This document shows, in pieces, positions 1 to 64,000 of a DNA stretch of 64,000 nt. This DNA is from Nocardioides albertanoniae. Its GTDB lineage: Bacteria; Actinomycetota; Actinomycetes; Propionibacteriales; Nocardioidaceae. Both the position numbers and the translations under genes were made by a program. Numbering within the stretch: the first letter of the stretch is position 1; each line of letters starts with the position of its first letter. The notes under the pieces were generated by a model. It saw nothing but the letters and a program-made list of their open reading frames with translations. It was not told where the DNA came from and made no database searches. The stretch lies in NCBI RefSeq assembly GCF_006716315.1, contig NZ_VFOV01000001.1, positions 3,612,501-3,676,500 of the forward strand, written 5' to 3'.

Positions 1-146
1 ACGCCGAGACCCGCCTCGTCGCGCTCGGCGCGGGCCGGATCGACGCGATGGTCCTGGAGGACAACGACCTGGGCCAGCAGCTGTGGAAGAGCTCGGGCTA
101 CGCACCCCAGCCCGACTGGCGCCGCTGGGTGCGCCCGGTCGGCTGA
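1..146 (+). CDS. GNAT N-acetyltransferase, C-terminal fragment (5' end outside window)
   Basis: The frame starting at base 3 is open to a TGA at 144-146 and gives 47 residues. The end, with LWKSSGYAPQPDWRRWVR, looks like the last helix and strand of a GNAT acetyltransferase, where a helix leads into a GY/GF turn. These enzymes move an acetyl group from acetyl-CoA to an amine; the substrate cannot be told from the tail. The acetyl-CoA binding part lies outside the window. Its 3' end overlaps the 3' end of the convergent GNAT gene by 49 bases. Family assignment is an inference from a short tail. Confidence 0.6.
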   Translation, partial: AETRLVALGAGRIDAMVLEDNDLGQQLWKSSGYAPQPDWRRWVRPVG

Positions 147-592
147 GGCCGGATCATCAGGTCGTACGCCTCCCGGAACCCGGCCCGCGCATAGAACGGG
201 ATCGACTTCTCGCTGGGGCTCAGCACGATGCGTACGAAGCCCTCGTCGTCGGCGTGCCCGGTCAGCGCCTCCAGCATCGCGGTGCCGAGCCCGCCGTTGC
301 GGTGCTCGCGCCGGACGTAGAAGTTGGCCAGATAGCCCCACCGCGACTGTGCGCTGCCAGGCTTGGGCATCCGTGTGAAGACCAGCAGGTTGACCATCCC
401 GGCGGGCTCGCCGTCGACGTAGCCCACCCAGACCCGTCGCTGCTCCTCGATCAGCCACTCACCGAAGCGGTCCTCGAAGCCCGGGTCGTCGATGGTGTGC
501 TTCGCGATCTCCTCGCTCCAGGCTCTCCGGAGGGCCGCGAGCAGGTCCGTGTCTTCCGGCCCCGCCAGGCGTACGTCGAGTCTGTCGCTCAT
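98..592 (-). CDS. GNAT family N-acetyltransferase
   Basis: A 164-residue protein of normal length for a single GNAT domain. The acetyl-CoA pyrophosphate loop is seen as VRREHRNGGLGTAMLEAL, a form of the R/Q-x-x-G-x-G/A signature, near residues 94-111. It is followed by a beta-bulge strand and the FYARAGF motif near residues 133-139. The substrate is unknown. The ATG is supported by a TAGGTT hexamer only 6 bases upstream, which suggests a leaderless transcript. The gene is convergent with the GNAT fragment at the window start and divergent from the VOC gene. Confidence 0.85.
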   Translation of the reverse strand: MSDRLDVRLAGPEDTDLLAALRRAWSEEIAKHTIDDPGFEDRFGEWLIEEQRRVWVGYVDGEPAGMVNLLVFTRMPKPGSAQSRWGYLANFYVRREHRNGGLGTAMLEALTGHADDEGFVRIVLSPSEKSIPFYARAGFREAYDLMIRPQPTGRTQRRQSGWGA

Positions 593-598
593 GGGCCG

Positions 599-604
599 AA
601 CCTA
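599..604 (-). promoter_or_regulatory. -10 hexamer TAGGTT, leaderless type
   Basis: TAGGTT on the minus strand ends 6 bases before the ATG of the GNAT gene and no Shine-Dalgarno sequence lies between. The spacing puts the transcription start at the A of ATG. A clear -35 box is not seen. Confidence 0.5.
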
Positions 605-651
605 GCCGCGGGAGCAGTCATTCGCGCGACGGCGCGGCCGGGCCCACCGTC

Positions 652-691
652 GGGGCGGGAAGTTCGTGAGCCCCGACGAGCTTCCCGCCCC
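652..691. repeat. Inverted repeat between divergent genes
   Basis: GGGGCGGGAAG at 652-662 pairs perfectly with CTTCCCGCCCC at 681-691 around an 18-base loop. It lies between two divergent genes, so it is not placed as a terminator for either. It could be a regulator site or an RNA hairpin in a longer VOC leader. Confidence 0.5.
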
Positions 692-754
692 CCGCCGGCT
701 ACAGCCACCTCGTGATCACCGACCCGGAACCCGGCTGCCCCGGAAAGACGCGGC

Positions 755-760
755 TACGGT
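755..760 (+). promoter_or_regulatory. -10 hexamer TACGGT before the VOC gene
   Basis: TACGGT ends 6 bases before the ATG at 767. The spacer GGAGGC also resembles a Shine-Dalgarno sequence, so either a leaderless or a short-leader transcript is possible. Confidence 0.4.
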
Positions 761-766
761 GGAGGC

Positions 767-1168
767 ATGCCACGGCCCCGCCACTTCGTTCACCACCTCG
801 GCGTGTTCGCCGGCGACTTCACGGCCAGCGAGCGCTTCTACACCGCCGCCCTCGGCGTGCTGGACATCGAGCCCGGCTACCGCACGGACTCGATCGCGGA
901 GTACTGGGCTCGTGACCACGACACCCCGAGCATCTCCCTCGAGACCGCGCCCTCCGAGGCGGACGTCACCCGAGGGCTGCACGTCGCCTTCGAGGCGCCG
1001 GATCGCGCAGCGGTCGATGCGTTCCACGAGGCGGCGGTCACCGCAGGTGGGACCTCACGCCACAGGCCGCGATTCTGGCCCGAGTACAAGGCGTACGCCG
1101 CCTTCGTCAGCGACCCCGACGACAACAACATCGAGGCGCTGGTGAAGGAGGCGAACCAGCCCCTCTAG
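767..1168 (+). CDS. VOC (glyoxalase/dioxygenase fold) family protein
   Basis: A 133-residue protein with one vicinal-oxygen-chelate module pair. The opening strand and helix HHLGVFAGDFTASERFYTAAL and the closing FVSDPDDNNIEAL are the usual VOC landmarks; the final E is a typical metal ligand and HH/H at the N-terminus a candidate first ligand. The family includes glyoxalase I, bleomycin-type resistance proteins and ring-cleavage enzymes, and the sequence does not say which. The last 4 bases overlap the convergent radical SAM gene. Confidence 0.8.
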   Translation: MPRPRHFVHHLGVFAGDFTASERFYTAALGVLDIEPGYRTDSIAEYWARDHDTPSISLETAPSEADVTRGLHVAFEAPDRAAVDAFHEAAVTAGGTSRHRPRFWPEYKAYAAFVSDPDDNNIEALVKEANQPL

Positions 1169-3135
1169 ACGACCGAGAGCGGCAGCAGCTTCTGACCCGT
1201 GGGGCCGATCTGGATGTCGGTGTTCATCTCGGGGCACACGCCGCAGTCGTAGCAGGGGGTCCAGCGGCAGTCCTCGACCTCGATGTCCGCACCGTCGGCG
1301 ACGGCGAGGGCGTCCTCCCAGTCGGCCCAGAGCCAGTCCTTGTCGAGGCCGGAGTCGAGGTGGTCCCAGGGCAGGATCTCCTCGTACTCGCGCTCGCGCG
1401 TGGTGAACCAGTCGAGGTCGACGCTGCCTCCGGCCAGGGCGGTCTCGGCGGCGTTGATCCAGCGGTCGTAGGAGAAGTGCTCGCTCCAGCCGTCGAAACG
1501 ACCGCCGTCGCGCCAGACCTGCTCGATGATCGCGCCGACGCGGCGGTCGCCGCGGGAGAGCAGGCCCTCGATGATGCCGGGCTTGCCGTCGTGGTAGCGG
1601 AAGCCGATCGCGCGACCGAACTTCTTGTCGGAGCGCACCACGTCGCGCAGCTTCTGCAGACGTACGTCGGTGGTCTCGTGGTCGAGCTGGGAGGCCCACT
1701 GGAAGGGGGTGTGCGGCTTGGGCACGAAGCCGCCGATCGAGACCGTGCAGCGGATGTCGTTGCGTCCCGAGACCTCGCGGCCCTTGGCGATGACCTTCTT
1801 GGCGAGCTCGGCGATCTGGAGCACGTCGTCGTCGGTCTCGGTCGGCAGGCCGCACATGAAGTAGAGCTTCACCTGGCGCCAGCCGTGGGAGTAGGCCGCA
1901 CCGACGGTGCGGATCAGGTCTTCCTCGGTGACCATCTTGTTGATCACCTTGCGCATCCGCTCGGAGCCGCCCTCGGGTGCGAAGGTGAGTCCGGAGCGAC
2001 GGCCGTTGCGGGAGAACTCGTTGGCCAGGGTGATGTTGAAGGCGTCGACGCGGGTCGACGGCAGCGACAACGACACGTTGGAGCCCTCGTAGCGGTCGGC
2101 GAGACCGGTCGCGACGTCACCGATCTCGGTGTGGTCGGCCGAGCTCAGCGAGAGCAGACCGACCTCCTCGAAACCCGACTTCCGGATGCCGTTCTCGACC
2201 ATGTCGCCGATGGTGGTGATCGAACGCTCGCGCACCGGGCGGGTGATCATCCCGGCCTGGCAGAAGCGGCAGCCGCGCGTGCAGCCCCGGAAGATCTCCA
2301 CGGAGAACCGCTCGTGGACGGTCTCGGCCAGCGGCACCAGCGGGTTGCGCGGGTAGGGCCAGGCGTCGAGATCCATCAGGGTGTGCTTGCGCACCCGCCA
2401 CGGGATGTCGGGGCGGTTGGGCACCACGGCGTCGATCTGGCCGTCGGCGGCATAGGTGACGTCGTAGAACTTCGGCACGTAGACGGCGCCGGAGACCGCG
2501 AGCCGGCGCAGCAGCTCGTCTCGCCCACCGGGGCGACCGTCCTGTTTCCACTCGCGCACGACCTCGGAGATCTTGAGCACGACCTCCTCGCCGTCACCGA
2601 GCACGGCGGCGTCGAGGAAGTCGGCGATCGGCTCGGGGTTGAACGCGGCGTGGCCGCCGGCGAGCACCACCGGGTCGTCGTCGCCGCGGTCGACCGCGTG
2701 CAGCGGGATCTGGGCGAGGCTCAGCGCGTTGAGCATGTTGGTGTAGCCGAGCTCGGTGGAGAACGAGAGCCCGAAGACGTCGAACGCCTTCACCGGACGG
2801 TGCGCGTCGACGGTGAACTGCGGGATCGGGCCCTGCTCGTCGCCCTCACGCATGATCTTCTCGAGATCCGGCCAGACCGCGTAGGTGCGCTCGGCAGCGA
2901 TCCAGTCGCGCTCGTTGAGCACCTCGTAGAGGATCTGGACGCCCTGGTTGGGCAGGCCGACCTCGTAGGCGTCGGGATACATCAGCGCCCACCGGACCTC
3001 GACGTCGTTCCACTCCTTGACGGTCGAGTTCAGCTCGCCACCGACGTACTGGATCGGCTTGGAGACCAGCGCCAGGCGCGGCTCCAGCCGGGGGAAGACT
3101 GACTCAGGGGCAAGGTCGCTCTGGGCGACGGTCAC
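1165..3135 (-). CDS. TIGR03960-type B12-binding/radical SAM protein
   Basis: A 656-residue protein when read from the GTG at 3135, which has GAGGTG 7 bases upstream; an ATG at 3201 would add 22 residues that look unlike the family. The N-terminal half resembles a cobalamin-binding-like domain (WALMYPDAYEVGLPNQG). The radical SAM cluster motif CTRGCRFC, CxxxCxxC, is at about residues 285-292. The C-terminal tail has further cysteines (CYDCGVC). The family is widespread in actinobacteria with no proven reaction. It is often followed by a DUF2344 gene and an RNase E/G gene, but neither is downstream here. Confidence 0.85.
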   Translation of the reverse strand: MTVAQSDLAPESVFPRLEPRLALVSKPIQYVGGELNSTVKEWNDVEVRWALMYPDAYEVGLPNQGVQILYEVLNERDWIAAERTYAVWPDLEKIMREGDEQGPIPQFTVDAHRPVKAFDVFGLSFSTELGYTNMLNALSLAQIPLHAVDRGDDDPVVLAGGHAAFNPEPIADFLDAAVLGDGEEVVLKISEVVREWKQDGRPGGRDELLRRLAVSGAVYVPKFYDVTYAADGQIDAVVPNRPDIPWRVRKHTLMDLDAWPYPRNPLVPLAETVHERFSVEIFRGCTRGCRFCQAGMITRPVRERSITTIGDMVENGIRKSGFEEVGLLSLSSADHTEIGDVATGLADRYEGSNVSLSLPSTRVDAFNITLANEFSRNGRRSGLTFAPEGGSERMRKVINKMVTEEDLIRTVGAAYSHGWRQVKLYFMCGLPTETDDDVLQIAELAKKVIAKGREVSGRNDIRCTVSIGGFVPKPHTPFQWASQLDHETTDVRLQKLRDVVRSDKKFGRAIGFRYHDGKPGIIEGLLSRGDRRVGAIIEQVWRDGGRFDGWSEHFSYDRWINAAETALAGGSVDLDWFTTREREYEEILPWDHLDSGLDKDWLWADWEDALAVADGADIEVEDCRWTPCYDCGVCPEMNTDIQIGPTGQKLLPLSVV

Positions 3136-3241
3136 GATGGGCACCTCAAACCTCGGGAACGAACCATCCAAGCCTACGCCGCCCGCGGGATCCCCCACCA
3201 AACCTCGCGCCGCAGGACCAAGCCGGTCCGTGGATGAAATA

Positions 3242-3278
3242 GACCGTGGGGCCGCCCCTCCCGGGCGACCCCACGGTC
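3242..3278 (-). terminator. Hairpin terminator after subtilase A
   Basis: GACCGTGGGG (3242-3251) pairs with CCCCACGGTC (3269-3278), with an inner GCCC/GGGC stem. Reading on the minus strand a short T-rich stretch (TATTTC) follows. It lies 32 bases after the stop of the subtilase gene. Confidence 0.7.
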
Positions 3279-3309
3279 AGTCTGATGTCGGCCTGATGTC
3301 AGCTCAGGA

Positions 3310-4527
3310 TCAGAACAGGTTGGTGAGCAGCAGGTTCGGGGAACCCTCGCCCGGGTTGGTGACCACGTCGGGGGTGGCGGCACCGGTCAGGCCCTCGGCG
3401 ACGGCGGCCGGGTCGGCCGTGGGGTTCGCCTCGAGGAAGAGAGCGGCGGCACCGGCGACGTGGGGGGTCGCCATCGACGTACCGGAGATGGTGTTGGTCG
3501 AGCCGTCGTTCCAGGCCGAGGTGATGTCGACGCCCGGAGCGAAGATGTCGAGGCACTCACCGGTGTTGGAGAAGTCGGCGGCAGCGTCGGCGTCGTCGGT
3601 GGCACCGACGGTGATCGCCTCCGGCACCGCAGCCGGCGACGAACCGCAGGCGTCGGCGCTCTCGTTGCCGGCCGCGACGGCGTAGGTCACGCCGTCGGCG
3701 ATCGAGGCCTGCACGGCCTGGTCGAGGGCGGTGTCGGCACCGCCGCCGAGCGACATGTTGGCGACGGCCGGGCCGTCGGTGTGGTTCTCGGTGACCCACT
3801 CGATGCCGGCGACGACACCCTCGGTGGTGCCCGAACCCTGGTCGTCGAGGACGCGGACCGGAACGATCGTGGCCTCCTTGGCCAGACCGTAGGTGGTGCC
3901 CGCGACGGTGCCCGCGACGTGGGTGCCGTGGCCGTTGCCGTCGGTCGGGTCGGTGTCGCCGTCGACGGCGTCGAAGCCCTCACCGATGCGACCCTCGAAC
4001 TCCGGGTGGTCGGTCGCGACGCCGGTGTCGATGATGTAGGCGGTGACGCCCTTGCCGGTCTGGTCGTAGTGGTAGTTCTTGTCGAGCGGCAGCTCGGCCT
4101 GGTCGACGCGGTCCAGACCCCAGGTCGGGTCGGCCTGGTCACCCTGGGTGGTGTAGCGGTGGTTGGCCTGCACGTAGGCGACGTCCGGGTTGGAGCGGAC
4201 CTCGGCGAGAGCGTCCTTGTCGAGCGTGGCCGAGAAGCCGTTGAACGCCTTGTCGAAGACGGTGCGTACGTCACCGCCGGCCGAGCGCGCGTCGCTGCGG
4301 ACCGACTTGGCCTCGGTGGTCGCGACGTCGCTGCCACCCTGCTTCTTCATGACGACGATGTACTGCCCGTCGATCGCGGTCGAGGCGTTCTCGCCACGCA
4401 GCGGCGCCTGGCTGTCCGCGGCGCCGGCCGGCACGGTGAATGCGATCGCCGAGGCGGCTGCACCGACGGCAACGGCGGAGATGACTGCCGGTGCCTTGAT
4501 GGCCCGGTTCTTCTTGGTTCGGTTCAC
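3310..4527 (-). CDS. Secreted S8 family serine protease (subtilase A)
   Basis: A 405-residue preproprotease starting at GTG 4527 with GGGAG upstream. Residues 1-37 form a signal peptide ending in a PAGAA region. Residues about 54-125 are an inhibitor_I9 propeptide (YIVVMKK ... VAYVQANHRY). The peptidase domain carries the triad: Asp167 in IIDTG, His200 in NGHGTHVAGT and Ser351 in GTSMATPHVAG, with oxyanion Asn288 in AAGN. It is closest to the proteinase K-like group and probably acts outside the cell on proteins. It lacks the C-terminal domain of its paralogue at 4870-6549, with which it shares the start region and an upstream promoter block. Confidence 0.93.
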   Translation of the reverse strand: MNRTKKNRAIKAPAVISAVAVGAAASAIAFTVPAGAADSQAPLRGENASTAIDGQYIVVMKKQGGSDVATTEAKSVRSDARSAGGDVRTVFDKAFNGFSATLDKDALAEVRSNPDVAYVQANHRYTTQGDQADPTWGLDRVDQAELPLDKNYHYDQTGKGVTAYIIDTGVATDHPEFEGRIGEGFDAVDGDTDPTDGNGHGTHVAGTVAGTTYGLAKEATIVPVRVLDDQGSGTTEGVVAGIEWVTENHTDGPAVANMSLGGGADTALDQAVQASIADGVTYAVAAGNESADACGSSPAAVPEAITVGATDDADAAADFSNTGECLDIFAPGVDITSAWNDGSTNTISGTSMATPHVAGAAALFLEANPTADPAAVAEGLTGAATPDVVTNPGEGSPNLLLTNLF

Positions 4528-4674
4528 GAACTGACTCCCGTCATCGTGCGGCCCGGTCGGGCCGCATCCCTCACTTCAACAGCACCGCACCCGCCGGTGG
4601 GCAGGCGACGCAGGAGCGTCTCGGTGCCGGCTGAACGCCCTGCGCCCTCCCTGCGGCCGCAACCCGAAGCGTTC

Positions 4675-4742
4675 GGGCAACCACGTAATCACGTTACGTA
4701 GAACCGGTAACGACCCAACTCTTCGCACTGCAGCAACGTGCA
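4675..4742 (-). promoter_or_regulatory. Upstream promoter block of subtilase A, shared with subtilase B
   Basis: The 342-base gap 4528-4869 holds this block and a terminator. In the direction of the gene it has a TGCA-N6-TGCA site followed by CTGCAGTGCGAAG (plus strand CTCTTCGCACTGCAG, 4719-4733). Then come 30 bases, GATTACGT (4683-4690) and GGTTGCCC (4675-4682). The same pieces in the same order stand before subtilase B. GATTACGT may be the -10 region and the TGCA repeat a regulator site. Two GTTAAC palindromes lie just upstream at 4752-4767. The regulator is unknown. Confidence 0.5.
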
Positions 4743-4795
4743 AGATCACAGGTTAACAACCGTTAACAGAACGGAAATTGCATGCCACAATCGGT

Positions 4796-4833
4796 CCACC
4801 GGACCGTTCACGCGGTAGCGAACGGCCCGGTGG
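4796..4833 (-). terminator. Hairpin terminator after subtilase B
   Basis: CCACCGGACCGTTC (4796-4809) pairs with GAACGGCCCGGTGG (4820-4833) with one mismatch and a 10-base loop, 36 bases after the stop of subtilase B. No long T tract follows. Confidence 0.65.
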
Positions 4834-4869
4834 AAGGGTGATGATGGTCGGCCCTCTCAGGCCAGGTGA

Positions 4870-6549
4870 TCAGGCGATCGAGGTGTCGTCGATCAAGAAG
4901 CTGGTGCCCTGCGAGGAGTCCTCGGTGCCGGTGAAGCTCACCGTGACGGTGCTGCCGGCGAAGGATCCCAGGGAGAGCGACTTCAACGAGTAGGACGAGC
5001 TCGCGTTCAGGTTGGAGTAGGTCGCCAGGGTCGTGGATCCGACCTTCACCGTCAGCTTGTCGTACGCCGTCGAGCTCGTGGTCTCGTCGGTGACCACGCG
5101 CAGATAGAACGACAGCGTCTTACCCGCGGCGGGCAGCGTGACGCTCTGCGACAGCGTGTCGGTGTGGGTCGTGCCGTAGCCGTTCAGCCACGCCTTGTAG
5201 GAGCCCGAGCGCGCCGGGGCGCTGGTCGAGCCGTCGATGACGCCCGACGACGAGCTCCAGCCGGTCGCCCCCGACTCGAAGCCCGGGTTGACCAGCAGGT
5301 TGCCGGACGGCGGGTCCGTCGGGTCGGTGCCACCGCTCCACAGGGAGTGGAGGAGCCGGTTGGGCGAGCCGCTGCCGGGCGAGGAGACCACGCCGGTGGT
5401 GGCGTTGGAGACGATCGCCGAGGCGACGGAGGAGGCCGACGCCGTCGGGTGCGCCTGCAGGTAGAGCGCAGCCACACCGGCGACGTGCGGAGTCGCCATC
5501 GACGTACCGGAGATCGTGTTGGTCGCGGTGTTGGAGGTGTTCCACGCCGAGGTGATCGACGATCCCGGGGCGAACAGGTCGACGCACGAGCCGATGTTGG
5601 AGAAGCTCGAGCGGGCGTCGGTGCTGGTCGTCGAGCCGACCGTCAGCGCGGAGGCGACCCTCGAGGGCGAGCCGTTGCACGCGTCGGCACCGGAGTCGTT
5701 GCCCGCCGCGACGGCGTAGCTGACACCGTCGGCGATCGAGTTGGAGACCGCGGAGTCGAGCGTCGAGGAGACCCCGCCGCCGAGCGACATGTTGGCGACC
5801 GCCGGACCGGAGGTGTGGTTGGAGGTCACCCAGTTGACGCCCGCGATGACACCGGCGGTCGACCCCGACCCGGAGGCGTCGAGCACCCGGACCGGCACGA
5901 GGGTGACGCTCTTGGCCACACCGTAGGTCGATCCACCGACGGTGCCGGCGACGTGGGTGCCGTGGCCGTTCTCGTCCTCGGTGCTGGAGCCGATGGCGGT
6001 GTAGCCCGAGATGACCCGGCCGCCGAACTCCGCGTGGGCGGAGCGGATGCCGGTGTCGATGATGTAGGCCTTCACACCCGAGCCGGTGTAGTCGTAGTGG
6101 TAGTTGGAGTTCAGCGGCAGGTTGCGCTGGTCGATCCGGTCGATGCCCCAGGTCGGGTTGGCCTGGTCGCCGCTGGCCTTCACGACCTGGTTGGCCTCGA
6201 CGTAGTCGACGTCGGGGTCAGCGCGGAGGGCGTCGAGGGCGTCGGCGTCGAGCGTGGCGGAGAAGCCGGTGATCGCCTTGTCGTAGGCGAACTTCACCGA
6301 GCCGCCCTTCTTCTTGGCCAGGGCCCGGGCGTCGGCCGCGTCGGCCTTGGCCTTGGCTCCGTTGCCCTTCATCACCACGATGTAGGAGCCGTCGATCGCC
6401 GTCGACTTCTCGGCGCCGATCAGGGGTGCTGGATGCTCGGCCGCGCCGGCGGGCGGCGACATGGCCAGGATGGCTGCTGCGGCACCGACTGCGGTCGCGG
6501 TTGCTGCGGCGAGCGCCGAAAGGCGCCGTTGTGGGGTGGGTCGGTTCAC
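4870..6549 (-). CDS. Secreted S8 family serine protease with C-terminal jelly-roll-like domain (subtilase B)
   Basis: A 559-residue protein read from GTG 6549, chosen because the start (GTG AAC CGA after GGGAG) matches subtilase A; an upstream start would add 7 residues. A signal peptide is followed by an inhibitor_I9 propeptide and a proteinase K-like domain with Asp165, His196 and Ser350. After a Pro/Gly linker (GGTDPTDPPSG) comes a 140-residue beta-rich domain (LLVNPGFESG ... FLIDDTSIA) of the carbohydrate-binding-like jelly-roll kind, probably for binding a surface or substrate. It is clearly a paralogue of subtilase A. Confidence 0.92.
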   Translation of the reverse strand: MNRPTPQRRLSALAAATATAVGAAAAILAMSPPAGAAEHPAPLIGAEKSTAIDGSYIVVMKGNGAKAKADAADARALAKKKGGSVKFAYDKAITGFSATLDADALDALRADPDVDYVEANQVVKASGDQANPTWGIDRIDQRNLPLNSNYHYDYTGSGVKAYIIDTGIRSAHAEFGGRVISGYTAIGSSTEDENGHGTHVAGTVGGSTYGVAKSVTLVPVRVLDASGSGSTAGVIAGVNWVTSNHTSGPAVANMSLGGGVSSTLDSAVSNSIADGVSYAVAAGNDSGADACNGSPSRVASALTVGSTTSTDARSSFSNIGSCVDLFAPGSSITSAWNTSNTATNTISGTSMATPHVAGVAALYLQAHPTASASSVASAIVSNATTGVVSSPGSGSPNRLLHSLWSGGTDPTDPPSGNLLVNPGFESGATGWSSSSGVIDGSTSAPARSGSYKAWLNGYGTTHTDTLSQSVTLPAAGKTLSFYLRVVTDETTSSTAYDKLTVKVGSTTLATYSNLNASSSYSLKSLSLGSFAGSTVTVSFTGTEDSSQGTSFLIDDTSIA

Positions 6550-6613
6550 GATTGCTGCTCCCGTCGTCAAGCAGCCTCGGGTGAGGGCTGCAAGGGGTAA
6601 CAGCTGCCCTGTA

Positions 6614-6688
6614 GGGCAACCGCGACGGAACGTAATCGAGTTTAATTTCGATGGAACGCGACATCTCTTCGCACTGCAGGAACTTGCA
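6614..6688 (-). promoter_or_regulatory. Promoter block of subtilase B, overlapping the end of rodA
   Basis: It has the same ordered pieces as before subtilase A: CTCTTCGCACTGCAG on the plus strand (6665-6679) with TGCA-N6-TGCA, a 29-base spacer, GATTACGT on the minus strand (6630-6637) and GGTTGCCC (6614-6621). Because rodA stops at 6642, the upstream part lies inside the last codons of rodA. It is probably a duplication that carried promoter and gene together. Confidence 0.5.
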
Positions 6689-7865
6689 GCCGGTCCCGTG
6701 CGCGAAGGTCAAGAAGTGGTCCGGACCTGTCCAGACCGGTGCGGCTCGAGCGACCGGAGATGCCGAGCAGCAGCCCCACCGCGAGCAGCGCGGCGATCAT
6801 CGAGGAGCCGCCGTAGGAGATCAACGGGAGCGGCACCCCGGTGACCGGCATGATGCCGAGGCACATGCCGATGTTCTGGAAGCTCTGGATGCCCAGCCAG
6901 CACACGATGCCGGCGGCGGCGACCCGTCCGAAGAGGTCGTCGGTGCGCGCAGCGATCCGCAGCCCGCGCCACAGCACGATGCCGATCAGCGCGATCACCA
7001 GCAACGAGCCGACCAGGCCGAGCTCCTCCCCCACCACCGTGAAGATGAAGTCGGTGTGCTGCTCGGGCACGAAGCCCGCGCGGGCCTGCGACCCCTGGAA
7101 GAGGCCTTGCCCGAAGATGCCGCCGTCACCGATCGCGATCCGCGCCTGCTGCACGTTGTAGCCGGCGCCGCGCGGGTCGAGCGAGGGATCGGTGAACGCC
7201 ATGAACCGGTTGATCTGGTATTGCTTCAGCACGCCCGAGGCAACCACGGTCGTGGCACCCGCCACCCCCACCAGGGCCAGCAGCGCCAGCCACCGCCGGG
7301 GTGTGCCGGCGGCCGCCAGCACGCAGAAGACCGTCACGCCGAGCACCAGCGTGGTGCCGAGATCGGGTTGCGCCATGACCAGCGCGATCGGCACGGCGGC
7401 GACCAGGATCATCGCGACGACGTCGCCCAGCGAGACCCGTGCCCGCCAGCGCCCTTCGCTCCGCTCGGCGAGCACCAGGGCCATCGCGATGACGACGGCC
7501 AGCTTGGCAAGCTCCGAGGGTTGGACCTGCACCGGCCCGAACGTCACCCACGACTTCGAGCCGTTGACGGTCGAGCCCATCACCAGCACCAGCAGAAGCC
7601 CGATCACAGCGGCCGCATAGACCACCGGCGTCAGCAGCCTGACCCAGCGGTGGTTGGTCGCGACCACCGCCCCCATGAGGACCAGGCCCGCGACGACGTT
7701 GACGATCTGCTTGCGCAGGTAGGCCGCGGAGTCGCCGCCGGTGATCGCCTCGCGGTGGACGGTCGCCGACCAGACCAGCAGCACCGACATCGTCACCAGC
7801 ACGAGCACCGCGCCCAGCAGGATCAGGTCGATGCGGCGTACGAAGGACATCACGTCGTTCTTCAT
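6642..7865 (-). CDS. rodA: SEDS peptidoglycan glycosyltransferase RodA
   Basis: A 407-residue polytopic protein with about ten membrane segments. RodA polymerises lipid II into glycan strands and works with the class B PBP encoded just upstream. SEDS landmarks include the strongly conserved AQPDLGTTLV, the periplasmic loop QQARIAIGDGGIFGQGL and VPLPLISYGGSSM near the C-terminus. ATG 7865 is chosen because it follows the mrdA stop by 4 bases; the longer open frame upstream lies inside mrdA. The tail after LLLGISGR (about 40 residues) is longer than usual and partly encoded by the promoter block of subtilase B. Confidence 0.93.
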   Translation of the reverse strand: MKNDVMSFVRRIDLILLGAVLVLVTMSVLLVWSATVHREAITGGDSAAYLRKQIVNVVAGLVLMGAVVATNHRWVRLLTPVVYAAAVIGLLLVLVMGSTVNGSKSWVTFGPVQVQPSELAKLAVVIAMALVLAERSEGRWRARVSLGDVVAMILVAAVPIALVMAQPDLGTTLVLGVTVFCVLAAAGTPRRWLALLALVGVAGATTVVASGVLKQYQINRFMAFTDPSLDPRGAGYNVQQARIAIGDGGIFGQGLFQGSQARAGFVPEQHTDFIFTVVGEELGLVGSLLVIALIGIVLWRGLRIAARTDDLFGRVAAAGIVCWLGIQSFQNIGMCLGIMPVTGVPLPLISYGGSSMIAALLAVGLLLGISGRSSRTGLDRSGPLLDLRARDRLQVPAVRRDVAFHRN

Positions 7866-7869
7866 GACC

Positions 7870-9957
7870 TCAGTCCTTCGGGGGGACGATCGAGCCGTCG
7901 GACTCGAATCCGGGCAGGTTCTTCGGCGGGTCGATGCCCTTGATGGCGGCCTTCTTGGGCCGCACCTCACCGCCACCCTCCTCGACGCCGTAGAGCGACT
8001 CCCACAGCTTGCGTACGGCATCGCCGACCGCGCCCGAGCCGGTGCCGCCCTGGGAGATCGTCATGATGACGACGTACTTCTTGTTGTACGTCGCGACCCA
8101 GCCGGTCGTCTGCTTGCCGGTGACCTCGGCGGTGCCGGTCTTGCCGCGCACCTTGACCTCGTCGACCGGGAAGCCGCCGAACTTCCACGCCAGGGTGCCC
8201 GAGCGCGGGGTGCCGAGCAGCGCCTCGTTGACGTAGTCGATGCTCTTGCTCGACATCTTCACCTTGCCGGCGACCTTGGGGTCGATCTTCTCGACGACCG
8301 TGCCGTCGCCGCTGACGATCGCCTTGCCGATGCGCGGCTCGTAGAGGGTGCCGCCGTTGGCGAGCGAGGAGTAGGCGCGGGCTAGCTGGACCGGGGTGAC
8401 CATCGTGTCGCCCTGGCCGATGGAGAAGTTCACCGCGTCGCCGGTGCGGTAGTAGTTGCCCTCCACGCAGAACTCGTGGCTGAACAGCTGCAGGAACTGG
8501 GTCGGCGCGTTCTTCTTCTCGTCCATGCGGCAGTAGTAGCCCTTCATGGCCTCGTAGTACTCCGCCTTCCACTTCCGGTCGGCGATCCGGCCGGCCGACT
8601 CCCCCGGCAGGTCGATGCCGGTGCGCTTGCCGAAACCGAACTTCTTGGCGGTCTCCACCAGCGGATCCTTGGCGTTGACGTCGGCCGGGTTGGAGCCGTA
8701 CTTCTGCCAGTACTTGACCGCGATCCGGTAGAAGAAGGTGTCGCAGGAGAGCTCGAGGGCCTCGGCGAAGGTGAGCATGCCGTAGGGCTTCGACTCGTAG
8801 TTCTTGAACCAGCGGTTGCCGACCTGCAGCCCGCTGGAGCAGTCGAGCTGGGTGTCGCGGGTGTAGCCGTTGTTGAGCGCCCCGACCGTCATGAACGGCT
8901 TCCAGGTCGAGCCGGGTGCGAACTGCCCCTGTGTCGCCCGCGGCAGCAGCGGGTAGCCGGCCTTCTCCGAGTAGAGCCGGTCGAGCTGCTTCTGGCTGAT
9001 CCCGCCGACCCATTCCTTCGGGTCGTAGGTCGGCTGGCTGGCCATCGCGACCAGGCGTCCGGTCTGCGCCTCCATGACCACCACCGAGCCCGAGTCGGCC
9101 TCGTAGTTGCGGCCGGTGATCTTGTCGAAGGTGTTGCGCGCGGTGTCGATCGACTCCGAGAGCAGCTTCTCGGCTCGACCCTGCACCTTGGAGTCGATGC
9201 TGGTCACCAGGGTGTCGCCCGGTTGCGAGGCGACCGAGTCGCCGCGCCCGATCTCACGGCCGAGCGAGTCGACAGTGACCGTGTCGTAGCCGGGCATGCC
9301 GCGCAGCCACTGGTCGTACTCCTTCTCGACACCGGCACGGCCCACCATCGAGGTGTTGTTGAGCGACTCGTCGCCACGCTCTCTGGCGTTCTTGTCCTCG
9401 TCTTCGGTGATCGGGGAGAGATAGCCGAGGATGCCGGCGGCGTTGATGCCGTTGGGTCTCGGGTAGGAGCGCAGCGTCTGCTTCTCGGCGACCACCCCGG
9501 GGAAGTCCTCGGGCTGCTCGAGAATGCGCAGCGCAGTCGACTCGGAGACGTCGGTGGCGATCGGCACCGGCTGATAGCGCGTGCCGGACCAGTTGTTGAT
9601 CGCGTCCTGCTGCTTCTTCGGCGAGACGTCGACCGCCTTCGCGACGCGCTCGATCAGGACCTTGCGATCCTCCTCGTCGAGGCCGTCGAGCACACCCTGG
9701 TCGAGGCTGACGACCCACGCCGAGCGGTTGGTCACCATCGGCCGGCCCTGGGCGTCGACGATGATGCCGCGCACCGGCTGACGGGTGACCTCACGCTTCG
9801 ACTGCGAGGCGGCCGCCGCCTGGTAGGCATCGCCGTGGCGCACCTGCAGGTAGAACAGCCTGACCCCGAGCGTGGCCAGCAGCGAGAAGACCAGCGCCTG
9901 GATCACGATCAGCCGCAGCCGGCTGACATTGGCGGTCGGGACTCGGTTGCGGCCCAT
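7870..9957 (-). CDS. mrdA: Penicillin-binding protein 2, elongation transpeptidase
   Basis: A 695-residue class B PBP that crosslinks peptidoglycan during side-wall growth as partner of RodA. A cytoplasmic stub and one membrane anchor (residues 13-34) are followed by a dimerisation domain (PVRGIIVDAQGRPM) and a transpeptidase domain. The three active-site motifs are Ser350-T-W-Lys353, S-C-D at 404-406 and KTG at 606-608. The start at 9957 overlaps the mreD stop by one base (TGATG), which suggests translational coupling. It ends in a short Lys-rich tail. It is third from last in the mre operon. Confidence 0.93.
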   Translation of the reverse strand: MGRNRVPTANVSRLRLIVIQALVFSLLATLGVRLFYLQVRHGDAYQAAAASQSKREVTRQPVRGIIVDAQGRPMVTNRSAWVVSLDQGVLDGLDEEDRKVLIERVAKAVDVSPKKQQDAINNWSGTRYQPVPIATDVSESTALRILEQPEDFPGVVAEKQTLRSYPRPNGINAAGILGYLSPITEDEDKNARERGDESLNNTSMVGRAGVEKEYDQWLRGMPGYDTVTVDSLGREIGRGDSVASQPGDTLVTSIDSKVQGRAEKLLSESIDTARNTFDKITGRNYEADSGSVVVMEAQTGRLVAMASQPTYDPKEWVGGISQKQLDRLYSEKAGYPLLPRATQGQFAPGSTWKPFMTVGALNNGYTRDTQLDCSSGLQVGNRWFKNYESKPYGMLTFAEALELSCDTFFYRIAVKYWQKYGSNPADVNAKDPLVETAKKFGFGKRTGIDLPGESAGRIADRKWKAEYYEAMKGYYCRMDEKKNAPTQFLQLFSHEFCVEGNYYRTGDAVNFSIGQGDTMVTPVQLARAYSSLANGGTLYEPRIGKAIVSGDGTVVEKIDPKVAGKVKMSSKSIDYVNEALLGTPRSGTLAWKFGGFPVDEVKVRGKTGTAEVTGKQTTGWVATYNKKYVVIMTISQGGTGSGAVGDAVRKLWESLYGVEEGGGEVRPKKAAIKGIDPPKNLPGFESDGSIVPPKD

Positions 9958-10499
9958 CACAGATCGCCCTTGCCCAGCAGCCACAGCAGCGCGGGGATCA
10001 GCAGCGGCGCCAGCAGCAGGTCGTAGCCAACGCTGATCGCGACGGTCGGCAGCAGCGTCAACGGCGCCTCGCCGAGGATGAGGCCGCTGACCGCGAACAC
10101 ACTCACCCCGATGAAGGAGCAGGCGGCCACGGTGGCCATCACGATCATCGCGCTCGGACGGTTCTGCCGGCCGTGGACGGCGCTGCCCTCGCGTACGCGT
10201 CCGGCGACGTAGCCCACGATCAGCAGCGCGAGCGCCCACCGACCGGCCGTGTGATCGGCGGGCGGCGCCAGATCGAGGAGTACGCCGGCGGCGAACCCTG
10301 TCACGATCGCGGCCTGGCCGCCGCGGGTGAGCGCGACCGCGAGCACGACCAGCAGAGCCAGGTCAGGCGTGATGCCGCGGATCGCGAAGGCGGGCGCCAC
10401 GCTCAGCTGGAGCACGACGGCGATCACGACCAGCAGGCCGACCAGGAGGTTGCGCAGCACCGGGGCGGCACCCCGTACGCCCGTTTCCATCTCGCTCAT
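9957..10499 (-). CDS. mreD: Rod shape-determining protein MreD
   Basis: A 180-residue hydrophobic protein with about five or six membrane segments (for example LLVGLLVVIAVVLQLSVAP and LALLVVLAVAL). It links MreC to the RodA/PBP2 machinery. Sequence conservation of MreD is weak, so the call rests on size, membrane profile (ITPDLALLVV is typical) and position between mreC and mrdA. Its ATG overlaps the mreC stop in an ATGA, and its stop overlaps the mrdA start. Confidence 0.9.
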   Translation of the reverse strand: MSEMETGVRGAAPVLRNLLVGLLVVIAVVLQLSVAPAFAIRGITPDLALLVVLAVALTRGGQAAIVTGFAAGVLLDLAPPADHTAGRWALALLIVGYVAGRVREGSAVHGRQNRPSAMIVMATVAACSFIGVSVFAVSGLILGEAPLTLLPTVAISVGYDLLLAPLLIPALLWLLGKGDL

Positions 10500-11518
10500 C
10501 GCAGCTCCCCCTCCGGAGTCATCACGGCGCGGTCGCTCTGCGTGCCGCTCGGCACCACGACACCGACGACGTCGAGCGACCCGAAGTCGACGAAGGGCTT
10601 GATCCGCACCGTGCGCGAGGAGTCGCGCACGCTCGCGAACGTGTCGGTCACCTCACCGATCGGCAGGCCCGAGACGTAGGGAGCCGCCCGGCCGTCGCCC
10701 CACGTGACGACCGTCTCGCCCTTGAGCGGGGCCACGGTGCGGTCGACGAGGTCGAGGGCGAGCTGGCCGGAGTCGGAGCGGCCGGCGACGACGCCGGAGC
10801 CCCTGACCATGCCGACCTGGCCGGACTTTCTGCCGGAGTGGTCGGAGCCGCCGACCCGGCCGCCGACGACCGAGGCGGCGTCGACGATCAGCAGGACGGT
10901 CGCCGAGGTCTTGGTGACCCGCAGCACCCGCCCGACGAGGCCGTCACCGGTCACCACCGACATGTCGGACCGGATCCCGGCAGCGCTGCCGGCATCGATC
11001 GTGACGGTGCGGTTGAAGGTCTGGGCGGGGCCGTGGGCGGTGACCCGCGCCGGCACCAGGGCGTAGCCGAGGTCGCCGGCGGCGCGGGTGATCGACTCGT
11101 ACTCGGCGAGCTTGCCGCGGCCGTAGTCGGTGACCTCGAGCTGGCGGCGCAGCGTGGAGTTCTCGGCCTCGAGCTTGGTGAGGTGGTCGCGGAGGTCGTC
11201 ACGGGTGTCGAACCACTCCGGCACCCCGGTGAACGGGCGGGCGAGCATCGACGCGCCGGTCTCCAGGGGCGAGAGCACCTCGCCGACCGCGGTGCGGGCC
11301 GGCTCCAGCGCGGGGGTCTGGTCGAGGGTCGCCAGCGTGGCGCAGCCGAGCACCAGGGCGATCAGCCAGGTGCGCTTCGGGCCGTTGCCCGGGCGAGTCT
11401 CGAGGCTGCCGCGCCGGTTGAGCCGCTCCCGGGGCATGCGGCCGCGGGGTTTGGGGCCCTTGCGTTCTTCCAGCCCTTTGCGCAGCCGTTCGCTCGGGCG
11501 TGGGCTCAGCAGCGACAC
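10496..11518 (-). CDS. mreC: Rod shape-determining protein MreC
   Basis: A 340-residue bitopic protein: a basic cytoplasmic tail of about 48 residues, one membrane segment (WLIALVLGCATLATL), a coiled coil (about residues 105-130, TKLEAENSTLRRQLEV) and the periplasmic beta-barrel core (VTIDAGSAAGIRSDMSVVTGDGLVGRV). MreC links the cytoskeleton to the wall enzymes. The GTG start is one base after the mreB stop. The extended basic N-terminus is common in actinobacteria. Confidence 0.93.
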   Translation of the reverse strand: MSLLSPRPSERLRKGLEERKGPKPRGRMPRERLNRRGSLETRPGNGPKRTWLIALVLGCATLATLDQTPALEPARTAVGEVLSPLETGASMLARPFTGVPEWFDTRDDLRDHLTKLEAENSTLRRQLEVTDYGRGKLAEYESITRAAGDLGYALVPARVTAHGPAQTFNRTVTIDAGSAAGIRSDMSVVTGDGLVGRVLRVTKTSATVLLIVDAASVVGGRVGGSDHSGRKSGQVGMVRGSGVVAGRSDSGQLALDLVDRTVAPLKGETVVTWGDGRAAPYVSGLPIGEVTDTFASVRDSSRTVRIKPFVDFGSLDVVGVVVPSGTQSDRAVMTPEGELR

Positions 11519-11519
11519 G

Positions 11520-12545
<1,026 letters not shown>

Positions 12546-12749
12546 ACGTCCTCGCGTTCCCGGGGCGCCGCGTCGGGGATCTATGGTGCAGGATGCGGGC
12601 CTGCCGACGAGGCTACGAAGGTCAGAGCCCCAATCCGGAGAGGCTCGCCGAAACCGCAACGATACGGGGTGCGGCGTCGCTCCGGATCAGGGGGCGGCGG
12701 GTGTTCCACCGATGTTGCGGCCCTATTCGTCAGGCCGCGCGGACGTGGC

Positions 12750-13154
12750 TCAGGCGCCGAACCAGAGCTTGATCTCGCGGTCGGCCGACTCGGGCGAGTC
12801 GGAGCCGTGCACGAGGTTCTCGCGGTTCGACAGCGAGAGGTCACCGCGGATGGTGCCCGGCGCGGCCTTGCGACCGTCGGTGGCACCGTTGAGCGCCCGG
12901 ACGACCTCGATCGCCTCGTCGCCCTCGAGGACGGCGGCGACGAGCGGGCCGGAGGTGACGAACTCGCGCAGCGGCGGGTACCACGGCTGCTCGACGTGCT
13001 CGGCGTAGTGCTCGTCGGCCTTGGCCGCATCGATGGTGCGGTGCTCGAGGGACACGATCGTCAGTCCCTTGGACTCGTAGCGGGACAGGATCTCGCCCAC
13101 CAGCCCACGGCGGACGGCGTCGGGCTTCAGGATCACGAACGTGCGCTGCGTCAT
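12750..13154 (-). CDS. ndk: Nucleoside-diphosphate kinase
   Basis: A 134-residue enzyme that moves the gamma phosphate of ATP to nucleoside diphosphates through a phosphohistidine. The active-site His116 is in RENLVHGSDSPESA, the family signature. Length and the opening QRTFVILKPDAVRRGLVGEI fit the whole family. A TACGCT hexamer stands 7 bases before the ATG, so the transcript may be leaderless. It lies in the usual actinobacterial neighbourhood between mreB and the folC/valS block. Confidence 0.97.
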   Translation of the reverse strand: MTQRTFVILKPDAVRRGLVGEILSRYESKGLTIVSLEHRTIDAAKADEHYAEHVEQPWYPPLREFVTSGPLVAAVLEGDEAIEVVRALNGATDGRKAAPGTIRGDLSLSNRENLVHGSDSPESADREIKLWFGA

Positions 13155-13161
13155 GTGGTCG

Positions 13162-13167
13162 AGCGTA
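13162..13167 (-). promoter_or_regulatory. -10 hexamer TACGCT before ndk
   Basis: TACGCT on the minus strand ends 7 bases before the ndk ATG, with no Shine-Dalgarno sequence between. It is a leaderless candidate. Confidence 0.5.
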
Positions 13168-13250
13168 TCTGGGCCGAGGCGCGCGGGCACGTTCGGGCCT
13201 GGCGAGGCGGTGTCGCTGACTGTCGGTGGCGTACGGCAGGATTGCGCCCC

Positions 13251-15770
13251 GTGACACCACCAGCACCAACGCTCGCAGACTCCATGGCCGCCATCCCCGC
13301 CCGCATCGCCGAAGACCTCGAGGTGCGCACGGCTCAGGTGAGCGCCGCTGTCGCCCTGCTCGACGAGGGCTCGACGGTGCCGTTCATCGCTCGCTACCGC
13401 AAGGAGGTGACCGGCGGCCTCGACGACGCCCAGCTGCGTACGCTGGAGGAGCGGCTCGGCTACCTGCGCGAGCTCGAGGAGCGGCGGGCCGCGGTCATCA
13501 CCGAGATCGCCAAGCAGGACAAGCTCACCCCCGAGCTGCAGGCCTCGATCTTCGCCGCCGACACGAAGGCCCGGCTGGAGGACATCTACCTGCCGTTCAA
13601 GCCGAAGCGGCGTACGAAGGCGATGATCGCCCGCGAGAACGGGCTCGAGCCGCTGGCCGACGCGCTGATGGCGGACCCGTCGCTGGAGCCGGCCGTGGAG
13701 GCCGAGAAGTTCCTGGGCGACCAGGTGGCCGACACGAAGGCTGCCCTCGACGGGGCGCGCGCGATCCTCGTCGAGCGCTTCGGTGAGGACGCCGACCTGA
13801 TCGGCACCCTCCGTGAGCGGATGTGGAAGCAGGGGCGCCTGGTCACCCGGGTGCGCGAGGCCCGCGAGAACGACCCGGCCGCGGCGAAGTTCTCCGACTA
13901 CTTCGACTTCTCCGAGTCGTACGCCTCGCTCCCCTCGCACCGCACCATGGCCGTCCTGCGGGCCGAGAAGGAGGACGTCATCGACGTCACCCTCTCCCCC
14001 TACGCGGAGGAGACGACCGAAGCGAGGTCGAGCGGCGAGCTTGCTCGTCCGCTCGCGCCGAGCGAGGGAGTAAGCGCGCGAAGCGCGCAGCCGGAGGCGG
14101 GTGTCGTCACCGACTACGAGCGCTCGATCGCCGCGCGCTTCGGCATCGTCGACTCCGGGCGCCCGGGCGACAAGTGGCTCGGCGAGACGGTGCGGTGGGC
14201 GTGGCGTACGCGCATCCTCTTCCGCCTCGAGCTCGACATGCGCACCCGGATCCGGGCCGCTGCCGAGGAGGCCGCGATCGCGGTCTTCGCCGACAACCTG
14301 CGCGATCTCCTGCTCGCCGCGCCGGCGGGCACCCGGGCGACGATGGGGCTCGACCCCGGCATCCGCACCGGTGTGAAGGTGGCCGTCGTCGACGCCACCG
14401 GCAAGGTCGTCGACACCTCGACCGTCTACCCTCACGAGCCGCGGCGCGACTGGGACGGCGCGCTGGCCACGCTGGCGACGCTGGCCAAGAAGCACTCGGT
14501 CGACCTGATCGCGATCGGCAACGGCACCGCGTCGCGAGAGACCGACAAGCTCGCCGCCGACCTGCTCAAGCTGCTGCCCGACCTGAAGATGACCAAGGTG
14601 ATGGTCTCCGAGGCCGGCGCCTCGGTCTACTCCGCCTCCGCCTACGCCTCCGCCGAGCTGCCCGACCTCGACGTGTCGCTGCGTGGAGCCGTCTCGATCG
14701 CGCGTCGCCTGCAGGACCCGCTGGCCGAGCTGGTCAAGATCGAGCCGAAGTCGATCGGCGTCGGTCAATACCAGCACGACCTGCCCGAATACGGTCTCTC
14801 GAAGTCGCTCGACGCTGTCGTCGAAGACTGCGTGAACGGTGTCGGGGTCGACCTCAACACCGCCTCGGCGCCGCTGCTGCGCCGGGTCTCCGGCATCACC
14901 GAGTCGCTCGCCACCGCCATCGTGACCCACCGTGACGACAACGGGCCGTTCCGCACCCGCAAGGAGCTCGCCAAGGTGCCGCGGCTGGGCCCGAAGGCGT
15001 TCGAGCAGGCCGCCGGGTTCCTGCGGATCCGGGGTGGCGACGACCCGCTCGACGTCTCCGGTGTGCACCCGGAGTCCTACCCGGTCATCAACCGGATCCT
15101 CGAGCGGGCCTCGGCCGACATCGGCTCCCTGATCGGCAACGCGGGCGTGCTGAAGTCGCTCGAGCCCGCCGAGTTCGTCGACGAGACGTTCGGTCTGCCG
15201 ACCGTCACCGACATCTTCGCCGAGCTCGAGAAGCCCGGGCGCGACCCGCGCCCCGAGTTCCGCACGGCCACGTTCTCCGACTCCGTGCACGTGATCGCCG
15301 ACCTCCGTCCGGGCATGGTGCTGGAGGGCACTGTGACCAACGTGGCCGCCTTCGGCGCCTTCATCGACATCGGTGTCCACCAGGACGGCCTCGTGCACAT
15401 CTCCGCGATGTCCGACAAGTTCGTCGAGGACCCTCGCGACGTGGTCCGCTCCGGCGACGTCGTGCGGGTCAAGGTGCTCGAGGTCGACGAGCCCCGCAAG
15501 CGGATCTCGCTCACCCTCCGGCTCTCCGACGACGCTCCCGCGGGTGCCGGCGCTCCGGCGAAGGGTGAGTCCGGTGGCCGGTCGGGACGGCCCGGCGGCC
15601 GACCCGATGGTCGATCCGGCGGCGGTCAACGTGGCCAGGGCAGGGGCGGCCAGAGCAAGGGTGGCCAGGGCAAGGGTGGCCCCAAGGGCGGCAAGGGCGG
15701 CGGGCGCGGCTCGTCGGCCCCGGCCAACAGCGCCATGGCCGACGCGCTGCGGCGCGCTGGGCTCAGCTGA
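13251..15770 (+). CDS. tex: Tex-like transcription accessory protein (RNA-binding, S1 domain)
   Basis: An 839-residue protein from GTG 13251 (ATG 13284 is an alternative). It shows the Tex order: an N-terminal helical region (PFIARYRKEVTGGLDDAQLRTL), a YqgF/RNase H-like domain (GLDPGIRTGVKVAVVD), tandem HhH motifs (GVDLNTASAPLLRRVSGI ... LGPKAFEQAAGFLRI) and a C-terminal S1 domain (LEGTVTNVAAFGAFIDIGV). It ends in a Gly/Lys/Arg-rich tail of about 60 residues, likely RNA-binding. Tex is a cytoplasmic nucleic-acid-binding factor of unclear role. A stretch of about 30 residues near 255-284 is not part of the normal family and is encoded by a repeat-like insertion. Confidence 0.92.
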   Translation: MTPPAPTLADSMAAIPARIAEDLEVRTAQVSAAVALLDEGSTVPFIARYRKEVTGGLDDAQLRTLEERLGYLRELEERRAAVITEIAKQDKLTPELQASIFAADTKARLEDIYLPFKPKRRTKAMIARENGLEPLADALMADPSLEPAVEAEKFLGDQVADTKAALDGARAILVERFGEDADLIGTLRERMWKQGRLVTRVREARENDPAAAKFSDYFDFSESYASLPSHRTMAVLRAEKEDVIDVTLSPYAEETTEARSSGELARPLAPSEGVSARSAQPEAGVVTDYERSIAARFGIVDSGRPGDKWLGETVRWAWRTRILFRLELDMRTRIRAAAEEAAIAVFADNLRDLLLAAPAGTRATMGLDPGIRTGVKVAVVDATGKVVDTSTVYPHEPRRDWDGALATLATLAKKHSVDLIAIGNGTASRETDKLAADLLKLLPDLKMTKVMVSEAGASVYSASAYASAELPDLDVSLRGAVSIARRLQDPLAELVKIEPKSIGVGQYQHDLPEYGLSKSLDAVVEDCVNGVGVDLNTASAPLLRRVSGITESLATAIVTHRDDNGPFRTRKELAKVPRLGPKAFEQAAGFLRIRGGDDPLDVSGVHPESYPVINRILERASADIGSLIGNAGVLKSLEPAEFVDETFGLPTVTDIFAELEKPGRDPRPEFRTATFSDSVHVIADLRPGMVLEGTVTNVAAFGAFIDIGVHQDGLVHISAMSDKFVEDPRDVVRSGDVVRVKVLEVDEPRKRISLTLRLSDDAPAGAGAPAKGESGGRSGRPGGRPDGRSGGGQRGQGRGGQSKGGQGKGGPKGGKGGGRGSSAPANSAMADALRRAGLS
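14013..14102 (+). repeat. Palindrome-rich in-frame insertion inside tex
   Basis: Ninety bases between the conserved parts DVTLSPYAEE and VVTDYERSIAARFG encode a low-information peptide (SSGELARPLAPSEGVSAR). The DNA is palindromic: GAGCGGCGAGC against GCTCGTCCGCTC with one bulge, and GCGCGC-GAA-GCGCGC at 14074-14088. It is best read as a small mobile palindromic unit that landed in frame. Other tex genes were not compared by alignment. Confidence 0.6.
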
Positions 15771-15788
15771 GGTCTGTTCCTCTCTCAA

Positions 15789-15856
15789 GGTATGCAGCGA
15801 AAGGCTCACATCCCTCGCGGAGCTCCGCTGGGGATGTGAGCCTTCGTCTGCATACC
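15789..15856. terminator. Long inverted repeat, probable bidirectional terminator
   Basis: A 68-base near-palindrome. GGTATGCAG (15789-15797) pairs with CTGCATACC (15848-15856), and AAGGCTCACATCCC pairs with GGGATGTGAGCCTT, with an AGCT centre and few mismatches. It lies 18 bases after tex and 40 bases before the end of the convergent flavin-binding gene, so it can stop both. The 32-base arms are long for a simple terminator and resemble a MITE-like palindrome. Confidence 0.65.
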
Positions 15857-15896
15857 GTGACGGAGGGCCGCGCGCCGACCGCGACTGCTGAGCGAG

Positions 15897-16598
15897 CTAC
15901 CTCGGTGAGCGTCCCGCGAGCGCGGCGGCGCGGCGTACGACATCCTCCGGCGCCTCCGCGTGCGAGTCCTCGGCGGTGACCGGGTCGCCGGCGACGCGAT
16001 GGATCGGGATCACCCCGGCCCAGGCGCCCGACCCGACGTCTTCGGGGTCGTCGATCGGCCCCTCGGCACGCTCCTTCATCGACGCTTCGACGAGCGGGAG
16101 GGCAATCACCGCGGTGGCGGCGAGCTCCTTGCGCGTGGCCGGGCGCAGCGTCTCCCAGCGACCGGGGATCATCTGGTCGACCACGAGCGCCAGGGCGCGC
16201 TCGCGCTCGTCGGCGTCCTCCACCGCGCGCGCACGACCGACGACGAGCGCGGAGCGATAGTTCATCGAGTGGTGGAACCCGCTGCGCGCGGCGACCAGAC
16301 CGTCGAGCTCGGTGATCGTGACGCACACGTCGCGCTCCAGCGCGCGCCCCAGCCACCCGGCGGCGACCGAGCCGTGCAGATAGAGCGAGCCGCCCTCGTC
16401 AGGGCCGTCGAGATCGAAGCCGTACGCCGTGGGCAGGACGATCGGATGCGCCTCCTCGCCCGACCCCACGCTCACCCCGAGGTGGGCGACGAGCGCGTCG
16501 CCGAGAAACGCGTGGAGACGCTCGCGATCGGTGACGGCTCGGTTCTTCCCGCGGGTGATCCGGGTGCGTGGGGTGGGCGACAGCGTCGTGGTGCTCAT
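15897..16598 (-). CDS. Pyridoxamine 5'-phosphate oxidase family flavin-binding protein
   Basis: A 233-residue protein with a split-barrel flavin-binding fold. Landmarks are the opening helix with RAVTDRERLHAFL, HLGVSVGSGEEAHPIVLPTAYGFD, LYLHGSVAAGWLGRAL and FHHSMNYRSALVVGRA. These match the Pyridox_ox_2 group, whose members bind FMN or F420; the true substrate is unknown. The ATG at 16598 is preferred over 16640. It is transcribed away from the MocR-type regulator gene, a frequent pairing that suggests a role in vitamin B6 or flavin metabolism under that regulator. Confidence 0.82.
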   Translation of the reverse strand: MSTTTLSPTPRTRITRGKNRAVTDRERLHAFLGDALVAHLGVSVGSGEEAHPIVLPTAYGFDLDGPDEGGSLYLHGSVAAGWLGRALERDVCVTITELDGLVAARSGFHHSMNYRSALVVGRARAVEDADERERALALVVDQMIPGRWETLRPATRKELAATAVIALPLVEASMKERAEGPIDDPEDVGSGAWAGVIPIHRVAGDPVTAEDSHAEAPEDVVRRAAALAGRSPR

Positions 16599-16615
16599 GG
16601 CACCATCGTGACGGC

Positions 16616-16640
16616 AAAGTGGCCTGTGCTCACGGGCCAA
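16616..16640. promoter_or_regulatory. PdxR/MocR-like operator between divergent genes
   Basis: In the 73-base divergent gap, AAAGTGGCC (16616-16624) faces GGGCCAA (16634-16640), an inverted repeat TGGCC-N10-GGCCA. AAAGTGG matches the core reported for corynebacterial PdxR sites, as recalled from the literature. It is a likely site for the adjacent MocR-type regulator; binding is inferred. Confidence 0.45.
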
Positions 16641-16671
16641 TTCGAAGCGTTTTCAACAGGACACATCTGCG

Positions 16672-18024
16672 ATGCTCCCCGTCACCCTCGACCGCACCTG
16701 CGGCGACCCGCTGCCCGCACAGCTCGCGAGCCAGATCCGCACGCTGGTGCTCTCCGGCACGCTCTCGACCGGTGACCGGCTGCCGTCGACGCGCGCGCTC
16801 GCCGCCGACCTGGGCGTCTCGCGCGCGGTCACCGAGCACGCCTACGACCAGCTCAGCGCGGAAGGCTGGCTCGAAGCACGCCGCGGTTCGGGCACCTTCG
16901 TCACCACCACCGGCGCGACCGGCGCGCGCCCGCAGAAGGTGACCGCTCGACCTGCACGGGCGACGCCTCGGCACCCCGGGCGGGCGCTGCCTCACCTCGA
17001 CACCGGCACTCCGTTCTTCGACCCGAGGCTGGAGCCGGGATGGCGGCGGGCATGGCGGGAGGTCTCGGCGACCACTCCCCCGCGCGGGTACGACGACCCG
17101 CGTGGCCTGCCCGAGCTCCGCGAGGCGCTGGCGGCCAGGCTCGGGCGCACCCGCGGCCTCGAGGTCCGCCCCGACGAGATCATCGTGACCGCCGGCACCA
17201 CCGACGGGCTGCGGGCGATCCTTCCCGAGCTGCGCGACGGGCCGGTCGCGGTCGAGGACCCGGGCTATCGCGCAGCGGCCGAGTCGGTGCGCATCTTCGG
17301 ACGCGAGGTCATCGACCTGCCCGCCGCGGAGACGGTCGCCGACCTGGGTGATGCTGTCGCGGCGTACCTCACGCCTGCGCATCAGCACCCGCTGGGCCGG
17401 GTGATGCCGGCGGCCGACCGGCTACGGGTGCTCGATGCCGCCCGGCGTGCGGACGCCGTGGTGATCGAGGACGACTACGACTCCGAGTTCCGCTACGACG
17501 TCGCACCGGTGCCGGCGATGGCCACCTTGGACCGCAGCCGGGTGACCTATCTCGGCACCGCGGCGAAGTCGGTCGTCCCGACGCTTCGCCTGGGCTGGCT
17601 GGTCGCCCCACCCGACCTGCACGAGCGGATCCTGCACCGCCGCACGATCACTCACTCGGGAGCCGCCTGGCCCTCGCAGCGCGCACTCCTCACGCTGCTC
17701 CGCGACGGCTGGCTCGACCGCGCCGTCCGCTCCGCCCGCCGTGTCTACGCCGAGCGCGCGCCGAGGGTGGCCGAGGCGATGAGCCCGTACGCCACGCTCG
17801 CCGGTCCGCTCGCCGGGATGTACTCCACCTGGCTCATGCCCGAGCCGGCCGCGGTCCGGGCGCGCGAGGCGGCGCGTGCGGCCGGCTTCGAGATCAACCT
17901 GCTCTCCGGCTACGCTCGCAGCAGCGGTCTGACCGGCCTGGTGATCGGGTTCGGCGGGGTCAGTGACGACGAGCTCGACGCCGCGCTCGACGCGGTCACC
18001 GGCGCGCTCGGACCGAGGTCCTAG
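16672..18024 (+). CDS. MocR-type GntR regulator with aminotransferase-like PLP domain
   Basis: A 450-residue fusion. Residues 12-78 are a GntR winged helix (LVLSGTLSTGDRLPSTRALA ... GWLEARRGSGTFV). Residues about 105-450 are a fold-type I aminotransferase domain. The PLP lysine is Lys299 in TAAKSVVPTLRLGW, with the conserved EDDYDSEFRYD upstream. Such regulators use PLP as effector and often control vitamin B6 genes (PdxR) or neighbouring genes. It is divergent from the flavin-binding gene and shares a 73-base promoter region with it. The last 4 bases overlap the convergent zinc-protein gene. PdxR identity is likely but not proven. Confidence 0.88.
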   Translation: MLPVTLDRTCGDPLPAQLASQIRTLVLSGTLSTGDRLPSTRALAADLGVSRAVTEHAYDQLSAEGWLEARRGSGTFVTTTGATGARPQKVTARPARATPRHPGRALPHLDTGTPFFDPRLEPGWRRAWREVSATTPPRGYDDPRGLPELREALAARLGRTRGLEVRPDEIIVTAGTTDGLRAILPELRDGPVAVEDPGYRAAAESVRIFGREVIDLPAAETVADLGDAVAAYLTPAHQHPLGRVMPAADRLRVLDAARRADAVVIEDDYDSEFRYDVAPVPAMATLDRSRVTYLGTAAKSVVPTLRLGWLVAPPDLHERILHRRTITHSGAAWPSQRALLTLLRDGWLDRAVRSARRVYAERAPRVAEAMSPYATLAGPLAGMYSTWLMPEPAAVRAREAARAAGFEINLLSGYARSSGLTGLVIGFGGVSDDELDAALDAVTGALGPRS

Positions 18025-18278
18025 GCCTCGTCGTCGATCAGGTCGAAGAGGTTCTCCAGCCCGTCGGGGTCATCCTCTCCCCCGCCGACCGCCCATCCCG
18101 ATCCCGTACGCCGCAGCTGCACGCCGTCGAGCCGGCACGACTGCCCGGCCTTGTGCGCATAGTGCGCCGTGCGGGTGCGTGGCCGGCGCAGCACCAGCGC
18201 GTTTCCGCACGCCGGACACATCGCCCAGTCGGTCGACCTCTCGTCCGTCGCCATCTGCAGCTCGTCTGCCTCGTCCAC
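18021..18278 (-). CDS. Small zinc-ribbon-like protein of unknown function
   Basis: About 85 residues from GTG 18278, chosen because TAGATT stands 7 bases before it; a start at 18305 would add 9 residues. The centre reads CPACGNALVLRRPRTRTAHYAH followed by a later Cys, a CxxC...HxxH...C pattern. This resembles the zinc finger at the N-terminus of CoiA-like nucleases, but no nuclease domain follows. The C-terminus is acidic. Function is unknown. It is convergent with the MocR gene (4-base overlap) and downstream of DUF4233 by 27 bases. Confidence 0.6.
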   Translation of the reverse strand: MDEADELQMATDERSTDWAMCPACGNALVLRRPRTRTAHYAHKAGQSCRLDGVQLRRTGSGWAVGGGEDDPDGLENLFDLIDDEA

Positions 18279-18285
18279 GGCGACC

Positions 18286-18291
18286 AATCTA
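18286..18291 (-). promoter_or_regulatory. -10 hexamer TAGATT before the small zinc protein
   Basis: TAGATT on the minus strand ends 7 bases before GTG 18278. The same hexamer stands 6 bases before GTG 38209. It is a leaderless candidate that decides the start. Confidence 0.45.
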
Positions 18292-18305
18292 CCGGTGCGC
18301 GTCAC

Positions 18306-18764
18306 TCAGGGGCGTGAGGCGGAGTCGTCGGAGACGGCGTCGTCCGATGCGTCCGCGTCGTCCGAAGCACCCTGTTCGGCTGCCTCTTCTCGCGCGATGA
18401 TCCGGTCGAGCTCGGCGAAGGCGGCAGCACGCTCGCGATCGATCTTGCGACCGAGCAGATCGCCCATGCCCCACAGGATCGCGAAGATCACGCCGATGAC
18501 GAACATGATCGAGATCAGGAAGCCCATCGCGATCGCGACGACCTGGAGCGCCCAGCCGAGCCAGTAGGCCCACGGACGCCGCAGCATCCCGGCGACCAGG
18601 ATGCAGGCGACGAAGAACCCCAGCCCGAGAGGCACGGCCAGACCGGCGGACACCCCGCCGATCGAGATCATCACCGGCGAGGCCAGCGCGACCGCGAGGC
18701 CCTCCATCGACACGATCGCGGCACACATGCCGCGTCGCGGCGACTTCTCCCGCTCACTGGCCAT
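18306..18764 (-). CDS. DUF4233 membrane protein
   Basis: A 152-residue protein with about four membrane segments (MEGLAVALASPVMIS, GLAVPLGLGFFVACILVAG, WLGWALQVVAIAMGFLI, FVIGVIFAILWGM) and an acidic Asp/Ser-rich C-terminal tail. The family is known from its fixed place just after folC in actinobacteria, and no biochemical role is known. The ATG at 18764 lies inside the end of folC (11-base overlap), so the two are probably co-translated. The longer frame upstream is a shadow of folC. Confidence 0.85.
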   Translation of the reverse strand: MASEREKSPRRGMCAAIVSMEGLAVALASPVMISIGGVSAGLAVPLGLGFFVACILVAGMLRRPWAYWLGWALQVVAIAMGFLISIMFVIGVIFAILWGMGDLLGRKIDRERAAAFAELDRIIAREEAAEQGASDDADASDDAVSDDSASRP

Positions 18765-20256
18765 CGGTGCGGCCCTCCGTGTCGTCAGCGCCGAGGTCAT
18801 CGGTGCCGAGGTCGCTGGTGTCCAGGTCGTCGGTGTCCAGGTAGGCGGCCAGCTCCGGGTCGGTGGTCGGCACGACCCGGGCGGTCGGCGCGGCACCGGC
18901 GGCCTCGCCACGACCGCCCAGCAGCGTACGTGCTTCGCCTGCGGTCACCACGGAGCCGGTCACCAGCACCGCTCCCTCGGAGATCGAGCCGCCGCCGGAG
19001 GACTCCGAGAGGCCGATCGCGGCGTCGATGGCGTCGGCCAGGCGAGGCACGACCGAGACCCGGTCCTCGCCGTAGAGCTCGACGGCGGCCTTCCCGAGCT
19101 CGACCGCCGGGAGCGCGCGCTCGGTGGAGTTCTGGGTGACCACGAGGTGCTCGAGATGGGGCTCGAAGACCGCGAGGAGGCCGTCGGCGTCCTTGTCGGC
19201 CATCACTCCGATGACACCGACGACGCCGGAGAAGGAGAAGGAGTCTTCGAGCGCCTCGACGGTCGCCTCGGCGCCGGCCGGGTTGTGGGCGGCGTCGAGC
19301 AGCACCGTCGGCGAGGCCCGCACGATCTCCAGCCGCGCCGGCGAGTCGGCCTTGGCGAACGCGTCGCGCACCACCTCGTCGGCGAGCACGGTCTCACCGA
19401 GGAACGCCTCCACGGCGGCCAGCGCCGTCGCCGCGTTCTGCGCCTGGTGAGCGCCGTAGAGCGGCAGGAAGACGTCCTCGTAGGTCGCCCGCAGCCCGCG
19501 CAGCGTGAGGATCTGCCCGCCGACCGCCGGCGTGCGTGAGACCACGGCGAAGTCGGTGCCCTCCCACAGCAGTCGCGCCCCGACCTCGGCCGCGTGCTGG
19601 TCGATCACCGCGGCGACGTCGACGGACTGCTCGCTGACGACGGCGACCGCGCCGGGCTTGATGATCCCGGACTTCTCACGGGCGATCGCGACGGGAGTCT
19701 CACCGAGATACTTGGCATGGTCGACGGCGATCGGGGTCAGCACGGCCACGTCGGCGTCGGCGACGTTGGTCGCGTCCCAGCCACCGCCCAGCCCGACCTC
19801 GACGACGGCGACGTCGACCGGCGCCTCGGCGAACTTCGCGTAGGCCATCCCCACCATCGTCTCGAAGAAGGAGAGCGGGTGCGGCTGGTCGTCGTCGACC
19901 ATGCCGAGGTAGTGCGCGACGTCGTTGAAGGCCGCCACGAACTCCTCGTCGGTCAGGGACTCGCCGTCGACCGCGATCCGCTCGTTGATCCGCTCCACGT
20001 GCGGGGAGGTGAACCGACCGGTGCGCAGGTCGAGCGACCGCAGCAGCGTGTCGATCATCCGCGACGTCGACGTCTTGCCGTTGGTGCCGGTCAGCTGGAT
20101 GATCCGGAAGGCGCTCTGCGGGTCACCGAGGATCTCGAGCAGCGCCCGGATCCGGTCCAGGGACGGCTCGAGCCGGGTCTCGGGCCAGCGCGACTGCAGC
20201 GCTTCCCAGACCTCTTCGATCGTGGCCGCCAGGCGCGGCGAGGGAGTCTCACTCAT
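18754..20256 (-). CDS. folC: Dihydrofolate synthase / folylpolyglutamate synthase
   Basis: A 500-residue Mur-ligase-family enzyme that adds glutamate to dihydropteroate and to folates with ATP. Landmarks are the P-loop IQLTGTNGKTSTSRMI, the FTSPHVERINERI signature, VVEVGLGGGWDATNV and LDAAHNPAGAEA. The C-terminal 50 residues are an unusual acidic tail (DTDDLDTSDLGTDDLGADD), longer than in most FolC. ATG 20256 is preceded by TAGACT at 8 bases, so the GGAGG lying 2 bases away may not act as a ribosome site. It is followed by the overlapping DUF4233 gene. Confidence 0.95.
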   Translation of the reverse strand: MSETPSPRLAATIEEVWEALQSRWPETRLEPSLDRIRALLEILGDPQSAFRIIQLTGTNGKTSTSRMIDTLLRSLDLRTGRFTSPHVERINERIAVDGESLTDEEFVAAFNDVAHYLGMVDDDQPHPLSFFETMVGMAYAKFAEAPVDVAVVEVGLGGGWDATNVADADVAVLTPIAVDHAKYLGETPVAIAREKSGIIKPGAVAVVSEQSVDVAAVIDQHAAEVGARLLWEGTDFAVVSRTPAVGGQILTLRGLRATYEDVFLPLYGAHQAQNAATALAAVEAFLGETVLADEVVRDAFAKADSPARLEIVRASPTVLLDAAHNPAGAEATVEALEDSFSFSGVVGVIGVMADKDADGLLAVFEPHLEHLVVTQNSTERALPAVELGKAAVELYGEDRVSVVPRLADAIDAAIGLSESSGGGSISEGAVLVTGSVVTAGEARTLLGGRGEAAGAAPTARVVPTTDPELAAYLDTDDLDTSDLGTDDLGADDTEGRTDGQ

Positions 20257-20264
20257 CACCTCCG

Positions 20265-20270
20265 AGTCTA
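20265..20270 (-). promoter_or_regulatory. -10 hexamer TAGACT before folC
   Basis: TAGACT on the minus strand ends 8 bases before the folC ATG. The intervening CGGAGGTG is too close to the ATG to be a normal Shine-Dalgarno, which favours a leaderless start. Confidence 0.45.
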
Positions 20271-20392
20271 GTTCCGACCCGACAGCGACTCCCCATCCGC
20301 ACCCGCGAGCACCCGTTTCCCAGCCGATCGCCCGACCCGATAGCCTCCACGTGATCTCGGACTGACCCTCGACCCCCACTAGGTCCTCCACC

Positions 20393-22216
20393 ATGCGTAC
20401 GCTCCGGGCCGCGCTCGCGGTCTTGCTCCTGGCCGCCGTGTTCGTCCCGGCGGCCATGGCGTTGCTCGGCCGACGGGTGTTCACCCGAGGTGGCGACGAG
20501 CCCGCGAAGAGGTTCGACGGGCTCCTCCTGACCGAGCAGGACCAGCCCGGCCTGTGGGCGGAGGTGCGCGAGCTGGCCTCCTCCACGGCGACCCGCGCCC
20601 CCGACGAGATCCTCCTGGTGCCGGACGTCAACGCGGCGGTCAGCGAGGAGACCCAGCCGTTCGGTCTGGGGTCGAGCACCCGGCGCATGTTCCTGGGCGC
20701 GCCCCTGCTCCAAGGGGTCTCCCGCAACCAGCTCCGCGCGGTGCTGGCCCACGAGCTGGGTCACCACAGCACCACCCACTCCCGCGTGGGCGGGATCATC
20801 CACCGCGGTCGGCTCGCGGTCGCCGAGATCGCCGCCGGGCTCACCAACCCGCTGCTGAAGCGGCCGTTTCGCACGTACGCCCGGATCTTCTTCGCCCTCA
20901 CCCGGCCGCTCGCGCACTCCCACGAGATCCACGCCGACCGGCTCAGCGCGAAGGTCGTCGGCGCGCGCACCGCGGCGATCACGCTGCAGACCCTCCCGGC
21001 GCTCGACGCGGCGTGGCGCATCTATCTGGAGCAGTACGTCGAGGTCGGCGCCCCCTACGGCCTGCGGCCGACGAGCCTCTTCGACAACTTCACCCGGATG
21101 ATGAGCGACCCCGGACGCCTCGACCAGCTCTCCCGTCTCAGCGCCGAGCTGCCCGAGACGAACGCCTCGGCCTACGACTCGCATCCACCGCTGCGCGAGC
21201 GGGTCGATCGGCTGGAGGCGATGGCCCACGCCGAGTCTGCCGCCGGAGACATCTTCCACGCCGACTCCTCCGGCAACGCCACCAACATCCTGCGCTACCC
21301 CTCGCAGAGGTTCCTCGCTCTCGAGGACCAGATGTTCGCCGGATCCGGGCTCACTCCCGCGCCCATGGCCGAGATCGTCACCCTCGCCGGGGCTCGGTCG
21401 GCGGCGCAGAACTCCGAGACCCTGCTGGGCACGATGCGGCAGAACCAGATCGCGCCGGCGACCCTGCGCGGTGCCCTCGACCTGATCGCCTCCGGCAACG
21501 TCGGCACGCTCCTGGATCTCGTCGACGGTGGAGGCGAAGGGGTCGCGGCCAGGCAGAGCGTCATCATCCGTCTCCTCGCCTCCACGATCGCCCACGAGCT
21601 GGTCAGCGAGGGCCGTGCCCGCTACGAGCTGAGCTGGTCGGGCCCCGCGCGTCTGGTCGACGCCACCGGACAGGCGCTCGACCCAGACGAGCTCGCCCAC
21701 GACGCCGTCGGCTCGCCCGGCTACGCCGCGGCGCTGCGCGCGTGGATGCTTCAGCTCGACACCGCCGTCGACGACGATCCGTCCGCCCAGCCGGCCGATG
21801 AGGTGCAGACCCGCGCGCCGGGCGGCTACCTCGGCGCCTTGGCGCCCGTGTCCGGCGACGGCGTCCGTACGTTGCTGGCGACCGACGCCGGCCTGATCCT
21901 GCTCAAGCCCTCCAGCTCCGACCGCCTGGCGACCGGCGTGGCCTCGATGACCGCCGGGTCCTCCGGCAAGAAGCTGATCCACCGCGCTCTCGCCAGGCCA
22001 CCCGCCGAGCTGGCCTCCTCCCCCAACGCCACCTTCCTGGCCTGGGACCAGATCCGCGCCGTCCACCTCAAGCAGGGCTCCTCCCACCGCTCCGCGGACA
22101 TCACCACCGCGACCGGCCACGGCTGGTCGTTGCACTGGACCCAGTCGGCCGAGTCCGAAGGCGACCTCTGGCCCGTCATCGACCACCACCTCGGCCGACG
22201 CTTCACCCTCGACTGA
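20393..22216 (+). CDS. M48 family metalloprotease
   Basis: A 607-residue protein with an N-terminal membrane segment (residues 5-26). The zinc motif HELGH is at residues 120-124 (VLAHELGHHSTTHS), and the third ligand is Glu178 in HSHEIHADRLSA, as in the HtpX/Ste24 clan. The second half, about residues 320-607, has no recognised domain and ends in a PH-like stretch (LLKPSSSDRL ... HGWSLHWTQS). It probably handles membrane or envelope proteins. It is divergent from folC with 136 bases between. TAGGTC 7 bases before the ATG is a weak leaderless candidate. Confidence 0.85.
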   Translation: MRTLRAALAVLLLAAVFVPAAMALLGRRVFTRGGDEPAKRFDGLLLTEQDQPGLWAEVRELASSTATRAPDEILLVPDVNAAVSEETQPFGLGSSTRRMFLGAPLLQGVSRNQLRAVLAHELGHHSTTHSRVGGIIHRGRLAVAEIAAGLTNPLLKRPFRTYARIFFALTRPLAHSHEIHADRLSAKVVGARTAAITLQTLPALDAAWRIYLEQYVEVGAPYGLRPTSLFDNFTRMMSDPGRLDQLSRLSAELPETNASAYDSHPPLRERVDRLEAMAHAESAAGDIFHADSSGNATNILRYPSQRFLALEDQMFAGSGLTPAPMAEIVTLAGARSAAQNSETLLGTMRQNQIAPATLRGALDLIASGNVGTLLDLVDGGGEGVAARQSVIIRLLASTIAHELVSEGRARYELSWSGPARLVDATGQALDPDELAHDAVGSPGYAAALRAWMLQLDTAVDDDPSAQPADEVQTRAPGGYLGALAPVSGDGVRTLLATDAGLILLKPSSSDRLATGVASMTAGSSGKKLIHRALARPPAELASSPNATFLAWDQIRAVHLKQGSSHRSADITTATGHGWSLHWTQSAESEGDLWPVIDHHLGRRFTLD

Positions 22217-22259
22217 CCCGTCGAGTCGGTCAGAACGGGCCGACTCGGCGTGAGCTGGG

Positions 22260-23135
22260 TCAGGCGCGGAGGAGCGTGTGGTTGGCCATGTCGACGACCG
22301 GGCGATAGCCGATCTTGGCGTAGACGTGGTTGGAGATCGGGTTGTCGACGTCGGTGAACAGGCACAGCCGCGTGCCGTCGGCGGCCAGGAGCCGGGAGGA
22401 CTCGGCGGTCACGGCGGTGCCGTAGCCGTGGCCGCGTCGCTCCTCGGGGGTGTAGACCGGGGCGACGCGCGCGACGCCGTGCGCCGGCGGGGTCGCGCCC
22501 GCCAGGGAGACGATGTCGCCGTCGACCTCCCACAGCAGCAGGAACTCGTCGATCTTGCGGCGTACGTCGTCCTCGGACGGCACAGCGTGCTCGTGGGCAT
22601 AGTCGGGATTCTCCGACTGGTCCCGAGCCGCGCGCCCGAAGTCGCTCAGCCATCGCCGGCACAGGTCGAGATCGGCGTACGTCGCCGGTCGAGCTCGCCC
22701 CGGCACGTCTGCCGGCATCTCGAGCGTGCCGAGCTCGTGCAGGCGCGAGGCCATCGCGACGCTCACCCGCCCGCCGGCGAGGCGGACCGTCTCCTCGGCG
22801 ACGATGCGCGCTGCGGGCAGCGCGCCGTTGGCCCCACCGGCGTACTCACCTCGGGCGTGCAGCTGCCGCGCCAGCTCGATGGCCGCCTCCTCCGGCATCG
22901 GGCACACGTAGAGCGGGTACGGCTCGAACGGTGCCGTGCGCATCGCCGCCCCCACGACTCGACCGGCCTCACGAGCGACGGCGAACCACTCGTACGGCCC
23001 ACCCAGCCCCGCCCCACCTGCCACGCGCGCCGCGTTCGTGGCGAGCACGCTGGTCACGACCGGTTCCTCGGCGAGATAGTCCGCAGCGACGGCGAGGAAC
23101 TCGGCTGGATCGGTGCAGAACTCGACGGTGACCAT
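22260..23135 (-). CDS. GNAT family N-acetyltransferase
   Basis: A 291-residue protein. The C-terminal half is a GNAT domain: APVYTPEERRGHGYGTAVTAESSRLLA holds the acetyl-CoA loop R-G-H-G-Y-G, followed by LFTDVDNPISNHVYAKIGYRPV. The N-terminal 130 residues may be a second, degenerate GNAT copy, as in FR47-like proteins. The substrate is unknown. ATG 23135 is chosen; the open frame to 23348 runs antisense through the start of valS. It is divergent from valS with 79 bases between. Confidence 0.85.
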   Translation of the reverse strand: MVTVEFCTDPAEFLAVAADYLAEEPVVTSVLATNAARVAGGAGLGGPYEWFAVAREAGRVVGAAMRTAPFEPYPLYVCPMPEEAAIELARQLHARGEYAGGANGALPAARIVAEETVRLAGGRVSVAMASRLHELGTLEMPADVPGRARPATYADLDLCRRWLSDFGRAARDQSENPDYAHEHAVPSEDDVRRKIDEFLLLWEVDGDIVSLAGATPPAHGVARVAPVYTPEERRGHGYGTAVTAESSRLLAADGTRLCLFTDVDNPISNHVYAKIGYRPVVDMANHTLLRA

Positions 23136-23200
23136 GCCCGAAGCATGACGAGTCGGCTGTGCCGGGCTCAACCGGTTTCGCGCCAGCCAGCGTGCGCCCA

Positions 23201-23206
23201 TAGGAT
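23201..23206 (+). promoter_or_regulatory. -10 hexamer TAGGAT before valS
   Basis: TAGGAT ends 8 bases before the valS ATG and there is no purine-rich ribosome site. It is a leaderless candidate. Confidence 0.5.
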
Positions 23207-23214
23207 TTGGTCTT

Positions 23215-25845
23215 ATGACTGAGACCACGCCCACGCAGACCGCACCGGAGACGACTACGCCCGCTGAACAGCGCGTAGTCGCCGTACCGGACAAGCCGGT
23301 CCTCGAGGGCCTGGAGGCCAAGTGGGCCGAGCAGTGGAAGAACGACAAGACCTACGCGTTCGACCGCACCCAGCCCCGCGAGAACGTCTACTCGATCGAC
23401 ACCCCGCCGCCGACCGTCTCCGGCAGCCTGCACGTCGGTCACGTCTTCTCCTACACCCACCCCGACCTGATCGCCCGCTTCCAGCGGATGAACGGCAAGT
23501 CGGTCTTCTACCCGATCGGCTGGGACGACAACGGCCTGCCCACCGAGCGCCGGGTGCAGAACTACTTCGGCGTCCGCTGCGACCCGAGCCTGCCCTACGA
23601 CCCCGACTTCACCCCGCCGGAGAAGCCGGACCCGAAGCGCCAGATCTCGATCAGCCGGCCCAACTTCGTCGAGCTGTGCAACCAGCTCGTCGTCGAGGAC
23701 GAGAAGGTCTTCGAAGACCTGTGGCGCACGCTGGGGCTCTCCTTCGACTGGGACCAGCAGTACACGACCATCGGCAAGGCCTCCCAGACCGCCTCGCAGA
23801 AGGCGTTCCTGCGCAACCTGTCCCGCGGTGAGGCCTATCTGCAGGAGGCGCCGACCCTGTGGGACGTCACCTTCCAGACCGCCGTCGCCCAGGCCGAGCT
23901 CGAGGCCAAGGACTACGCCGGCTTCTTCCACCGCGTCGCCTTCCACAAGGCTGACGGCACCCCGGTCCACATCGAGACCACTCGTCCCGAGCTGATCCCG
24001 AGCGTCGTCGCGCTGATCGCGCACCCCGACGACGACCGTTACAAGGAGCTGTTCGGCTCCACCGTGACCAGCCCGATCTTCGGCGTCGAGATCCCCGTCC
24101 TGGCCCACGAGGCCGCCGAGATGGACAAGGGCGCCGGCATCGCGATGTGCTGCACCTGGGGTGACCTCACCGACGTGCAGTGGTGGCGCGAGCTCAACCT
24201 GCCCGCCCGTGCCCTGATCGGCCGCGACGGTCGCTTCTCCCGCGAGACCCCGGAGTGGATCACCGGCGAGGCCGGCATCGCCGCGTACGAGGATCTCAAG
24301 GGCAAGACCGTCCACTCCGCCCGCGAGGCGGTCGTCGCGAAGATCATCGAGTCGGGTGACCTCGACGGCGAGCCGAAGAAGACCCAGCGGATGGCCAACT
24401 TCTACGAGCGTGGCGACAAGCCGCTCGAGATCGTCGCCAGCCGCCAGTGGTACATCACCAACGGCGGTCGCAACCCCGACCTGCGCCAGAAGCTGCTCAG
24501 CCGCGGCCGCGAGCTGACCTGGCTGCCCGAGCACATGCGCCACCGCTACGACAACTGGGTCGGCGGCCTCAACGGCGACTGGCTGATCTCCCGCCAGCGC
24601 TTCTTCGGCATCCCCTTCCCGGTCTGGTACGCCCTCGACGCGGAGGGCAACCCCGACTACGACAAGCCGCTGCTGCCCACCGAGGAGCAGCTGCCGATCG
24701 ACCCGTCCACCGACGTCCCGGCCGGTTACGAGGAGGCCCAGCGCGGCAAGCCCGGCGGCTTCCAGGGCGACCCCGACGTGATGGACACCTGGGCGACCTC
24801 CTCGCTGACCCCGCAGATCGCCGGCGGCTGGGAGTCCGACCCCGACCTGTTCAACCGGGTCTACCCGATGGACCTGTGCACCCAGAGCCACGAGATCATC
24901 CGCACCTGGCTCTTCGGCCGCATCGTCCGCGCCAGCCTCGAGGACGGCACCGTCCCGTGGAGCCACGCGATGATCGCCGGCTGGATCCTCGACCCCGACC
25001 GCAAGAAGATGTCGAAGTCGAAGGGCAACGTGGTCGTCCCGACCGAGATCCTCGACAAGTTCGGTGCCGACGCGGTCCGCTGGCGCGCGGCCCTGACCCG
25101 CCCGGGCATGGACTCGCCGTTCGACGAGACCCAGATGAAGGTCGGACGCCGCCTGGCGATGAAGATCCTCAACGCCTCCAAGTTCGTCCTCGGCAACGTC
25201 GGGGCCAACAAGCTCAACCCGGTGGCGATCACCCAGCCCGTCGACTGCTCGCTGATGGCCCGCCTCAAGGAGACGATCACCAAGTCGACCGACGCCTTCG
25301 CCGCCTACGACTACGCGACCGCGCTGGAGACCTCGGAGAAGTTCTTCTGGGAGTTCTGCGACGACTACCTCGAGCTGGTCAAGGAGCGGGCCTACGACGA
25401 GGAGGGCGGCACCGCGACCGAGTCCGCTCGCGCGACGCTGGCCACCGCCCTGCACGTGCAGCTGCGTCTGCTCGCGCCGTTCCTGCCCTACGTGACCGAG
25501 GAGGTCTGGTCGTGGTGGCAGACCGGTTCGATCCACACCTCCTCGTGGCCGCGTGAGCTCGAGCTCGGCACCGCGGCCGCGGCCGACCCGTCGGCGCTCG
25601 ACGCCGTCGCGGCAACCCTGACCGGCATCCGCGGGGCGAAGTCGACCGCGAAGGTGAAGATGCGTCACCCGCTGGCCAAGGCCGAGGTCACCGGGCCGGC
25701 CAAGCTCATCAAGGACGCCGAGGCCGCCGCCTCGGACCTCAAGCGGGTCGGCAACATCACCGGCGACCTGTTCTTCACCGTCGACGAGAGCGCGACCGAG
25801 CTCAGCGTCACCGCCGAGCTCGCCGAGCTGCCCGACGAGGCCTGA
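23215..25845 (+). CDS. valS: Valyl-tRNA synthetase
   Basis: An 876-residue class I aminoacyl-tRNA synthetase that charges tRNA-Val. The HIGH motif is HVGH at residues 73-76 ([17 protein letters not shown]) and KMSKS is at 598-602. The CP1 editing domain lies between ([20 protein letters not shown]), then the anticodon-binding domain. The long C-terminal coiled coil of E. coli ValS is not evident, which is common in this actinobacterial type. A perfect 15-bp terminator follows 33 bases after the stop. No T-box was seen upstream. Confidence 0.97.
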
Positions 25846-25878
25846 CGAGGCCCCCGCGAGGCACGAGAGCAGAAACGG

Positions 25879-25912
25879 AGCAGGCCCCGGACCAGATGGT
25901 CCGGGGCCTGCT
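25879..25912 (+). terminator. Terminator after valS
   Basis: AGCAGGCCCCGGACC (25879-25893) and GGTCCGGGGCCTGCT (25898-25912) form a perfect 15-bp stem with loop AGAT. There is no strong T tract. It also lies 82 bases after the end of the convergent gene at 25994 and may serve both. Confidence 0.85.
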
Positions 25913-25993
25913 GCGTCCCTCACTCCGGCGAGCGCCCGGGGGGATCGCTCGGCCGGTCACTCTGGCGTGGTGCTGGTCGCCGTCGCGAGTGAT

Positions 25994-27001
25994 CTAGCGC
26001 GCCGACTTCTCGGCACAAGCCTGATCCTCATCGCTGCCGTCGCTCGGCTCCTCGATCGCCGGGCTCTCCGTGGTCTGCTCCTCGGAGGGCGCCTCGTCGT
26101 CGGTGGAGTCCTCGCCATCGGCTGCGGGCGATGACCCTACCGGTGCCTTCGTGTCAGCGCACGCCTCGGCACACTCGGGCGTGGCTTCGTCGTCGTCCCT
26201 CGGCTCCGAGTCGGCCGACATGTCGTCGTCATCGCCCGGCACGGGTCGCTTCTCCGGCGTCTGCTCGGAGTCGGGGTCGCAGGTCTTCTTCTCCGGCGCC
26301 CGTTCCGGTGCGAAGCCGCGCTTCCCCTGACGCAGCTGCGGCGGCTTGGGTGCTTCGCCCGCCGAGATGGTCTCGTCCTTGGTGCCGGGAAGCTCGCCGA
26401 CCGTGGCGCCAGGGTCTGCCTCGATCAGCTGCTGGAGGAACATCGGCATGGCCTCGTTCAGGGGCTTGGAGTCGTCGACGGAGACGAACGGCCAGATCAG
26501 CGGCGCCATGATGCCGGGGATCGGCCCGACCGACGGGACCAGCGTCGGCGGCGCCGGGTCGTCGTCACCACCGGGATCCGGTGGAGTCGTCGGATCGTTC
26601 GCGGGCGGGTCCTCCGGGGTAGCCGCCGGCGGTTTCGGGGACGTGTCGTCGCCGCCCTTGTGCTCGGACGGCCCCGGCTGCGCGGCTTCGCCTGCGCCGC
26701 CCTGATCACTCCGCTCACCCGCGCCGTCGCCCGACCCCTTGCCGGTGCCGGGGATCGTGTCGACCCCGGAGACATCCGGGGTCGGGGCAGGCGGCACGAC
26801 CGTGAAGTCGGCCTGGCCCGCGATCGTACGCGGCACTCTGTGCAACGAGGAGACGTCAGGGCTCAGGGTCTGGACGAGCACGAGAAGCCCCACGAGGACG
26901 ACGGCGGCATAAGCCAGCACCGGACCCCTCTGGAACCTCACGTGCCCACTTCCCCACCGGGACGCCGAGTCGGAAATGTACGGATGATCATCGATGCTCA
27001 T
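25994..27001 (-). CDS. Membrane-anchored acidic, Pro-rich protein of unknown function
   Basis: About 335 residues from ATG 27001 (the 27052 start adds 17). A 25-residue basic-polar N-terminus is followed by one membrane segment (GPVLAYAAVVLVGLLVLVQTL). The rest is low-complexity Pro/Asp/Glu/Gly/Ser with a short hydrophobic island (LVPSVGPIPGIMAPLIWPF). Five Cys occur in the last third, for example ECAEACAD and CDPD. It is probably extracytoplasmic and largely disordered. No family was recognised. It sits alone between valS and clpX. Confidence 0.65.
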   Translation of the reverse strand: MSIDDHPYISDSASRWGSGHVRFQRGPVLAYAAVVLVGLLVLVQTLSPDVSSLHRVPRTIAGQADFTVVPPAPTPDVSGVDTIPGTGKGSGDGAGERSDQGGAGEAAQPGPSEHKGGDDTSPKPPAATPEDPPANDPTTPPDPGGDDDPAPPTLVPSVGPIPGIMAPLIWPFVSVDDSKPLNEAMPMFLQQLIEADPGATVGELPGTKDETISAGEAPKPPQLRQGKRGFAPERAPEKKTCDPDSEQTPEKRPVPGDDDDMSADSEPRDDDEATPECAEACADTKAPVGSSPAADGEDSTDDEAPSEEQTTESPAIEEPSDGSDEDQACAEKSAR

Positions 27002-27073
27002 TCTGTCCGACTGGCCCGGCCGACACGCTGCCGGACGCCGAAAATAGCCCAAACGGACTAGGCGATCTTCGGG

Positions 27074-28366
27074 TCAGGCCGACTTCTTCTTTGCTTCCTT
27101 CTCCCGAGGCACGAGGGTCGGCATGTCGCCGTCCTCGACGACCCCACGAGTGACGACCACCTTGCCGACATCGGCTCGGGACGGCACGTCGTACATCACG
27201 AAGAGCAGGACCTCTTCGATGATCGCCCGCAGTCCGCGGGCACCGGTGCCTCGCTCGAGCGCCTTGTCGGCGATCGCCGTGATCGCGTCCTCGCCGAACT
27301 CGAGCTCGACACCGTCGAGGTCGAAGAGCTTCTGGTACTGCTTCACCAACGCGTTGCGCGGCTCGGTCAGGATCTGCACCAGCGCGGCCTGGTCGAGCTT
27401 CTCGACGCTCGCGATCAGCGGCAGCCGGCCGATGAACTCCGGGATCAGACCGAACTTGGTGAGGTCTTCGGGGCGCACGAGCTTGAGGAGGTCCTCGGCC
27501 TCCTTCTCGGCCTTGCCCCGCACCTCGGCGGTGAAGCCGAGGGTCTTCTTGCCGACCCGCTGCTCGATGATGTGCTCGAGACCGGCGAAGGCACCACCCA
27601 CCACGAAGAGGATGTTGGTGGTGTCGATCTGGATGAACTCCTGGTGCGGGTGCTTGCGGCCACCCTGCGGCGGCACCGAGGCGGTGGTGCCCTCGATGAT
27701 CTTCAGCAGCGCCTGCTGCACGCCCTCACCGGAGACATCACGCGTGATCGAGGGGTTCTCCGCCTTGCGGGCCACCTTGTCGATCTCGTCGATGTAGATG
27801 ATGCCGGTCTCGGCCTTCTTGACGTCGTAGTCGGCGGCCTGGATCAGCTTGAGCAGGATGTTCTCGACATCCTCGCCGACGTAACCGGCCTCGGTCAGGG
27901 CCGTCGCGTCGGCGATGGCGAAGGGGACGTTGAGCATGCGGGCCAACGTCTGGGCCAGATAGGTCTTGCCGCAGCCGGTCGGGCCGATCACCAAGATGTT
28001 GGACTTGGCGACCTCGACCTGCTCCTCCTTGGCGTGCTTGCCGGGGCCCTGGGGGCCGCCGGGCTGCAGGCCGGCCTGGACGCGCTTGTAGTGGTTGTAG
28101 ACCGCCACCGCGAGCGACTTCTTCGCCTGCTCCTGGCCGATGACGTAGGAGTTGAGGAAGTCGAAGATCTCCTTCGGCTTGGGGAGATCGGCGATCTCCA
28201 CCTCGGAGCCCTCGTTGAGCTCCTCCTCGATGATCTCGTTGCAGAGATCGATGCACTCGTCACAGATATAGACGCCGGGACCCGCGATGAGCTTCTTGAC
28301 CTGCTTCTGGCTCTTCCCGCAGAAGGAGCACTTCAGCAGGTCACCTCCGTCGCCGATGCGTGCCAC
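27074..28366 (-). CDS. clpX: ATP-dependent Clp protease ATP-binding subunit ClpX
   Basis: A 430-residue AAA+ unfoldase that feeds substrates to ClpP. The N-terminal zinc-binding domain has Cys13, Cys16, Cys35 and Cys38. Walker A is GPTGCGKT (128-135) and Walker B is in [11 protein letters not shown]. The pore loop GYVGEDVE and the ClpP-binding IGF-like loop region ([10 protein letters not shown] nearby) are in place. The GTG start has a strong GGAAGGAAGG. A terminator separates it from clpP2, so it probably has its own promoter; a candidate TATCTATT lies about 50 bases upstream. Confidence 0.97.
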
Positions 28367-28421
28367 GAGTGGCCTTCCTTCCCCGACTTGTGCTGCTAGG
28401 TCCGAATAGATAGTGACGGTA

Positions 28422-28458
28422 CCCCGTGCCGCGCCCTCATCGTGGGAGCGGCACGGGG
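28422..28458 (-). terminator. Terminator between clpP2 and clpX
   Basis: CCCCGTGCCGC (28422-28432) pairs with GCGGCACGGGG (28448-28458), an 11-bp perfect stem with a 15-base loop, 8 bases after the clpP2 stop. It may separate clpP1P2 from clpX or allow partial read-through. Confidence 0.75.
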
Positions 28459-28466
28459 CCCGAAGG

Positions 28467-29072
28467 TCAAACGAGCGCCGGCGTCTTCAGCGACTCGAGC
28501 ACCGAGTCGATCAGGCCGTACTCGACCGCCTGCTCGGCGGTCAGGATCTTGTCACGCTCGATGTCCTGGCTGACCTCGTCCAGCGACTTTCCGCTGTGGT
28601 CGGCGATCATCTTCTCGAGAAGCTCGCGCATCCGCAGGATCTCGTTGGCCTGGATCTCGATGTCGGAGGTCTGGCCGAAGGTGCCCTCGGTGTAGGGCTG
28701 GTGGATCAGGATGCGGCTGTTGGGCAGCGCCATCCGCTTGCCGTGCGCGCCCGCGCCGAGCAGGATCGCGGCGGCCGAGGCAGCCTGCCCGATGCAGACG
28801 GTCTGCACGTCCGGCTTGATGAACTGCATCGTGTCGTAGATCGCGGTGCACGCGGTGAACGAGCCACCGGGGCTGTTGATGTAGATCGAGATGTCCTGGT
28901 CCGGGTTCATCGACTGCAGGCACAGCAGCTGGGCGATGACCGCGTTGGCGACGTCGTCGCTGATCGGGGTGCCCAGGTAGATGATCCGGTCTTCGAAGAG
29001 CTTGGCGTAGGGGTCGATCCGGCGGACGCCGTAGGACGTACGCTCCTCCCACTGCGGGATGTAGTAGTTCAT
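28467..29072 (-). CDS. clpP2: ATP-dependent Clp protease proteolytic subunit (second copy)
   Basis: A 201-residue ClpP peptidase. The catalytic triad is Ser99 in [10 protein letters not shown], His124 in LIHQPYTEG and Asp174 in ERDKIL. The oxyanion-binding NSPGGS loop is at 66-71. Actinobacterial ClpP1 and ClpP2 form mixed rings, and this copy, encoded second, corresponds to ClpP2. ATG 29072 is 4 bases after the clpP1 stop with an AGGACTGAGG before it, so the two are co-translated. Confidence 0.95.
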
Positions 29073-29076
29073 GTCC

Positions 29077-29745
29077 TCAGTCCTTCTTGTGGGCGGGGCG
29101 GCCCTCGTCGGAGGCTTCCCTCGCGCTCTTGATGACCTGGTCGACCAGGCCGTAGTCGAGTGCCTCGGCAGCGGTGAACCAACGGTCACGGTCGGCGTCG
29201 GCGGTCACCTGGTCGATGGCCTGGCCGGTGTGCTCGCTGATCAGCTCGAGCAGCACCTTCTTGATGTGCAGCGACTGCTGGGCCTGGATCTTGATGTCGG
29301 AGGCCGAACCACCCATGCCCGAGGAGGGCTGGTGCATCATGATCCGCGCGTGCGGCAGCGCGTAGCGCTTGCCCTTCGCGCCGGCGCAGAGCAGGAACTG
29401 CCCCATCGAGGCCGCCAGGCCCATGCCGACGGTCGCGACGTCGTTGGGGATGTAGTTCATCGTGTCGTAGATGGCCATGCCGGCATCCACCGAACCACCG
29501 GGTGAGTTGATGTGGAGGAAGATGTCGGCGTCCGGGTCCTCCGCGGAGAGCAGCAGGAGCTGCGCGCAGATCGCGTTGGCGTTCTGGTCGCGGACCTCGG
29601 AGCCGAGGAAGACGATGCGCTCCCGCAGCAGTCGGTTGTAGATGTTGTCGTCGAGAAGGCTCAGACCACCGCCGTTGCCGCCCAGGCTCGGGGAGAGCCC
29701 TGGGGCACCGGCGTGAGCGTCAGCCGCGCTGGAGTCGATGTTCAC
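29077..29745 (-). CDS. clpP1: ATP-dependent Clp protease proteolytic subunit (first copy)
   Basis: A 222-residue ClpP with a 30-residue Ala/Gly/Ser-rich N-terminal propeptide. The triad is Ser113 in GLAASMGQF, His138 in MMHQPSSG and Asp187 in ADRDRWF. The start is GTG 29745: no Shine-Dalgarno sequence is present, and TAGTGT lies 7 bases upstream, which suggests a leaderless transcript. The propeptide is expected to be removed on ring assembly. A ClgR-like box stands 50 bases upstream. It leads the clpP1-clpP2 unit. Confidence 0.94.
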
Positions 29746-29752
29746 AGGATCG

Positions 29753-29758
29753 ACACTA
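29753..29758 (-). promoter_or_regulatory. -10 hexamer TAGTGT before clpP1
   Basis: TAGTGT on the minus strand ends 7 bases before GTG 29745. TGGAAC about 16 bases further upstream is a possible weak -35. It is a leaderless candidate. Confidence 0.5.
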
Positions 29759-29795
29759 GCCGCCACACCCGGTTGTTCCACGGCTGGTGTGCCGT

Positions 29796-29813
29796 TGTTC
29801 GCCGTCGGCGTAT
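29796..29813. promoter_or_regulatory. ClgR-like operator upstream of clpP1P2
   Basis: TTCGCCGTCGGCGTA (29798-29812) fits the CGC-N5-GCG core of the ClgR motif of actinobacteria, with one or two departures from the consensus. ClgR activates clpP1P2 and clpC under protein stress in Corynebacterium and Streptomyces. It lies about 40 bases upstream of the -10 hexamer, a position suited to activation. Confidence 0.55.
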
Positions 29814-29830
29814 TCCGAATCCCGAAAGTC

Positions 29831-30841
29831 TCAGGCGAGCCAGCGCAGCAGAGCGTCGTGCACCGCCGGATGGTTGGACAGCGGCGTGTCGGTCGTCGAG
29901 AGCGTGAATCGCTCCGCCGTCGGGAACAGGTCACGCACCCGCCGTGAGCCCAGCGGCGTCTTGTGGCGCCACCACAGCATCTCCCCGAAGAGGCGCCCCA
30001 TGCGGTTGGGGCGGGAGGTCGCCTTGTCGGTGACGAGCAGGTAGTCGACGTCGGGTCGTGGCGGCAGCATCGCCTCGTCGGAACCGACGACGGCGATCCC
30101 GGCCAGGTGCTCGTCGATCTGCTTGCCGACGCCACGCGAGATCGGGGCCGAGGTCACCGCGTAGGGGGTCGTACCCAGGGCGATGAGCTCGGATACGTAC
30201 GTCGTCCACGGCCGTGTGCCGGAGGTGGCCACCCCGAGCGCGTTGCGGGCGACCAGGCCGCCGGCTCCGTAGCCGACCAGCACGATGCGCGGCTCCGCAC
30301 CGAGCGCATCGACACACTCCTGGATCCGGCTGCTCAGCGCCACCGCGGCGGGCACCGACTTGCTGCCGGCCGCGACGTTGACATGCAGCGGCATCCAGTC
30401 GAGCAGCTCGGCGAGCCGATCGCCGTACGTCGCACCCGTGGCATGGGCCCCGTTGCCCCACACGCCCTCGTCCTTGCCGGCCGGCGGGATCAGCACCAGG
30501 ATCCGCGGCTGCGCCGCGGTCGACCGCTGCGCGGCGGCCCACTCGCGCGGGCTGAGCGTGCGGCCCTCGTGGCGGATCGAGACGGCCTGCCGCGACTCCG
30601 CGTTGACGACGCCGCGAACGATCGGCGTGGCCAGCGCGAGCGGGGCCGCGAAGGGGCGACGGGCGAAGGCGGTGATGCGCCAGGCGAACTTCGCCAGGCC
30701 GACCAGGCCGGCGATCCTCTGGTCACGGTCGAGCTGCCACCCGGCGCCGAGCGTGGCGCCCGGGTCCGCGGGGTGAGGACCTGCGGGGGCATCCTCGACG
30801 TTGAGGACAACGGCGTGGACGGTCTCAGGACTGGAGGTCAC
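29831..30841 (-). CDS. Alpha/beta-hydrolase (lipase-like) protein lacking the nucleophile serine
   Basis: A 336-residue protein from GTG 30841, which has TACGCT 6 bases upstream. The core looks like a PGAP1/lipase-type alpha/beta hydrolase: [16 protein letters not shown], then [17 protein letters not shown], and a C-terminal [14 protein letters not shown] with the usual His. The nucleophile elbow G-x-S-x-G reads G190-Y-G192-A-G194, so the catalytic Ser is Gly. It is probably not a classical esterase; it may be a binding protein or dead paralogue. It is convergent with nothing and upstream of clpP1 on the same strand, with 85 bases between. Confidence 0.7.
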
Positions 30842-30847
30842 GCTGGA

Positions 30848-30853
30848 AGCGTA
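30848..30853 (-). promoter_or_regulatory. -10 hexamer TACGCT before the hydrolase-like gene
   Basis: TACGCT on the minus strand ends 6 bases before GTG 30841 and supports that start over the GTG at 30862. Confidence 0.45.
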
Positions 30854-31045
30854 GGGGGTCACGCCCGAGCACGGGAACACCTGTGCGACCTGTGCCGCAT
30901 GTCGGTGTCGAGGATCACGCCCCGCACACATGTTCCGTACGTTTGCGTTCACTCGAGCGTATGATGCCTGTGGGGCTGTTGTTACTGATGTTGCGTGACG
31001 ATGGCGGTCCGTCAGGTTACCGTCGTAGGCGGAAGGGAGGACCCG

Positions 31046-31807
31046 ATGAGCGATGAGAAGGATTCCGTCTGCGCGTCGTGCGGCGACGAGCTGCTGACCG
31101 GCGCCATCTACTGCATCTCCTGCGGCGCCTCGATCCTGCCGTTCCCCGAGCAGCAGCGCCCCCTGTTCGTCGACGAGGTCGGCGACGAACCCACCGGGTC
31201 CCGCAGCCCACGCGGCGTCTTCTACGACGCTCCCCCGGCACACGACCCCGGGGCGCCCGGAGGGCGCACGCTCCCGATCCTGGTGGCCATCGCGGTGCTG
31301 GTGCTCGTCGCAGGGGTGCTCGGGTTCATCTTCGGCAAGGACGGGATCGGGCCGAAACAGTCGGAGGCCGATCCCTCGACGGACCCCGCCCCGACGACGA
31401 GCGAGCCGACCGACGAACCCTCGATCGACGCCGACGCGCCCCCGCAGAGCCAGCTGCTCCGCATCTCCCGCCTCGACACCGAGGCCGCCAGCAAGCTGAT
31501 CGGCACCTGGATCCCGCAGCTCGCCGCCGTCGGAGCCGGCGACGGCGGTGACGCCGACTGGGACGGCGCGCTGGCGCGCTACCAGAAGCTCAAGAGCACC
31601 CACCCCGAGGTGCTCCTGCTCGACACCGGCGAATGGCCGAGCTCGTATGCGAAGGCCGGGATGTACGCCGTCGTGGTGCCCCGCGCGAGCGACACCTCGG
31701 GGCCCGCGCTCGAGTGGTGCGTCGAGCAGGGTCTCTCCCGCACCGACTGCGCCGCCAAGCGCCTGGAGGTCTCGGGCGACCCGACGGACAACTACGACGC
31801 CCAGTAA
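31046..31807 (+). CDS. Zinc-ribbon membrane protein of unknown function
   Basis: A 253-residue protein from ATG 31046, which has GGAAGGGAGG 5 bases upstream. The N-terminus carries a zinc ribbon, CASCGDELLTGAIYCISCG. One membrane segment follows (LPILVAIAVLVLVAGVLGFIFG), then a Pro/Thr/Asp linker. The outer domain of about 110 residues (LLRISRLDTEAASKLIGTW ... SGDPTDNYDAQ) has two Cys (CVEQGLSRTDC), probably a disulfide. The layout resembles actinobacterial sensor or anchor proteins with an outside ligand-binding part. Function is unknown. A strong terminator follows. Confidence 0.75.
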   Translation: MSDEKDSVCASCGDELLTGAIYCISCGASILPFPEQQRPLFVDEVGDEPTGSRSPRGVFYDAPPAHDPGAPGGRTLPILVAIAVLVLVAGVLGFIFGKDGIGPKQSEADPSTDPAPTTSEPTDEPSIDADAPPQSQLLRISRLDTEAASKLIGTWIPQLAAVGAGDGGDADWDGALARYQKLKSTHPEVLLLDTGEWPSSYAKAGMYAVVVPRASDTSGPALEWCVEQGLSRTDCAAKRLEVSGDPTDNYDAQ

Positions 31808-31828
31808 CGGACCCCAGCAACGACGAAA

Positions 31829-31859
31829 CCGCCCCTGCCCGGAGTCCGGGCAGGGGCGG
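31829..31859. terminator. Bidirectional terminator between convergent genes
   Basis: CCGCCCCTGCCCGG (31829-31842) and CCGGGCAGGGGCGG (31846-31859) form a perfect 14-bp stem with loop AGT. It lies 21 bases after the zinc-ribbon gene and 14 bases after the end of tig. Confidence 0.85.
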
Positions 31860-31873
31860 CGTACGTCAGTCGA

Positions 31874-33271
31874 TCAGGCGTCAGCCTTCTCGGTCTCCTC
31901 GGCGGCGACCTCGGCGTCAGCGTCGGCCTCCGGCTCGTCCTCACCGATGGTGCCGTCGGGACGGAGGTTCTTCAGCTCGACCGGGTTGCCGGACTCGTCG
32001 GTGACCGTGGCGGCCTCGACCAGCTGGGCGAGCGCCTTGCCGCGCAGGATCTCCTGGACCAGCTCGGGCACGTGGTTGTGCTCGAGCATGTGGTTGACGA
32101 ACTCCTGCGGGTCCTGACCGGACTGCTGCGCACGGCGCATCATGTGCTCGGTCAGCTCCTGCTGCTCGACACCGATCTCCTTCTCCTTGGCGATCTGGTC
32201 GAGGATCATCTGAGCGGCGACGGCGTCACGAACGCGGCGGTCGAGGTCGGCCTCGAACTCCTCGATCGTCTGGCCCTCGTCCTCGAGGTACTTGTCGAAG
32301 GTGAGACCGGCGTAGCCGAGCTGCTGCTCGATGCCCTCACGGCGCGCGTTGAGCTCGTCGGCGACGACGCTCTCCGGCAGCGGGATCTCGACCTTCTCCA
32401 GGAGCGACTCGAGCACGGCGTCACGGGCGGCAGCGGCCTGCTCGAGGCGCTTGCCGTTGCCGAGGCGGGCGCGTACGTCCTCCTCGAGCTCCTTGACGGT
32501 GTCGAACTCGCTGGCGAGCTGGGCGAAGTCGTCGTCGTAGTCGGGGAGCTCCTGCTCCTGGACCTGGTTGACGGTGACGTTGACGTCGACCTCCTGGCCG
32601 ATCAGCTCTCCGCCCACGAGGGTGCTCTTGAAGTCGGTCGCGTCGCCGGCGGAGAGGCCGGCGATGGCCTCGTCCAGACCGTCGAGCATGCCGCCCTTGC
32701 CGACCTGGTAGCTCATGCCGACGGCCTCGGCGCCTTCGACGTCCTCGCCGTCCTTGGTGGCCTTGAGGTCGATGACCACGAAGTCACCGTCGGCGGCGGG
32801 GCGCTCGACGTCCTTGAGGGTGCCGAAGCGCTCACGCATGGCCTGGATCTGCTCTTCGACGTCGGTGTCGGCGAGCTCGATGTCGTCGACCTTCGCCTCG
32901 AGGCCCTCGTAGTCGGGCAGGGTGATCTCGGGCTTGACGTCGACCTCGGCGGTGAACTCCAGCGCCTCGTTGTCCTCGAGCTTGGTGACCTCGATCTCGG
33001 GCTGCGCGAGCGGCTCGAGCGAGTTCTCCTGGAGGGCATCGAAGTACATCTGCGGGAGGGCGTTGTTGACCGCCTCGGACAGAACCGCACCGCGGCCGAC
33101 CTGCTTGTCGATCACCTGGGGCGGGACCTTGCCACGGCGGAAGCCGGGGACATTGATCTGCTTGGCGATCTGCTTGTACGCCGCGTCGAGGCTCGGCTTG
33201 AGCTCCTCGAAGGGCACCTCGACGGTCAGCTTGGCCCGGGTCGGGCTCAACGTCTCGACGGCGCTCTTCAC
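31874..33271 (-). CDS. tig: Trigger factor (ribosome-associated peptidyl-prolyl isomerase)
   Basis: A 465-residue chaperone that binds the ribosome exit tunnel. The N-terminal domain has the ribosome-binding signature GFRRGKVP (near residues 45-52). The FKBP-like domain spans about 155-240 (ADGDFVVIDLKATKDGE ... FKSTLVGGELIGQEV). The helical C-terminal domain ends in an acidic tail (DEPEADADAEVAAEE). GTG 33271 has GGAGA at 7 bases; the longer frame runs antisense over the tRNA-Pro gene. It lies near clpP1P2-clpX, as in many bacteria. Confidence 0.95.
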   Translation of the reverse strand: MKSAVETLSPTRAKLTVEVPFEELKPSLDAAYKQIAKQINVPGFRRGKVPPQVIDKQVGRGAVLSEAVNNALPQMYFDALQENSLEPLAQPEIEVTKLEDNEALEFTAEVDVKPEITLPDYEGLEAKVDDIELADTDVEEQIQAMRERFGTLKDVERPAADGDFVVIDLKATKDGEDVEGAEAVGMSYQVGKGGMLDGLDEAIAGLSAGDATDFKSTLVGGELIGQEVDVNVTVNQVQEQELPDYDDDFAQLASEFDTVKELEEDVRARLGNGKRLEQAAAARDAVLESLLEKVEIPLPESVVADELNARREGIEQQLGYAGLTFDKYLEDEGQTIEEFEADLDRRVRDAVAAQMILDQIAKEKEIGVEQQELTEHMMRRAQQSGQDPQEFVNHMLEHNHVPELVQEILRGKALAQLVEAATVTDESGNPVELKNLRPDGTIGEDEPEADADAEVAAEETEKADA

Positions 33272-33341
33272 AGGGTGTCTCCTGTCGTTTGGTTCATAGA
33301 TGATGTCGCGTGCAGGGGGCTGTACAACTTCGGGTGACGTG

Positions 33342-33414
33342 TCGGGGCGACAGGACTCGAACCTGCGGTCTCCTGCTCCCAAAGCAGGCGCGCTAGCCAC
33401 TACGCTACGCCCCG
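33342..33414 (-). tRNA. tRNA-Pro (TGG anticodon)
   Basis: The minus strand folds as a cloverleaf: a 7-bp acceptor CGGGGCG/CGCCCCG, anticodon stem CCTGC/GCAGG with loop TTTGGGA (anticodon TGG) and a T arm with GGTTCGAGTCC. The discriminator is A. No CCA is encoded. It lies 70 bases upstream of the tig start and 36 bases after tRNA-Gly. Confidence 0.95.
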
Positions 33415-33450
33415 TCAAGGGCCCCTCCCCAATCTGCGGGCTGGGCGTCT

Positions 33451-33524
33451 TGGAGCGGATGACGGGAATCGAACCCGCGTAATCAGTTTGGAAGACTGAG
33501 GCTCTACCATTGAGCTACATCCGC
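33451..33524 (-). tRNA. tRNA-Gly (TCC anticodon)
   Basis: Minus-strand cloverleaf with acceptor GCGGATG/CATCCGC, D arm TAGCTCAATGGTAGAGC, anticodon stem TCAGT/ACTGA with loop CTTCCAA (anticodon TCC) and T arm GGGTTCGATTCCC. The 3' CCA is encoded at 33453-33451. Confidence 0.96.
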
Positions 33525-33529
33525 GCATG

Positions 33530-33546
33530 CGAGGGCTAGGCCCTCG
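33530..33546 (-). terminator. Hairpin after the SpoIIE-type phosphatase gene
   Basis: CGAGGGC (33530-33536) pairs with GCCCTCG (33540-33546) around TAG. It lies about 97 bases after the phosphatase gene and just before tRNA-Gly in the direction of transcription. It is a weak terminator by length. Confidence 0.45.
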
Positions 33547-33642
33547 TGCAACCCGCGAAATCCTGCCATAGATGTGACTCACACCGATAACCGGCTCCCC
33601 TATTGGCCGGTTCGGCTTCGTCTCAGGGCCGTGTGACGAGGC

Positions 33643-34719
33643 TCATCTGCGCCCCACCGCGACGAGCGCGCGGTCGTCGGAGCTGACGCTGAGACCTTCG
33701 AGCAGACGTCGCGCACCCCCGCCCCGGCCGGTGACGGCGAGGTGGTCGGCGGTGGCGACGAGGTTGCCGATGCCGTTCTCCAGATCGATGCCCGGCGCCT
33801 CCACGACACCGTCGGTGTAGAGCATCACCATGTCGCCCACGCTCAGCACACCCTGGCAGGCGTCGAAGTCGACGTCGTCGATGAGCCCCAGCACGGTGCC
33901 GTTGCTCTCAGCCTCCTCCCAGCGTCCGGTCGCGGCACGACGCACGAGCGCCGGCGGGTGGCCGGCGGTGCGGATCTCGTAGGCGCCGGTGGTGAGCTCG
34001 ATGGAGAGGTAGACGGCCGTGGCGAAGCCCTCCTGCCAGTCCTGCCGCAGCAGATAGCGGTTGGCGGCGGGCAGGAACTCGGCAGGCGGCAGCGCGCCGA
34101 GAAGACCGCCGAACGCACCGGAGAGCTGGAGCGCACGGGTGCCGGCTCGCTCCCCCTTGCCGGAGACGTCGACGACGACGACCTCGAGCCGGCTGCCCAC
34201 GCGCGCGGCCACCACGAAGTCGCCGGCGAAGCGGGTGCCACCGGCGGGCAGGACCGCCGAGTCGGCCAACCATCCGGGCGGCATCTCGGGGATCGCGCCC
34301 TGGTCGAGCTTGGTCGTCAGATCGAGGAACATCACCTCGTCGCTCAGGCCACCCACGCCGAGATAGGTGCGCCGCATCGCGACGAAGAGCACGATCGCGC
34401 CCAGCAGGAAGTGGACGCCGATCGAGGCCGCGTCACGGTCGGAGATCGTGATCCGGCTGGCAGCGACCACGATCATCACCATCACGAACACGACGAACCA
34501 GCTCAGCGTACGCGGCCCGAGGAACACCGCACCGAGCAGCAGCGGCACGGTCAGAACCGCCACCGGCACCCATTGCAACCAGCTGGTCTGGGCTGCCGCG
34601 AAGACGGTCAGGACGACGGTGAGGAGTCCCAGCCAGAGCACGGCACGCAGCTCCGGGTCGCGCAGTCGGCGCCGCATCGGGCTGCTCCGCTTCCGCTGCG
34701 CGAACGCCTGGCTGGACAT
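33643..34719 (-). CDS. Membrane-bound SpoIIE-family (PP2C-like) serine phosphatase
   Basis: A 358-residue protein. The first 120 residues hold about four membrane segments (AVLWLGLLTVVLTVFAAA, VPVAVLTVPLLLGAVFL, WFVVFVMVMIVVAA, GVHFLLGAIVLFVA). The rest is a PP2C/SpoIIE domain with metal motifs DFVVAARVGSRLEVVVVDVSGKG and MLYTDGVVEAPG. Such enzymes dephosphorylate anti-anti-sigma factors and set sigma-factor partner switching; the partner is not in the window. TAGAAT stands 6 bases before the ATG, suggesting leaderless transcription. Upstream genes nei2 and rpiB run in the same direction. Confidence 0.88.
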   Translation of the reverse strand: MSSQAFAQRKRSSPMRRRLRDPELRAVLWLGLLTVVLTVFAAAQTSWLQWVPVAVLTVPLLLGAVFLGPRTLSWFVVFVMVMIVVAASRITISDRDAASIGVHFLLGAIVLFVAMRRTYLGVGGLSDEVMFLDLTTKLDQGAIPEMPPGWLADSAVLPAGGTRFAGDFVVAARVGSRLEVVVVDVSGKGERAGTRALQLSGAFGGLLGALPPAEFLPAANRYLLRQDWQEGFATAVYLSIELTTGAYEIRTAGHPPALVRRAATGRWEEAESNGTVLGLIDDVDFDACQGVLSVGDMVMLYTDGVVEAPGIDLENGIGNLVATADHLAVTGRGGGARRLLEGLSVSSDDRALVAVGRR

Positions 34720-34725
34720 GGCCTC

Positions 34726-34731
34726 ATTCTA
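34726..34731 (-). promoter_or_regulatory. -10 hexamer TAGAAT before the phosphatase gene
   Basis: TAGAAT on the minus strand ends 6 bases before the ATG at 34719. It is a leaderless candidate. Confidence 0.5.
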
Positions 34732-34784
34732 GGTCTCGAGGTGGTGGCCGCGTGGCCGTTCTCGCAGGCGGAGAGTAGTGGTGC

Positions 34785-35627
34785 CTACTTCGCGGGCGTC
34801 GCGCGGGGCCGGTAAGGGCGCTGGCACCGCGGGCACCAGAACAGGTTGCGCTGCTGCAGCTCGACGGTGCGTACGCTCGTGCCGCACACCAGGCAGGGCT
34901 GACCGTTACGGCGGTAGACGTAGACCTCGCCGCCGTGGTCGTCCTTGCGAGGTGGCCGGCCCATCGCCTCGGGGGTGTGCTCGTCGCGAACGGTGTCGAT
35001 GCGGTTCTTCTCGACCCCGTCCTTCATCAGCTCGACCAGGTCGTCCCAGATCGCGTCCCACTGCCGCCTGCGCAGCGTGTTGCCCGGACGCATCGGGTCG
35101 ATCCGGTGCCGGAAGAGCACCTCGGCCCGGTAGACGTTGCCCACCCCGGCCAGCACCGACTGGTCCATCAGCAGCGCCGCGATCGTGGTCCTGCTCCGCC
35201 CGACCCGCGCCCACCCGAGCCCCGGGTCGGCGTCGTCACGCAGCGGGTCGGGCCCGAGCTTGGCGACCACCGCGTCGCGCTGAGCCGCGGTCACCAGGTT
35301 GCAGGTGGTGGCCCCGCGCAGGTCGGCGTATGTCTCGCTGCCGGTCACCCGGAGCCGCACCTGGCCCACGGGGAGCGGCGGCTCGGTCGCGTAGGGCCGC
35401 AGGTCGAGCTTGCCGTAGAGGCCGAGGTGGATGTGGACGAACTGCTCCCCCGCGAACTCGACGAAGAGCTGCTTGCCCCACGCCTCGGCACCGATGACGA
35501 CCTGGCCGTCGAGGAGCGCGGCGGAATCGGCGAACCTGCCCTGCGGGCTGCTCACCCGGACCTGCTCGCCGGCGAAAGCACCCGTCAGGTCGAGCGCGAG
35601 CCGATGGAGGGTGTGCCCCTCAGGCAT
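34785..35627 (-). CDS. nei2: Fpg/Nei-family DNA glycosylase, Nei2 type
   Basis: A 280-residue bifunctional glycosylase/AP lyase of base-excision repair for oxidised pyrimidines. The N-terminus MPEGHTLHRLA gives the catalytic Pro2 and Glu3 and matches the mycobacterial Nei2 form. The helix-two-turn-helix part (MDQSVLAGVGNVYRAEVLFR) and the C-terminal zinc finger (CLVC ... CPRC, about 247-270) are intact. It starts 7 bases after the rpiB stop, so the two probably share a transcript. Confidence 0.92.
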   Translation of the reverse strand: MPEGHTLHRLALDLTGAFAGEQVRVSSPQGRFADSAALLDGQVVIGAEAWGKQLFVEFAGEQFVHIHLGLYGKLDLRPYATEPPLPVGQVRLRVTGSETYADLRGATTCNLVTAAQRDAVVAKLGPDPLRDDADPGLGWARVGRSRTTIAALLMDQSVLAGVGNVYRAEVLFRHRIDPMRPGNTLRRRQWDAIWDDLVELMKDGVEKNRIDTVRDEHTPEAMGRPPRKDDHGGEVYVYRRNGQPCLVCGTSVRTVELQQRNLFWCPRCQRPYRPRATPAK

Positions 35628-35634
35628 CTCGAGC

Positions 35635-36153
35635 TCAGTCCTGGTCCTCGGCCGGCCCCAGGCCCTTGGCCGAGTCCGGCAGCGGCGGCCGGACGCCGTC
35701 GGCGTCGTAGGCGTGGAGCTGGCCGATGCGGCGTACGTGACGCTCGTCGTCGCTGAACGGCTCGGCGAGGAAGATCTCGACGAACTTCGTCATGTCCTCG
35801 AGGCTGTGCATCCGGCCACCGACCGCCACCACCTGGGCGTTGTTGTGGTCGCGGGCGAGCTTGGCGGTCTCCTCGCTCCACGCGAGCGCGCAACGGATGC
35901 CGGTGACCTTGTTGGCCGCCATCTGCTCACCGTTGCCCGACCCCCCGATCACGACCCCGAGGCTGTCCAGCCCCTGCTCCCGGTCACGGGCTACCCCCTC
36001 GGCCGCCCGGATGCAGAAGACCGGGTAGTCGTCGAGGGCGTCATAGACGAAAGGCCCATGATCGACAGGCTCGTAGCCGAGCTCCGTCAGACGGTTGGTC
36101 AGGTGGGACTTGAGTTCGAGACCGGCGTGGTCGCAGCCGATGTGGACGCGCAT
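35635..36153 (-). CDS. rpiB: Ribose-5-phosphate isomerase B
   Basis: A 172-residue RpiB/LacAB-type sugar-phosphate isomerase for ribose-5-P and ribulose-5-P in the pentose phosphate pathway. Landmarks are MRVHIGCDHAGLELKSHL, DYPVFCIRAAEGVA, GVVIGGSGNGEQMAANKVTGIRCA and the phosphate-binding HNNAQVVAVGGRM. The catalytic Cys of many RpiB is Ser in GGSGNG, as in the mycobacterial type. ATG 36153 has GAGAGGA 8 bases upstream and is preferred to 36171. The tail of about 25 residues (GVRPPLPDSAKGLGPAEDQD) is an extension. Confidence 0.93.
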   Translation of the reverse strand: MRVHIGCDHAGLELKSHLTNRLTELGYEPVDHGPFVYDALDDYPVFCIRAAEGVARDREQGLDSLGVVIGGSGNGEQMAANKVTGIRCALAWSEETAKLARDHNNAQVVAVGGRMHSLEDMTKFVEIFLAEPFSDDERHVRRIGQLHAYDADGVRPPLPDSAKGLGPAEDQD

Positions 36154-36239
36154 ACGGCCATCCTCTCTCATGCTCGTCTCGACCTCGGATTCGGTGGTTG
36201 GTCTTGACTGGGATTGGTCTTGACGGGTGTTGCTTGGGG

Positions 36240-36415
36240 TACTGGCCCTGGAATCGACTGCTTCGTCGTGGGCTGTTTGCCGCCGACCCGTACGCGGAGG
36301 GTGTTTCACGCCGGCACCCGGAGTAAAGGACGGCCTACGGCCGCCGGCTCCGCCGGTCGCCTTCGGCGCTCCTTGACACCGGGCACCGCCGAGAATTTTG
36401 GCTGTTGATCGGGTC
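36240..36415. repeat. Left inverted repeat flanking the DUF222-HNH gene
   Basis: The 405-base gap 36154-36558 holds this repeat and, at about 36197-36228, a tandem TTGGTCTTGAC pair. The core (36317-36383) is CCCGG...CCGGG enclosing AAGGA/TCCTT and three adjacent hairpins at 36331-36343, 36344-36356 and 36358-36368. The plus-strand loops are TAC, TCC and TTC, so the minus strand has C(GTA)G, C(GGA)G and C(GAA)G loops. Similarity to the right copy, in reverse, continues on both sides (GCCGCCGACCC outside; GAGAA...TTTGGCTG...ATCGGG inside). Confidence 0.7.
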
Positions 36416-36558
36416 GGCAGCAGGGGTCTGGCACGGCACATTCGGGTTGGGTGCCGGGCTGGGAACGGGGGCCGGTCGAGCCCGCGCGCGGCGGCTGTTG
36501 CGGGGCGCTGTGCTAGACGATGACGCTTTGTGAATCATTCACAAGGGGAACGACTGGA

Positions 36559-37857
36559 TCAGGGCCGTCGAGTGAACCGGATCGTTCCGTCCGGCAACCG
36601 TTCATGGGTGAAACCGGGTGCGTGCGCCAGCCGATGATGATGCGGACACAACAGAACCCCATCTTTCAGATCCGTCTTCCCGCCCAGAGACCATGGCGTC
36701 AGGTGATGGGCGTCGCACCACTCCGGTGGCATGTCACACCCATCGGCTTGGCAGCACTTCTGCTGCAACCGCAGCGCTTTGCGCTGGATCGGCTGGAAGA
36801 ACCTGCTCGAACGACCTGCGTCGAGAACTTGGCCGTCGGCGCCCAGGACCCAGGGGATGATCGTCGCGTTACAGGCCATCTTCCGAGCCTCGGTCGCGCT
36901 GATCGTGGTGCCGTTGGTCTCGTCGTAGCCGAGGACAGCGGTGCCAAGTTCTTTGCGGAGCTCGTCGAGCGAGATGACTACGTTGATGGTGGTCGGGTCG
37001 CCGCCGTGGCGAGGCAACGCATCAGGGTCGATGGTCTCCAACAGACGGGCGAAGCCTTGGCCCATGAGTCGCTCCCACGGCGGGAGCGGAGTGCCCTTCT
37101 CGACGAACTGCTGCTTACGCGGCTGTGCCCATGCCTCGACATGGGTCTTGAAACGCATCCCCAACGCCACCGGCAGGACACCATCGAAACCGACGGTGCC
37201 GTCGTGGTTGTCCCCGACGGTGCCGTCGTGGTTGTCCCAGACCCGCAGGGCGGTCTTCTGCTGGGCACGCTCTTCTTCGGCAAGGAGGGCTTTGGCTTCG
37301 GCGTCTTCGAACCGGACCGGATCGATCTCGGTCAGGATTCGCTTCCCAACTATGCGTAGTTCGTTGGCAGTCAGTCGGGTGGCGTAGCCGACCAGCAGCT
37401 TCTCGGCGAGCAGCAGGACTTCGTTGCTCGCGACAGGGTTCGCTTCGATCGCGTTGAGGGCGTTGGTGATCACCCGGGCTTTGTCACGGGTGACCACACC
37501 ATCAGCGAGACCGGCAGCGAGCAGCTCGTGCGTGGACACCGAGGTCGCGAGCTTCATCTGTGCACGTGCCGCACCTTTGTCGACGAGCAACTCAGCACGC
37601 ATCCACGCAGACGCATCCTTGTCGCCAGTCTCCTCAGCGATGTCACCAGCCGTGGCGAGCACACGTAGCTCCAGCGCAGCCTGCTGCGCCTTGAGAGTTT
37701 CGAGCCGCGCGAGGACATCCTTCTTCTGGCTGGTTCGCCAATAAGCAGGGTCCATCGCAAGCAGCTCGCCGAGGGCGGTTTCCATGCCAGCAAGAGCAGT
37801 CGCAACCGGGTCACGAGGGCTGGTGCCCCAGTGGTCGACGTGGTTCTCGACGCTCAT
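36559..37857 (-). CDS. DUF222 / HNH endonuclease domain protein (13E12-repeat family)
   Basis: A 432-residue protein. The N-terminal 300 residues match the DUF222 region typical of REP13E12-type proteins in actinobacteria (MKLATSVSTHELLAAGLADGVVTRDKARVI). The C-terminal HNH nuclease domain (about 369-412) has zinc-binding C..C and C..H pairs around WCDAHHLTPWSLGGKTDL and LLCPHHHRLAH. It probably cuts DNA. A direct 24-base duplication gives DNHDGTVG twice. The gene and its margins look poorer in G+C than the neighbours, and it lies between inverted copies of a structured repeat, so it may be part of a mobile unit. Confidence 0.88.
   Translation of the reverse strand: MSVENHVDHWGTSPRDPVATALAGMETALGELLAMDPAYWRTSQKKDVLARLETLKAQQAALELRVLATAGDIAEETGDKDASAWMRAELLVDKGAARAQMKLATSVSTHELLAAGLADGVVTRDKARVITNALNAIEANPVASNEVLLLAEKLLVGYATRLTANELRIVGKRILTEIDPVRFEDAEAKALLAEEERAQQKTALRVWDNHDGTVGDNHDGTVGFDGVLPVALGMRFKTHVEAWAQPRKQQFVEKGTPLPPWERLMGQGFARLLETIDPDALPRHGGDPTTINVVISLDELRKELGTAVLGYDETNGTTISATEARKMACNATIIPWVLGADGQVLDAGRSSRFFQPIQRKALRLQQKCCQADGCDMPPEWCDAHHLTPWSLGGKTDLKDGVLLCPHHHRLAHAPGFTHERLPDGTIRFTRRP
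37191..37238 (-). repeat. Tandem 24-bp duplication inside the DUF222 gene
   Basis: Bases 37191-37214 are repeated exactly at 37215-37238. In the protein this gives two copies of the eight-residue unit DNHDGTVG. It is in frame and likely recent. Confidence 0.9.
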
Positions 37858-37994
37858 TGCTGACCCCCTCTCAAGGTGCCCGTCGGATACCCCTGATTTT
37901 ACTCTTTACCGACCAGTAGATCCATCCATTTTCGCAGGTCAAACCGTTTTTTTGCGGCAGTGAAACTGCAGTCGCACCTCCCGGCCACACTCTG

Positions 37995-38188
37995 GCCGCC
38001 GCCCCGATAATCAGCCAAATCTTTTCTCGATCTGGCCCGGAGTCCAGGACCACCGAAGGTGGCCGGCGAAGCCGGCGGCCGCAGGCCGTCCTTGACGCCG
38101 GGCCAGATCGAGAAGACCGTGAAGAAAGGGTCGGCGGCACACACCCCACGAAACAACAGACCCTAAGAAGCACAGCCCAGGACCAAGA
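37995..38188. repeat. Right inverted repeat flanking the DUF222-HNH gene
   Basis: This fills much of the 351-base gap 37858-38208; the rest (37858-37994) is AT-richer with no recognised element. The core 38024-38114 has a perfect 17-bp outer stem, TTCTCGATCTGGCCCGG with its complement at 38098-38114. Inside are three contiguous hairpins: CCACC-GAA-GGTGG (38050-38062), CCGGC-GAA-GCCGG (38063-38075) and CGGCC-GCA-GGCCG (38076-38088). It is inverted relative to the left copy. Confidence 0.75.
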
Positions 38189-38196
38189 CACCCCAC

Positions 38197-38202
38197 TAGA
38201 TT
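38197..38202 (+). promoter_or_regulatory. -10 hexamer TAGATT before the inositol-phosphatase relative
   Basis: TAGATT ends 6 bases before GTG 38209 with no ribosome site between. It lies immediately outside the right inverted repeat. Confidence 0.5.
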
Positions 38203-38208
38203 CACCCC

Positions 38209-39033
38209 GTGAAGCACCAAGCAACCGCACTCACCGACGAAGCCGTCGCCATCGCAGCAGCAACCGCAGGGGCGGCGGTCGTACGAGAGATGTACGGCAC
38301 CGACCTGAGCCACTTCGACAAGTCACCGACCGACTTCGCGACCGAGGCGGACATCGCGTCCGAGAAGGCGATCCGGGCGACGATCGCGACGTACCGGCCC
38401 GAGGACGCCTTCGAGGGCGAGGAGACCGGGCGGAGCGGCGACAGTGAGCGGCGGTGGCTGGTCGACCCGCTCTGCGGGACCCTCAACTATGCCGCCCAGA
38501 CCCCGCTGGCCGCGGTGAACGTCGCTCTGGTGACGCCCGACGGTGTCCGGGCAGCTGTCTCGGCTGACCCGATCAGCGAGGAGATCTTCTGGACCGACGG
38601 CACCGACGCCTGGGTCCGCAAGGGTGGTGGCGACACCGCCCTCACCCCGACCCCGCGCACCATGCTCGTCGACATCCAGTGCGACGGACCGCTCGACCCG
38701 CCGTTCCTCGGCGGTCAGCTCGTCGCCGACCCCGAGCTCCGCAAGAGGTTCGGCCCGCGGGTGATGTCCTCGACGTTGGCGCTGACCTGGGTCGCGGCCG
38801 GCCGACGGGCGGCGTACGTCACCGACGACCGCCTCACCGAGGGCGGTGGCCTCGAAGGAAGCGTGCACTTCACCGGGCCGATCGCGATCTGCCAGGCCGC
38901 CGGCTGCATCGTGACCGACCTCGAGGGCAACAGGCTCCACGAAGGCCGCGGCATGATCGCCGCGGCCGACGCGGCCACCCATCGGCAGCTGCTCGACCTG
39001 GTCCGCCCGCATGTGAACGCCACGTCAGGCTGA
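38209..39033 (+). CDS. Inositol monophosphatase family protein with altered active site
   Basis: A 274-residue protein of the lithium-sensitive phosphatase fold (inositol monophosphatase, HisN, CysQ). The first metal motif EGEETG (residues 69-74) is present. The main signature DPxDGT reads D86-P-L-C89-G-T, so the second metal Asp is Cys. The late W-D-x-A-A motif is also missing: the region reads HFTGPIAICQAAGCIV. Catalysis by the usual three-metal route is doubtful. The gene may be a regulator or a neofunctionalised paralogue. It starts with GTG at the edge of the inverted repeat and converges with ehuA. Confidence 0.8.
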   Translation: MKHQATALTDEAVAIAAATAGAAVVREMYGTDLSHFDKSPTDFATEADIASEKAIRATIATYRPEDAFEGEETGRSGDSERRWLVDPLCGTLNYAAQTPLAAVNVALVTPDGVRAAVSADPISEEIFWTDGTDAWVRKGGGDTALTPTPRTMLVDIQCDGPLDPPFLGGQLVADPELRKRFGPRVMSSTLALTWVAAGRRAAYVTDDRLTEGGGLEGSVHFTGPIAICQAAGCIVTDLEGNRLHEGRGMIAAADAATHRQLLDLVRPHVNATSG

Positions 39034-39044
39034 GTCGGGTCAGG

Positions 39045-39848
39045 TCAGAGGACCGCCTGCAGGAACTGCTTGGTCCGCTCGTGCGTCGGGTTGTTGAACA
39101 TGACCTCGGGCTTGGCCTCTTCGATGACACGACCTTCGTCGAACATCAGGACCCGGTGCGAGACGTCCTGGGCGAACTGCATCTCGTGGGTCACCAGCAA
39201 CATCGTGATGTCGGTCTTCGTCGCCACCTCGCGCAGCACCTCCAGGACGTCGCCGACCAGCTCCGGGTCGAGCGCGGAGGTGACCTCGTCGAGCAGCAGG
39301 ATCTCCGGCTCCATCGCGAGTGCGCGCGCGATCGCGACGCGCTGCTGCTGACCGCCCGAGAGACTGCTCGGATGGGCGTCGATCTTGTCCCGCAGACCGA
39401 CCTGGTCGAGCAGGTCGACCGCCTTGGCGCGCGCCTCCTCCTTGGACTGACCGAGCACGTGCACCGGTGCCTCGACGATGTTCTGGCACACCGTCATGTT
39501 GGGGAACAGGTTGAACTGCTGGAAGACCATCCCGACCCGCTTGCGGATCCGGGTGACCTCGTTGTTCGGCAGCTTCACCCGCCGGTTGCCCCGCTTGGCG
39601 TAGCTCAGCGGGTCGCCGTCGATGTAGATGTAACCGCCGGTCAGGTCTTCCAGGGTCATCAGCAGCCGGAGGATGGTGGTCTTCCCCGACCCGCTCGGAC
39701 CGATCAGGGTGACGCGCTCACCGCGAGCCACGTTGAAGTTCAGCCCGTCCAGGACGGTGTTCTTACCGAACTTCTTGGACACGTCCTCCATCACGATCCG
39801 TGGCTGGTCGGCGGTGGACGCGCCCGGGCTGGTGGTGTCAGTAGACAA
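39045..39848 (-). CDS. ehuA: Ectoine/hydroxyectoine-type ABC transporter ATP-binding protein
   Basis: A 267-residue polar amino acid-type ABC ATPase. Walker A is GPSGSGKT (50-57), the signature is LSGGQQQR (163-170) and Walker B is LLLDE (184-188), with the H-loop at VTHEM. It energises import by the EhuCD channel. The start is TTG 39848, which overlaps the end of ehuD by 11 bases and has GGAG 7 bases upstream. It is the last gene of ehuBCDA. The Ehu name rests on the gene order and the EhuB sequence. Confidence 0.85.
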   Translation of the reverse strand: MSTDTTSPGASTADQPRIVMEDVSKKFGKNTVLDGLNFNVARGERVTLIGPSGSGKTTILRLLMTLEDLTGGYIYIDGDPLSYAKRGNRRVKLPNNEVTRIRKRVGMVFQQFNLFPNMTVCQNIVEAPVHVLGQSKEEARAKAVDLLDQVGLRDKIDAHPSSLSGGQQQRVAIARALAMEPEILLLDEVTSALDPELVGDVLEVLREVATKTDITMLLVTHEMQFAQDVSHRVLMFDEGRVIEEAKPEVMFNNPTHERTKQFLQAVL

Positions 39849-40518
39849 GCTTCTTCTCCAACTTTCGCATCAGGACGGCCGTGGGATAGCTGGCCGCGAG
39901 GAAGATCAGGCCGGCAACGGTGAAGACCTCGGTGTATTGATAGGAGGCCCCGCCCAGCTGTTTGGCCTTCGCGACCATCTCGGGGACCAGGATGACCAGC
40001 AGGAACGGGGTGTCCTTGAACATCGCGATCGCCCAGTTGCCCAGCGACGGGAGCGTGGCCCGCAGCGCCTGCGGGATGATCACCGCCCGCCAGACCCGAG
40101 CTCGCGGTAACGAGAGCGCGGTCGCCGCCTCCCACTGACCAGGACGGATCGACTCGATCCCGGCGCGGTAGGACTCCGCCATGTAGGTGGAGTAGTGGAT
40201 GGCGAAGACCGCGACCCCGAGGATCATCCCGATGGTCTCGACGTCGGTGTCGGGGAACTTCCGATACCCGTCGAACGAGATGAAGATCGCCACCGCGAAC
40301 AGCAGCTGCAGCGGCAACGGCGTCATCCGGATCACGTCGAGCACCCAGGTGAGCGGCAGGCGGATCGGCGTGGGCAGCTCCCGCTGACCGACCGCCCAGA
40401 TCAGACCCAGCAGGGACGCGATGACCGAACCGGCCACCGTGACCACGAGAGTCACCTGCAGGAACGCCATGAGCAGCGGCCCCACGGTCTCCAGCGCAAA
40501 CTCGAGATCGAACTCCAT
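39838..40518 (-). CDS. ehuD: Ectoine/hydroxyectoine-type ABC transporter permease EhuD
   Basis: A 226-residue permease of the His/Glu/Gln/Arg/opine type with about five membrane segments. The EAA loop that contacts the ATPase is QWEAATALSLPRARVWRAVIIPQALRATLPSLGN (about residues 132-165). VIRMTPLPLQLLF is the usual periplasm-side P-rich motif. The ATG overlaps the ehuC stop by one base (TGATG), so expression is coupled. Confidence 0.83.
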   Translation of the reverse strand: MEFDLEFALETVGPLLMAFLQVTLVVTVAGSVIASLLGLIWAVGQRELPTPIRLPLTWVLDVIRMTPLPLQLLFAVAIFISFDGYRKFPDTDVETIGMILGVAVFAIHYSTYMAESYRAGIESIRPGQWEAATALSLPRARVWRAVIIPQALRATLPSLGNWAIAMFKDTPFLLVILVPEMVAKAKQLGGASYQYTEVFTVAGLIFLAASYPTAVLMRKLEKKLVY

Positions 40519-41231
40519 CAGGCCACCGCCTCTGCTGTCGCACGGGTCGTCCTGGTCTTGCTCGGGGCGAGCCCGAGGCGTCGCTGCGCGCGACGTTCGA
40601 GCAACCGCAGACCGCTGGAGCAGCCGAGCGCGACCAGGTAGTAGAGCAGGAAGCCGACGCCGTAGGCGATCCAGAGCCCGACATCGGCGTCCTTACGCAT
40701 CACCTCGACCCAGTAGGTGAGGTCGTGCAGACCGATCAACAACGCCACCGCTGTGCCCTTGACCAGCATCACCATCAGGTTGTTGAGACCGGGCAGCATC
40801 AGCCCCCAGGCCTGCGGCCAGATGACCCGTCGCACCGCCATCGACCACGACATCGAGAGTGCGGTGGTCGACTCCCACTGCACCTTGGCCACGGCGTTGA
40901 GCGAGCCTCGCACCACCTCGGAGCCGTAGGCGCCGTAGTTGAGGCCGAGACCGACGATGCCGCACCACATCCCGGGGAGGTCGATCCCGAAGAGCGGGAA
41001 GACATAGAAGAGGAAGAACAGCTGGACGACCAGCGAGGTGCCGCGGAAGAACTCCACGATGATCCGCGACCCCACTCTCAGCACGGCGATCGGGCTGATC
41101 GCGCACAGTCCCAGGAGGACGGATACGACGAGCGCGACGACCGCCCCACCTCCGGAGAGGGCCAGGGTGACCTGGGCACCTTCCCAGAGGTAGGGGCTGT
41201 AGTCAGATACTGCTTGAAGGAAATCAGACAA
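40518..41231 (-). CDS. ehuC: Ectoine/hydroxyectoine-type ABC transporter permease EhuC
   Basis: A 237-residue permease paired with EhuD. It has about five membrane segments, EFFRGTSLVVQLFFLFYVFPL as the family's FRGTPLLVQ-like motif, and an EAA loop VQWESTTALSMSWSMAVRRVIWPQAW. The C-terminus is basic and Ala-rich. It starts 12 bases after the ehuB stop. Confidence 0.83.
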   Translation of the reverse strand: MSDFLQAVSDYSPYLWEGAQVTLALSGGGAVVALVVSVLLGLCAISPIAVLRVGSRIIVEFFRGTSLVVQLFFLFYVFPLFGIDLPGMWCGIVGLGLNYGAYGSEVVRGSLNAVAKVQWESTTALSMSWSMAVRRVIWPQAWGLMLPGLNNLMVMLVKGTAVALLIGLHDLTYWVEVMRKDADVGLWIAYGVGFLLYYLVALGCSSGLRLLERRAQRRLGLAPSKTRTTRATAEAVA

Positions 41232-41243
41232 GGCGTCGTTCGA

Positions 41244-42140
41244 TCAGTTCGACGACTCGTACTCGTCCACCGTCGGCAGCTCTCCCTTGCAGAGCATGTC
41301 GGTGGTGATGTTCTCCGGCGGACGCTCGGCGTCGGTGAAGCCGAACTCGCCGAGCACACCCTTGTACGCATCGGTGGAACCGGTGACCTTCGCGAGCTCC
41401 TTGTTGTAGTCCTCGCGCAGCTTGGAGTCCTTCTCCCGGAAGACGGTGGCGCCAGCGCCGACCTGGACCACGTCATCGACGACCGCCTCGAAGGAGTCGG
41501 TCGCCTCCAGACCGGCGTCCGGGTTCTCCTCGACCCACGTGCGGACCGAGATCCCGGTCAGTGCGAAGGCGTCCGCCTGGCCGTTCTGGACCGCCGCGTA
41601 GCCGTCCTCGGCGGAGTTCACCGTGGTCACGCCGTCGATGCCGAGCTGCTCGGCGTAGCCCTGCTCGATGGCGCCGTTGATGACGGCGAGCCGGACGTCG
41701 GAGTCGGCGACGTCCTGCATGTCCTTCAGACCCCCGGGGTTGCCCTTCGGCACGGCGAACGCGGTGGTGTACATGATCTCGGGGTCACCGAACGATGCCT
41801 GCTCACAGCGCTCCGGCAGGATCGACATCCCGGCGCTGACCACGTCGTAGCGACCTGCATTCAGCCCCGGGATCAGGCCGTCCCACTCCACGACCTCGGC
41901 CTTGACGTTCTCGTAGCCGAGCTTGGTGAAGATCTCCTTGTGAAGCGCAACGGTGGCGCCTGTCGGCTCACCGTCCTCCATGTAGGAGTATGGCTTCTCC
42001 CCGGCGATGGCGATCGTGATCGTCTTGCCGTCCTCTTCTCCGTCGGCACTGTCATCGCCGCCGCCACAGCCGGAGAGGAGCAGCGTCCCGGCTGCGAGCG
42101 TGGCGAAGAGTGCGCGCGAGCCTCTTGTGCGCAGTCGCAT
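41244..42140 (-). CDS. ehuB: Ectoine/hydroxyectoine-binding lipoprotein EhuB
   Basis: A 298-residue solute-binding protein of family 3. The lipobox LLSGC puts the lipidated Cys at residue 25. Motifs typical of EhuB are AGEKPYSYMEDGEPTGA, VEWDGLIPGLNAGRYDVVSAGMSILPERCEQ and AFAVPKGNPGGL. Ligands are likely ectoines, taken up for osmoprotection or as food. No ectoine breakdown or synthesis gene is in the window. The ATG 42140 has AAAGG 10 bases upstream. The 260 bases before it, up to the LURP-one-like gene, show no clear operator. Confidence 0.85.
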   Translation of the reverse strand: MRLRTRGSRALFATLAAGTLLLSGCGGGDDSADGEEDGKTITIAIAGEKPYSYMEDGEPTGATVALHKEIFTKLGYENVKAEVVEWDGLIPGLNAGRYDVVSAGMSILPERCEQASFGDPEIMYTTAFAVPKGNPGGLKDMQDVADSDVRLAVINGAIEQGYAEQLGIDGVTTVNSAEDGYAAVQNGQADAFALTGISVRTWVEENPDAGLEATDSFEAVVDDVVQVGAGATVFREKDSKLREDYNKELAKVTGSTDAYKGVLGEFGFTDAERPPENITTDMLCKGELPTVDEYESSN

Positions 42141-42400
42141 GGTGTTGAAACCTTTCGATCGGGCGTGAGACGCGTCGACCGAGTCCGTCGCGTCGAACTA
42201 AGACCTCGTGACCGTATGACGTCCTCGCCGACTCCACAACAGCCTTCGAACGCCTCTCGATGCGCCTTGGAGAAGATCTACCGTTGCCGCTAATACCGCC
42301 ATGACCTGCGCAGACTCGATCTCGCCAGATGCCGGTCGGACGGCCCGATCCACACCCCGGATCGACACATGTTCGTTACCTACCCGGCGGCGGAGAGCGC

Positions 42401-42973
42401 TCAGCGCTGCATCAACGCATCCATCGCCACGGCGACGGCGGCAGCCACGCGGAAGTCGACGCGGGGATCGTGGACGGTGACCGTGTATTTGTCACGGAGC
42501 GCGAAGCGACGCTCGATGGAGATCAGCGGCTGGCCCTCGGAGGAGACGTAGTCGAAGTGGATCGGCAGGAAGTCGAGGTCGGTGAAGCGGCGCAGCAGCG
42601 CGACGGCCTGGTTGCGCTCCTGCCCGGTGCCGGCGTAGCCGGGGCCTTCGACGTGGAAGGTCGAGCGCAGCAGGCTCTTGCCGAAGTCCTTGCGGAAGAA
42701 GCCCAGCTGCGCACCGCTCGGGTCGGTGACGTCGTAGCCGGCGTTGAGGTCCATCACCGCGCGCGCGTTGAACGCGAAGACGGGCTGCGACTTCGACTCG
42801 TCGGCGTAGAACGTCACCTGCTCCTTGAACGCCAGCCGCTTCTGCTGCGCGAAAGCGAGCACCTGCCCCTCCGACCCGTCGGCTTCGGCGGCCTGCGCGA
42901 CGTACTTGTTGGCGAAGGGCGTGACCTTCTGGCGAAGGAAGAAAACAGGCACGTGATAGGGCTGCTGCGTCAT
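42401..42973 (-). CDS. LURP-one/Tubby-C-like (phospholipid scramblase-related fold) protein
   Basis: A 190-residue protein from ATG 42973, with TAGGTT 7 bases upstream. The alternating beta pattern (FFLRQKVTPFANKYVA, YDVTDPSGAQLGFFRKDF, LISIERRFALRDKYTVTV) and the phrase DPSGAQLG are typical of the LURP-one-related/scramblase-like 12-strand barrel. Such proteins may bind membranes or phospholipids. The role here is unknown. The end DFRVAAAVAVAMDALMQR is the hydrophobic helix that runs through the barrel. Confidence 0.72.
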   Translation of the reverse strand: MTQQPYHVPVFFLRQKVTPFANKYVAQAAEADGSEGQVLAFAQQKRLAFKEQVTFYADESKSQPVFAFNARAVMDLNAGYDVTDPSGAQLGFFRKDFGKSLLRSTFHVEGPGYAGTGQERNQAVALLRRFTDLDFLPIHFDYVSSEGQPLISIERRFALRDKYTVTVHDPRVDFRVAAAVAVAMDALMQR

Positions 42974-42980
42974 GAGGCGC

Positions 42981-42986
42981 AACCTA
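42981..42986 (-). promoter_or_regulatory. -10 hexamer TAGGTT before the LURP-one-like gene
   Basis: TAGGTT on the minus strand ends 7 bases before ATG 42973. The hexamer overlaps nothing coding except the gap after the methyltransferase stop at 42993. It is a leaderless candidate. Confidence 0.45.
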
Positions 42987-42992
42987 CCGGCC

Positions 42993-43637
42993 TCACCGTC
43001 GACGTGCGACGAGATAAGCCTGCGGGGTGCGTTCCCACCCTTCCGCAGACCTCACCACGGTCGCGGTGACCTCGAAACCGGCCTCCTCCAGGAGCGCGCC
43101 GGTCGCCTCGACCGGCAGCCGGTAGCCGTCGAAGGTCACGTCGTGGCCGTAGGCCCCGATGTGGCGTACGTGCTCGTCCCCGACCTGGAACGCGGTCACG
43201 AACCGGCCGCCGTGGCGGGTGACCCGCGCGAGCTCGGCGACGACGTCGGGCCGGCGCGACGGCGGGGTGTGGATGAGCGAGTACCAGGCGAGCACGCCGG
43301 CGAGCTCGCCGTCGCGGAGCGGAAGACGTGCCATGTCACCGACCTCGAACCTGAGCTCCGGATGGCGCGCCATCGCCTGCGCGATCATCCCGGTCGAGAG
43401 GTCCACCCCGAAGACGTCGAGGCCCCGCGCCGCCAGATAGGCGGTGACCCTGCCCGGACCGCAGCCGATGTCGCCCACGAGCCCACCACCGTCGTTGCGT
43501 ACGTACGCGGCGAACGTGTCGAGCACCCCGGCGTCGAACGAGGTGTCGGTCAGCGCCGGGTCGACGATCTCGGCGTACGTCACCGAGACCGTGTCGTAGG
43601 CCGACCGGGTCTCGGTGACGTCGTAGGGCTCGGTCAT
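42993..43637 (-). CDS. Class I SAM-dependent methyltransferase
   Basis: A 214-residue protein with a Rossmann methyltransferase core: motif I VGDIGCGPGRVTAYLA (about 54-69), the acidic strand-2 end VFGVDLS and motif IV-like GVLAWYSLIHTPP. The order resembles small-molecule methyltransferases of the UbiE/Methyltransf_25 group. The substrate is unknown. Its ATG overlaps the stop of the upstream esterase gene by 4 bases, so the two form a unit. Confidence 0.85.
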   Translation of the reverse strand: MTEPYDVTETRSAYDTVSVTYAEIVDPALTDTSFDAGVLDTFAAYVRNDGGGLVGDIGCGPGRVTAYLAARGLDVFGVDLSTGMIAQAMARHPELRFEVGDMARLPLRDGELAGVLAWYSLIHTPPSRRPDVVAELARVTRHGGRFVTAFQVGDEHVRHIGAYGHDVTFDGYRLPVEATGALLEEAGFEVTATVVRSAEGWERTPQAYLVARRR

Positions 43638-44572
43638 GGGTGTCCCGCGGGGCGGTGCTGGTTCGGGCCGTGCTGGTTCGGGCCGTGCTGGTTCGGGCCG
43701 TGCTGGTTCACGAAGGCACCGGTCATCGCCATCACCGACTCGGCCGCGGGGAAGGTGGGGCCGTGTCGCCAGAAGCCATGGATCTGGCCGACCGCACGGA
43801 AGGCGACGACCTCGACCCCGAGGTCGGCCAGGCGGAGTGCGAAGTCCTCGTTCTCAGCGGTGAGGATGTCACCCTCGGCGCTCACGACCAGCGTCGGCGG
43901 CAGGTCTCGAAGCTGCTCGTCGGAGGCCAGATAGGGTCCGAGGTCCGGGTCGCGGAGATCGGCAGCGGTCGCTGCGTACTGCTTCCAGTACCAGACCGCC
44001 TCCTCGCGCCAGCCGTCTTCCATCGCATAGCCCGCGGTGCTCATCGACGGGTCGAGGAACGGGTAGACGAGCACCATCGCGGCGAAGACGCCGGGGTTGC
44101 GCAGCGCCGCGACGAGCGCGAGGTTGCCGCCGGCGCTGTCGCCGTGGACGTACGCCGGCAGCGTGCCCAGAAGCTGGTCACCGCGCATCCACCCGATCAC
44201 CGTGTCGACGTCGTCGGGCGCGGCCGGATAACAGTGCTCCGGCGGCCGTCGGTAGTCGACGGAGAGCACTCGCAGCCCGGTGCGGTTGGCGAGCCGACGG
44301 CAGGCGGCGTCGTGGACGTCGACGTCGTTGAAGACGAAGCCGCCGCCGTGCAGGTGGACGATCACGCCCTCGCGTACGTCCTCGGGGGTGTAGAGCCGGC
44401 ACAGCACACCGTCGGCGTCGATGCCGGTGACCTCCGCGACCTCCTCCTTCGCCTCCGCCGCAGCCGTCTTCCGGGCCAGGTCACGCTTGGCCGCGATGTC
44501 GGCCTCCCACACCGGCGGCTCTGCCCGATCGGCCTCGATCGCTCGACGGGCGGCAGGAAAGAGTCGGACCAT
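43634..44572 (-). CDS. Alpha/beta-hydrolase, hormone-sensitive-lipase-type esterase
   Basis: A 312-residue esterase from ATG 44572 (GTG 44590 adds 6). The oxyanion motif HGGG (VIVHLHGGGFVF), the nucleophile elbow GDSAGGN and the downstream Asp (VSAEGDILTAEN) and His (GQIHGFWRH) complete the HSL triad. Substrates are probably short acyl esters. The C-terminus ends in a tandem peptide repeat NQHGP encoded by 15-base DNA repeats, which other members lack. It is divergent from the cardiolipin synthase gene. Confidence 0.85.
   Translation of the reverse strand: MVRLFPAARRAIEADRAEPPVWEADIAAKRDLARKTAAAEAKEEVAEVTGIDADGVLCRLYTPEDVREGVIVHLHGGGFVFNDVDVHDAACRRLANRTGLRVLSVDYRRPPEHCYPAAPDDVDTVIGWMRGDQLLGTLPAYVHGDSAGGNLALVAALRNPGVFAAMVLVYPFLDPSMSTAGYAMEDGWREEAVWYWKQYAATAADLRDPDLGPYLASDEQLRDLPPTLVVSAEGDILTAENEDFALRLADLGVEVVAFRAVGQIHGFWRHGPTFPAAESVMAMTGAFVNQHGPNQHGPNQHGPNQHRPAGHP
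43655..43709 (-). repeat. 15-bp minisatellite at the end of the esterase gene
   Basis: The plus-strand unit GTGCTGGTTCGGGCC occurs three times exactly (43655-43699) plus 10 bases of a fourth. It adds NQHGP repeats to the protein. Copy number may vary among strains. Confidence 0.9.
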
Positions 44573-44605
44573 GACAGAAGATTCCCACACCGTCGATCGT
44601 GGTGC

Positions 44606-46066
44606 ATGCTGAGTCGCATGACCGTGGCGGGCGTGATGGGCACCTCGATCTACGTCATCGACCTGTTGGTCAAGGTCATCGCGCTGGGTGTGGTGCCGAA
44701 GGATCGGCGGCCTGGCACCGCGATGGCATGGCTGCTCGCCATCTTCCTCATCCCCGGGGTCGGCATCGTCGGCTATCTGCTGCTCGGTCAGTCACGACTC
44801 GACCGGCGGCGCCATGCGCGACAGCGGGCGCTCAACGAGGAGGTGACCCGCTACGTCAGCACGCTGCCCAAGACGCCTCACCCGGAGTCGATCTCCCCGG
44901 TCGACGCGACCACGATCGAGCTCAACCAACGGCTCGGGTCGCTGCCGGCGGTCGCGGGCAACCGGATCGATCTCATCTCCGACTACGGAGCCTCGATCCA
45001 GGCGATGACCGAGGCCGTCGACGGCGCCGAGCACCACGTCGACGTGCAGTTCTACATCACCGCCGACGACCACGTCACCGGCCCGTTCTTCGACGCCCTC
45101 GACCGGGCGGCGGCGCGCGGGGTGCGGGTGCGCCTGCTCCTCGACCATCTGGGCTCACGCGGCATCCCCGGCTGGCGTCGGCTGGTGAAGCGGCTCGACG
45201 CCTCCGACATCGCCTGGCGCCGGCTGCTGCCGATCGACCTCCTGCGTGGCCAGATCCGCCGCCCCGACCTGCGCAACCACCGCAAGCTGCTCGTGGTCGA
45301 CGGCCGGGTCGGGTTCGCCGGCTCGCAGAACCTCATCGAGCCCGGCTACAACAAGCCCAAGAACCACAAGGCGGGGCGGGAGTGGATCGAGCTCATCGCC
45401 CGCATCGAGGGCCCGCTGGTCTCAGCGCTCAACGTCGTCTTCGCCAGCGACTGGAACACCGAGACCGGCGAGCTGCTGACCTCCGAGCTCGCCGTCACCG
45501 CACCGCCGGCCGGCGACGTCACCGGCCAGATCGTGCCCAGCGGCCCCGGCGTCGACGCCGAGAACAACCTGCGCGCGTTCACCTCGCTCATCTACGCGGC
45601 CAAGGAGCGCATCTCGATCACGAGCCCCTACTTCGTGCCCGACGAGTCGCTGCTCTACGCCGTGACCACCGCCGCCCGGCGCGGCGTCGCGGTGGAGCTC
45701 TTCGTCAGCGAGGGCAAGGACCAGTTCATGGTCTACCACGCCCAGCGCTCCTACTACGAGGCGTTGCTCCGGGCCGGCGTGCGCATCTATCTCTACCCCA
45801 AGCCGACGGTGCTGCACGCCAAGCACTTCAGCATCGACGACGAGGTCGCCGTGCTCGGCTCGAGCAACATGGACATGCGCTCCTTCGCCCTCAACTACGA
45901 GATCTCGCTGATGCTCTTCGACGGCGACCCCGTGGCTCAGATGCGCAACGTCGAGGACCAGTACCGCGCCATCTGTCGTGAGCTGTCGCTCGAGGAGTGG
46001 CTCGCGCGACCGAAGCTGGCTGCGTACGTCGACAACGTGCTGCGCCTGACCGCGGCACTCCAGTGA
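44606..46066 (+). CDS. cls: Cardiolipin synthase (phospholipase D family)
   Basis: A 486-residue membrane enzyme that makes cardiolipin from phosphatidylglycerol. Two N-terminal membrane segments (VMGTSIYVIDLLVKVIALGVV and AMAWLLAIFLIPGVGIVGYLLL) precede two PLD domains. Each has an HKD motif: NHRKLLVVDGRVGFAGSQN (about 225-243) and LHAKHFSIDDEVAVLGSSN (about 406-424). ATG 44606 is used; 44618 is an alternative. The longer open frame to the left is antisense to the esterase gene. Confidence 0.93.
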   Translation: MLSRMTVAGVMGTSIYVIDLLVKVIALGVVPKDRRPGTAMAWLLAIFLIPGVGIVGYLLLGQSRLDRRRHARQRALNEEVTRYVSTLPKTPHPESISPVDATTIELNQRLGSLPAVAGNRIDLISDYGASIQAMTEAVDGAEHHVDVQFYITADDHVTGPFFDALDRAAARGVRVRLLLDHLGSRGIPGWRRLVKRLDASDIAWRRLLPIDLLRGQIRRPDLRNHRKLLVVDGRVGFAGSQNLIEPGYNKPKNHKAGREWIELIARIEGPLVSALNVVFASDWNTETGELLTSELAVTAPPAGDVTGQIVPSGPGVDAENNLRAFTSLIYAAKERISITSPYFVPDESLLYAVTTAARRGVAVELFVSEGKDQFMVYHAQRSYYEALLRAGVRIYLYPKPTVLHAKHFSIDDEVAVLGSSNMDMRSFALNYEISLMLFDGDPVAQMRNVEDQYRAICRELSLEEWLARPKLAAYVDNVLRLTAALQ

Positions 46067-46085
46067 GCGGCTGATCACCTGCGGC

Positions 46086-46514
46086 TCAGCCGTGCGTGTA
46101 GAAGTCCGCCAACCGCTGGACCGCTTCCGCCTTGGTCATCGAGCGCACCTCGGCCTCGGGGATGTGCGCCTCCTGGATGAGCACGCGGAGCACTCCCATC
46201 GGGATCGCCTCGCGCGGCTCGGGCATCTGCCCCCTCGACGGAAGCGTCTTGTCCTCGACGCACGCCCAGAACTCTTCCGCGGTGACCTCGAGCTGGTCTT
46301 TGAGGATGTGGCCCCAGATGCTCGTCCCGTAGTCGCTGCGGTCGACCGGGTGGCTGATACGCGTGTAGAGGACGCGCGCGTCAGGCAGCGCCAACTCGTA
46401 GTTGACGTGATGGGTGCCGCGCTTCCCCGTGGCCCGACGGCGCTCGATCCATCCTTCGGTGAGGCAGAAGGTCTGATGGTCGGCCCTCGTCGTCGGACGC
46501 CTGCGCTCGACCAT
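46086..46514 (-). CDS. HicA-like toxin of a toxin-antitoxin pair (probable mRNA interferase)
   Basis: A 142-residue protein. Residues about 29-88 resemble the HicA double-stranded RNA-binding-like fold: G-T-H at 33-35 (RGTHHVNYEL), a strand with ISHP, then GTSIWGHILKDQLEVTAEEFWACV, like the HicA SILKQ...EEF end. His35 would be the catalytic residue. A 28-residue N-terminal and a 45-residue C-terminal helical extension are unusual. Related proteins are annotated as cytotoxic translational repressors. The start is 1 base after the antitoxin stop. Toxicity is inferred. Confidence 0.6.
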   Translation of the reverse strand: MVERRRPTTRADHQTFCLTEGWIERRRATGKRGTHHVNYELALPDARVLYTRISHPVDRSDYGTSIWGHILKDQLEVTAEEFWACVEDKTLPSRGQMPEPREAIPMGVLRVLIQEAHIPEAEVRSMTKAEAVQRLADFYTHG

Positions 46515-46515
46515 G

Positions 46516-46926
46516 TCAGGCCAGCAACCAGTCGCGCAGCTGCTCATCGGAGGCCAACCCCACGATCTGCACCAGACCCCAGTTGTCGGCGTGGTTGGGG
46601 GCGGCGTGCAACCTGTCGGCCCAGTCTTCGGCGTAGTCACGAAGCGCCTCGACCAGCTCCTCGACCGCCTCGTCGAGGGTGGCGCCGTCAGCAGCCACCG
46701 GCAGGCCCGGGATGAAGACCGACCACCCGTCGTTCTCAGCAACTGCGACTGCGCCCGAGGGACGTACGCTCATCAGGAAGTGGACCAACCGATCGGCGTC
46801 CACCGCTGCCACTCGCCGCGCCCCGCGCGCGACAGTCGCCGGGCGGCCGCCGTCCGCGGCGTCGAGCATCTCCTTGAAGTGCTCGCGAGCCTCGCGAGCG
46901 CTGTGGTAAGCCACAGACGCAACCAT
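46516..46926 (-). CDS. Antitoxin with Phd/YefM-like N-terminus and HicB-like C-terminus
   Basis: A 136-residue protein. Residues 3-50 (YHSAREAREHFKEMLDAA, later RRVAAVDADRLVHFL) match the Phd/YefM DNA-binding fold. Residues about 58-100 (VAENDGWSVFIPGL, then a helix DEAVEELVEALRDYAEDW) look like the HicB partial RNase H fold. The fusion would repress its own promoter through the first part and bind the HicA-like toxin with the second. The tail (LVQIVGLASDEQLRDWLLA) is helical. ATG 46926 has GGGAG upstream and tandem TGTACA sites overlap the promoter. Confidence 0.65.
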   Translation of the reverse strand: MVASVAYHSAREAREHFKEMLDAADGGRPATVARGARRVAAVDADRLVHFLMSVRPSGAVAVAENDGWSVFIPGLPVAADGATLDEAVEELVEALRDYAEDWADRLHAAPNHADNWGLVQIVGLASDEQLRDWLLA

Positions 46927-46949
46927 GACTGCTCCCTTCTCGCGACAGC

Positions 46950-46966
46950 GTGTACACAGTGTACAC
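46950..46966. promoter_or_regulatory. Tandem GTGTACAC operator of the toxin-antitoxin pair
   Basis: Two 8-bp palindromes GTGTACAC (46950-46957 and 46959-46966) are 9 bp centre to centre, 24 bases upstream of the antitoxin ATG. TGTACA is the known half-operator of YefM-type antitoxins. TACACT within it could be the -10 hexamer, so binding would block the polymerase. Confidence 0.65.
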
Positions 46967-47018
46967 AGTGCTCCATCGGATGCGCACGGTTCAGCACCGA
47001 TCAGTCACCGGCCGGACG

Positions 47019-47816
47019 TCAGCTCGCCGAACGGTCGTCGGACCCCGTCAGCCGACCGACAGCCCCGGCGAGACCGGACTCGACGAAGCCGGGATCGCCC
47101 CGATCCACACCGTGAAGCACCTCGTGCCAGGGGCCCAGACGGTGCCAGATCAGGGCCCGGCGTCCGTCGTCATCGCTGGGCCGATAGGCCTCACGTACGC
47201 CTCGCCGGAATGTCTCCGGAGTGCCGTTGAGTACCCAGGCGAGGTCGATCGCCGGGTCCCGCAGGCAGGAGTCGGTCCAGTCGATCACGCCCGAGATGCG
47301 GCCTGCGTCTACCAGCAGGTGAGCCGGGCCGAGATCGCCGTGCGCGAGAGAGGACGGCGTCGCACACCTGGCCTCCGCGATCAGACCGACACCTTGCTCG
47401 CGCACGGCCGCCGGCAGCAGCGGGACGACCTCCGACTCCATCCGCGTCAAGGTAGCGCTGAGACCGCTGTCGACCCGCGGCTCGAGACCCAGCGCGCCGA
47501 GATCCACATCGTGGAGCGACCGCAGGAAGTCACCGACGACCAAGCCGTCGCTCCTGGTCAAGGCCGATGGCGTCGCGGCGGAGCCCCGAACGGTCCGGTG
47601 CCGAACCCGCCACGGGCCATCGGCATCCGCCGGGACCTCGTACGGGACCGGCACGGCCAGCGGGAGCAACGGCGCGATCAGCGGCAGCAGCCGACACTCC
47701 CATTCCAAGCCGTCACGCACCTCCGGTCGCCGTGGTGCCCTGTCGATGAAAGCCTCGTCGACGATCTCGGCATGACTGTCCCAGCCAGGGACTTCCACCG
47801 GCTCTCGGACGCTCAC
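47019..47816 (-). CDS. Aminoglycoside phosphotransferase (APH) family protein
   Basis: A 265-residue kinase-like protein from GTG 47816 with GAGG 9 bases upstream. The Brenner motif is in LAHGDLGPAHLLVD and the metal-binding motif is VIDWTDSCLRDPAIDLAW. The family includes drug-modifying enzymes and metabolic kinases of small hydroxylated molecules; a resistance role is not shown. It starts 10 bases after the rdgB stop and may be co-transcribed with rph and rdgB. Confidence 0.85.
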   Translation of the reverse strand: MSVREPVEVPGWDSHAEIVDEAFIDRAPRRPEVRDGLEWECRLLPLIAPLLPLAVPVPYEVPADADGPWRVRHRTVRGSAATPSALTRSDGLVVGDFLRSLHDVDLGALGLEPRVDSGLSATLTRMESEVVPLLPAAVREQGVGLIAEARCATPSSLAHGDLGPAHLLVDAGRISGVIDWTDSCLRDPAIDLAWVLNGTPETFRRGVREAYRPSDDDGRRALIWHRLGPWHEVLHGVDRGDPGFVESGLAGAVGRLTGSDDRSAS

Positions 47817-47826
47817 GGCAGGTGCC

Positions 47827-48432
47827 TCAGGCGAGCAGCTCGGCCATCTGCGGGGCGATCTCGCGCAGGGCTCGACCGCGGTGGGAGATGGCGTCCTTCT
47901 CCTCGATCGACAGCTCGGCAGACGTACGTCCGTCCTCGGTGTCGTCGGCGACGAAGAGCACGTCGTAGCCGAAGCCGCCCTCGCCGCGCACCTCACGGAG
48001 GACCCGCCCGTCCATGCGGCCCTCGACGACCAGCTCGCCGCCGGACCAGACGAAGGCGATCGCGCAGGCGAAGTGGGCGCCGCGGCGCTCGTCGGGCACG
48101 TCGGAGAGCTGCGCCAGCAGGAGCTCGTTGTTACGGGCATCCGACTTGGGCGGACCGCCCCAGCGCGCCGAGAGCACCCCCGGCATCCCGTTGAGCGCGT
48201 CGACGCAGAGACCCGAGTCGTCGGCGACCGTCGGCAGCCCGGTGGCGGCGAACCCGGCCCGCGCCTTGATCAGCGCGTTGCCCTCGAAGTCGGGCGCGTC
48301 CTCGACGGGCTCGTCGTAGTGCGCGACGTCGTCGAGGCCGACGACCGAGACCCCCGGCACCAGCGGCGAGAGGATGCGGAGCATCTCCCCCAGCTTCTTG
48401 GCGTTGCGGGAGGCGACGTGGACCTTCGTCAT
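47827..48432 (-). CDS. rdgB: XTP/dITP pyrophosphatase (RdgB/HAM1)
   Basis: A 201-residue house-cleaning enzyme that hydrolyses non-canonical purine triphosphates to monophosphates. The N-terminal [10 protein letters not shown] binds the substrate; [24 protein letters not shown] and [10 protein letters not shown] are family signatures, and SHRGRALRE closes the domain. Its ATG overlaps the rph stop by 4 bases. The rph-rdgB pairing is conserved in actinobacteria. Confidence 0.96.
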
Positions 48433-49136
48433 CCGGCGAGCGCAGCCTGCTGGAGCTTGGTGAGGTCGGCGCAGCCCTTCTCACCCAGCGCCAGCAGCCC
48501 GTCGAGCTCGGATCGGTCGAAGGCGGCGCCCTCCGCGGTGCCCTGCACCTCGACGAACTTGCCCTCGCCGGTCATCACGATGTTCATGTCGGTCTCGGCG
48601 CGCACGTCCTCCTCGTAGGGGAGGTCGAGGCGCGGCGCGCCGTCGATGATGCCGACCGAGATCGCGGCGACGGAGCCGGTGAGCGCCTTGGAGACGCCCA
48701 GGGAGGCGGCCGCGTCGGCGAGCGCGACGTAGGCGCCGGTGATCGCCGCGGTGCGGGTGCCACCGTCGGCCTGCAGCACGTCGCAGTCGATGTTGATCGT
48801 GTTCTCGCCCAGCGCCTTGTAGTCGATGACGGCGCGCAGCGAGCGCCCGACCAGGCGGGAGATCTCGTGCGTACGCCCACCGATCTTGCCCTTGACCGAC
48901 TCGCGGGAGGAGCGCTCGTGGGTGGCGGCCGGAAGCATCGCGTACTCGGCCGTCACCCAGCCCAGCCCGGAGCCCTTGCGCCAGCGCGGCACGCCCTCGG
49001 AGGCCGAGGCGGCGCACAGCACGCGGGTCTTGCCGAACTCGATGAGCACGGACCCGGCCGCGTGGTCCAGCCAGTTGCGGGTGATCTTGATGGGGCGCAG
49101 CTCGTCGTCGGCGCGCCCGTCAGCTCGTGTGGTCAC
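48429..49136 (-). CDS. rph: Ribonuclease PH
   Basis: A 235-residue 3'-5' phosphorolytic RNase that trims tRNA precursors. Landmarks are [22 protein letters not shown], the basic [30 protein letters not shown] and [24 protein letters not shown] with the phosphate-binding GGTRTAA. GTG 49136 has TAGGGT 6 bases upstream, inside the end of the SGNH gene, which suggests an own leaderless promoter. Confidence 0.96.
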
Positions 49137-49142
49137 GAGACC

Positions 49143-49148
49143 ACCCTA
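49143..49148 (-). promoter_or_regulatory. -10 hexamer TAGGGT before rph
   Basis: TAGGGT on the minus strand ends 6 bases before GTG 49136 and overlaps the stop region of the upstream SGNH gene. Confidence 0.45.
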
Positions 49149-49922
49149 TGCAACCGTCTCCGGCTCCGGTCGAGCCGGTCGCGCCCACGCCCGGCGCACG
49201 ACCCACGGCCCCAGATCCCGCGCCCGCCGTCCCATCCACGGCACGCCCTCCCCTGCCATCCAGGCCAGGTCCTGCCGCCAGCTGGCCGGCAGCCCGCCGC
49301 AAGGTTCCAGCGAGGGCGGCTCGAAGGAGAAGCCGTACGCCACCAGCTGCTCCCCGAACGCACCGGCCATCCGCCGATGACCGAGCTCCGAGGGGTGCAG
49401 CCGGTCCGCGGCCCAGAAGCGCCGTTCGTGCAGGTCGGGAACGGCCCCCAGGTCGAGCCGCAGGCCACCGTAGGTGGCATGGACCTCGTCCCAGATGGTG
49501 TTGAGATCGGCGGTACGCCGCTGGATCGACCGCTCCATCCAGCCCGGCATCGGCCACATCACCGAGTGGTCGTGGAAACGCGCGGTCATCAGCAGCGCAC
49601 CCTGGCCGGCGAGCGCGTCCGCGCAGGTCATCAGGTCGTCCCGCAGCCTGGCGGTGTCCCAGGCCGAGCGCATCACGTCGTTGACCCCGACGATCAGCGA
49701 GGCCACATCGGGGCGATGCGCCACCGCGTCGGCGAGCTGTTGCTCGACCACCACGGTCGAGGTCGCACCGATGATCGCGGTGTTGCAGAAGGAGACGTCG
49801 TACGTTTGTCCCAGAGCCTCGGCGAGCAGCCGGGCCCATCCACGCCAACCCTCAGGAGTCGGGTCGCCGAGGCCAACGGTGGCGCTGTCGCCCAGCGCCG
49901 CGTAACGCAGGTAGGTGCCCAC
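49146..49922 (-). CDS. SGNH/GDSL-family hydrolase
   Basis: About 258 residues from GTG 49922. Block I is YAALGDSATVGLG (nucleophile Ser), block III is VGVNDV and block V is DRLHPSELGH with the Asp and His. Such enzymes are esterases or lipases; no signal peptide is seen, so it is probably cytoplasmic. The open frame continues 12 codons upstream to 49958, but those codons cross the stem of a strong terminator, so the downstream GTG is favoured. It lies between rph and an ABC exporter. Confidence 0.85.
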   Translation of the reverse strand: MGTYLRYAALGDSATVGLGDPTPEGWRGWARLLAEALGQTYDVSFCNTAIIGATSTVVVEQQLADAVAHRPDVASLIVGVNDVMRSAWDTARLRDDLMTCADALAGQGALLMTARFHDHSVMWPMPGWMERSIQRRTADLNTIWDEVHATYGGLRLDLGAVPDLHERRFWAADRLHPSELGHRRMAGAFGEQLVAYGFSFEPPSLEPCGGLPASWRQDLAWMAGEGVPWMGRRARDLGPWVVRRAWARPARPEPETVA

Positions 49923-49936
49923 GTCTGACAACGGTG

Positions 49937-49968
49937 ACGGGGGTGGGTGCCGAAGCACCCACCCCCGT
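49937..49968 (-). terminator. Terminator after the ABC permease gene
   Basis: ACGGGGGTGGGTGC (49937-49950) pairs with GCACCCACCCCCGT (49955-49968), a perfect 14-bp stem with loop CGAA, 27 bases after the permease stop. Confidence 0.85.
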
Positions 49969-49995
49969 GTGTCGTGTCGCGAACAGTCCGATGAA

Positions 49996-50832
49996 CTACT
50001 TCAGCTCGGACTTGAGCACGCGCATCGTGCCGAGCACGAGCGGCAGCCCGACCCACAGCGCGATCGACGTGATCAACCGGGCGACCCCGAGCGCACCGTC
50101 CTCGACGGTGACTCCGGCCGCCTCCATCTGACCCGGCGCGATGAACGGCATCATCGCGACCTGCATGGAGATCCACGGGAAGATGTTCTGCGCCCAGTCG
50201 AAGACGAAGTAGAGGGCGCTGAAGACCGAGGCCTCCAGGATCAGCGTGTAGCCGTAGTAGATGACCAGCGCTGCCGGGGTGTTGAGCAGCAGCATCGCGA
50301 ACCCGAAGCCCATGAGCAGGTAGAGGACCTGCGTCGCCAGGGTCCAGGCGAGCTCGGTGCCGGTCACGTTCCAGTTGGCATCAGTGCCGGCGATGCCGGC
50401 GCTGGCCAGGGTGCCGAGCGCGCCGATCCCGACCGCGATCGCCATGGTCACGACGCCGAGGACGAAGACGGCCGCGAGCTTCGCGAACACGACCTTGAGC
50501 CGGCTGGGCTCGAGGGTGAAGGTGACCATGTGGGTGCGCTGGCCCCACTCCTGGGTCACGATCATGATCGCCAGCACCGGCACCAGCAGCGAGACCGGGA
50601 ACGACAGGGCGCTCATCCAGGTCGATGCGGGCAGCGCGGGCATGTCTGCCAGCGCGGTGATCAGCAGGATGACGCCGGCGACCAGGGCGATCAGGCCGCC
50701 GGTGATCATCAGCATCACCCGGCCGGCCCGGGTGTCGGTCATCTTGCGCCACTCGACCAGCACCAGGCGGCTGAAGGGCACCTTCGTCACTGCGGGAAGC
50801 GGAGCGGAGGGCGCTACGGATACGGCGCTCAT
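49996..50832 (-). CDS. ABC-2 type transporter permease
   Basis: A 278-residue membrane protein with about six segments (VMLMITGGLIALVAGVILLIT, LLVPVLAIMIVTQEW, VFAKLAAVFVLGVVTMAIAVG and others). The WGQRTHMVTFTLEPSRLKVVFAK region is typical of permeases that pair with short ATPases for drug, peptide or lipid export. The ATG overlaps the ATPase stop by 4 bases. A perfect terminator follows. Confidence 0.85.
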   Translation of the reverse strand: MSAVSVAPSAPLPAVTKVPFSRLVLVEWRKMTDTRAGRVMLMITGGLIALVAGVILLITALADMPALPASTWMSALSFPVSLLVPVLAIMIVTQEWGQRTHMVTFTLEPSRLKVVFAKLAAVFVLGVVTMAIAVGIGALGTLASAGIAGTDANWNVTGTELAWTLATQVLYLLMGFGFAMLLLNTPAALVIYYGYTLILEASVFSALYFVFDWAQNIFPWISMQVAMMPFIAPGQMEAAGVTVEDGALGVARLITSIALWVGLPLVLGTMRVLKSELK

Positions 50833-51758
50833 GCGGAGACTCCTTCGGACTGCGTCGGGGTGTGACCCTCACGCTGGTTTTCGGCGGTGAGCTGCAAGAA
50901 GATGTCCTCGAGCCCGGCGCCACCATCACGGAGATCGGTGATGACGACGTTGGCGTCCAGAGCCGCCTTGCCGACCTCGGCCGGCGCCGCGGAGACGCGC
51001 ATTCCGGTGCCGATCGGCTCGACGCTGTAGCCCTTGCCCTTCAGCGCTGCGGCGAGCGCCTCGTTGTCGAGGGCGGTGACCAGCGACTGGCCGGCGGTGC
51101 CCTGGCTGGCGAGGATCGTGTCCTTGGTGCCCTCGGCCACGATGCGGCCGTTGCCGATGAGGATCAGCTCGTCGGCGATCTGCTCCACCTCGTGGAGCAG
51201 GTGGGAGGAGAGCAGCACGGTGCCGCCACGGTCGGCGTACTCCTTGAGCAGCCCGCGCATCCAGCGGATACCGGCCGGGTCGAGACCGTTGGCAGGCTCG
51301 TCGAGGATGAGCACCTTCGGGTCGCCCATGAGGGCGTACGCGATGCCGAGGCGCTGCTTCATACCCAGCGAGTAGTTCTTGATCCGGCGCTTCGACTCCG
51401 CGGGAGTCAGCGAGACCAGCTCGAGCATCTCGTCGACGCGCGACTTGGGCAGGCCCATCGTCATCGCGGCGATCGTGAGCACCTCACGGCCGGTGCGGCC
51501 GCCGTGCTGAGCACTGGCGTCGAGCAGCACGCCGACGTGACGGCCGGGGTTGGCAAGGTCGGAGTAGAGGGAGCCGTCGATCGTCGCCCGGCCCTTGGTG
51601 GGGTTGGTCAGTCCAACCATGATGCGCATGGAGGTCGACTTGCCCGCGCCGTTCGGCCCGAGGAATCCGGTGACTTTGCCCGGCTCGGCGGTGAACGACA
51701 CGTCGTCGACCGCGGTGAAGGTCCCGTAGACCCTCGTCAGTCCTTCGACTTTGATCAT
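50829..51758 (-). CDS. ABC transporter ATP-binding protein (ABC-2 exporter type)
   Basis: A 309-residue ATPase. Walker A is GPNGAGKS, the signature is NYSLGMKQRLGIA (SLGMKQ in place of LSGGQ, normal for this BcrA/DRR-type group) and Walker B is VLILDEPANGLDPAG. The C-terminal 80 residues are an extension found in antibiotic and lantibiotic export ATPases. ATG 51758 has AGGA 8 bases upstream. It is divergent from a two-component system, which suggests control by that system. Confidence 0.88.
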   Translation of the reverse strand: MIKVEGLTRVYGTFTAVDDVSFTAEPGKVTGFLGPNGAGKSTSMRIMVGLTNPTKGRATIDGSLYSDLANPGRHVGVLLDASAQHGGRTGREVLTIAAMTMGLPKSRVDEMLELVSLTPAESKRRIKNYSLGMKQRLGIAYALMGDPKVLILDEPANGLDPAGIRWMRGLLKEYADRGGTVLLSSHLLHEVEQIADELILIGNGRIVAEGTKDTILASQGTAGQSLVTALDNEALAAALKGKGYSVEPIGTGMRVSAAPAEVGKAALDANVVITDLRDGGAGLEDIFLQLTAENQREGHTPTQSEGVSA

Positions 51759-51882
51759 GTCGCACATCCTGCCCTGCAACGTGCTGAAACCGCATCGGAC
51801 ATACGGATGACCTGCAACCAGACGAAAGTATGGGGATGGTCGCGACCGCAGCATCGGGCCCATCCGGCTTCGGTTCATTAAC

Positions 51883-53049
51883 GTGTACGCCGTGCAGCAA
51901 CCCGCCCGCGAGATCAACCAGCCACGTCTGACGCTGTGGGGTCACGTCTGGCGCTATCTCGTCGCGCTGGGGATCAGCGCTCTGGGGATGACCAGCAGCG
52001 ACGGCGGCTGGCCCGACTGGCGCTTCGCGATGGACATATCGGTCGGTGTCGTCTGCCTCGTCATCGTCTTCTGGCGGCGCCGGTGGCCGATGACGATCGC
52101 CGCGCTGACCACCCTCGCCGGCGCGTTCTCCCTCCTCGCGGCCGGCGCCTCCTCGCTCGCGCTGGTCTCGCTGGCGACCCGCCGGCGCTGGCGCGAGATC
52201 ATCCCGCTCGCGCTGCTCACCTTCGCCTCCGGGATGTTCTGGTTCACCGTCATGGACACCTCGGCGCCGGCGACCTCGACCTTCGCGGTGTGGGGTCTCA
52301 ACGTCGGCATCAACGCCGTGGTCGTCGCCGCCCTGATCGCCTGGGGCATGTACATCGGCTCCCGCCGCGAGCTGATCGCCACCCTGCGCCAGCGCGCCGA
52401 GACCGCCGAGGCCGAGCAGTCGCTGCGCATGGCCCAGGCCCGCGAGACCGAGCGGCGGCGCATCGCCCGGGAGATGCACGACGTGCTCGCCCACCGCATC
52501 TCCCACATCTCCATGCAGGCCGGCGCGCTCTCCTACCGCGAAGACCTCTCCGCCGACCAGGTGCGCAGCGAGGTCGGCACCATCCGAGACGGCGCCCACC
52601 GGGCGCTCGAGGATCTCCGGGCCGTGCTCGGAGTGCTGCGTGGCAACGGCGAGGATCCCGAGACCGCGCCCCAGCCGACGTACGCCGATCTCGGCCGGCT
52701 CGTCGACGAGGCTCGTGCGGGCGGCATGAACATCACCTTCACCGACGACGTCCTCGGCGAGCCTCCGGAGGCGATCGGGCGCTCGATCTATCGCGTGGTG
52801 CAGGAGGGCATCACCAACGCCCGCAAGCACGCCCGCGGCGCCCTGCTGCGGATCAGTCTGCACGGCTCCGAGGAGCACGGGATCGACGTCGAGCTGCGCA
52901 ACCGTCTCGGCTTCGACTCCCACACTCCGGGGGCCGGACTGGGCCTGGTCGGGCTCACCGAACGCGTCGATCTGGCGGGCGGACACATCGGGCACCGCAT
53001 GGAATCAGATGTCTTCATCCTCGAAGCATGGCTACCGTGGGGCCAGTGA
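51883..53049 (+). CDS. Sensor histidine kinase (HisKA_3, NarL-partner type)
   Basis: A 388-residue kinase from GTG 51883 (GTG 51892 is an alternative). About five membrane segments fill residues 22-160. The phosphoacceptor is His199 in RRRIAREMHDVLAHRISHIS, followed by the HATPase domain with YRVVQEGITNARKHA (N box) and GLGLVGLTERV (G box). It probably senses envelope stress or an exported compound. The stop overlaps the GTG of the response regulator gene (GTGA). Confidence 0.9.
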   Translation: MYAVQQPAREINQPRLTLWGHVWRYLVALGISALGMTSSDGGWPDWRFAMDISVGVVCLVIVFWRRRWPMTIAALTTLAGAFSLLAAGASSLALVSLATRRRWREIIPLALLTFASGMFWFTVMDTSAPATSTFAVWGLNVGINAVVVAALIAWGMYIGSRRELIATLRQRAETAEAEQSLRMAQARETERRRIAREMHDVLAHRISHISMQAGALSYREDLSADQVRSEVGTIRDGAHRALEDLRAVLGVLRGNGEDPETAPQPTYADLGRLVDEARAGGMNITFTDDVLGEPPEAIGRSIYRVVQEGITNARKHARGALLRISLHGSEEHGIDVELRNRLGFDSHTPGAGLGLVGLTERVDLAGGHIGHRMESDVFILEAWLPWGQ

Positions 53050-53750
53050 GCAGTCCAGAGAGCTCGGTCAAGATCAAGGTCGCGATCGTCGACGACGACC
53101 CGTTGGTGCGCTCAGCCCTCGGGCTGATGCTCGGCGGCCAGCCCGACATCGAGGTCGTCGGTGAGGCGACCGACGGGCAGGAAGCGCTCGGCCTGGTGCG
53201 TACGACGGCCCCCGACGTGGTGCTGATGGACATCCGGATGCCTCGCATCAACGGGCTCGACGCCACCCGCCGGGTGCTGGCCGACCCCCAGCCGCAGGCT
53301 TCGCCGACCCGGGCGTCCCGTCGACCACGGGTGATCGTGCTGACCACCTTCGGTGCCGACGAGTACGTCGTCGACGCGCTCGCCGCGGGCGCCGACGGGT
53401 TCCTGCTCAAGGACACTCCCCCGCCCGAGATCGTCGCGGCGATCCGTACGGTCGCGGCCGGGGAGCCGATCCTCTCCCCCAAGGCCACCCGCACCCTGAT
53501 CACCCGGCTGCGCGCCGAGCCGACCGGCGATCGGGCCGCGGCCGCCGGTGAGCGCCTCGAGTCGCTCACCGACCGTGAGCACGAGGTCGCCCTCGCCGTC
53601 GGGCGCGGGCTGAGCAACGCCGAGATCGCCAAGGAGCTCTACCTCTCGATCCCGACCGTGAAGGCCCACGTCTCCCGGCTCTTCGACAAGCTCGGCGCCA
53701 CCAACCGCGTGCAGATCGCGATCACCGTGCACGACGCCGGGCTGGTCTAG
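53046..53750 (+). CDS. LuxR/NarL-family response regulator
   Basis: A 234-residue regulator. The receiver domain has the acidic pocket VDDDP, phospho-acceptor Asp62 in VVLMDIRMP and the Lys in FLLKDTPP. The C-terminal HTH is in LTDREHEVALAVGRGLSNAEIAKELYLSIPTVKAHVSRLFDKL. It is translationally coupled to the kinase by the 4-base overlap. The divergent ABC exporter is the likely target; the 124-base gap contains an imperfect ATCGG/CGGAT repeat. Confidence 0.92.
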   Translation: MSSPESSVKIKVAIVDDDPLVRSALGLMLGGQPDIEVVGEATDGQEALGLVRTTAPDVVLMDIRMPRINGLDATRRVLADPQPQASPTRASRRPRVIVLTTFGADEYVVDALAAGADGFLLKDTPPPEIVAAIRTVAAGEPILSPKATRTLITRLRAEPTGDRAAAAGERLESLTDREHEVALAVGRGLSNAEIAKELYLSIPTVKAHVSRLFDKLGATNRVQIAITVHDAGLV

Positions 53751-53776
53751 CCTCCGTCGACCGAGGGGCCGGTCAG

Positions 53777-54544
53777 TCAGACCTCGTAGACCGCGCCGGT
53801 GGCCGCCAGCTCGGTCGGCCCGTCGTACGCCGACCGCGCCTCGCGCAGAGCGTCGGCGGAGTCGTGCCACGGCGGGACGTGGGTGACGACGAGCTTCTTC
53901 ACATGGGCCTTGGTGGCGTACTCCCCTGCGTCGACGCCGGTGATGTGCACCCCGGGCGGGTTCTCGACGCCGTCGCGGAAGGCGGCCTCGCACAGGAACA
54001 GGTCGGCGTCGGCGGCGATGTCGAGCAGCGCGTCGGTCTCGGCGGTGTCACCGCTGTAGGCGACGACCTTGCCGTTGGCCTCGATGCGCAGGCCGAAGGC
54101 GTCGACCGGGTGCTCCACGGCGGTCGGCGTGATCACAAAGGGGCCGAGATGGATCGCTCCGGTGTAGGTCGAGAACTCGAACTCTTCGCGCATCCCGGGC
54201 CGTTTGGGCAGGTCATAGGCTTTCGCGAGCCTCCGGCCGGTGCCCTTGGGGCCGTAGACGGGGATGGGCGGCTGCTGGCCGGTCGGGTGCCACTTGCGCA
54301 GCACGTAGTAGGAGGTCATGTCGACGCAGTGGTCGGCGTGCAGGTGCGAGAGCAGCACCGCGTCGATGAGGAGCGGGTCGACGTAGCGCTGCAGCACGCC
54401 GAGCGCGCCGTTGCCCATGTCGAGCACGATCCGCCACGTACGCCCGGCCTCGTCGTCGGCCTCGACGAGATAGCACGAGGCGGGGCTGTCGGGCCCGGGA
54501 TAGGAGCCCGAGCAGCCGATGACGGTCAGCCGCATCCCCGCCAT
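53777..54544 (-). CDS. MBL-fold metallohydrolase, Rv1339-like cyclic nucleotide phosphodiesterase
   Basis: A 255-residue metallo-beta-lactamase-fold protein. The zinc motif is HLHADH at 67-72 in LLSHLHADHCVDM; further ligands are in VEHPVDAFG, YSGDTAE and THVPPWHDSADA. The place next to murI and near rph-rdgB matches Mycobacterium tuberculosis Rv1339, reported as an atypical cAMP phosphodiesterase, as recalled from the literature. RNase Z-like activity is the alternative. The ATG overlaps the murI stop by one base. Confidence 0.82.
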   Translation of the reverse strand: MAGMRLTVIGCSGSYPGPDSPASCYLVEADDEAGRTWRIVLDMGNGALGVLQRYVDPLLIDAVLLSHLHADHCVDMTSYYVLRKWHPTGQQPPIPVYGPKGTGRRLAKAYDLPKRPGMREEFEFSTYTGAIHLGPFVITPTAVEHPVDAFGLRIEANGKVVAYSGDTAETDALLDIAADADLFLCEAAFRDGVENPPGVHITGVDAGEYATKAHVKKLVVTHVPPWHDSADALREARSAYDGPTELAATGAVYEV

Positions 54545-55380
54545 CAGACCGCGCCTCCGGCGAGCTGCCTGGCCGCCGCGAGCTCCGGGCCGAGAAACCT
54601 GGCGCCGATGGCCTCGAACTCCTTGGCGTCGCCGGTGGTCAAGAACGTATAGGCCGGCTCGCCGCTCTCCCGCATCAGGCCGTTCTCGGCGAGCACGCGG
54701 TAGACGTCCTTCGCCGACTCCTCGGCGCTGCTGACCAGGGTCACGTTGTCGCCCATCACATAAGAGATCACACCAGTCAGGAGCGGGTAGTGGGTGCACC
54801 CCAGGATCAGCGTGTCGACCCCGGCGCTGGTCAGCGGGTCGAGATATTCGTGGGCGGCGGCGAGGAGCTCGTCGCCGCCGGTGGTGCCGGCCTCGACGAA
54901 CGGCACGAACTTCGGGCACTCCTGCGTGTGCAGCTCGACGTGCGGAGCCGCCGCGAACGCGTCGTCGTAGGCCATCGACTCGGCGGTGGCGTGGGTGCAG
55001 ATGACCCCGATGCGACCGGTGCGCGAGGCGGCGACGGCGCGGCGGGTCGCCGGCAGGATGACCTCGACCACTGGGATCGACCGATACCGCTCCCGAGCGT
55101 CTCGCAGCATCGCCGCCGAGGCCGAGTTGCACGCGATGACCAGCGCCTTCACGCCCTGCTCGACGAGATGGTCGAGGCACTCCAGCGCATACTCCCGCAC
55201 CTCCGCGATCGGCCGGGGGCCGTAGGGTGCGCGGGCGGTGTCACCGACGTAGAGGATCGACTCGTGGGCGAGCTGGTCGATGACCGAGCGGGCGACGGTG
55301 AGCCCGCCGAAGCCGGAGTCGAAGATCCCGATCGGGGCGTCACGGTCGGGCTGGGTCGATTCCAAGGACGAGACGGGCAC
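54544..55380 (-). CDS. murI: Glutamate racemase
   Basis: A 278-residue enzyme that makes D-glutamate for peptidoglycan. The two catalytic cysteines are Cys84 in VIACNSASA and Cys195 in [10 protein letters not shown]; the substrate loop [14 protein letters not shown] is at 17-30. GTG 55380 is preferred because TAGCCT lies 7 bases upstream; the longer frame is antisense to the downstream phosphodiesterase gene. It is followed without gap by the MBL gene. Confidence 0.95.
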
Positions 55381-55387
55381 GGTCGTC

Positions 55388-55393
55388 AGGCTA
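55388..55393 (-). promoter_or_regulatory. -10 hexamer TAGCCT before murI
   Basis: TAGCCT on the minus strand ends 7 bases before GTG 55380, with no ribosome site between. Confidence 0.5.
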
Positions 55394-55485
55394 GGCCCAA
55401 CGGCCCGTGTTTCGCAGTGCCATGGGCCACTCGAGACCCACCCGAGATCCATCTCACGTTCACGAACAGTCCGCGAAGAGGCTGT

Positions 55486-55491
55486 TAACTT
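55486..55491 (+). promoter_or_regulatory. -10 hexamer TAACTT before the first phosphodiesterase gene
   Basis: TAACTT ends 6 bases before the ATG at 55498. It is a leaderless candidate. Confidence 0.4.
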
Positions 55492-55497
55492 CGGGTT

Positions 55498-56496
55498 ATG
55501 ACAATTTCGCGGCGCTCGCCTGTGCTGGTGGCCGTCGTCGCCCTCCTGGGCGTCTTGCTCCCGGTTGCCGGCCCGCAGCCTTCCCCCGCGCAGGCCGCGA
55601 CACCGAAGCACGTGGTCGCGATCTCGGTCGACGGGCTCAGCGTGACCGCCATCGACCACCTCGGCCCGCGCAACGTGCCCAACATCTACCGCCTGATGCG
55701 CGGCGGCGCCTCGACCCGCGAGGCTCGCAGCGAGTACGAGCAGAACATCACCCTGCCCAACCACACCTCCATGGTGACCAGCCGCCGGATCGACCGGAAG
55801 GCCCACGGCCACGGCGTCACCTGGAACACCGACCGCCGCGGCACCACGGTGCAGCAGACCGCCGGCCACCCCGTCGCCTCGGTCTTCAGCCGGGTCGAGC
55901 GCACCGGCCGCAGCAGCGCGCTGTTCGCCTCGAAGTCGAAGTTCAGCCTCTTCGACCGCTCCTGGCCCTCGATCGACCGCGTGCGGATCGACCACGACGC
56001 CGAGCTGGTCGACAGCGCCGCCCGCGACCTGAGGAAGCACAAGCGTGCCTTCACCTTCGTGCATCTCGGCTCGCCCGACCACTACGGCCACCACGACGGC
56101 TCGATGAGCCCGGCCTACCGCGCCTCGGTCAAGCGCACCGACGCACGCATCGGCGGCCTGCTCCACGCGATCGACTCCTCCGCGACGCTCGAGCGATCGA
56201 CGTACGTCATCCTGACCGCCGACCACGGGTTCAAGGCCGGCGCGAAGGACCACGGCTCCCACGTCTACGCCAATTACCGCATCCCGTTCGTCGTGTGGGG
56301 CCCCGGCGTCACCCGCGGAGCCTCGCTCTATCGGCTCAACCCCGACTACCGTGCCCCCGGCACGACCCGGCCGACGTACGCAGGCCAGCAGCCCATCCGC
56401 AACGGCGACCTCGGCAACCTCGCCCTCGACCTGCTCGGCCTGGGTCCGATCCCGGGCAGCACGCTGAACTCCACCCAGTCACTGGACATTCGCTGA
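55498..56496 (+). CDS. Secreted alkaline-phosphatase-superfamily phosphodiesterase (NPP-like), copy 1
   Basis: A 332-residue protein with a signal peptide (residues 1-34, cleavage near AQAA). Metal and nucleophile sites of nucleotide pyrophosphatase/phosphodiesterases are present: Asp45 in ISVDGLS, nucleophile Thr85 in [24 protein letters not shown] and LTADHGF. The substrate is probably a nucleotide, phospholipid head group or teichoic-type phosphodiester outside the cell. The second copy follows after 42 bases. Confidence 0.88.
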
Positions 56497-56526
56497 GCGT
56501 TCGCCCTGGCTGACAGCGCCGTCACC

Positions 56527-56532
56527 TAGGGT
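56527..56532 (+). promoter_or_regulatory. -10 hexamer TAGGGT before the second phosphodiesterase gene
   Basis: TAGGGT ends 6 bases before GTG 56539, so this gene may have its own leaderless transcript apart from copy 1. Confidence 0.5.
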
Positions 56533-56538
56533 GGCCCG

Positions 56539-57558
56539 GTGCGTCGCCTCTTCCCGATCGTCTCCGTCGGCATCTTCGTGGTCGTCGCGCTCGTCGTGGC
56601 GCTCGTCGCGCTCTCCGGGCGTGACGACGGGGCGGAGCGCAAGCCTGCGCAGGCCCACCGCAAGGTGCTCGCGATCTCGATCGACGGGTTCAACCCCGAC
56701 GCGCTGACGAAGCTCGGGGCGGCGAAGACGCCCAACATCCACCGGCTCATCGACGAGGGCGCCTCGACGCTCAACGCGCGCACGGCCTACGAGAAGAACA
56801 TCACCCTGCCCAACCACACCGGGATGGTGACCAGCGACCCGATCGACACCGACAACGGCGGTCACGGGGTCACCTGGAACGTCGGCGACCCGAACAGGTC
56901 GATCGCGAAGTCGGGTGGCAAGGACGAGCAGTCGGTCTTCACCACCGCCCACGAGGCCGGTCTCAGCACCGGAGTCTTCGTGACCAAGCAGAAGTTCGAG
57001 CTGTGGCAGCGCGCCTGGGAGGACGACATCGACACCTTCGAGGCCGTCGACGACCACACCGACCTGGTCCCGCAAGCCACCGACGACCTGGCCGACGAGC
57101 AGCGCGACCTCACCTTCGTACACCTCTCCCTCCCCGACGTCGCCGGGCACGAGTCGGGCGGGATGTCACCCGACTACCTGGCTGCCGTCGAGGAGTCCGA
57201 CGCGCAGGTCGGCGAGTTCCTCGACGTCATCGACGCCGACGCAGAGCTGAAGAAGAACCTCGACGTCATCCTCACCGCCGACCACGGCTTCAAGCCCGGA
57301 GTCACCAACCACTCCGAGAAGGTCTACGAGAACTACCGGATCCCGTTCATCGTCTGGGGCCCCGACGCCGGCGCCGGCACCGACCTCTACGACCTCAACT
57401 CCGACGACTACCGCGACCCGGGCAAGGGCCGGCCCGGCTACGACGGCACCCAGCCCGTACGCAACGCCGACCTCGGCAACCTGGCGCTCGACCTCCTCGG
57501 GCTCGGGCCGATCCCGACCAGCGACATCGGCAAGGACCAGACGCTCGACGTGAAGTGA
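56539..57558 (+). CDS. Membrane-anchored alkaline-phosphatase-superfamily phosphodiesterase, copy 2
   Basis: A 339-residue paralogue of the upstream gene. It starts with an uncleaved-looking membrane anchor (LFPIVSVGIFVVVALVVALVALSG). The active site is kept: Asp49 in ISIDGFN, Thr89 in ITLPNHTGMVT, HLSLPDVAGHESG and [10 protein letters not shown]. The C-terminus [18 protein letters not shown] is nearly the same as in copy 1. Anchored and released versions of one activity are a likely outcome of a tandem duplication. Confidence 0.88.
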   Translation: MRRLFPIVSVGIFVVVALVVALVALSGRDDGAERKPAQAHRKVLAISIDGFNPDALTKLGAAKTPNIHRLIDEGASTLNARTAYEKNITLPNHTGMVTSDPIDTDNGGHGVTWNVGDPNRSIAKSGGKDEQSVFTTAHEAGLSTGVFVTKQKFELWQRAWEDDIDTFEAVDDHTDLVPQATDDLADEQRDLTFVHLSLPDVAGHESGGMSPDYLAAVEESDAQVGEFLDVIDADAELKKNLDVILTADHGFKPGVTNHSEKVYENYRIPFIVWGPDAGAGTDLYDLNSDDYRDPGKGRPGYDGTQPVRNADLGNLALDLLGLGPIPTSDIGKDQTLDVK

Positions 57559-57631
57559 CCCGGAGCGGTCAGCGCACGGAAACCGATCGGTGGCCGACCT
57601 TGTCGAGACCACCACAAGGAAACGCGATCCT

Positions 57632-57650
57632 GAGGTACGTTTCGAACCTA
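57632..57650. promoter_or_regulatory. Possible operator before the FAD monooxygenase gene
   Basis: In the 111-base gap before the monooxygenase, GAGGT and ACCTA flank a TTCGAA palindrome (AGGTACGTTTCGAACCT). It is a weak inverted repeat 20 bases upstream of the ATG. The regulator is unknown and the site is uncertain. Confidence 0.25.
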
Positions 57651-57669
57651 ACCTCCCAAGGAGCGTGAG

Positions 57670-58893
57670 ATGTCAGTTTCCCGGCTCGCTCGGGCCGCCT
57701 TGCGCAGGGACCGTCGCGCCCGGCGAGTCACGATCATCGGCGCCGGGATCGGTGGTCTCACCCTCGCGATCGAGCTGCGTCGTCAGGGCATCGAGGTCGA
57801 GGTCTTCGAGGCCACGACCGACCCGCGCGAGCGCGGTGCCGCGGTGGTCCTGCCCGCCAACGCGACCAGGATCCTGAGCGAGCGGCTGCATCTCGACCCC
57901 GGGCTGGGCGAGGCCTCGGCGAGGATCGAGGGCCTCTCCTGGCGCGACGGCCACACCGGCGTCTCGATCGGCCGGGCGCTCTCCGCGGAGGCCTACGCGG
58001 CGCGGTGCGGCGCTTCTGCCTACGGCATCCACCACGGTGACCTGCACACACTCCTGGCCGAGACGTTCGGCGACGACGGGCTCCACCTCGGTCAGCGCCT
58101 GGTCAAGGTCACCGATGCCGGCGGCCCGGCGGTGCTGGAGTTCTCCGGCGGCGGCTCCACCGAGGCAGACCTGGTCATCGGCGCCGACGGTGGCCGCTCG
58201 ATGCTGCGCGAGGCGGTGGTCGGCTACGACGACGCGCAGTTCTCCGGCTGCGTCGCCTGGCACGGCATCGTCCCCCGCTCACAGGCGACCTTGCTCCCCC
58301 ACCCCAGCCGGATGCAGGTCTGGATGGGCGCCGACGGCCACCTGATGCACCACCCCGTCGGCGCCGACGACCTCGCATTCCTGCTGGTCAGGCGCCATCC
58401 TGGGCCATGGACGCCCGACGCCTGGGTGCAGCCCGCCGACCACGACGAGCACGTCCACGCCTACGCCGGCTGGCATCCCGCCGTCGTGCAGCTGATCTCC
58501 GAGGCGCCCTGCTCCGACCGCCTGGCCCTCTTCCACCGCCCGCCCCTGAGCACCTGGACCCACGGGCGCATCACGCTGCTCGGCGACGCCGCCCACCTCG
58601 CCGTCCCTCATCACGGGCAGGGCGCCGCCCAGGCGATCGAGGACGCGATCGTCCTCGCCGATTGTCTCGCCGCCGACGACGACTGGCGCCGCGCCCGGCG
58701 GGCCTACGAGGTGCGTCGTCGCGACCGGGCACGGCGCGTGCAGATCGCCTCGCTCGCCGCCGCCGACGTCTTCCACCTCCCCGACGGTCCACGCGCCGAG
58801 GCCCGCAACAAGAGGCTGAAGTCGCTGGACGCCTACGAGCGTCACCTCGCCTGGATCCACGACCTCGATGCGATCGGCCACCCTGGCCCGTAG
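57670..58893 (+). CDS. FAD-dependent monooxygenase (PHBH/UbiH type)
   Basis: A 407-residue flavoprotein. The FAD-binding GxGxxG is in VTIIGAGIGGLTLAIEL (about 21-37), the DG motif is LVIGADGGRSMLRE and the GD motif is ITLLGDAAHLAVPHHGQGAAQAIEDA. These fit group A flavin monooxygenases that hydroxylate aromatic or polyketide compounds with NAD(P)H and oxygen. A 20-residue basic leader precedes the Rossmann fold. GGAG stands before ATG 57670. The substrate is unknown. Confidence 0.9.
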   Translation: MSVSRLARAALRRDRRARRVTIIGAGIGGLTLAIELRRQGIEVEVFEATTDPRERGAAVVLPANATRILSERLHLDPGLGEASARIEGLSWRDGHTGVSIGRALSAEAYAARCGASAYGIHHGDLHTLLAETFGDDGLHLGQRLVKVTDAGGPAVLEFSGGGSTEADLVIGADGGRSMLREAVVGYDDAQFSGCVAWHGIVPRSQATLLPHPSRMQVWMGADGHLMHHPVGADDLAFLLVRRHPGPWTPDAWVQPADHDEHVHAYAGWHPAVVQLISEAPCSDRLALFHRPPLSTWTHGRITLLGDAAHLAVPHHGQGAAQAIEDAIVLADCLAADDDWRRARRAYEVRRRDRARRVQIASLAAADVFHLPDGPRAEARNKRLKSLDAYERHLAWIHDLDAIGHPGP

Positions 58894-58936
58894 CTCAGGA
58901 GCACCGTAACCCGGGAGCACACTGCGGCGTTGCCTG

Positions 58937-59284
58937 GTGGTGAGCGCACTCTCCGGACGCACGGGCCTGATGGCCCTCGGCATCTGGACGACGTACGCCG
59001 CGGCGATCGCCGTCGCCGCGCTCCAGCTCGGCGCCGACCCGGAAGCCGGCCGGGCCCAGCCCGAGACGCCGTTGGCGCCTGGGAGCCCCGCGGCGTTGAT
59101 CCAGCAGCACGACTGCTGGAGCGCGGAGGCACCGCGCGACATGTCGGGCAGGCTGCCCGGCCACGCCATCGTCGCCTCCGGCGCCACCCCTCGCTACGTC
59201 GGCTCCGACCTGACCGGCAAGGCCCTCGACCAGGTCTTCGCCGGCGACGACCACGACCTCGTCGTCTACGCCTTCTGCCGCTGA
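58937..59284 (+). CDS. Small membrane or exported protein of unknown function
   Basis: About 115 residues from a GTG at 58937 (the next codon is also GTG). One hydrophobic segment (GLMALGIWTTYAAAIAVAALQL) is followed by an outside part of about 85 residues with two Cys (HDCWSAEAP and YAFCR). The tail (VASGATPRYVGSDLTGKALDQVF ... DHDLVVYAFC) has a regular codon pattern and looks like a real protein. No family was recognised. It converges with cysM. Confidence 0.55.
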   Translation: MVSALSGRTGLMALGIWTTYAAAIAVAALQLGADPEAGRAQPETPLAPGSPAALIQQHDCWSAEAPRDMSGRLPGHAIVASGATPRYVGSDLTGKALDQVFAGDDHDLVVYAFCR

Positions 59285-59311
59285 GGCGCCGCCGCGACCA
59301 GGCCAGAGCGA

Positions 59312-60274
<963 letters not shown>

Positions 60275-60359
60275 TCAACTCGTGACAACACCGCCAATCG
60301 AGCCGAACGCCCGATCGGCGAGACCTGGCCGTCCGGAGGGCGTGCGCCTGCTAGGCGCG

Positions 60360-61037
60360 TCAGAGCTCGTCGCGTGCGGCGTCACGCAGCGCGGCGAGGC
60401 CGCGACGGGTCAGGTCGGAGTCGGGTAGCACCGCGACCAGCATCGCCCGATCGTCGTCGGCGCGCGCGACCAGGCTCCGCACCCAGGACATCCCCGTCTG
60501 GAGCTGCGCCACGGCATCTGTGCGACCGCCGCTGCGCACCCAGTCACCCAGAGCGGACCGATGGATGGCGTCGATCACCGCCGCCAGCCCCATCGGCCGG
60601 TAGGAAGGTCCCTCACCGAGCCGTTCGCGAAGGTAGGCGAGGGTGTGCGCGACGTAGCGCTCGTGCTCGATGACCTCGCGGTTGCGCAGCTCGGTGACGA
60701 CCCGGGTGAGCTGATAGCGCTGGAGCACCAGCTCAGGCCGGGTGAGGAAGTCCCGCAGCGAATCCTCGGTCGCCGCGATCACCACCTCGACCGGATCCTT
60801 GTCCGGGTCGCCCTCGCGTAGCCGTCGCTCGACCAAGGCGATCCGCTCGGCGTGGTCGGGGAAGGGGAGCTCGACCTTGCCGGAGAAGTGTCGGAAGACG
60901 GTGCGTCGCGAGACCTGCGCAGCTTCGGCGACCGCCTCCACGGTGACGTTCTCGTAGCCCTGGTCGAGAAACATGCCCATTGCCGTCTCGGCGATGCGGT
61001 ACTTGGTGTCACGCACGCGCTGGGACGTCACGGGCAT
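60360..61037 (-). CDS. TetR-family transcriptional regulator
   Basis: A 225-residue regulator. The N-terminal HTH is in TKYRIAETAMGMFLDQGYENVTVEAVAEAAQVSRRTVFRHF (about residues 10-50). The ligand domain with DPVEVVIAATEDSLRDFLTRPELVLQRY resembles the MftR/actinobacterial C-terminal TetR_C type. ATG 61037 has GGAGGAGAAG upstream and TACACT further up. It lies 47 bases downstream of the carboxylesterase on the same strand and may regulate the MFS-esterase pair. Confidence 0.88.
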   Translation of the reverse strand: MPVTSQRVRDTKYRIAETAMGMFLDQGYENVTVEAVAEAAQVSRRTVFRHFSGKVELPFPDHAERIALVERRLREGDPDKDPVEVVIAATEDSLRDFLTRPELVLQRYQLTRVVTELRNREVIEHERYVAHTLAYLRERLGEGPSYRPMGLAAVIDAIHRSALGDWVRSGGRTDAVAQLQTGMSWVRSLVARADDDRAMLVAVLPDSDLTRRGLAALRDAARDEL

Positions 61038-61084
61038 CTTCTCCTCCGTCGGTCGAGACGCTCAGTGTAGGAGATCACGCCTCC

Positions 61085-62758
61085 TCATCCGTCGCACGCG
61101 AGCGCTGCGTCGTCGGCCGCAGCGGCCCCGCCCTGCCCGCCGAACGTCCCCGCACAGGTCCAGGCCCGGCGCTTCGTCGCGTCGAGGACCATGCTCTTCG
61201 GCCACTGCTCCCACCGTGTCCCGAGACGCGCGTGCCCCGGGTCGCCTGTTCTGATGAACGCGGAGATGCTGCCGATCAGCTTCGTGGAGAGGTCCAGGCG
61301 TCCGGATTCGTTGGCCCGGCCGAACGCGAAGGAGTAGAAGCTGCGGCCGAAGTTGCCGAACACGAACGGCAGGTCGATGGCATGCACCGAACCGTAGACC
61401 TGGTCGAAGGGTGCAGGCTCCTCGTTCCACCCGAGCTCGTAGTAGAAGGCCCGGTCGTTGCCGGCGGCGACGACGGTGCTCATCGACTGCTCGATGATGC
61501 CCAGGAAGACCGAGCGGGTCAGGGCCTCGGACGCCTCGTTCCAGCCGCCGGGCCCGTCGACCGGCAGGTACGCATCGGAGATCAGGTCATCGACGCCCAG
61601 ACCCGCGGGGGCGTCCGGATCGAACTCGTACTGCATCGTGAACCGCTCGTAATCGGTGGGTCGGTGCGCACCGATCGCAGTGCCGAAGAGCTTGCCCTCC
61701 TCGAAGGTGTTGCCGGCCAGGATCGGCACGTCACGGTAACGCCCCGCGGCGATCGCTCCGTAGGCGTCGGTGGGGATGACCGTGCCGTCCGCGACGACCT
61801 GCTGGATCGCGTCGATCCGATGTCGCAGCGTGACCCGGACGAGCTCGTCGGCCGGCATCGACCGCAGCACATCGGCCTCCTCGCCGCTGCCGCCTGAGTC
61901 CTCGACAGCCGCGGCGCCGACCTGAGCGGCGTAGGCCTGGGCCGTCTCGCGCGGGGTGGTGACCAGGCCGCCGCTGAGCGGGATCGCGCGGTGCATGAGG
62001 CCCGTGGTGAGCGGGGAGACCATCAGCGCCCAGACGTTGACCGCGCCGGCCGACTCCCCCATCACGCTCACATTTCGCGGGTTGCCGCCGAAGGCGGTGG
62101 CATTGCGCTGCACGAAGCGCAGCGACTCGATCTGGTCGAGCAGCGCGAAGTCGCCCGAGTCGGTGAGCGGGTCACCGGTCTTGAGCCCAGGGTGGTCGAA
62201 CCAGCCGAACACACCGAGCCGGTAGTTCACGGTCACCACCACGGCGTTCGCCCGACGAGCGAGCGTACGGCCGTCGTACATCGGGTCGGCGCTGTAGCCC
62301 ACCACGTTGCTGCCGCCGTGGACGAAGACGATGACCGGAAGGTCTTTCTGCTTCGTCGCCGGCCGGAAGACGTTCAACGTCAGGCAGTCCTCCTCGCCGA
62401 CGGCCTGACCGAGCCCGTCACGTACGTCGAGGTCGTAGTGCGGACCGTCCGGTGACGGGCTGAACATCCGGCCCGGTTGAGCACAACCCGGGCCGTACTC
62501 CTGGGTCCGCCTGACCTCCCTCCACGGGCGGTGCGTCCGCGTGGCCTGCCAGCGAAGATCGTCCACCGGCGGGGCGGCGTAGGGGATCCCGAGCCAGGAG
62601 TACGTGCCCGAGCCGCGCCGCTCGTCGAGGCCCTGGACCGGGCCGAGGCTCGTGTGCCGCAGCACCGGCGAACCATGCCTGGGCGAGGGGTCGGCCGCGG
62701 CCGGGCCGCTGACGAGAAGGCCGAGCAGGAGGACGAGGCCGGCAGCGACGCGTGTCAT
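61085..62758 (-). CDS. Secreted type B carboxylesterase
   Basis: A 557-residue carboxylesterase/para-nitrobenzyl esterase-family protein with a signal peptide (residues 1-22). The oxyanion motif is VIVFVHGGS, the nucleophile is Ser236 in SVMGESAGAVNVW and the acid and His lie in NTFEEGKL and GSVHAIDLPFVF. Cys92 and Cys125 flank the EDCLTLNVF signature, as in the family's first disulfide. It is probably extracellular and acts on esters whose products may be taken up by the MFS transporter encoded 1 base upstream. Confidence 0.9.
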   Translation of the reverse strand: MTRVAAGLVLLLGLLVSGPAAADPSPRHGSPVLRHTSLGPVQGLDERRGSGTYSWLGIPYAAPPVDDLRWQATRTHRPWREVRRTQEYGPGCAQPGRMFSPSPDGPHYDLDVRDGLGQAVGEEDCLTLNVFRPATKQKDLPVIVFVHGGSNVVGYSADPMYDGRTLARRANAVVVTVNYRLGVFGWFDHPGLKTGDPLTDSGDFALLDQIESLRFVQRNATAFGGNPRNVSVMGESAGAVNVWALMVSPLTTGLMHRAIPLSGGLVTTPRETAQAYAAQVGAAAVEDSGGSGEEADVLRSMPADELVRVTLRHRIDAIQQVVADGTVIPTDAYGAIAAGRYRDVPILAGNTFEEGKLFGTAIGAHRPTDYERFTMQYEFDPDAPAGLGVDDLISDAYLPVDGPGGWNEASEALTRSVFLGIIEQSMSTVVAAGNDRAFYYELGWNEEPAPFDQVYGSVHAIDLPFVFGNFGRSFYSFAFGRANESGRLDLSTKLIGSISAFIRTGDPGHARLGTRWEQWPKSMVLDATKRRAWTCAGTFGGQGGAAAADDAALACDG

Positions 62759-62759
62759 G

Positions 62760-64000
62760 TCAGCGACCTCGGCCAGAGGGCGTCATGGACTGGTCACCGG
62801 CCGAGCTGTGGCTCTCTCGGCGCACGGTGTGAGCCAGCCATGGGATGAGCAGGACACCGAGCACGGAGAATCCCACCAGCAGCACGAAGACCGCGGCGTC
62901 ACCACCCGCACCGGCCTCGACGGCGCCGTAGAGGTAGGGCCCGGCGAAACCGCCGAGCAGCCCGATGGTGTTGATGAAGGCGAGCCCTGCCGCGGCCATC
63001 AGCCCCGACATGTGGGCCATCGCCAGAGACCAGTAGATGGGCAGGATGCCGATCAGGAAGAACATCGCCACCACGATGAGCCCGAGACGCACCGCCTCGT
63101 TCGAGGACAGGGCATACATCACCGCGGTGAGCGCTGTGGCCGCTGAGCAGATGGTGATCACCAGGACCTCGTTGCGCAGCTGGCGCTGGAGCCACGGTAT
63201 GAACAGGACGCCGCCCAGTGCGCCGATCCCGACGCTCCCGCTGATCAGGCCGATCATGAACGAGCCCTCGACGTCGATGCTCTCCACGATGGAGGGGAAG
63301 TTGTACTGGATCGCCACGCTCGAGAACTGGTTGACGAGATAGACGATCGCCAGGGCGATGATGAACGGGCGCGCGAACGCGACCCGGATGTTGCCGCGCA
63401 GAGTGGTGTGCCCAGCCGTGCTGTGCACCGCCGCGCGCTCACTCAGGAGGCGGGCCTCGTCGCTGTCGAGCCAACGGGCGTCGGTCGGCCGGTTCGGCAG
63501 CCCGAACCAGACCACGAACGCGACCACGATCGTCAACAGGCCCTCGACCAGGAACATCCACTGCCAGCCGAAAAGACCCCTGGAGCCGCCGAGCTCCATC
63601 AGCGCGCCGCCGAACGGGTTGCCGAGGATCATCGCGGCGCAGGGCGCCAGGTAGATGACACCGACGACCGAGGCGCGCTGCGACTGGGCGAACCAGAGGG
63701 TCACGACATACATCAGCGCCGGGAACAGGCCGGCCTCGGCCGCTCCCAGGAGGAATCGGACCACGTAGAACGACGTCGGACCCTGCACGAACATCATGCA
63801 GGCACACAGCGCACCCCAGGTGAGCGCGATCCGGGTGATCCACGCGCGTGGGCCCACCCGGTGCATCACCAGGTTGCTGGGCACCTCGAGCAGCGCGTAG
63901 CTGATGAAGAAGATGCCCGCGCCGAGACCGTACGCGGCGGCGCCGATGCCGACATCGGCCTCGAGCGACGTCTTGGCGAGACCGACGTTGGTGCGGTCGA
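62760..64000 (-). CDS. MFS transporter, anion:cation symporter (ACS) type, partial
   Basis: The frame is open to the window end, so about the first 35 residues are missing. The visible part starts with DRTNVGLAKTSLEADVGI and GIFFISYALLEVPSNLVMHRVG, the opening of ACS-type carriers for organic acids (tartrate, phthalate, 4-hydroxyphenylacetate and similar). About eleven membrane segments remain; VVWFGLPNRPTDARWL marks the central loop. An internal GTG at 63884 is not the start. It probably forms an operon with the esterase and the TetR gene. Confidence 0.88.
   Translation of the reverse strand, partial: DRTNVGLAKTSLEADVGIGAAAYGLGAGIFFISYALLEVPSNLVMHRVGPRAWITRIALTWGALCACMMFVQGPTSFYVVRFLLGAAEAGLFPALMYVVTLWFAQSQRASVVGVIYLAPCAAMILGNPFGGALMELGGSRGLFGWQWMFLVEGLLTIVVAFVVWFGLPNRPTDARWLDSDEARLLSERAAVHSTAGHTTLRGNIRVAFARPFIIALAIVYLVNQFSSVAIQYNFPSIVESIDVEGSFMIGLISGSVGIGALGGVLFIPWLQRQLRNEVLVITICSAATALTAVMYALSSNEAVRLGLIVVAMFFLIGILPIYWSLAMAHMSGLMAAAGLAFINTIGLLGGFAGPYLYGAVEAGAGGDAAVFVLLVGFSVLGVLLIPWLAHTVRRESHSSAGDQSMTPSGRGR

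Follow-up and report, generated by a model that had tools for sequence, protein, structure and literature searches.

Two clusters of three small hairpins flank a single gene in the genome of Nocardioides albertanoniae, and all six hairpins carry a three-base loop of the form GNA closed by a C-G pair. This raises the question of what these clusters belong to and why their loops obey one rule. Within the window, the whole stretch of 64,000 nucleotides that was analyzed, a sequence-only reading had described two copies of a three-hairpin repeat spanning 36317..38114, in which one stem pair changes from A-T to G-C between the copies. All six C(GNA)G triloops were located at exact coordinates in both copies (Table 1), and the changed pair was confirmed at 38052/38060 vs. 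36359/36367. The hairpins are real and the repeats exist; however, the span was too narrow, with approximately 145 nt present per end, and it had been missed that the repeats are the terminal inverted repeats (TIRs) of a dispersed element with a gene inside.

Here, a DUF222-family HNH-nuclease gene is framed by TIRs of ~145 nt, resulting in an element of ~1.9 kb. Each end is a long palindrome with three small hairpins at its apex, and the GNA strand is the one that has its 3' end at the element terminus, so that the favored loops of one end lie on the strand opposite to those of the other. Conservation beyond the TIR drops off within 11–20 nt, and in a diverged family the terminal motif GGGGCTGGTGTTGG has a sharp edge, which was used for the outer limits of the element.

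Table 1. Features of the element copy in the window (positions are those of the window)
Feature	Position	Strand	Remark
Whole element, ~1.89 kb	36264..38150		Probable outer limits, within ~10 nt
TIR at the gene's 3' side (outer to inner)	36279..36421	+	A palindrome in its own right, with three hairpins
TIR at the gene's 5' side (outer to inner)	37995..38138	-
Hairpin GGCC-TAC-GGCC on plus	36332..36342	-	Minus-strand loop GTA
Hairpin CCGGC-TCC-GCCGG on plus	36344..36356	-	Minus-strand loop GGA
Hairpin CGCC-TTC-GGCG on plus	36358..36368	-	Minus-strand loop GAA
Hairpin CCACC-GAA-GGTGG	38050..38062	+
Hairpin CCGGC-GAA-GCCGG	38063..38075	+
Hairpin CGGCC-GCA-GGCCG	38076..38088	+
432-aa DUF222-family HNH endonuclease-type gene	36559..37857	-	Sole gene recognized between the ends
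All-helical stretch, codons 58–180	37318..37686	-	Weak resemblance to ParB/Noc DNA-binding domain
HNH nuclease domain, codons 356–430	36568..36792	-
24-nt in-frame tandem duplication in the gene	37190..37237	+	Window copy

The encoded protein carries a C-terminal HNH nuclease domain, whose fold matches McrA, the Gme HNH nickase and the HNH of IscB. On the level of Pfam profiles, the window protein falls just short of the cut-off for HNH_2 (E 6.4e-4) and HNH (E 1.2e-3), and for PF02720 (DUF222) no match is listed even at E 10. Four sister copies pass the DUF222 cut-off, and in a precomputed table PF02720 is present in most of the best 120 of 353 homologues. The position that we take to be the canonical HNH asparagine is D in the main subfamily of element proteins. 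The genes of L011, L012 and L013 are mosaic: their N-terminal halves nearly match other copies of their own genome, their C-terminal nuclease halves represent another subfamily, and one HNH position is N instead of D. In G038 (N. panzhihuensis), seven gene copies cease to match at residue 385, and L153, L155, L157, L158, L159 and L161 continue with the same sequence (100% identical over the 300–440 nt compared). By sequence reading, this common part bears an IS110-type ORF and looks like an insertion sequence that targets the multicopy HNH gene.

The element is dispersed. In the host genome (4.97 Mb), 19 protein matches correspond to 16 gene copies, three of them split, and 28 scored ends (E 0.01 or better) are all located at gene copies; 24 of these ends are full and four are without the palindrome core. 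This search used a covariance model, R1, built from 23 ends, with 150 of 11996 first-look candidates scored. A covariance-model search of related genomes, as had been proposed, yielded many further ends, and neither unpaired stems nor non-GNA loops at chance level occurred among them. Throughout the genus, R1 found a match in 29 of 215 genomes, and full-length ends are frequent in the group of N. albus, N. luteus, N. panzhihuensis and N. turkmenicus. Inverted ends were measured for 34 elements; L114 is an exception, as its two ends point the same way. Furthermore, eleven gene-less pairs of 449–595 nt, too short for the gene, were fetched, some of them at shared sites, and some sister copies are without one or both palindromes.

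Three insertions are absent at the same locus in relatives, judged by spacing and partly read: L003 in seven relatives (five read), L004 in five (four read) and L008 in five (four read). Many other insertions are common to several species and therefore old. No consistent direct repeat indicative of a target-site duplication was present at offsets 0–44 in the 34 elements, many of whose sites are old, and the same was seen by eye for G133 copies with unique flanks, again at many old sites. Neither an excision product nor a junction or live transposition was seen. Versions of 3.4–3.5 kb contain extra ORFs, which look like other IS elements inserted; by sequence reading, an rve-like IS-type transposase ORF lies inside element L118 (740–2194) and a Mutator-like one inside L174 (1816–3213).

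The loop rule extends far beyond the window copy. The 124 ends examined come from 11 genomes and contain 346 triloops, of which 343 read GNA on one strand (GAA 232, GCA 55, GTA 38, GGA 18); the three real departures are GAT in L002, GGG in L112 and AAA in L174. This count kept 124 of 249 regex hits with one strand per end, two hits (L120) being unparsed; the strand was picked by the loop letters, and the polarity of GNA was established from other analyses instead. As a background, GNA or TNC is present in 16 of 153 other triloop hairpins of the window with stems of at least 5. Among the parsed tetraloops, 23 of 25 are GNNA (GTCA 6, GTAA 5, GGTA 4, GATA 2, GCAA 2, GAAA 2, GACA 2), and the other two, GAAG and GGAG, are stem-mismatch parses, of which L111, L137 and L162 provide two with four bases and one with five.

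On a tree of the ends, parsimony requires 71 changes at the middle loop base vs. two for the outer G and A together (loop by loop, 34, 25 and 12 vs. 0, 0 and 2), counts that are inflated because element copies are not independent owing to gene conversion. The tree was built with FastTree from 118 of the 124 ends, with the hairpins excluded and the diverged families left out. For the stems, 44 cells with both sides changed were observed vs. 14.3 in shuffles, and the covariation score was 0.131 vs. a mean of 0.051 for shuffles, with sliding giving no more than 0.036; three of five stem measures lie above every shuffle. The other two do not exceed the shuffles: the number of pairs changed on both sides was 8 vs. 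6.3 shuffled, which 46 of 500 shuffles reach, and further pair types numbered 12 vs. 12.4 shuffled, reached by 366 of 500. In the diverged gene-less family of G133, GNA is present in 103 of 105 loops (35 ends with 14 distinct cores from 20 loci with exact GTCAAGGA-type flanks, the strand again being picked by loop letters), and the bare GCGAAGC occurs among its end cores. The 71 vs. 2 changes, the stem covariation by three of the five measures and the recurrence of these loops in the diverged family all point to a folded form under selection. Both the dispersal of the element and selection for the fold are well supported.

Hairpin ends of this kind are present in other Nocardioides and in other families of the class. 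Among 341 genomes of the family, 38 contain arrays detected by R2, a core model built over several families, and so do 27 of 394 genomes drawn from the class; R2 was trained on T..C loops, so that the loops of its hits are no independent test, and several distant hits did not show three clean hairpins. In G090 (two copies), G099, G079, G008 and G184, arrays adjoin distant DUF222/HNH genes; the scan comprised 66 loci, including duplicates, and such a gene match was present at five distinct ones. The hairpin end found in G008 (C7) and in G184 is a single one at the 5' side of the gene, the one in G099 is at the 3' side, and in G090 the unit ends where the gene ends. A further array, G008:C9:410396-410460, is separated by ~360 nt from a match to a DUF222 gene at 410822-411205. 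All eight genomes searched for DUF222 genes contain them; this set has three genomes in common with the eight element-bearing genomes, none of which yielded a match to PF01797, the Y1 (HUH) transposase (the control was positive in 5 of 14 genomes). The majority of the distant homologues L025–L048 showed no hairpin ends, and none were found at the DUF222 repeats of G059, G024 and G087. At ~690–900 of L315 (G059), upstream of a DUF222 gene copy, matches occur at 22-nt offsets, which suggests tandem repeats.

Extraordinarily stable DNA mini-hairpins have a GNA or GNNA loop and at least two G-C pairs, as do the element ends; GCGAAGC melts at a Tm of 78 C, and mini-hairpins of this type shield 3' ends from exonucleases (PMC4686876, in its available portions). 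GNRA loops are described as stable in DNA as well as RNA in the accessible part of PMC12550061. In this context, the genuine tetraloops are informative: all 23 are GNNA, and 14 of them have a pyrimidine at the third position and are not GNRA. Because of this, single-stranded DNA is favored over RNA on sequence grounds. The earlier proposal of selection for a folded single-stranded DNA is thus supported by the loop contrast, the stem covariation and the non-GNRA tetraloops, and in vivo the folded form would presumably be DNA.

Other explanations have to be weighed against this. The stems could be kept perfect without any selection, by templated strand switching and gene conversion. The copies within a genome are indeed mosaic, as seen for the C-terminal halves of L011–L013, and the palindrome has been lost at several ends, but templating repairs stems and not loops; neither the excess of middle-base changes nor the changes of loop length that preserve G...A is explained, which makes this account hardly credible. 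It is improbable that the hairpins act as RNA and are selected in transcripts, where they would terminate transcription in both directions or serve as processing signals at the borders of an intergenic repeat. GNA and GNRA loops occur in RNA too, the GC-rich hairpins are stacked in terminator fashion, and the empty sites that were read look intergenic in sequence. However, the 14 non-GNRA tetraloops do not fit this account, and with GNA on opposite strands an RNA crossing the element would receive favored loops at one end only. In addition, a terminator scan of 35900–38500 gave three weak sites, none of them at the hairpin arrays.

More weight is due to the idea, in our judgment still rather unlikely, that the ends are the mobile unit and are moved by an unrelated enzyme of host or element origin, the DUF222/HNH gene having been picked up as a passenger by a single element lineage. 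G133 and G077 contain 107 and 45 model matches, respectively (both strands counted), and those fetched are pairs too short for the gene, in G133 pairs of ~410 nt at high copy. Among the matches listed, these numerous pairs have no DUF222 gene beside them, and just one such gene occurs in G077. Elsewhere in the genus, most of the DUF222 repeats that were inspected likewise showed no such ends. Against this stands the recurrence of the coupling with at least two distant DUF222/HNH lineages in the five genomes named above. Apart from the HNH gene, no gene shared by the elements was found, the additional ORFs looking like inserted IS elements, and the Y1 transposase, the sole transposase profile used, is absent from 8 of 8 genomes.

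With slightly more confidence than doubt, we prefer a transposon-like Nocardioides repeat, the ends of which fold as single-stranded DNA and are processed by its own HNH protein. An end would turn single-stranded as lagging-strand template or as a resected or nicked end, and the strand with its 3' end at the terminus would adopt a branched fold capped by C(GNA)G or C(GNNA)G hairpins, which would form very readily and withstand nucleases. The protein of the element, with its helical, possibly DNA-binding part and its HNH nuclease, might then recognize the folded end and nick close to the outer border, so that the element, or a derivative that shares its ends but not its gene, would be copied or moved without duplication of the target. 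Recognition of the ends by a nuclease or recombinase, already suggested from the window, is plausible since the ends in the host genome flank HNH-nuclease genes. The HNH protein may accordingly be regarded as the candidate processing enzyme, an assignment that the gene-less families, which reach high copy numbers with no such gene linked to them, argue against.

Several known systems resemble the element in part. By its gene, it groups with REP13E12 of Mycobacterium tuberculosis and other actinobacteria, as both are HNH/DUF222-linked repeats. The 13E12 repeat loci have been linked with HNH endonuclease/DUF222 in the DIVE paper (PMC10589994) and are characterized as gene-conversion-prone and without a defined function (PMC13061034); the available portions of these descriptions, by which the two are set apart, do not mention structured ends, gene-less derivatives or GNA loops. 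In anatomy, the element resembles REPtrons, the RAYT-REP systems and REPINs, for which the consulted text reports paired inverted palindromes, predicted folding as single-stranded DNA, and gene-bearing as well as miniature forms (PMC3116915; PMC6006769). Paired inverted palindromes and dispersed gene-less forms are present here as well; however, RAYT is, in that text, an HUH tyrosine enzyme, none of which was found in the eight genomes searched with PF01797, and the ends here comprise ~145 nt with three GNA hairpins. Elements of the IS200/IS605 type do not duplicate their target, and no target duplication was found here; they have the hairpins of both ends on the same strand. In contrast, the favored hairpins here are on opposite strands, and the HUH transposase of those elements, the Y1 enzyme TnpA, is missing from the same eight genomes. 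Their hairpins near the ends are read as single-stranded DNA according to the portion of PMC6006769 at hand. As for DDE insertion sequences, the HNH gene alone was recognized between the ends of the window copy.

The ends themselves are similar to Streptomyces telomeres and parvovirus ends, with the same 3' polarity as the GNA strand of the element. These telomeres are described, in the accessible text, as tightly packed palindromes on a 3' overhang, with GCA loops closed by sheared G-A pairs, and have been likened to the parvovirus “rabbit ear” (PMC4513846). They are chromosome ends with a terminal protein, whereas a dispersed nuclease-encoding element is present here. The d(GCGAAGC) mini-hairpins follow the same loop rule, as laboratory oligonucleotides in the available part of PMC4686876 and as a natural conserved family here. 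No published account of such ends was found in the literature searched. It may tentatively be proposed, with more doubt than conviction, that the element represents a new class of transposable elements in bacteria. Its branched single-stranded DNA ends, capped by GNA/GNNA mini-hairpins and folded in a parvovirus- or telomere-like manner, would be read by an HNH nuclease instead of an enzyme of the HUH, DDE, serine or tyrosine type; the class would occur in several actinobacterial families in gene-bearing and miniature form and would give DUF222/13E12 a function. If true, this would be a natural, repeatedly tested case of the GNA/GNNA hairpin rule of single-stranded DNA, would provide a testable role for the common and unexplained actinobacterial DUF222-HNH (13E12) proteins, and would add an HNH-based route to the mobile elements with structured ends.

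Additional palindromes were observed within and beside the elements. The gene-less interiors of L105–L109 contain several of the type GTGAACGAA-NN-TTCGTTCAC or GTGAAAGAA-NN-TTCTTTCAC. Furthermore, elements often adjoin another dispersed palindromic repeat, as in L288–L307 (G133), L010, L114, L160 and L172, which reads GGTGGTCGAGC...GTCGAGACC and GTGGTTTCGAGGCTCGC...; in some cases, CTCCCTGCCGG is present at a constant spacing of 26–28 nt.
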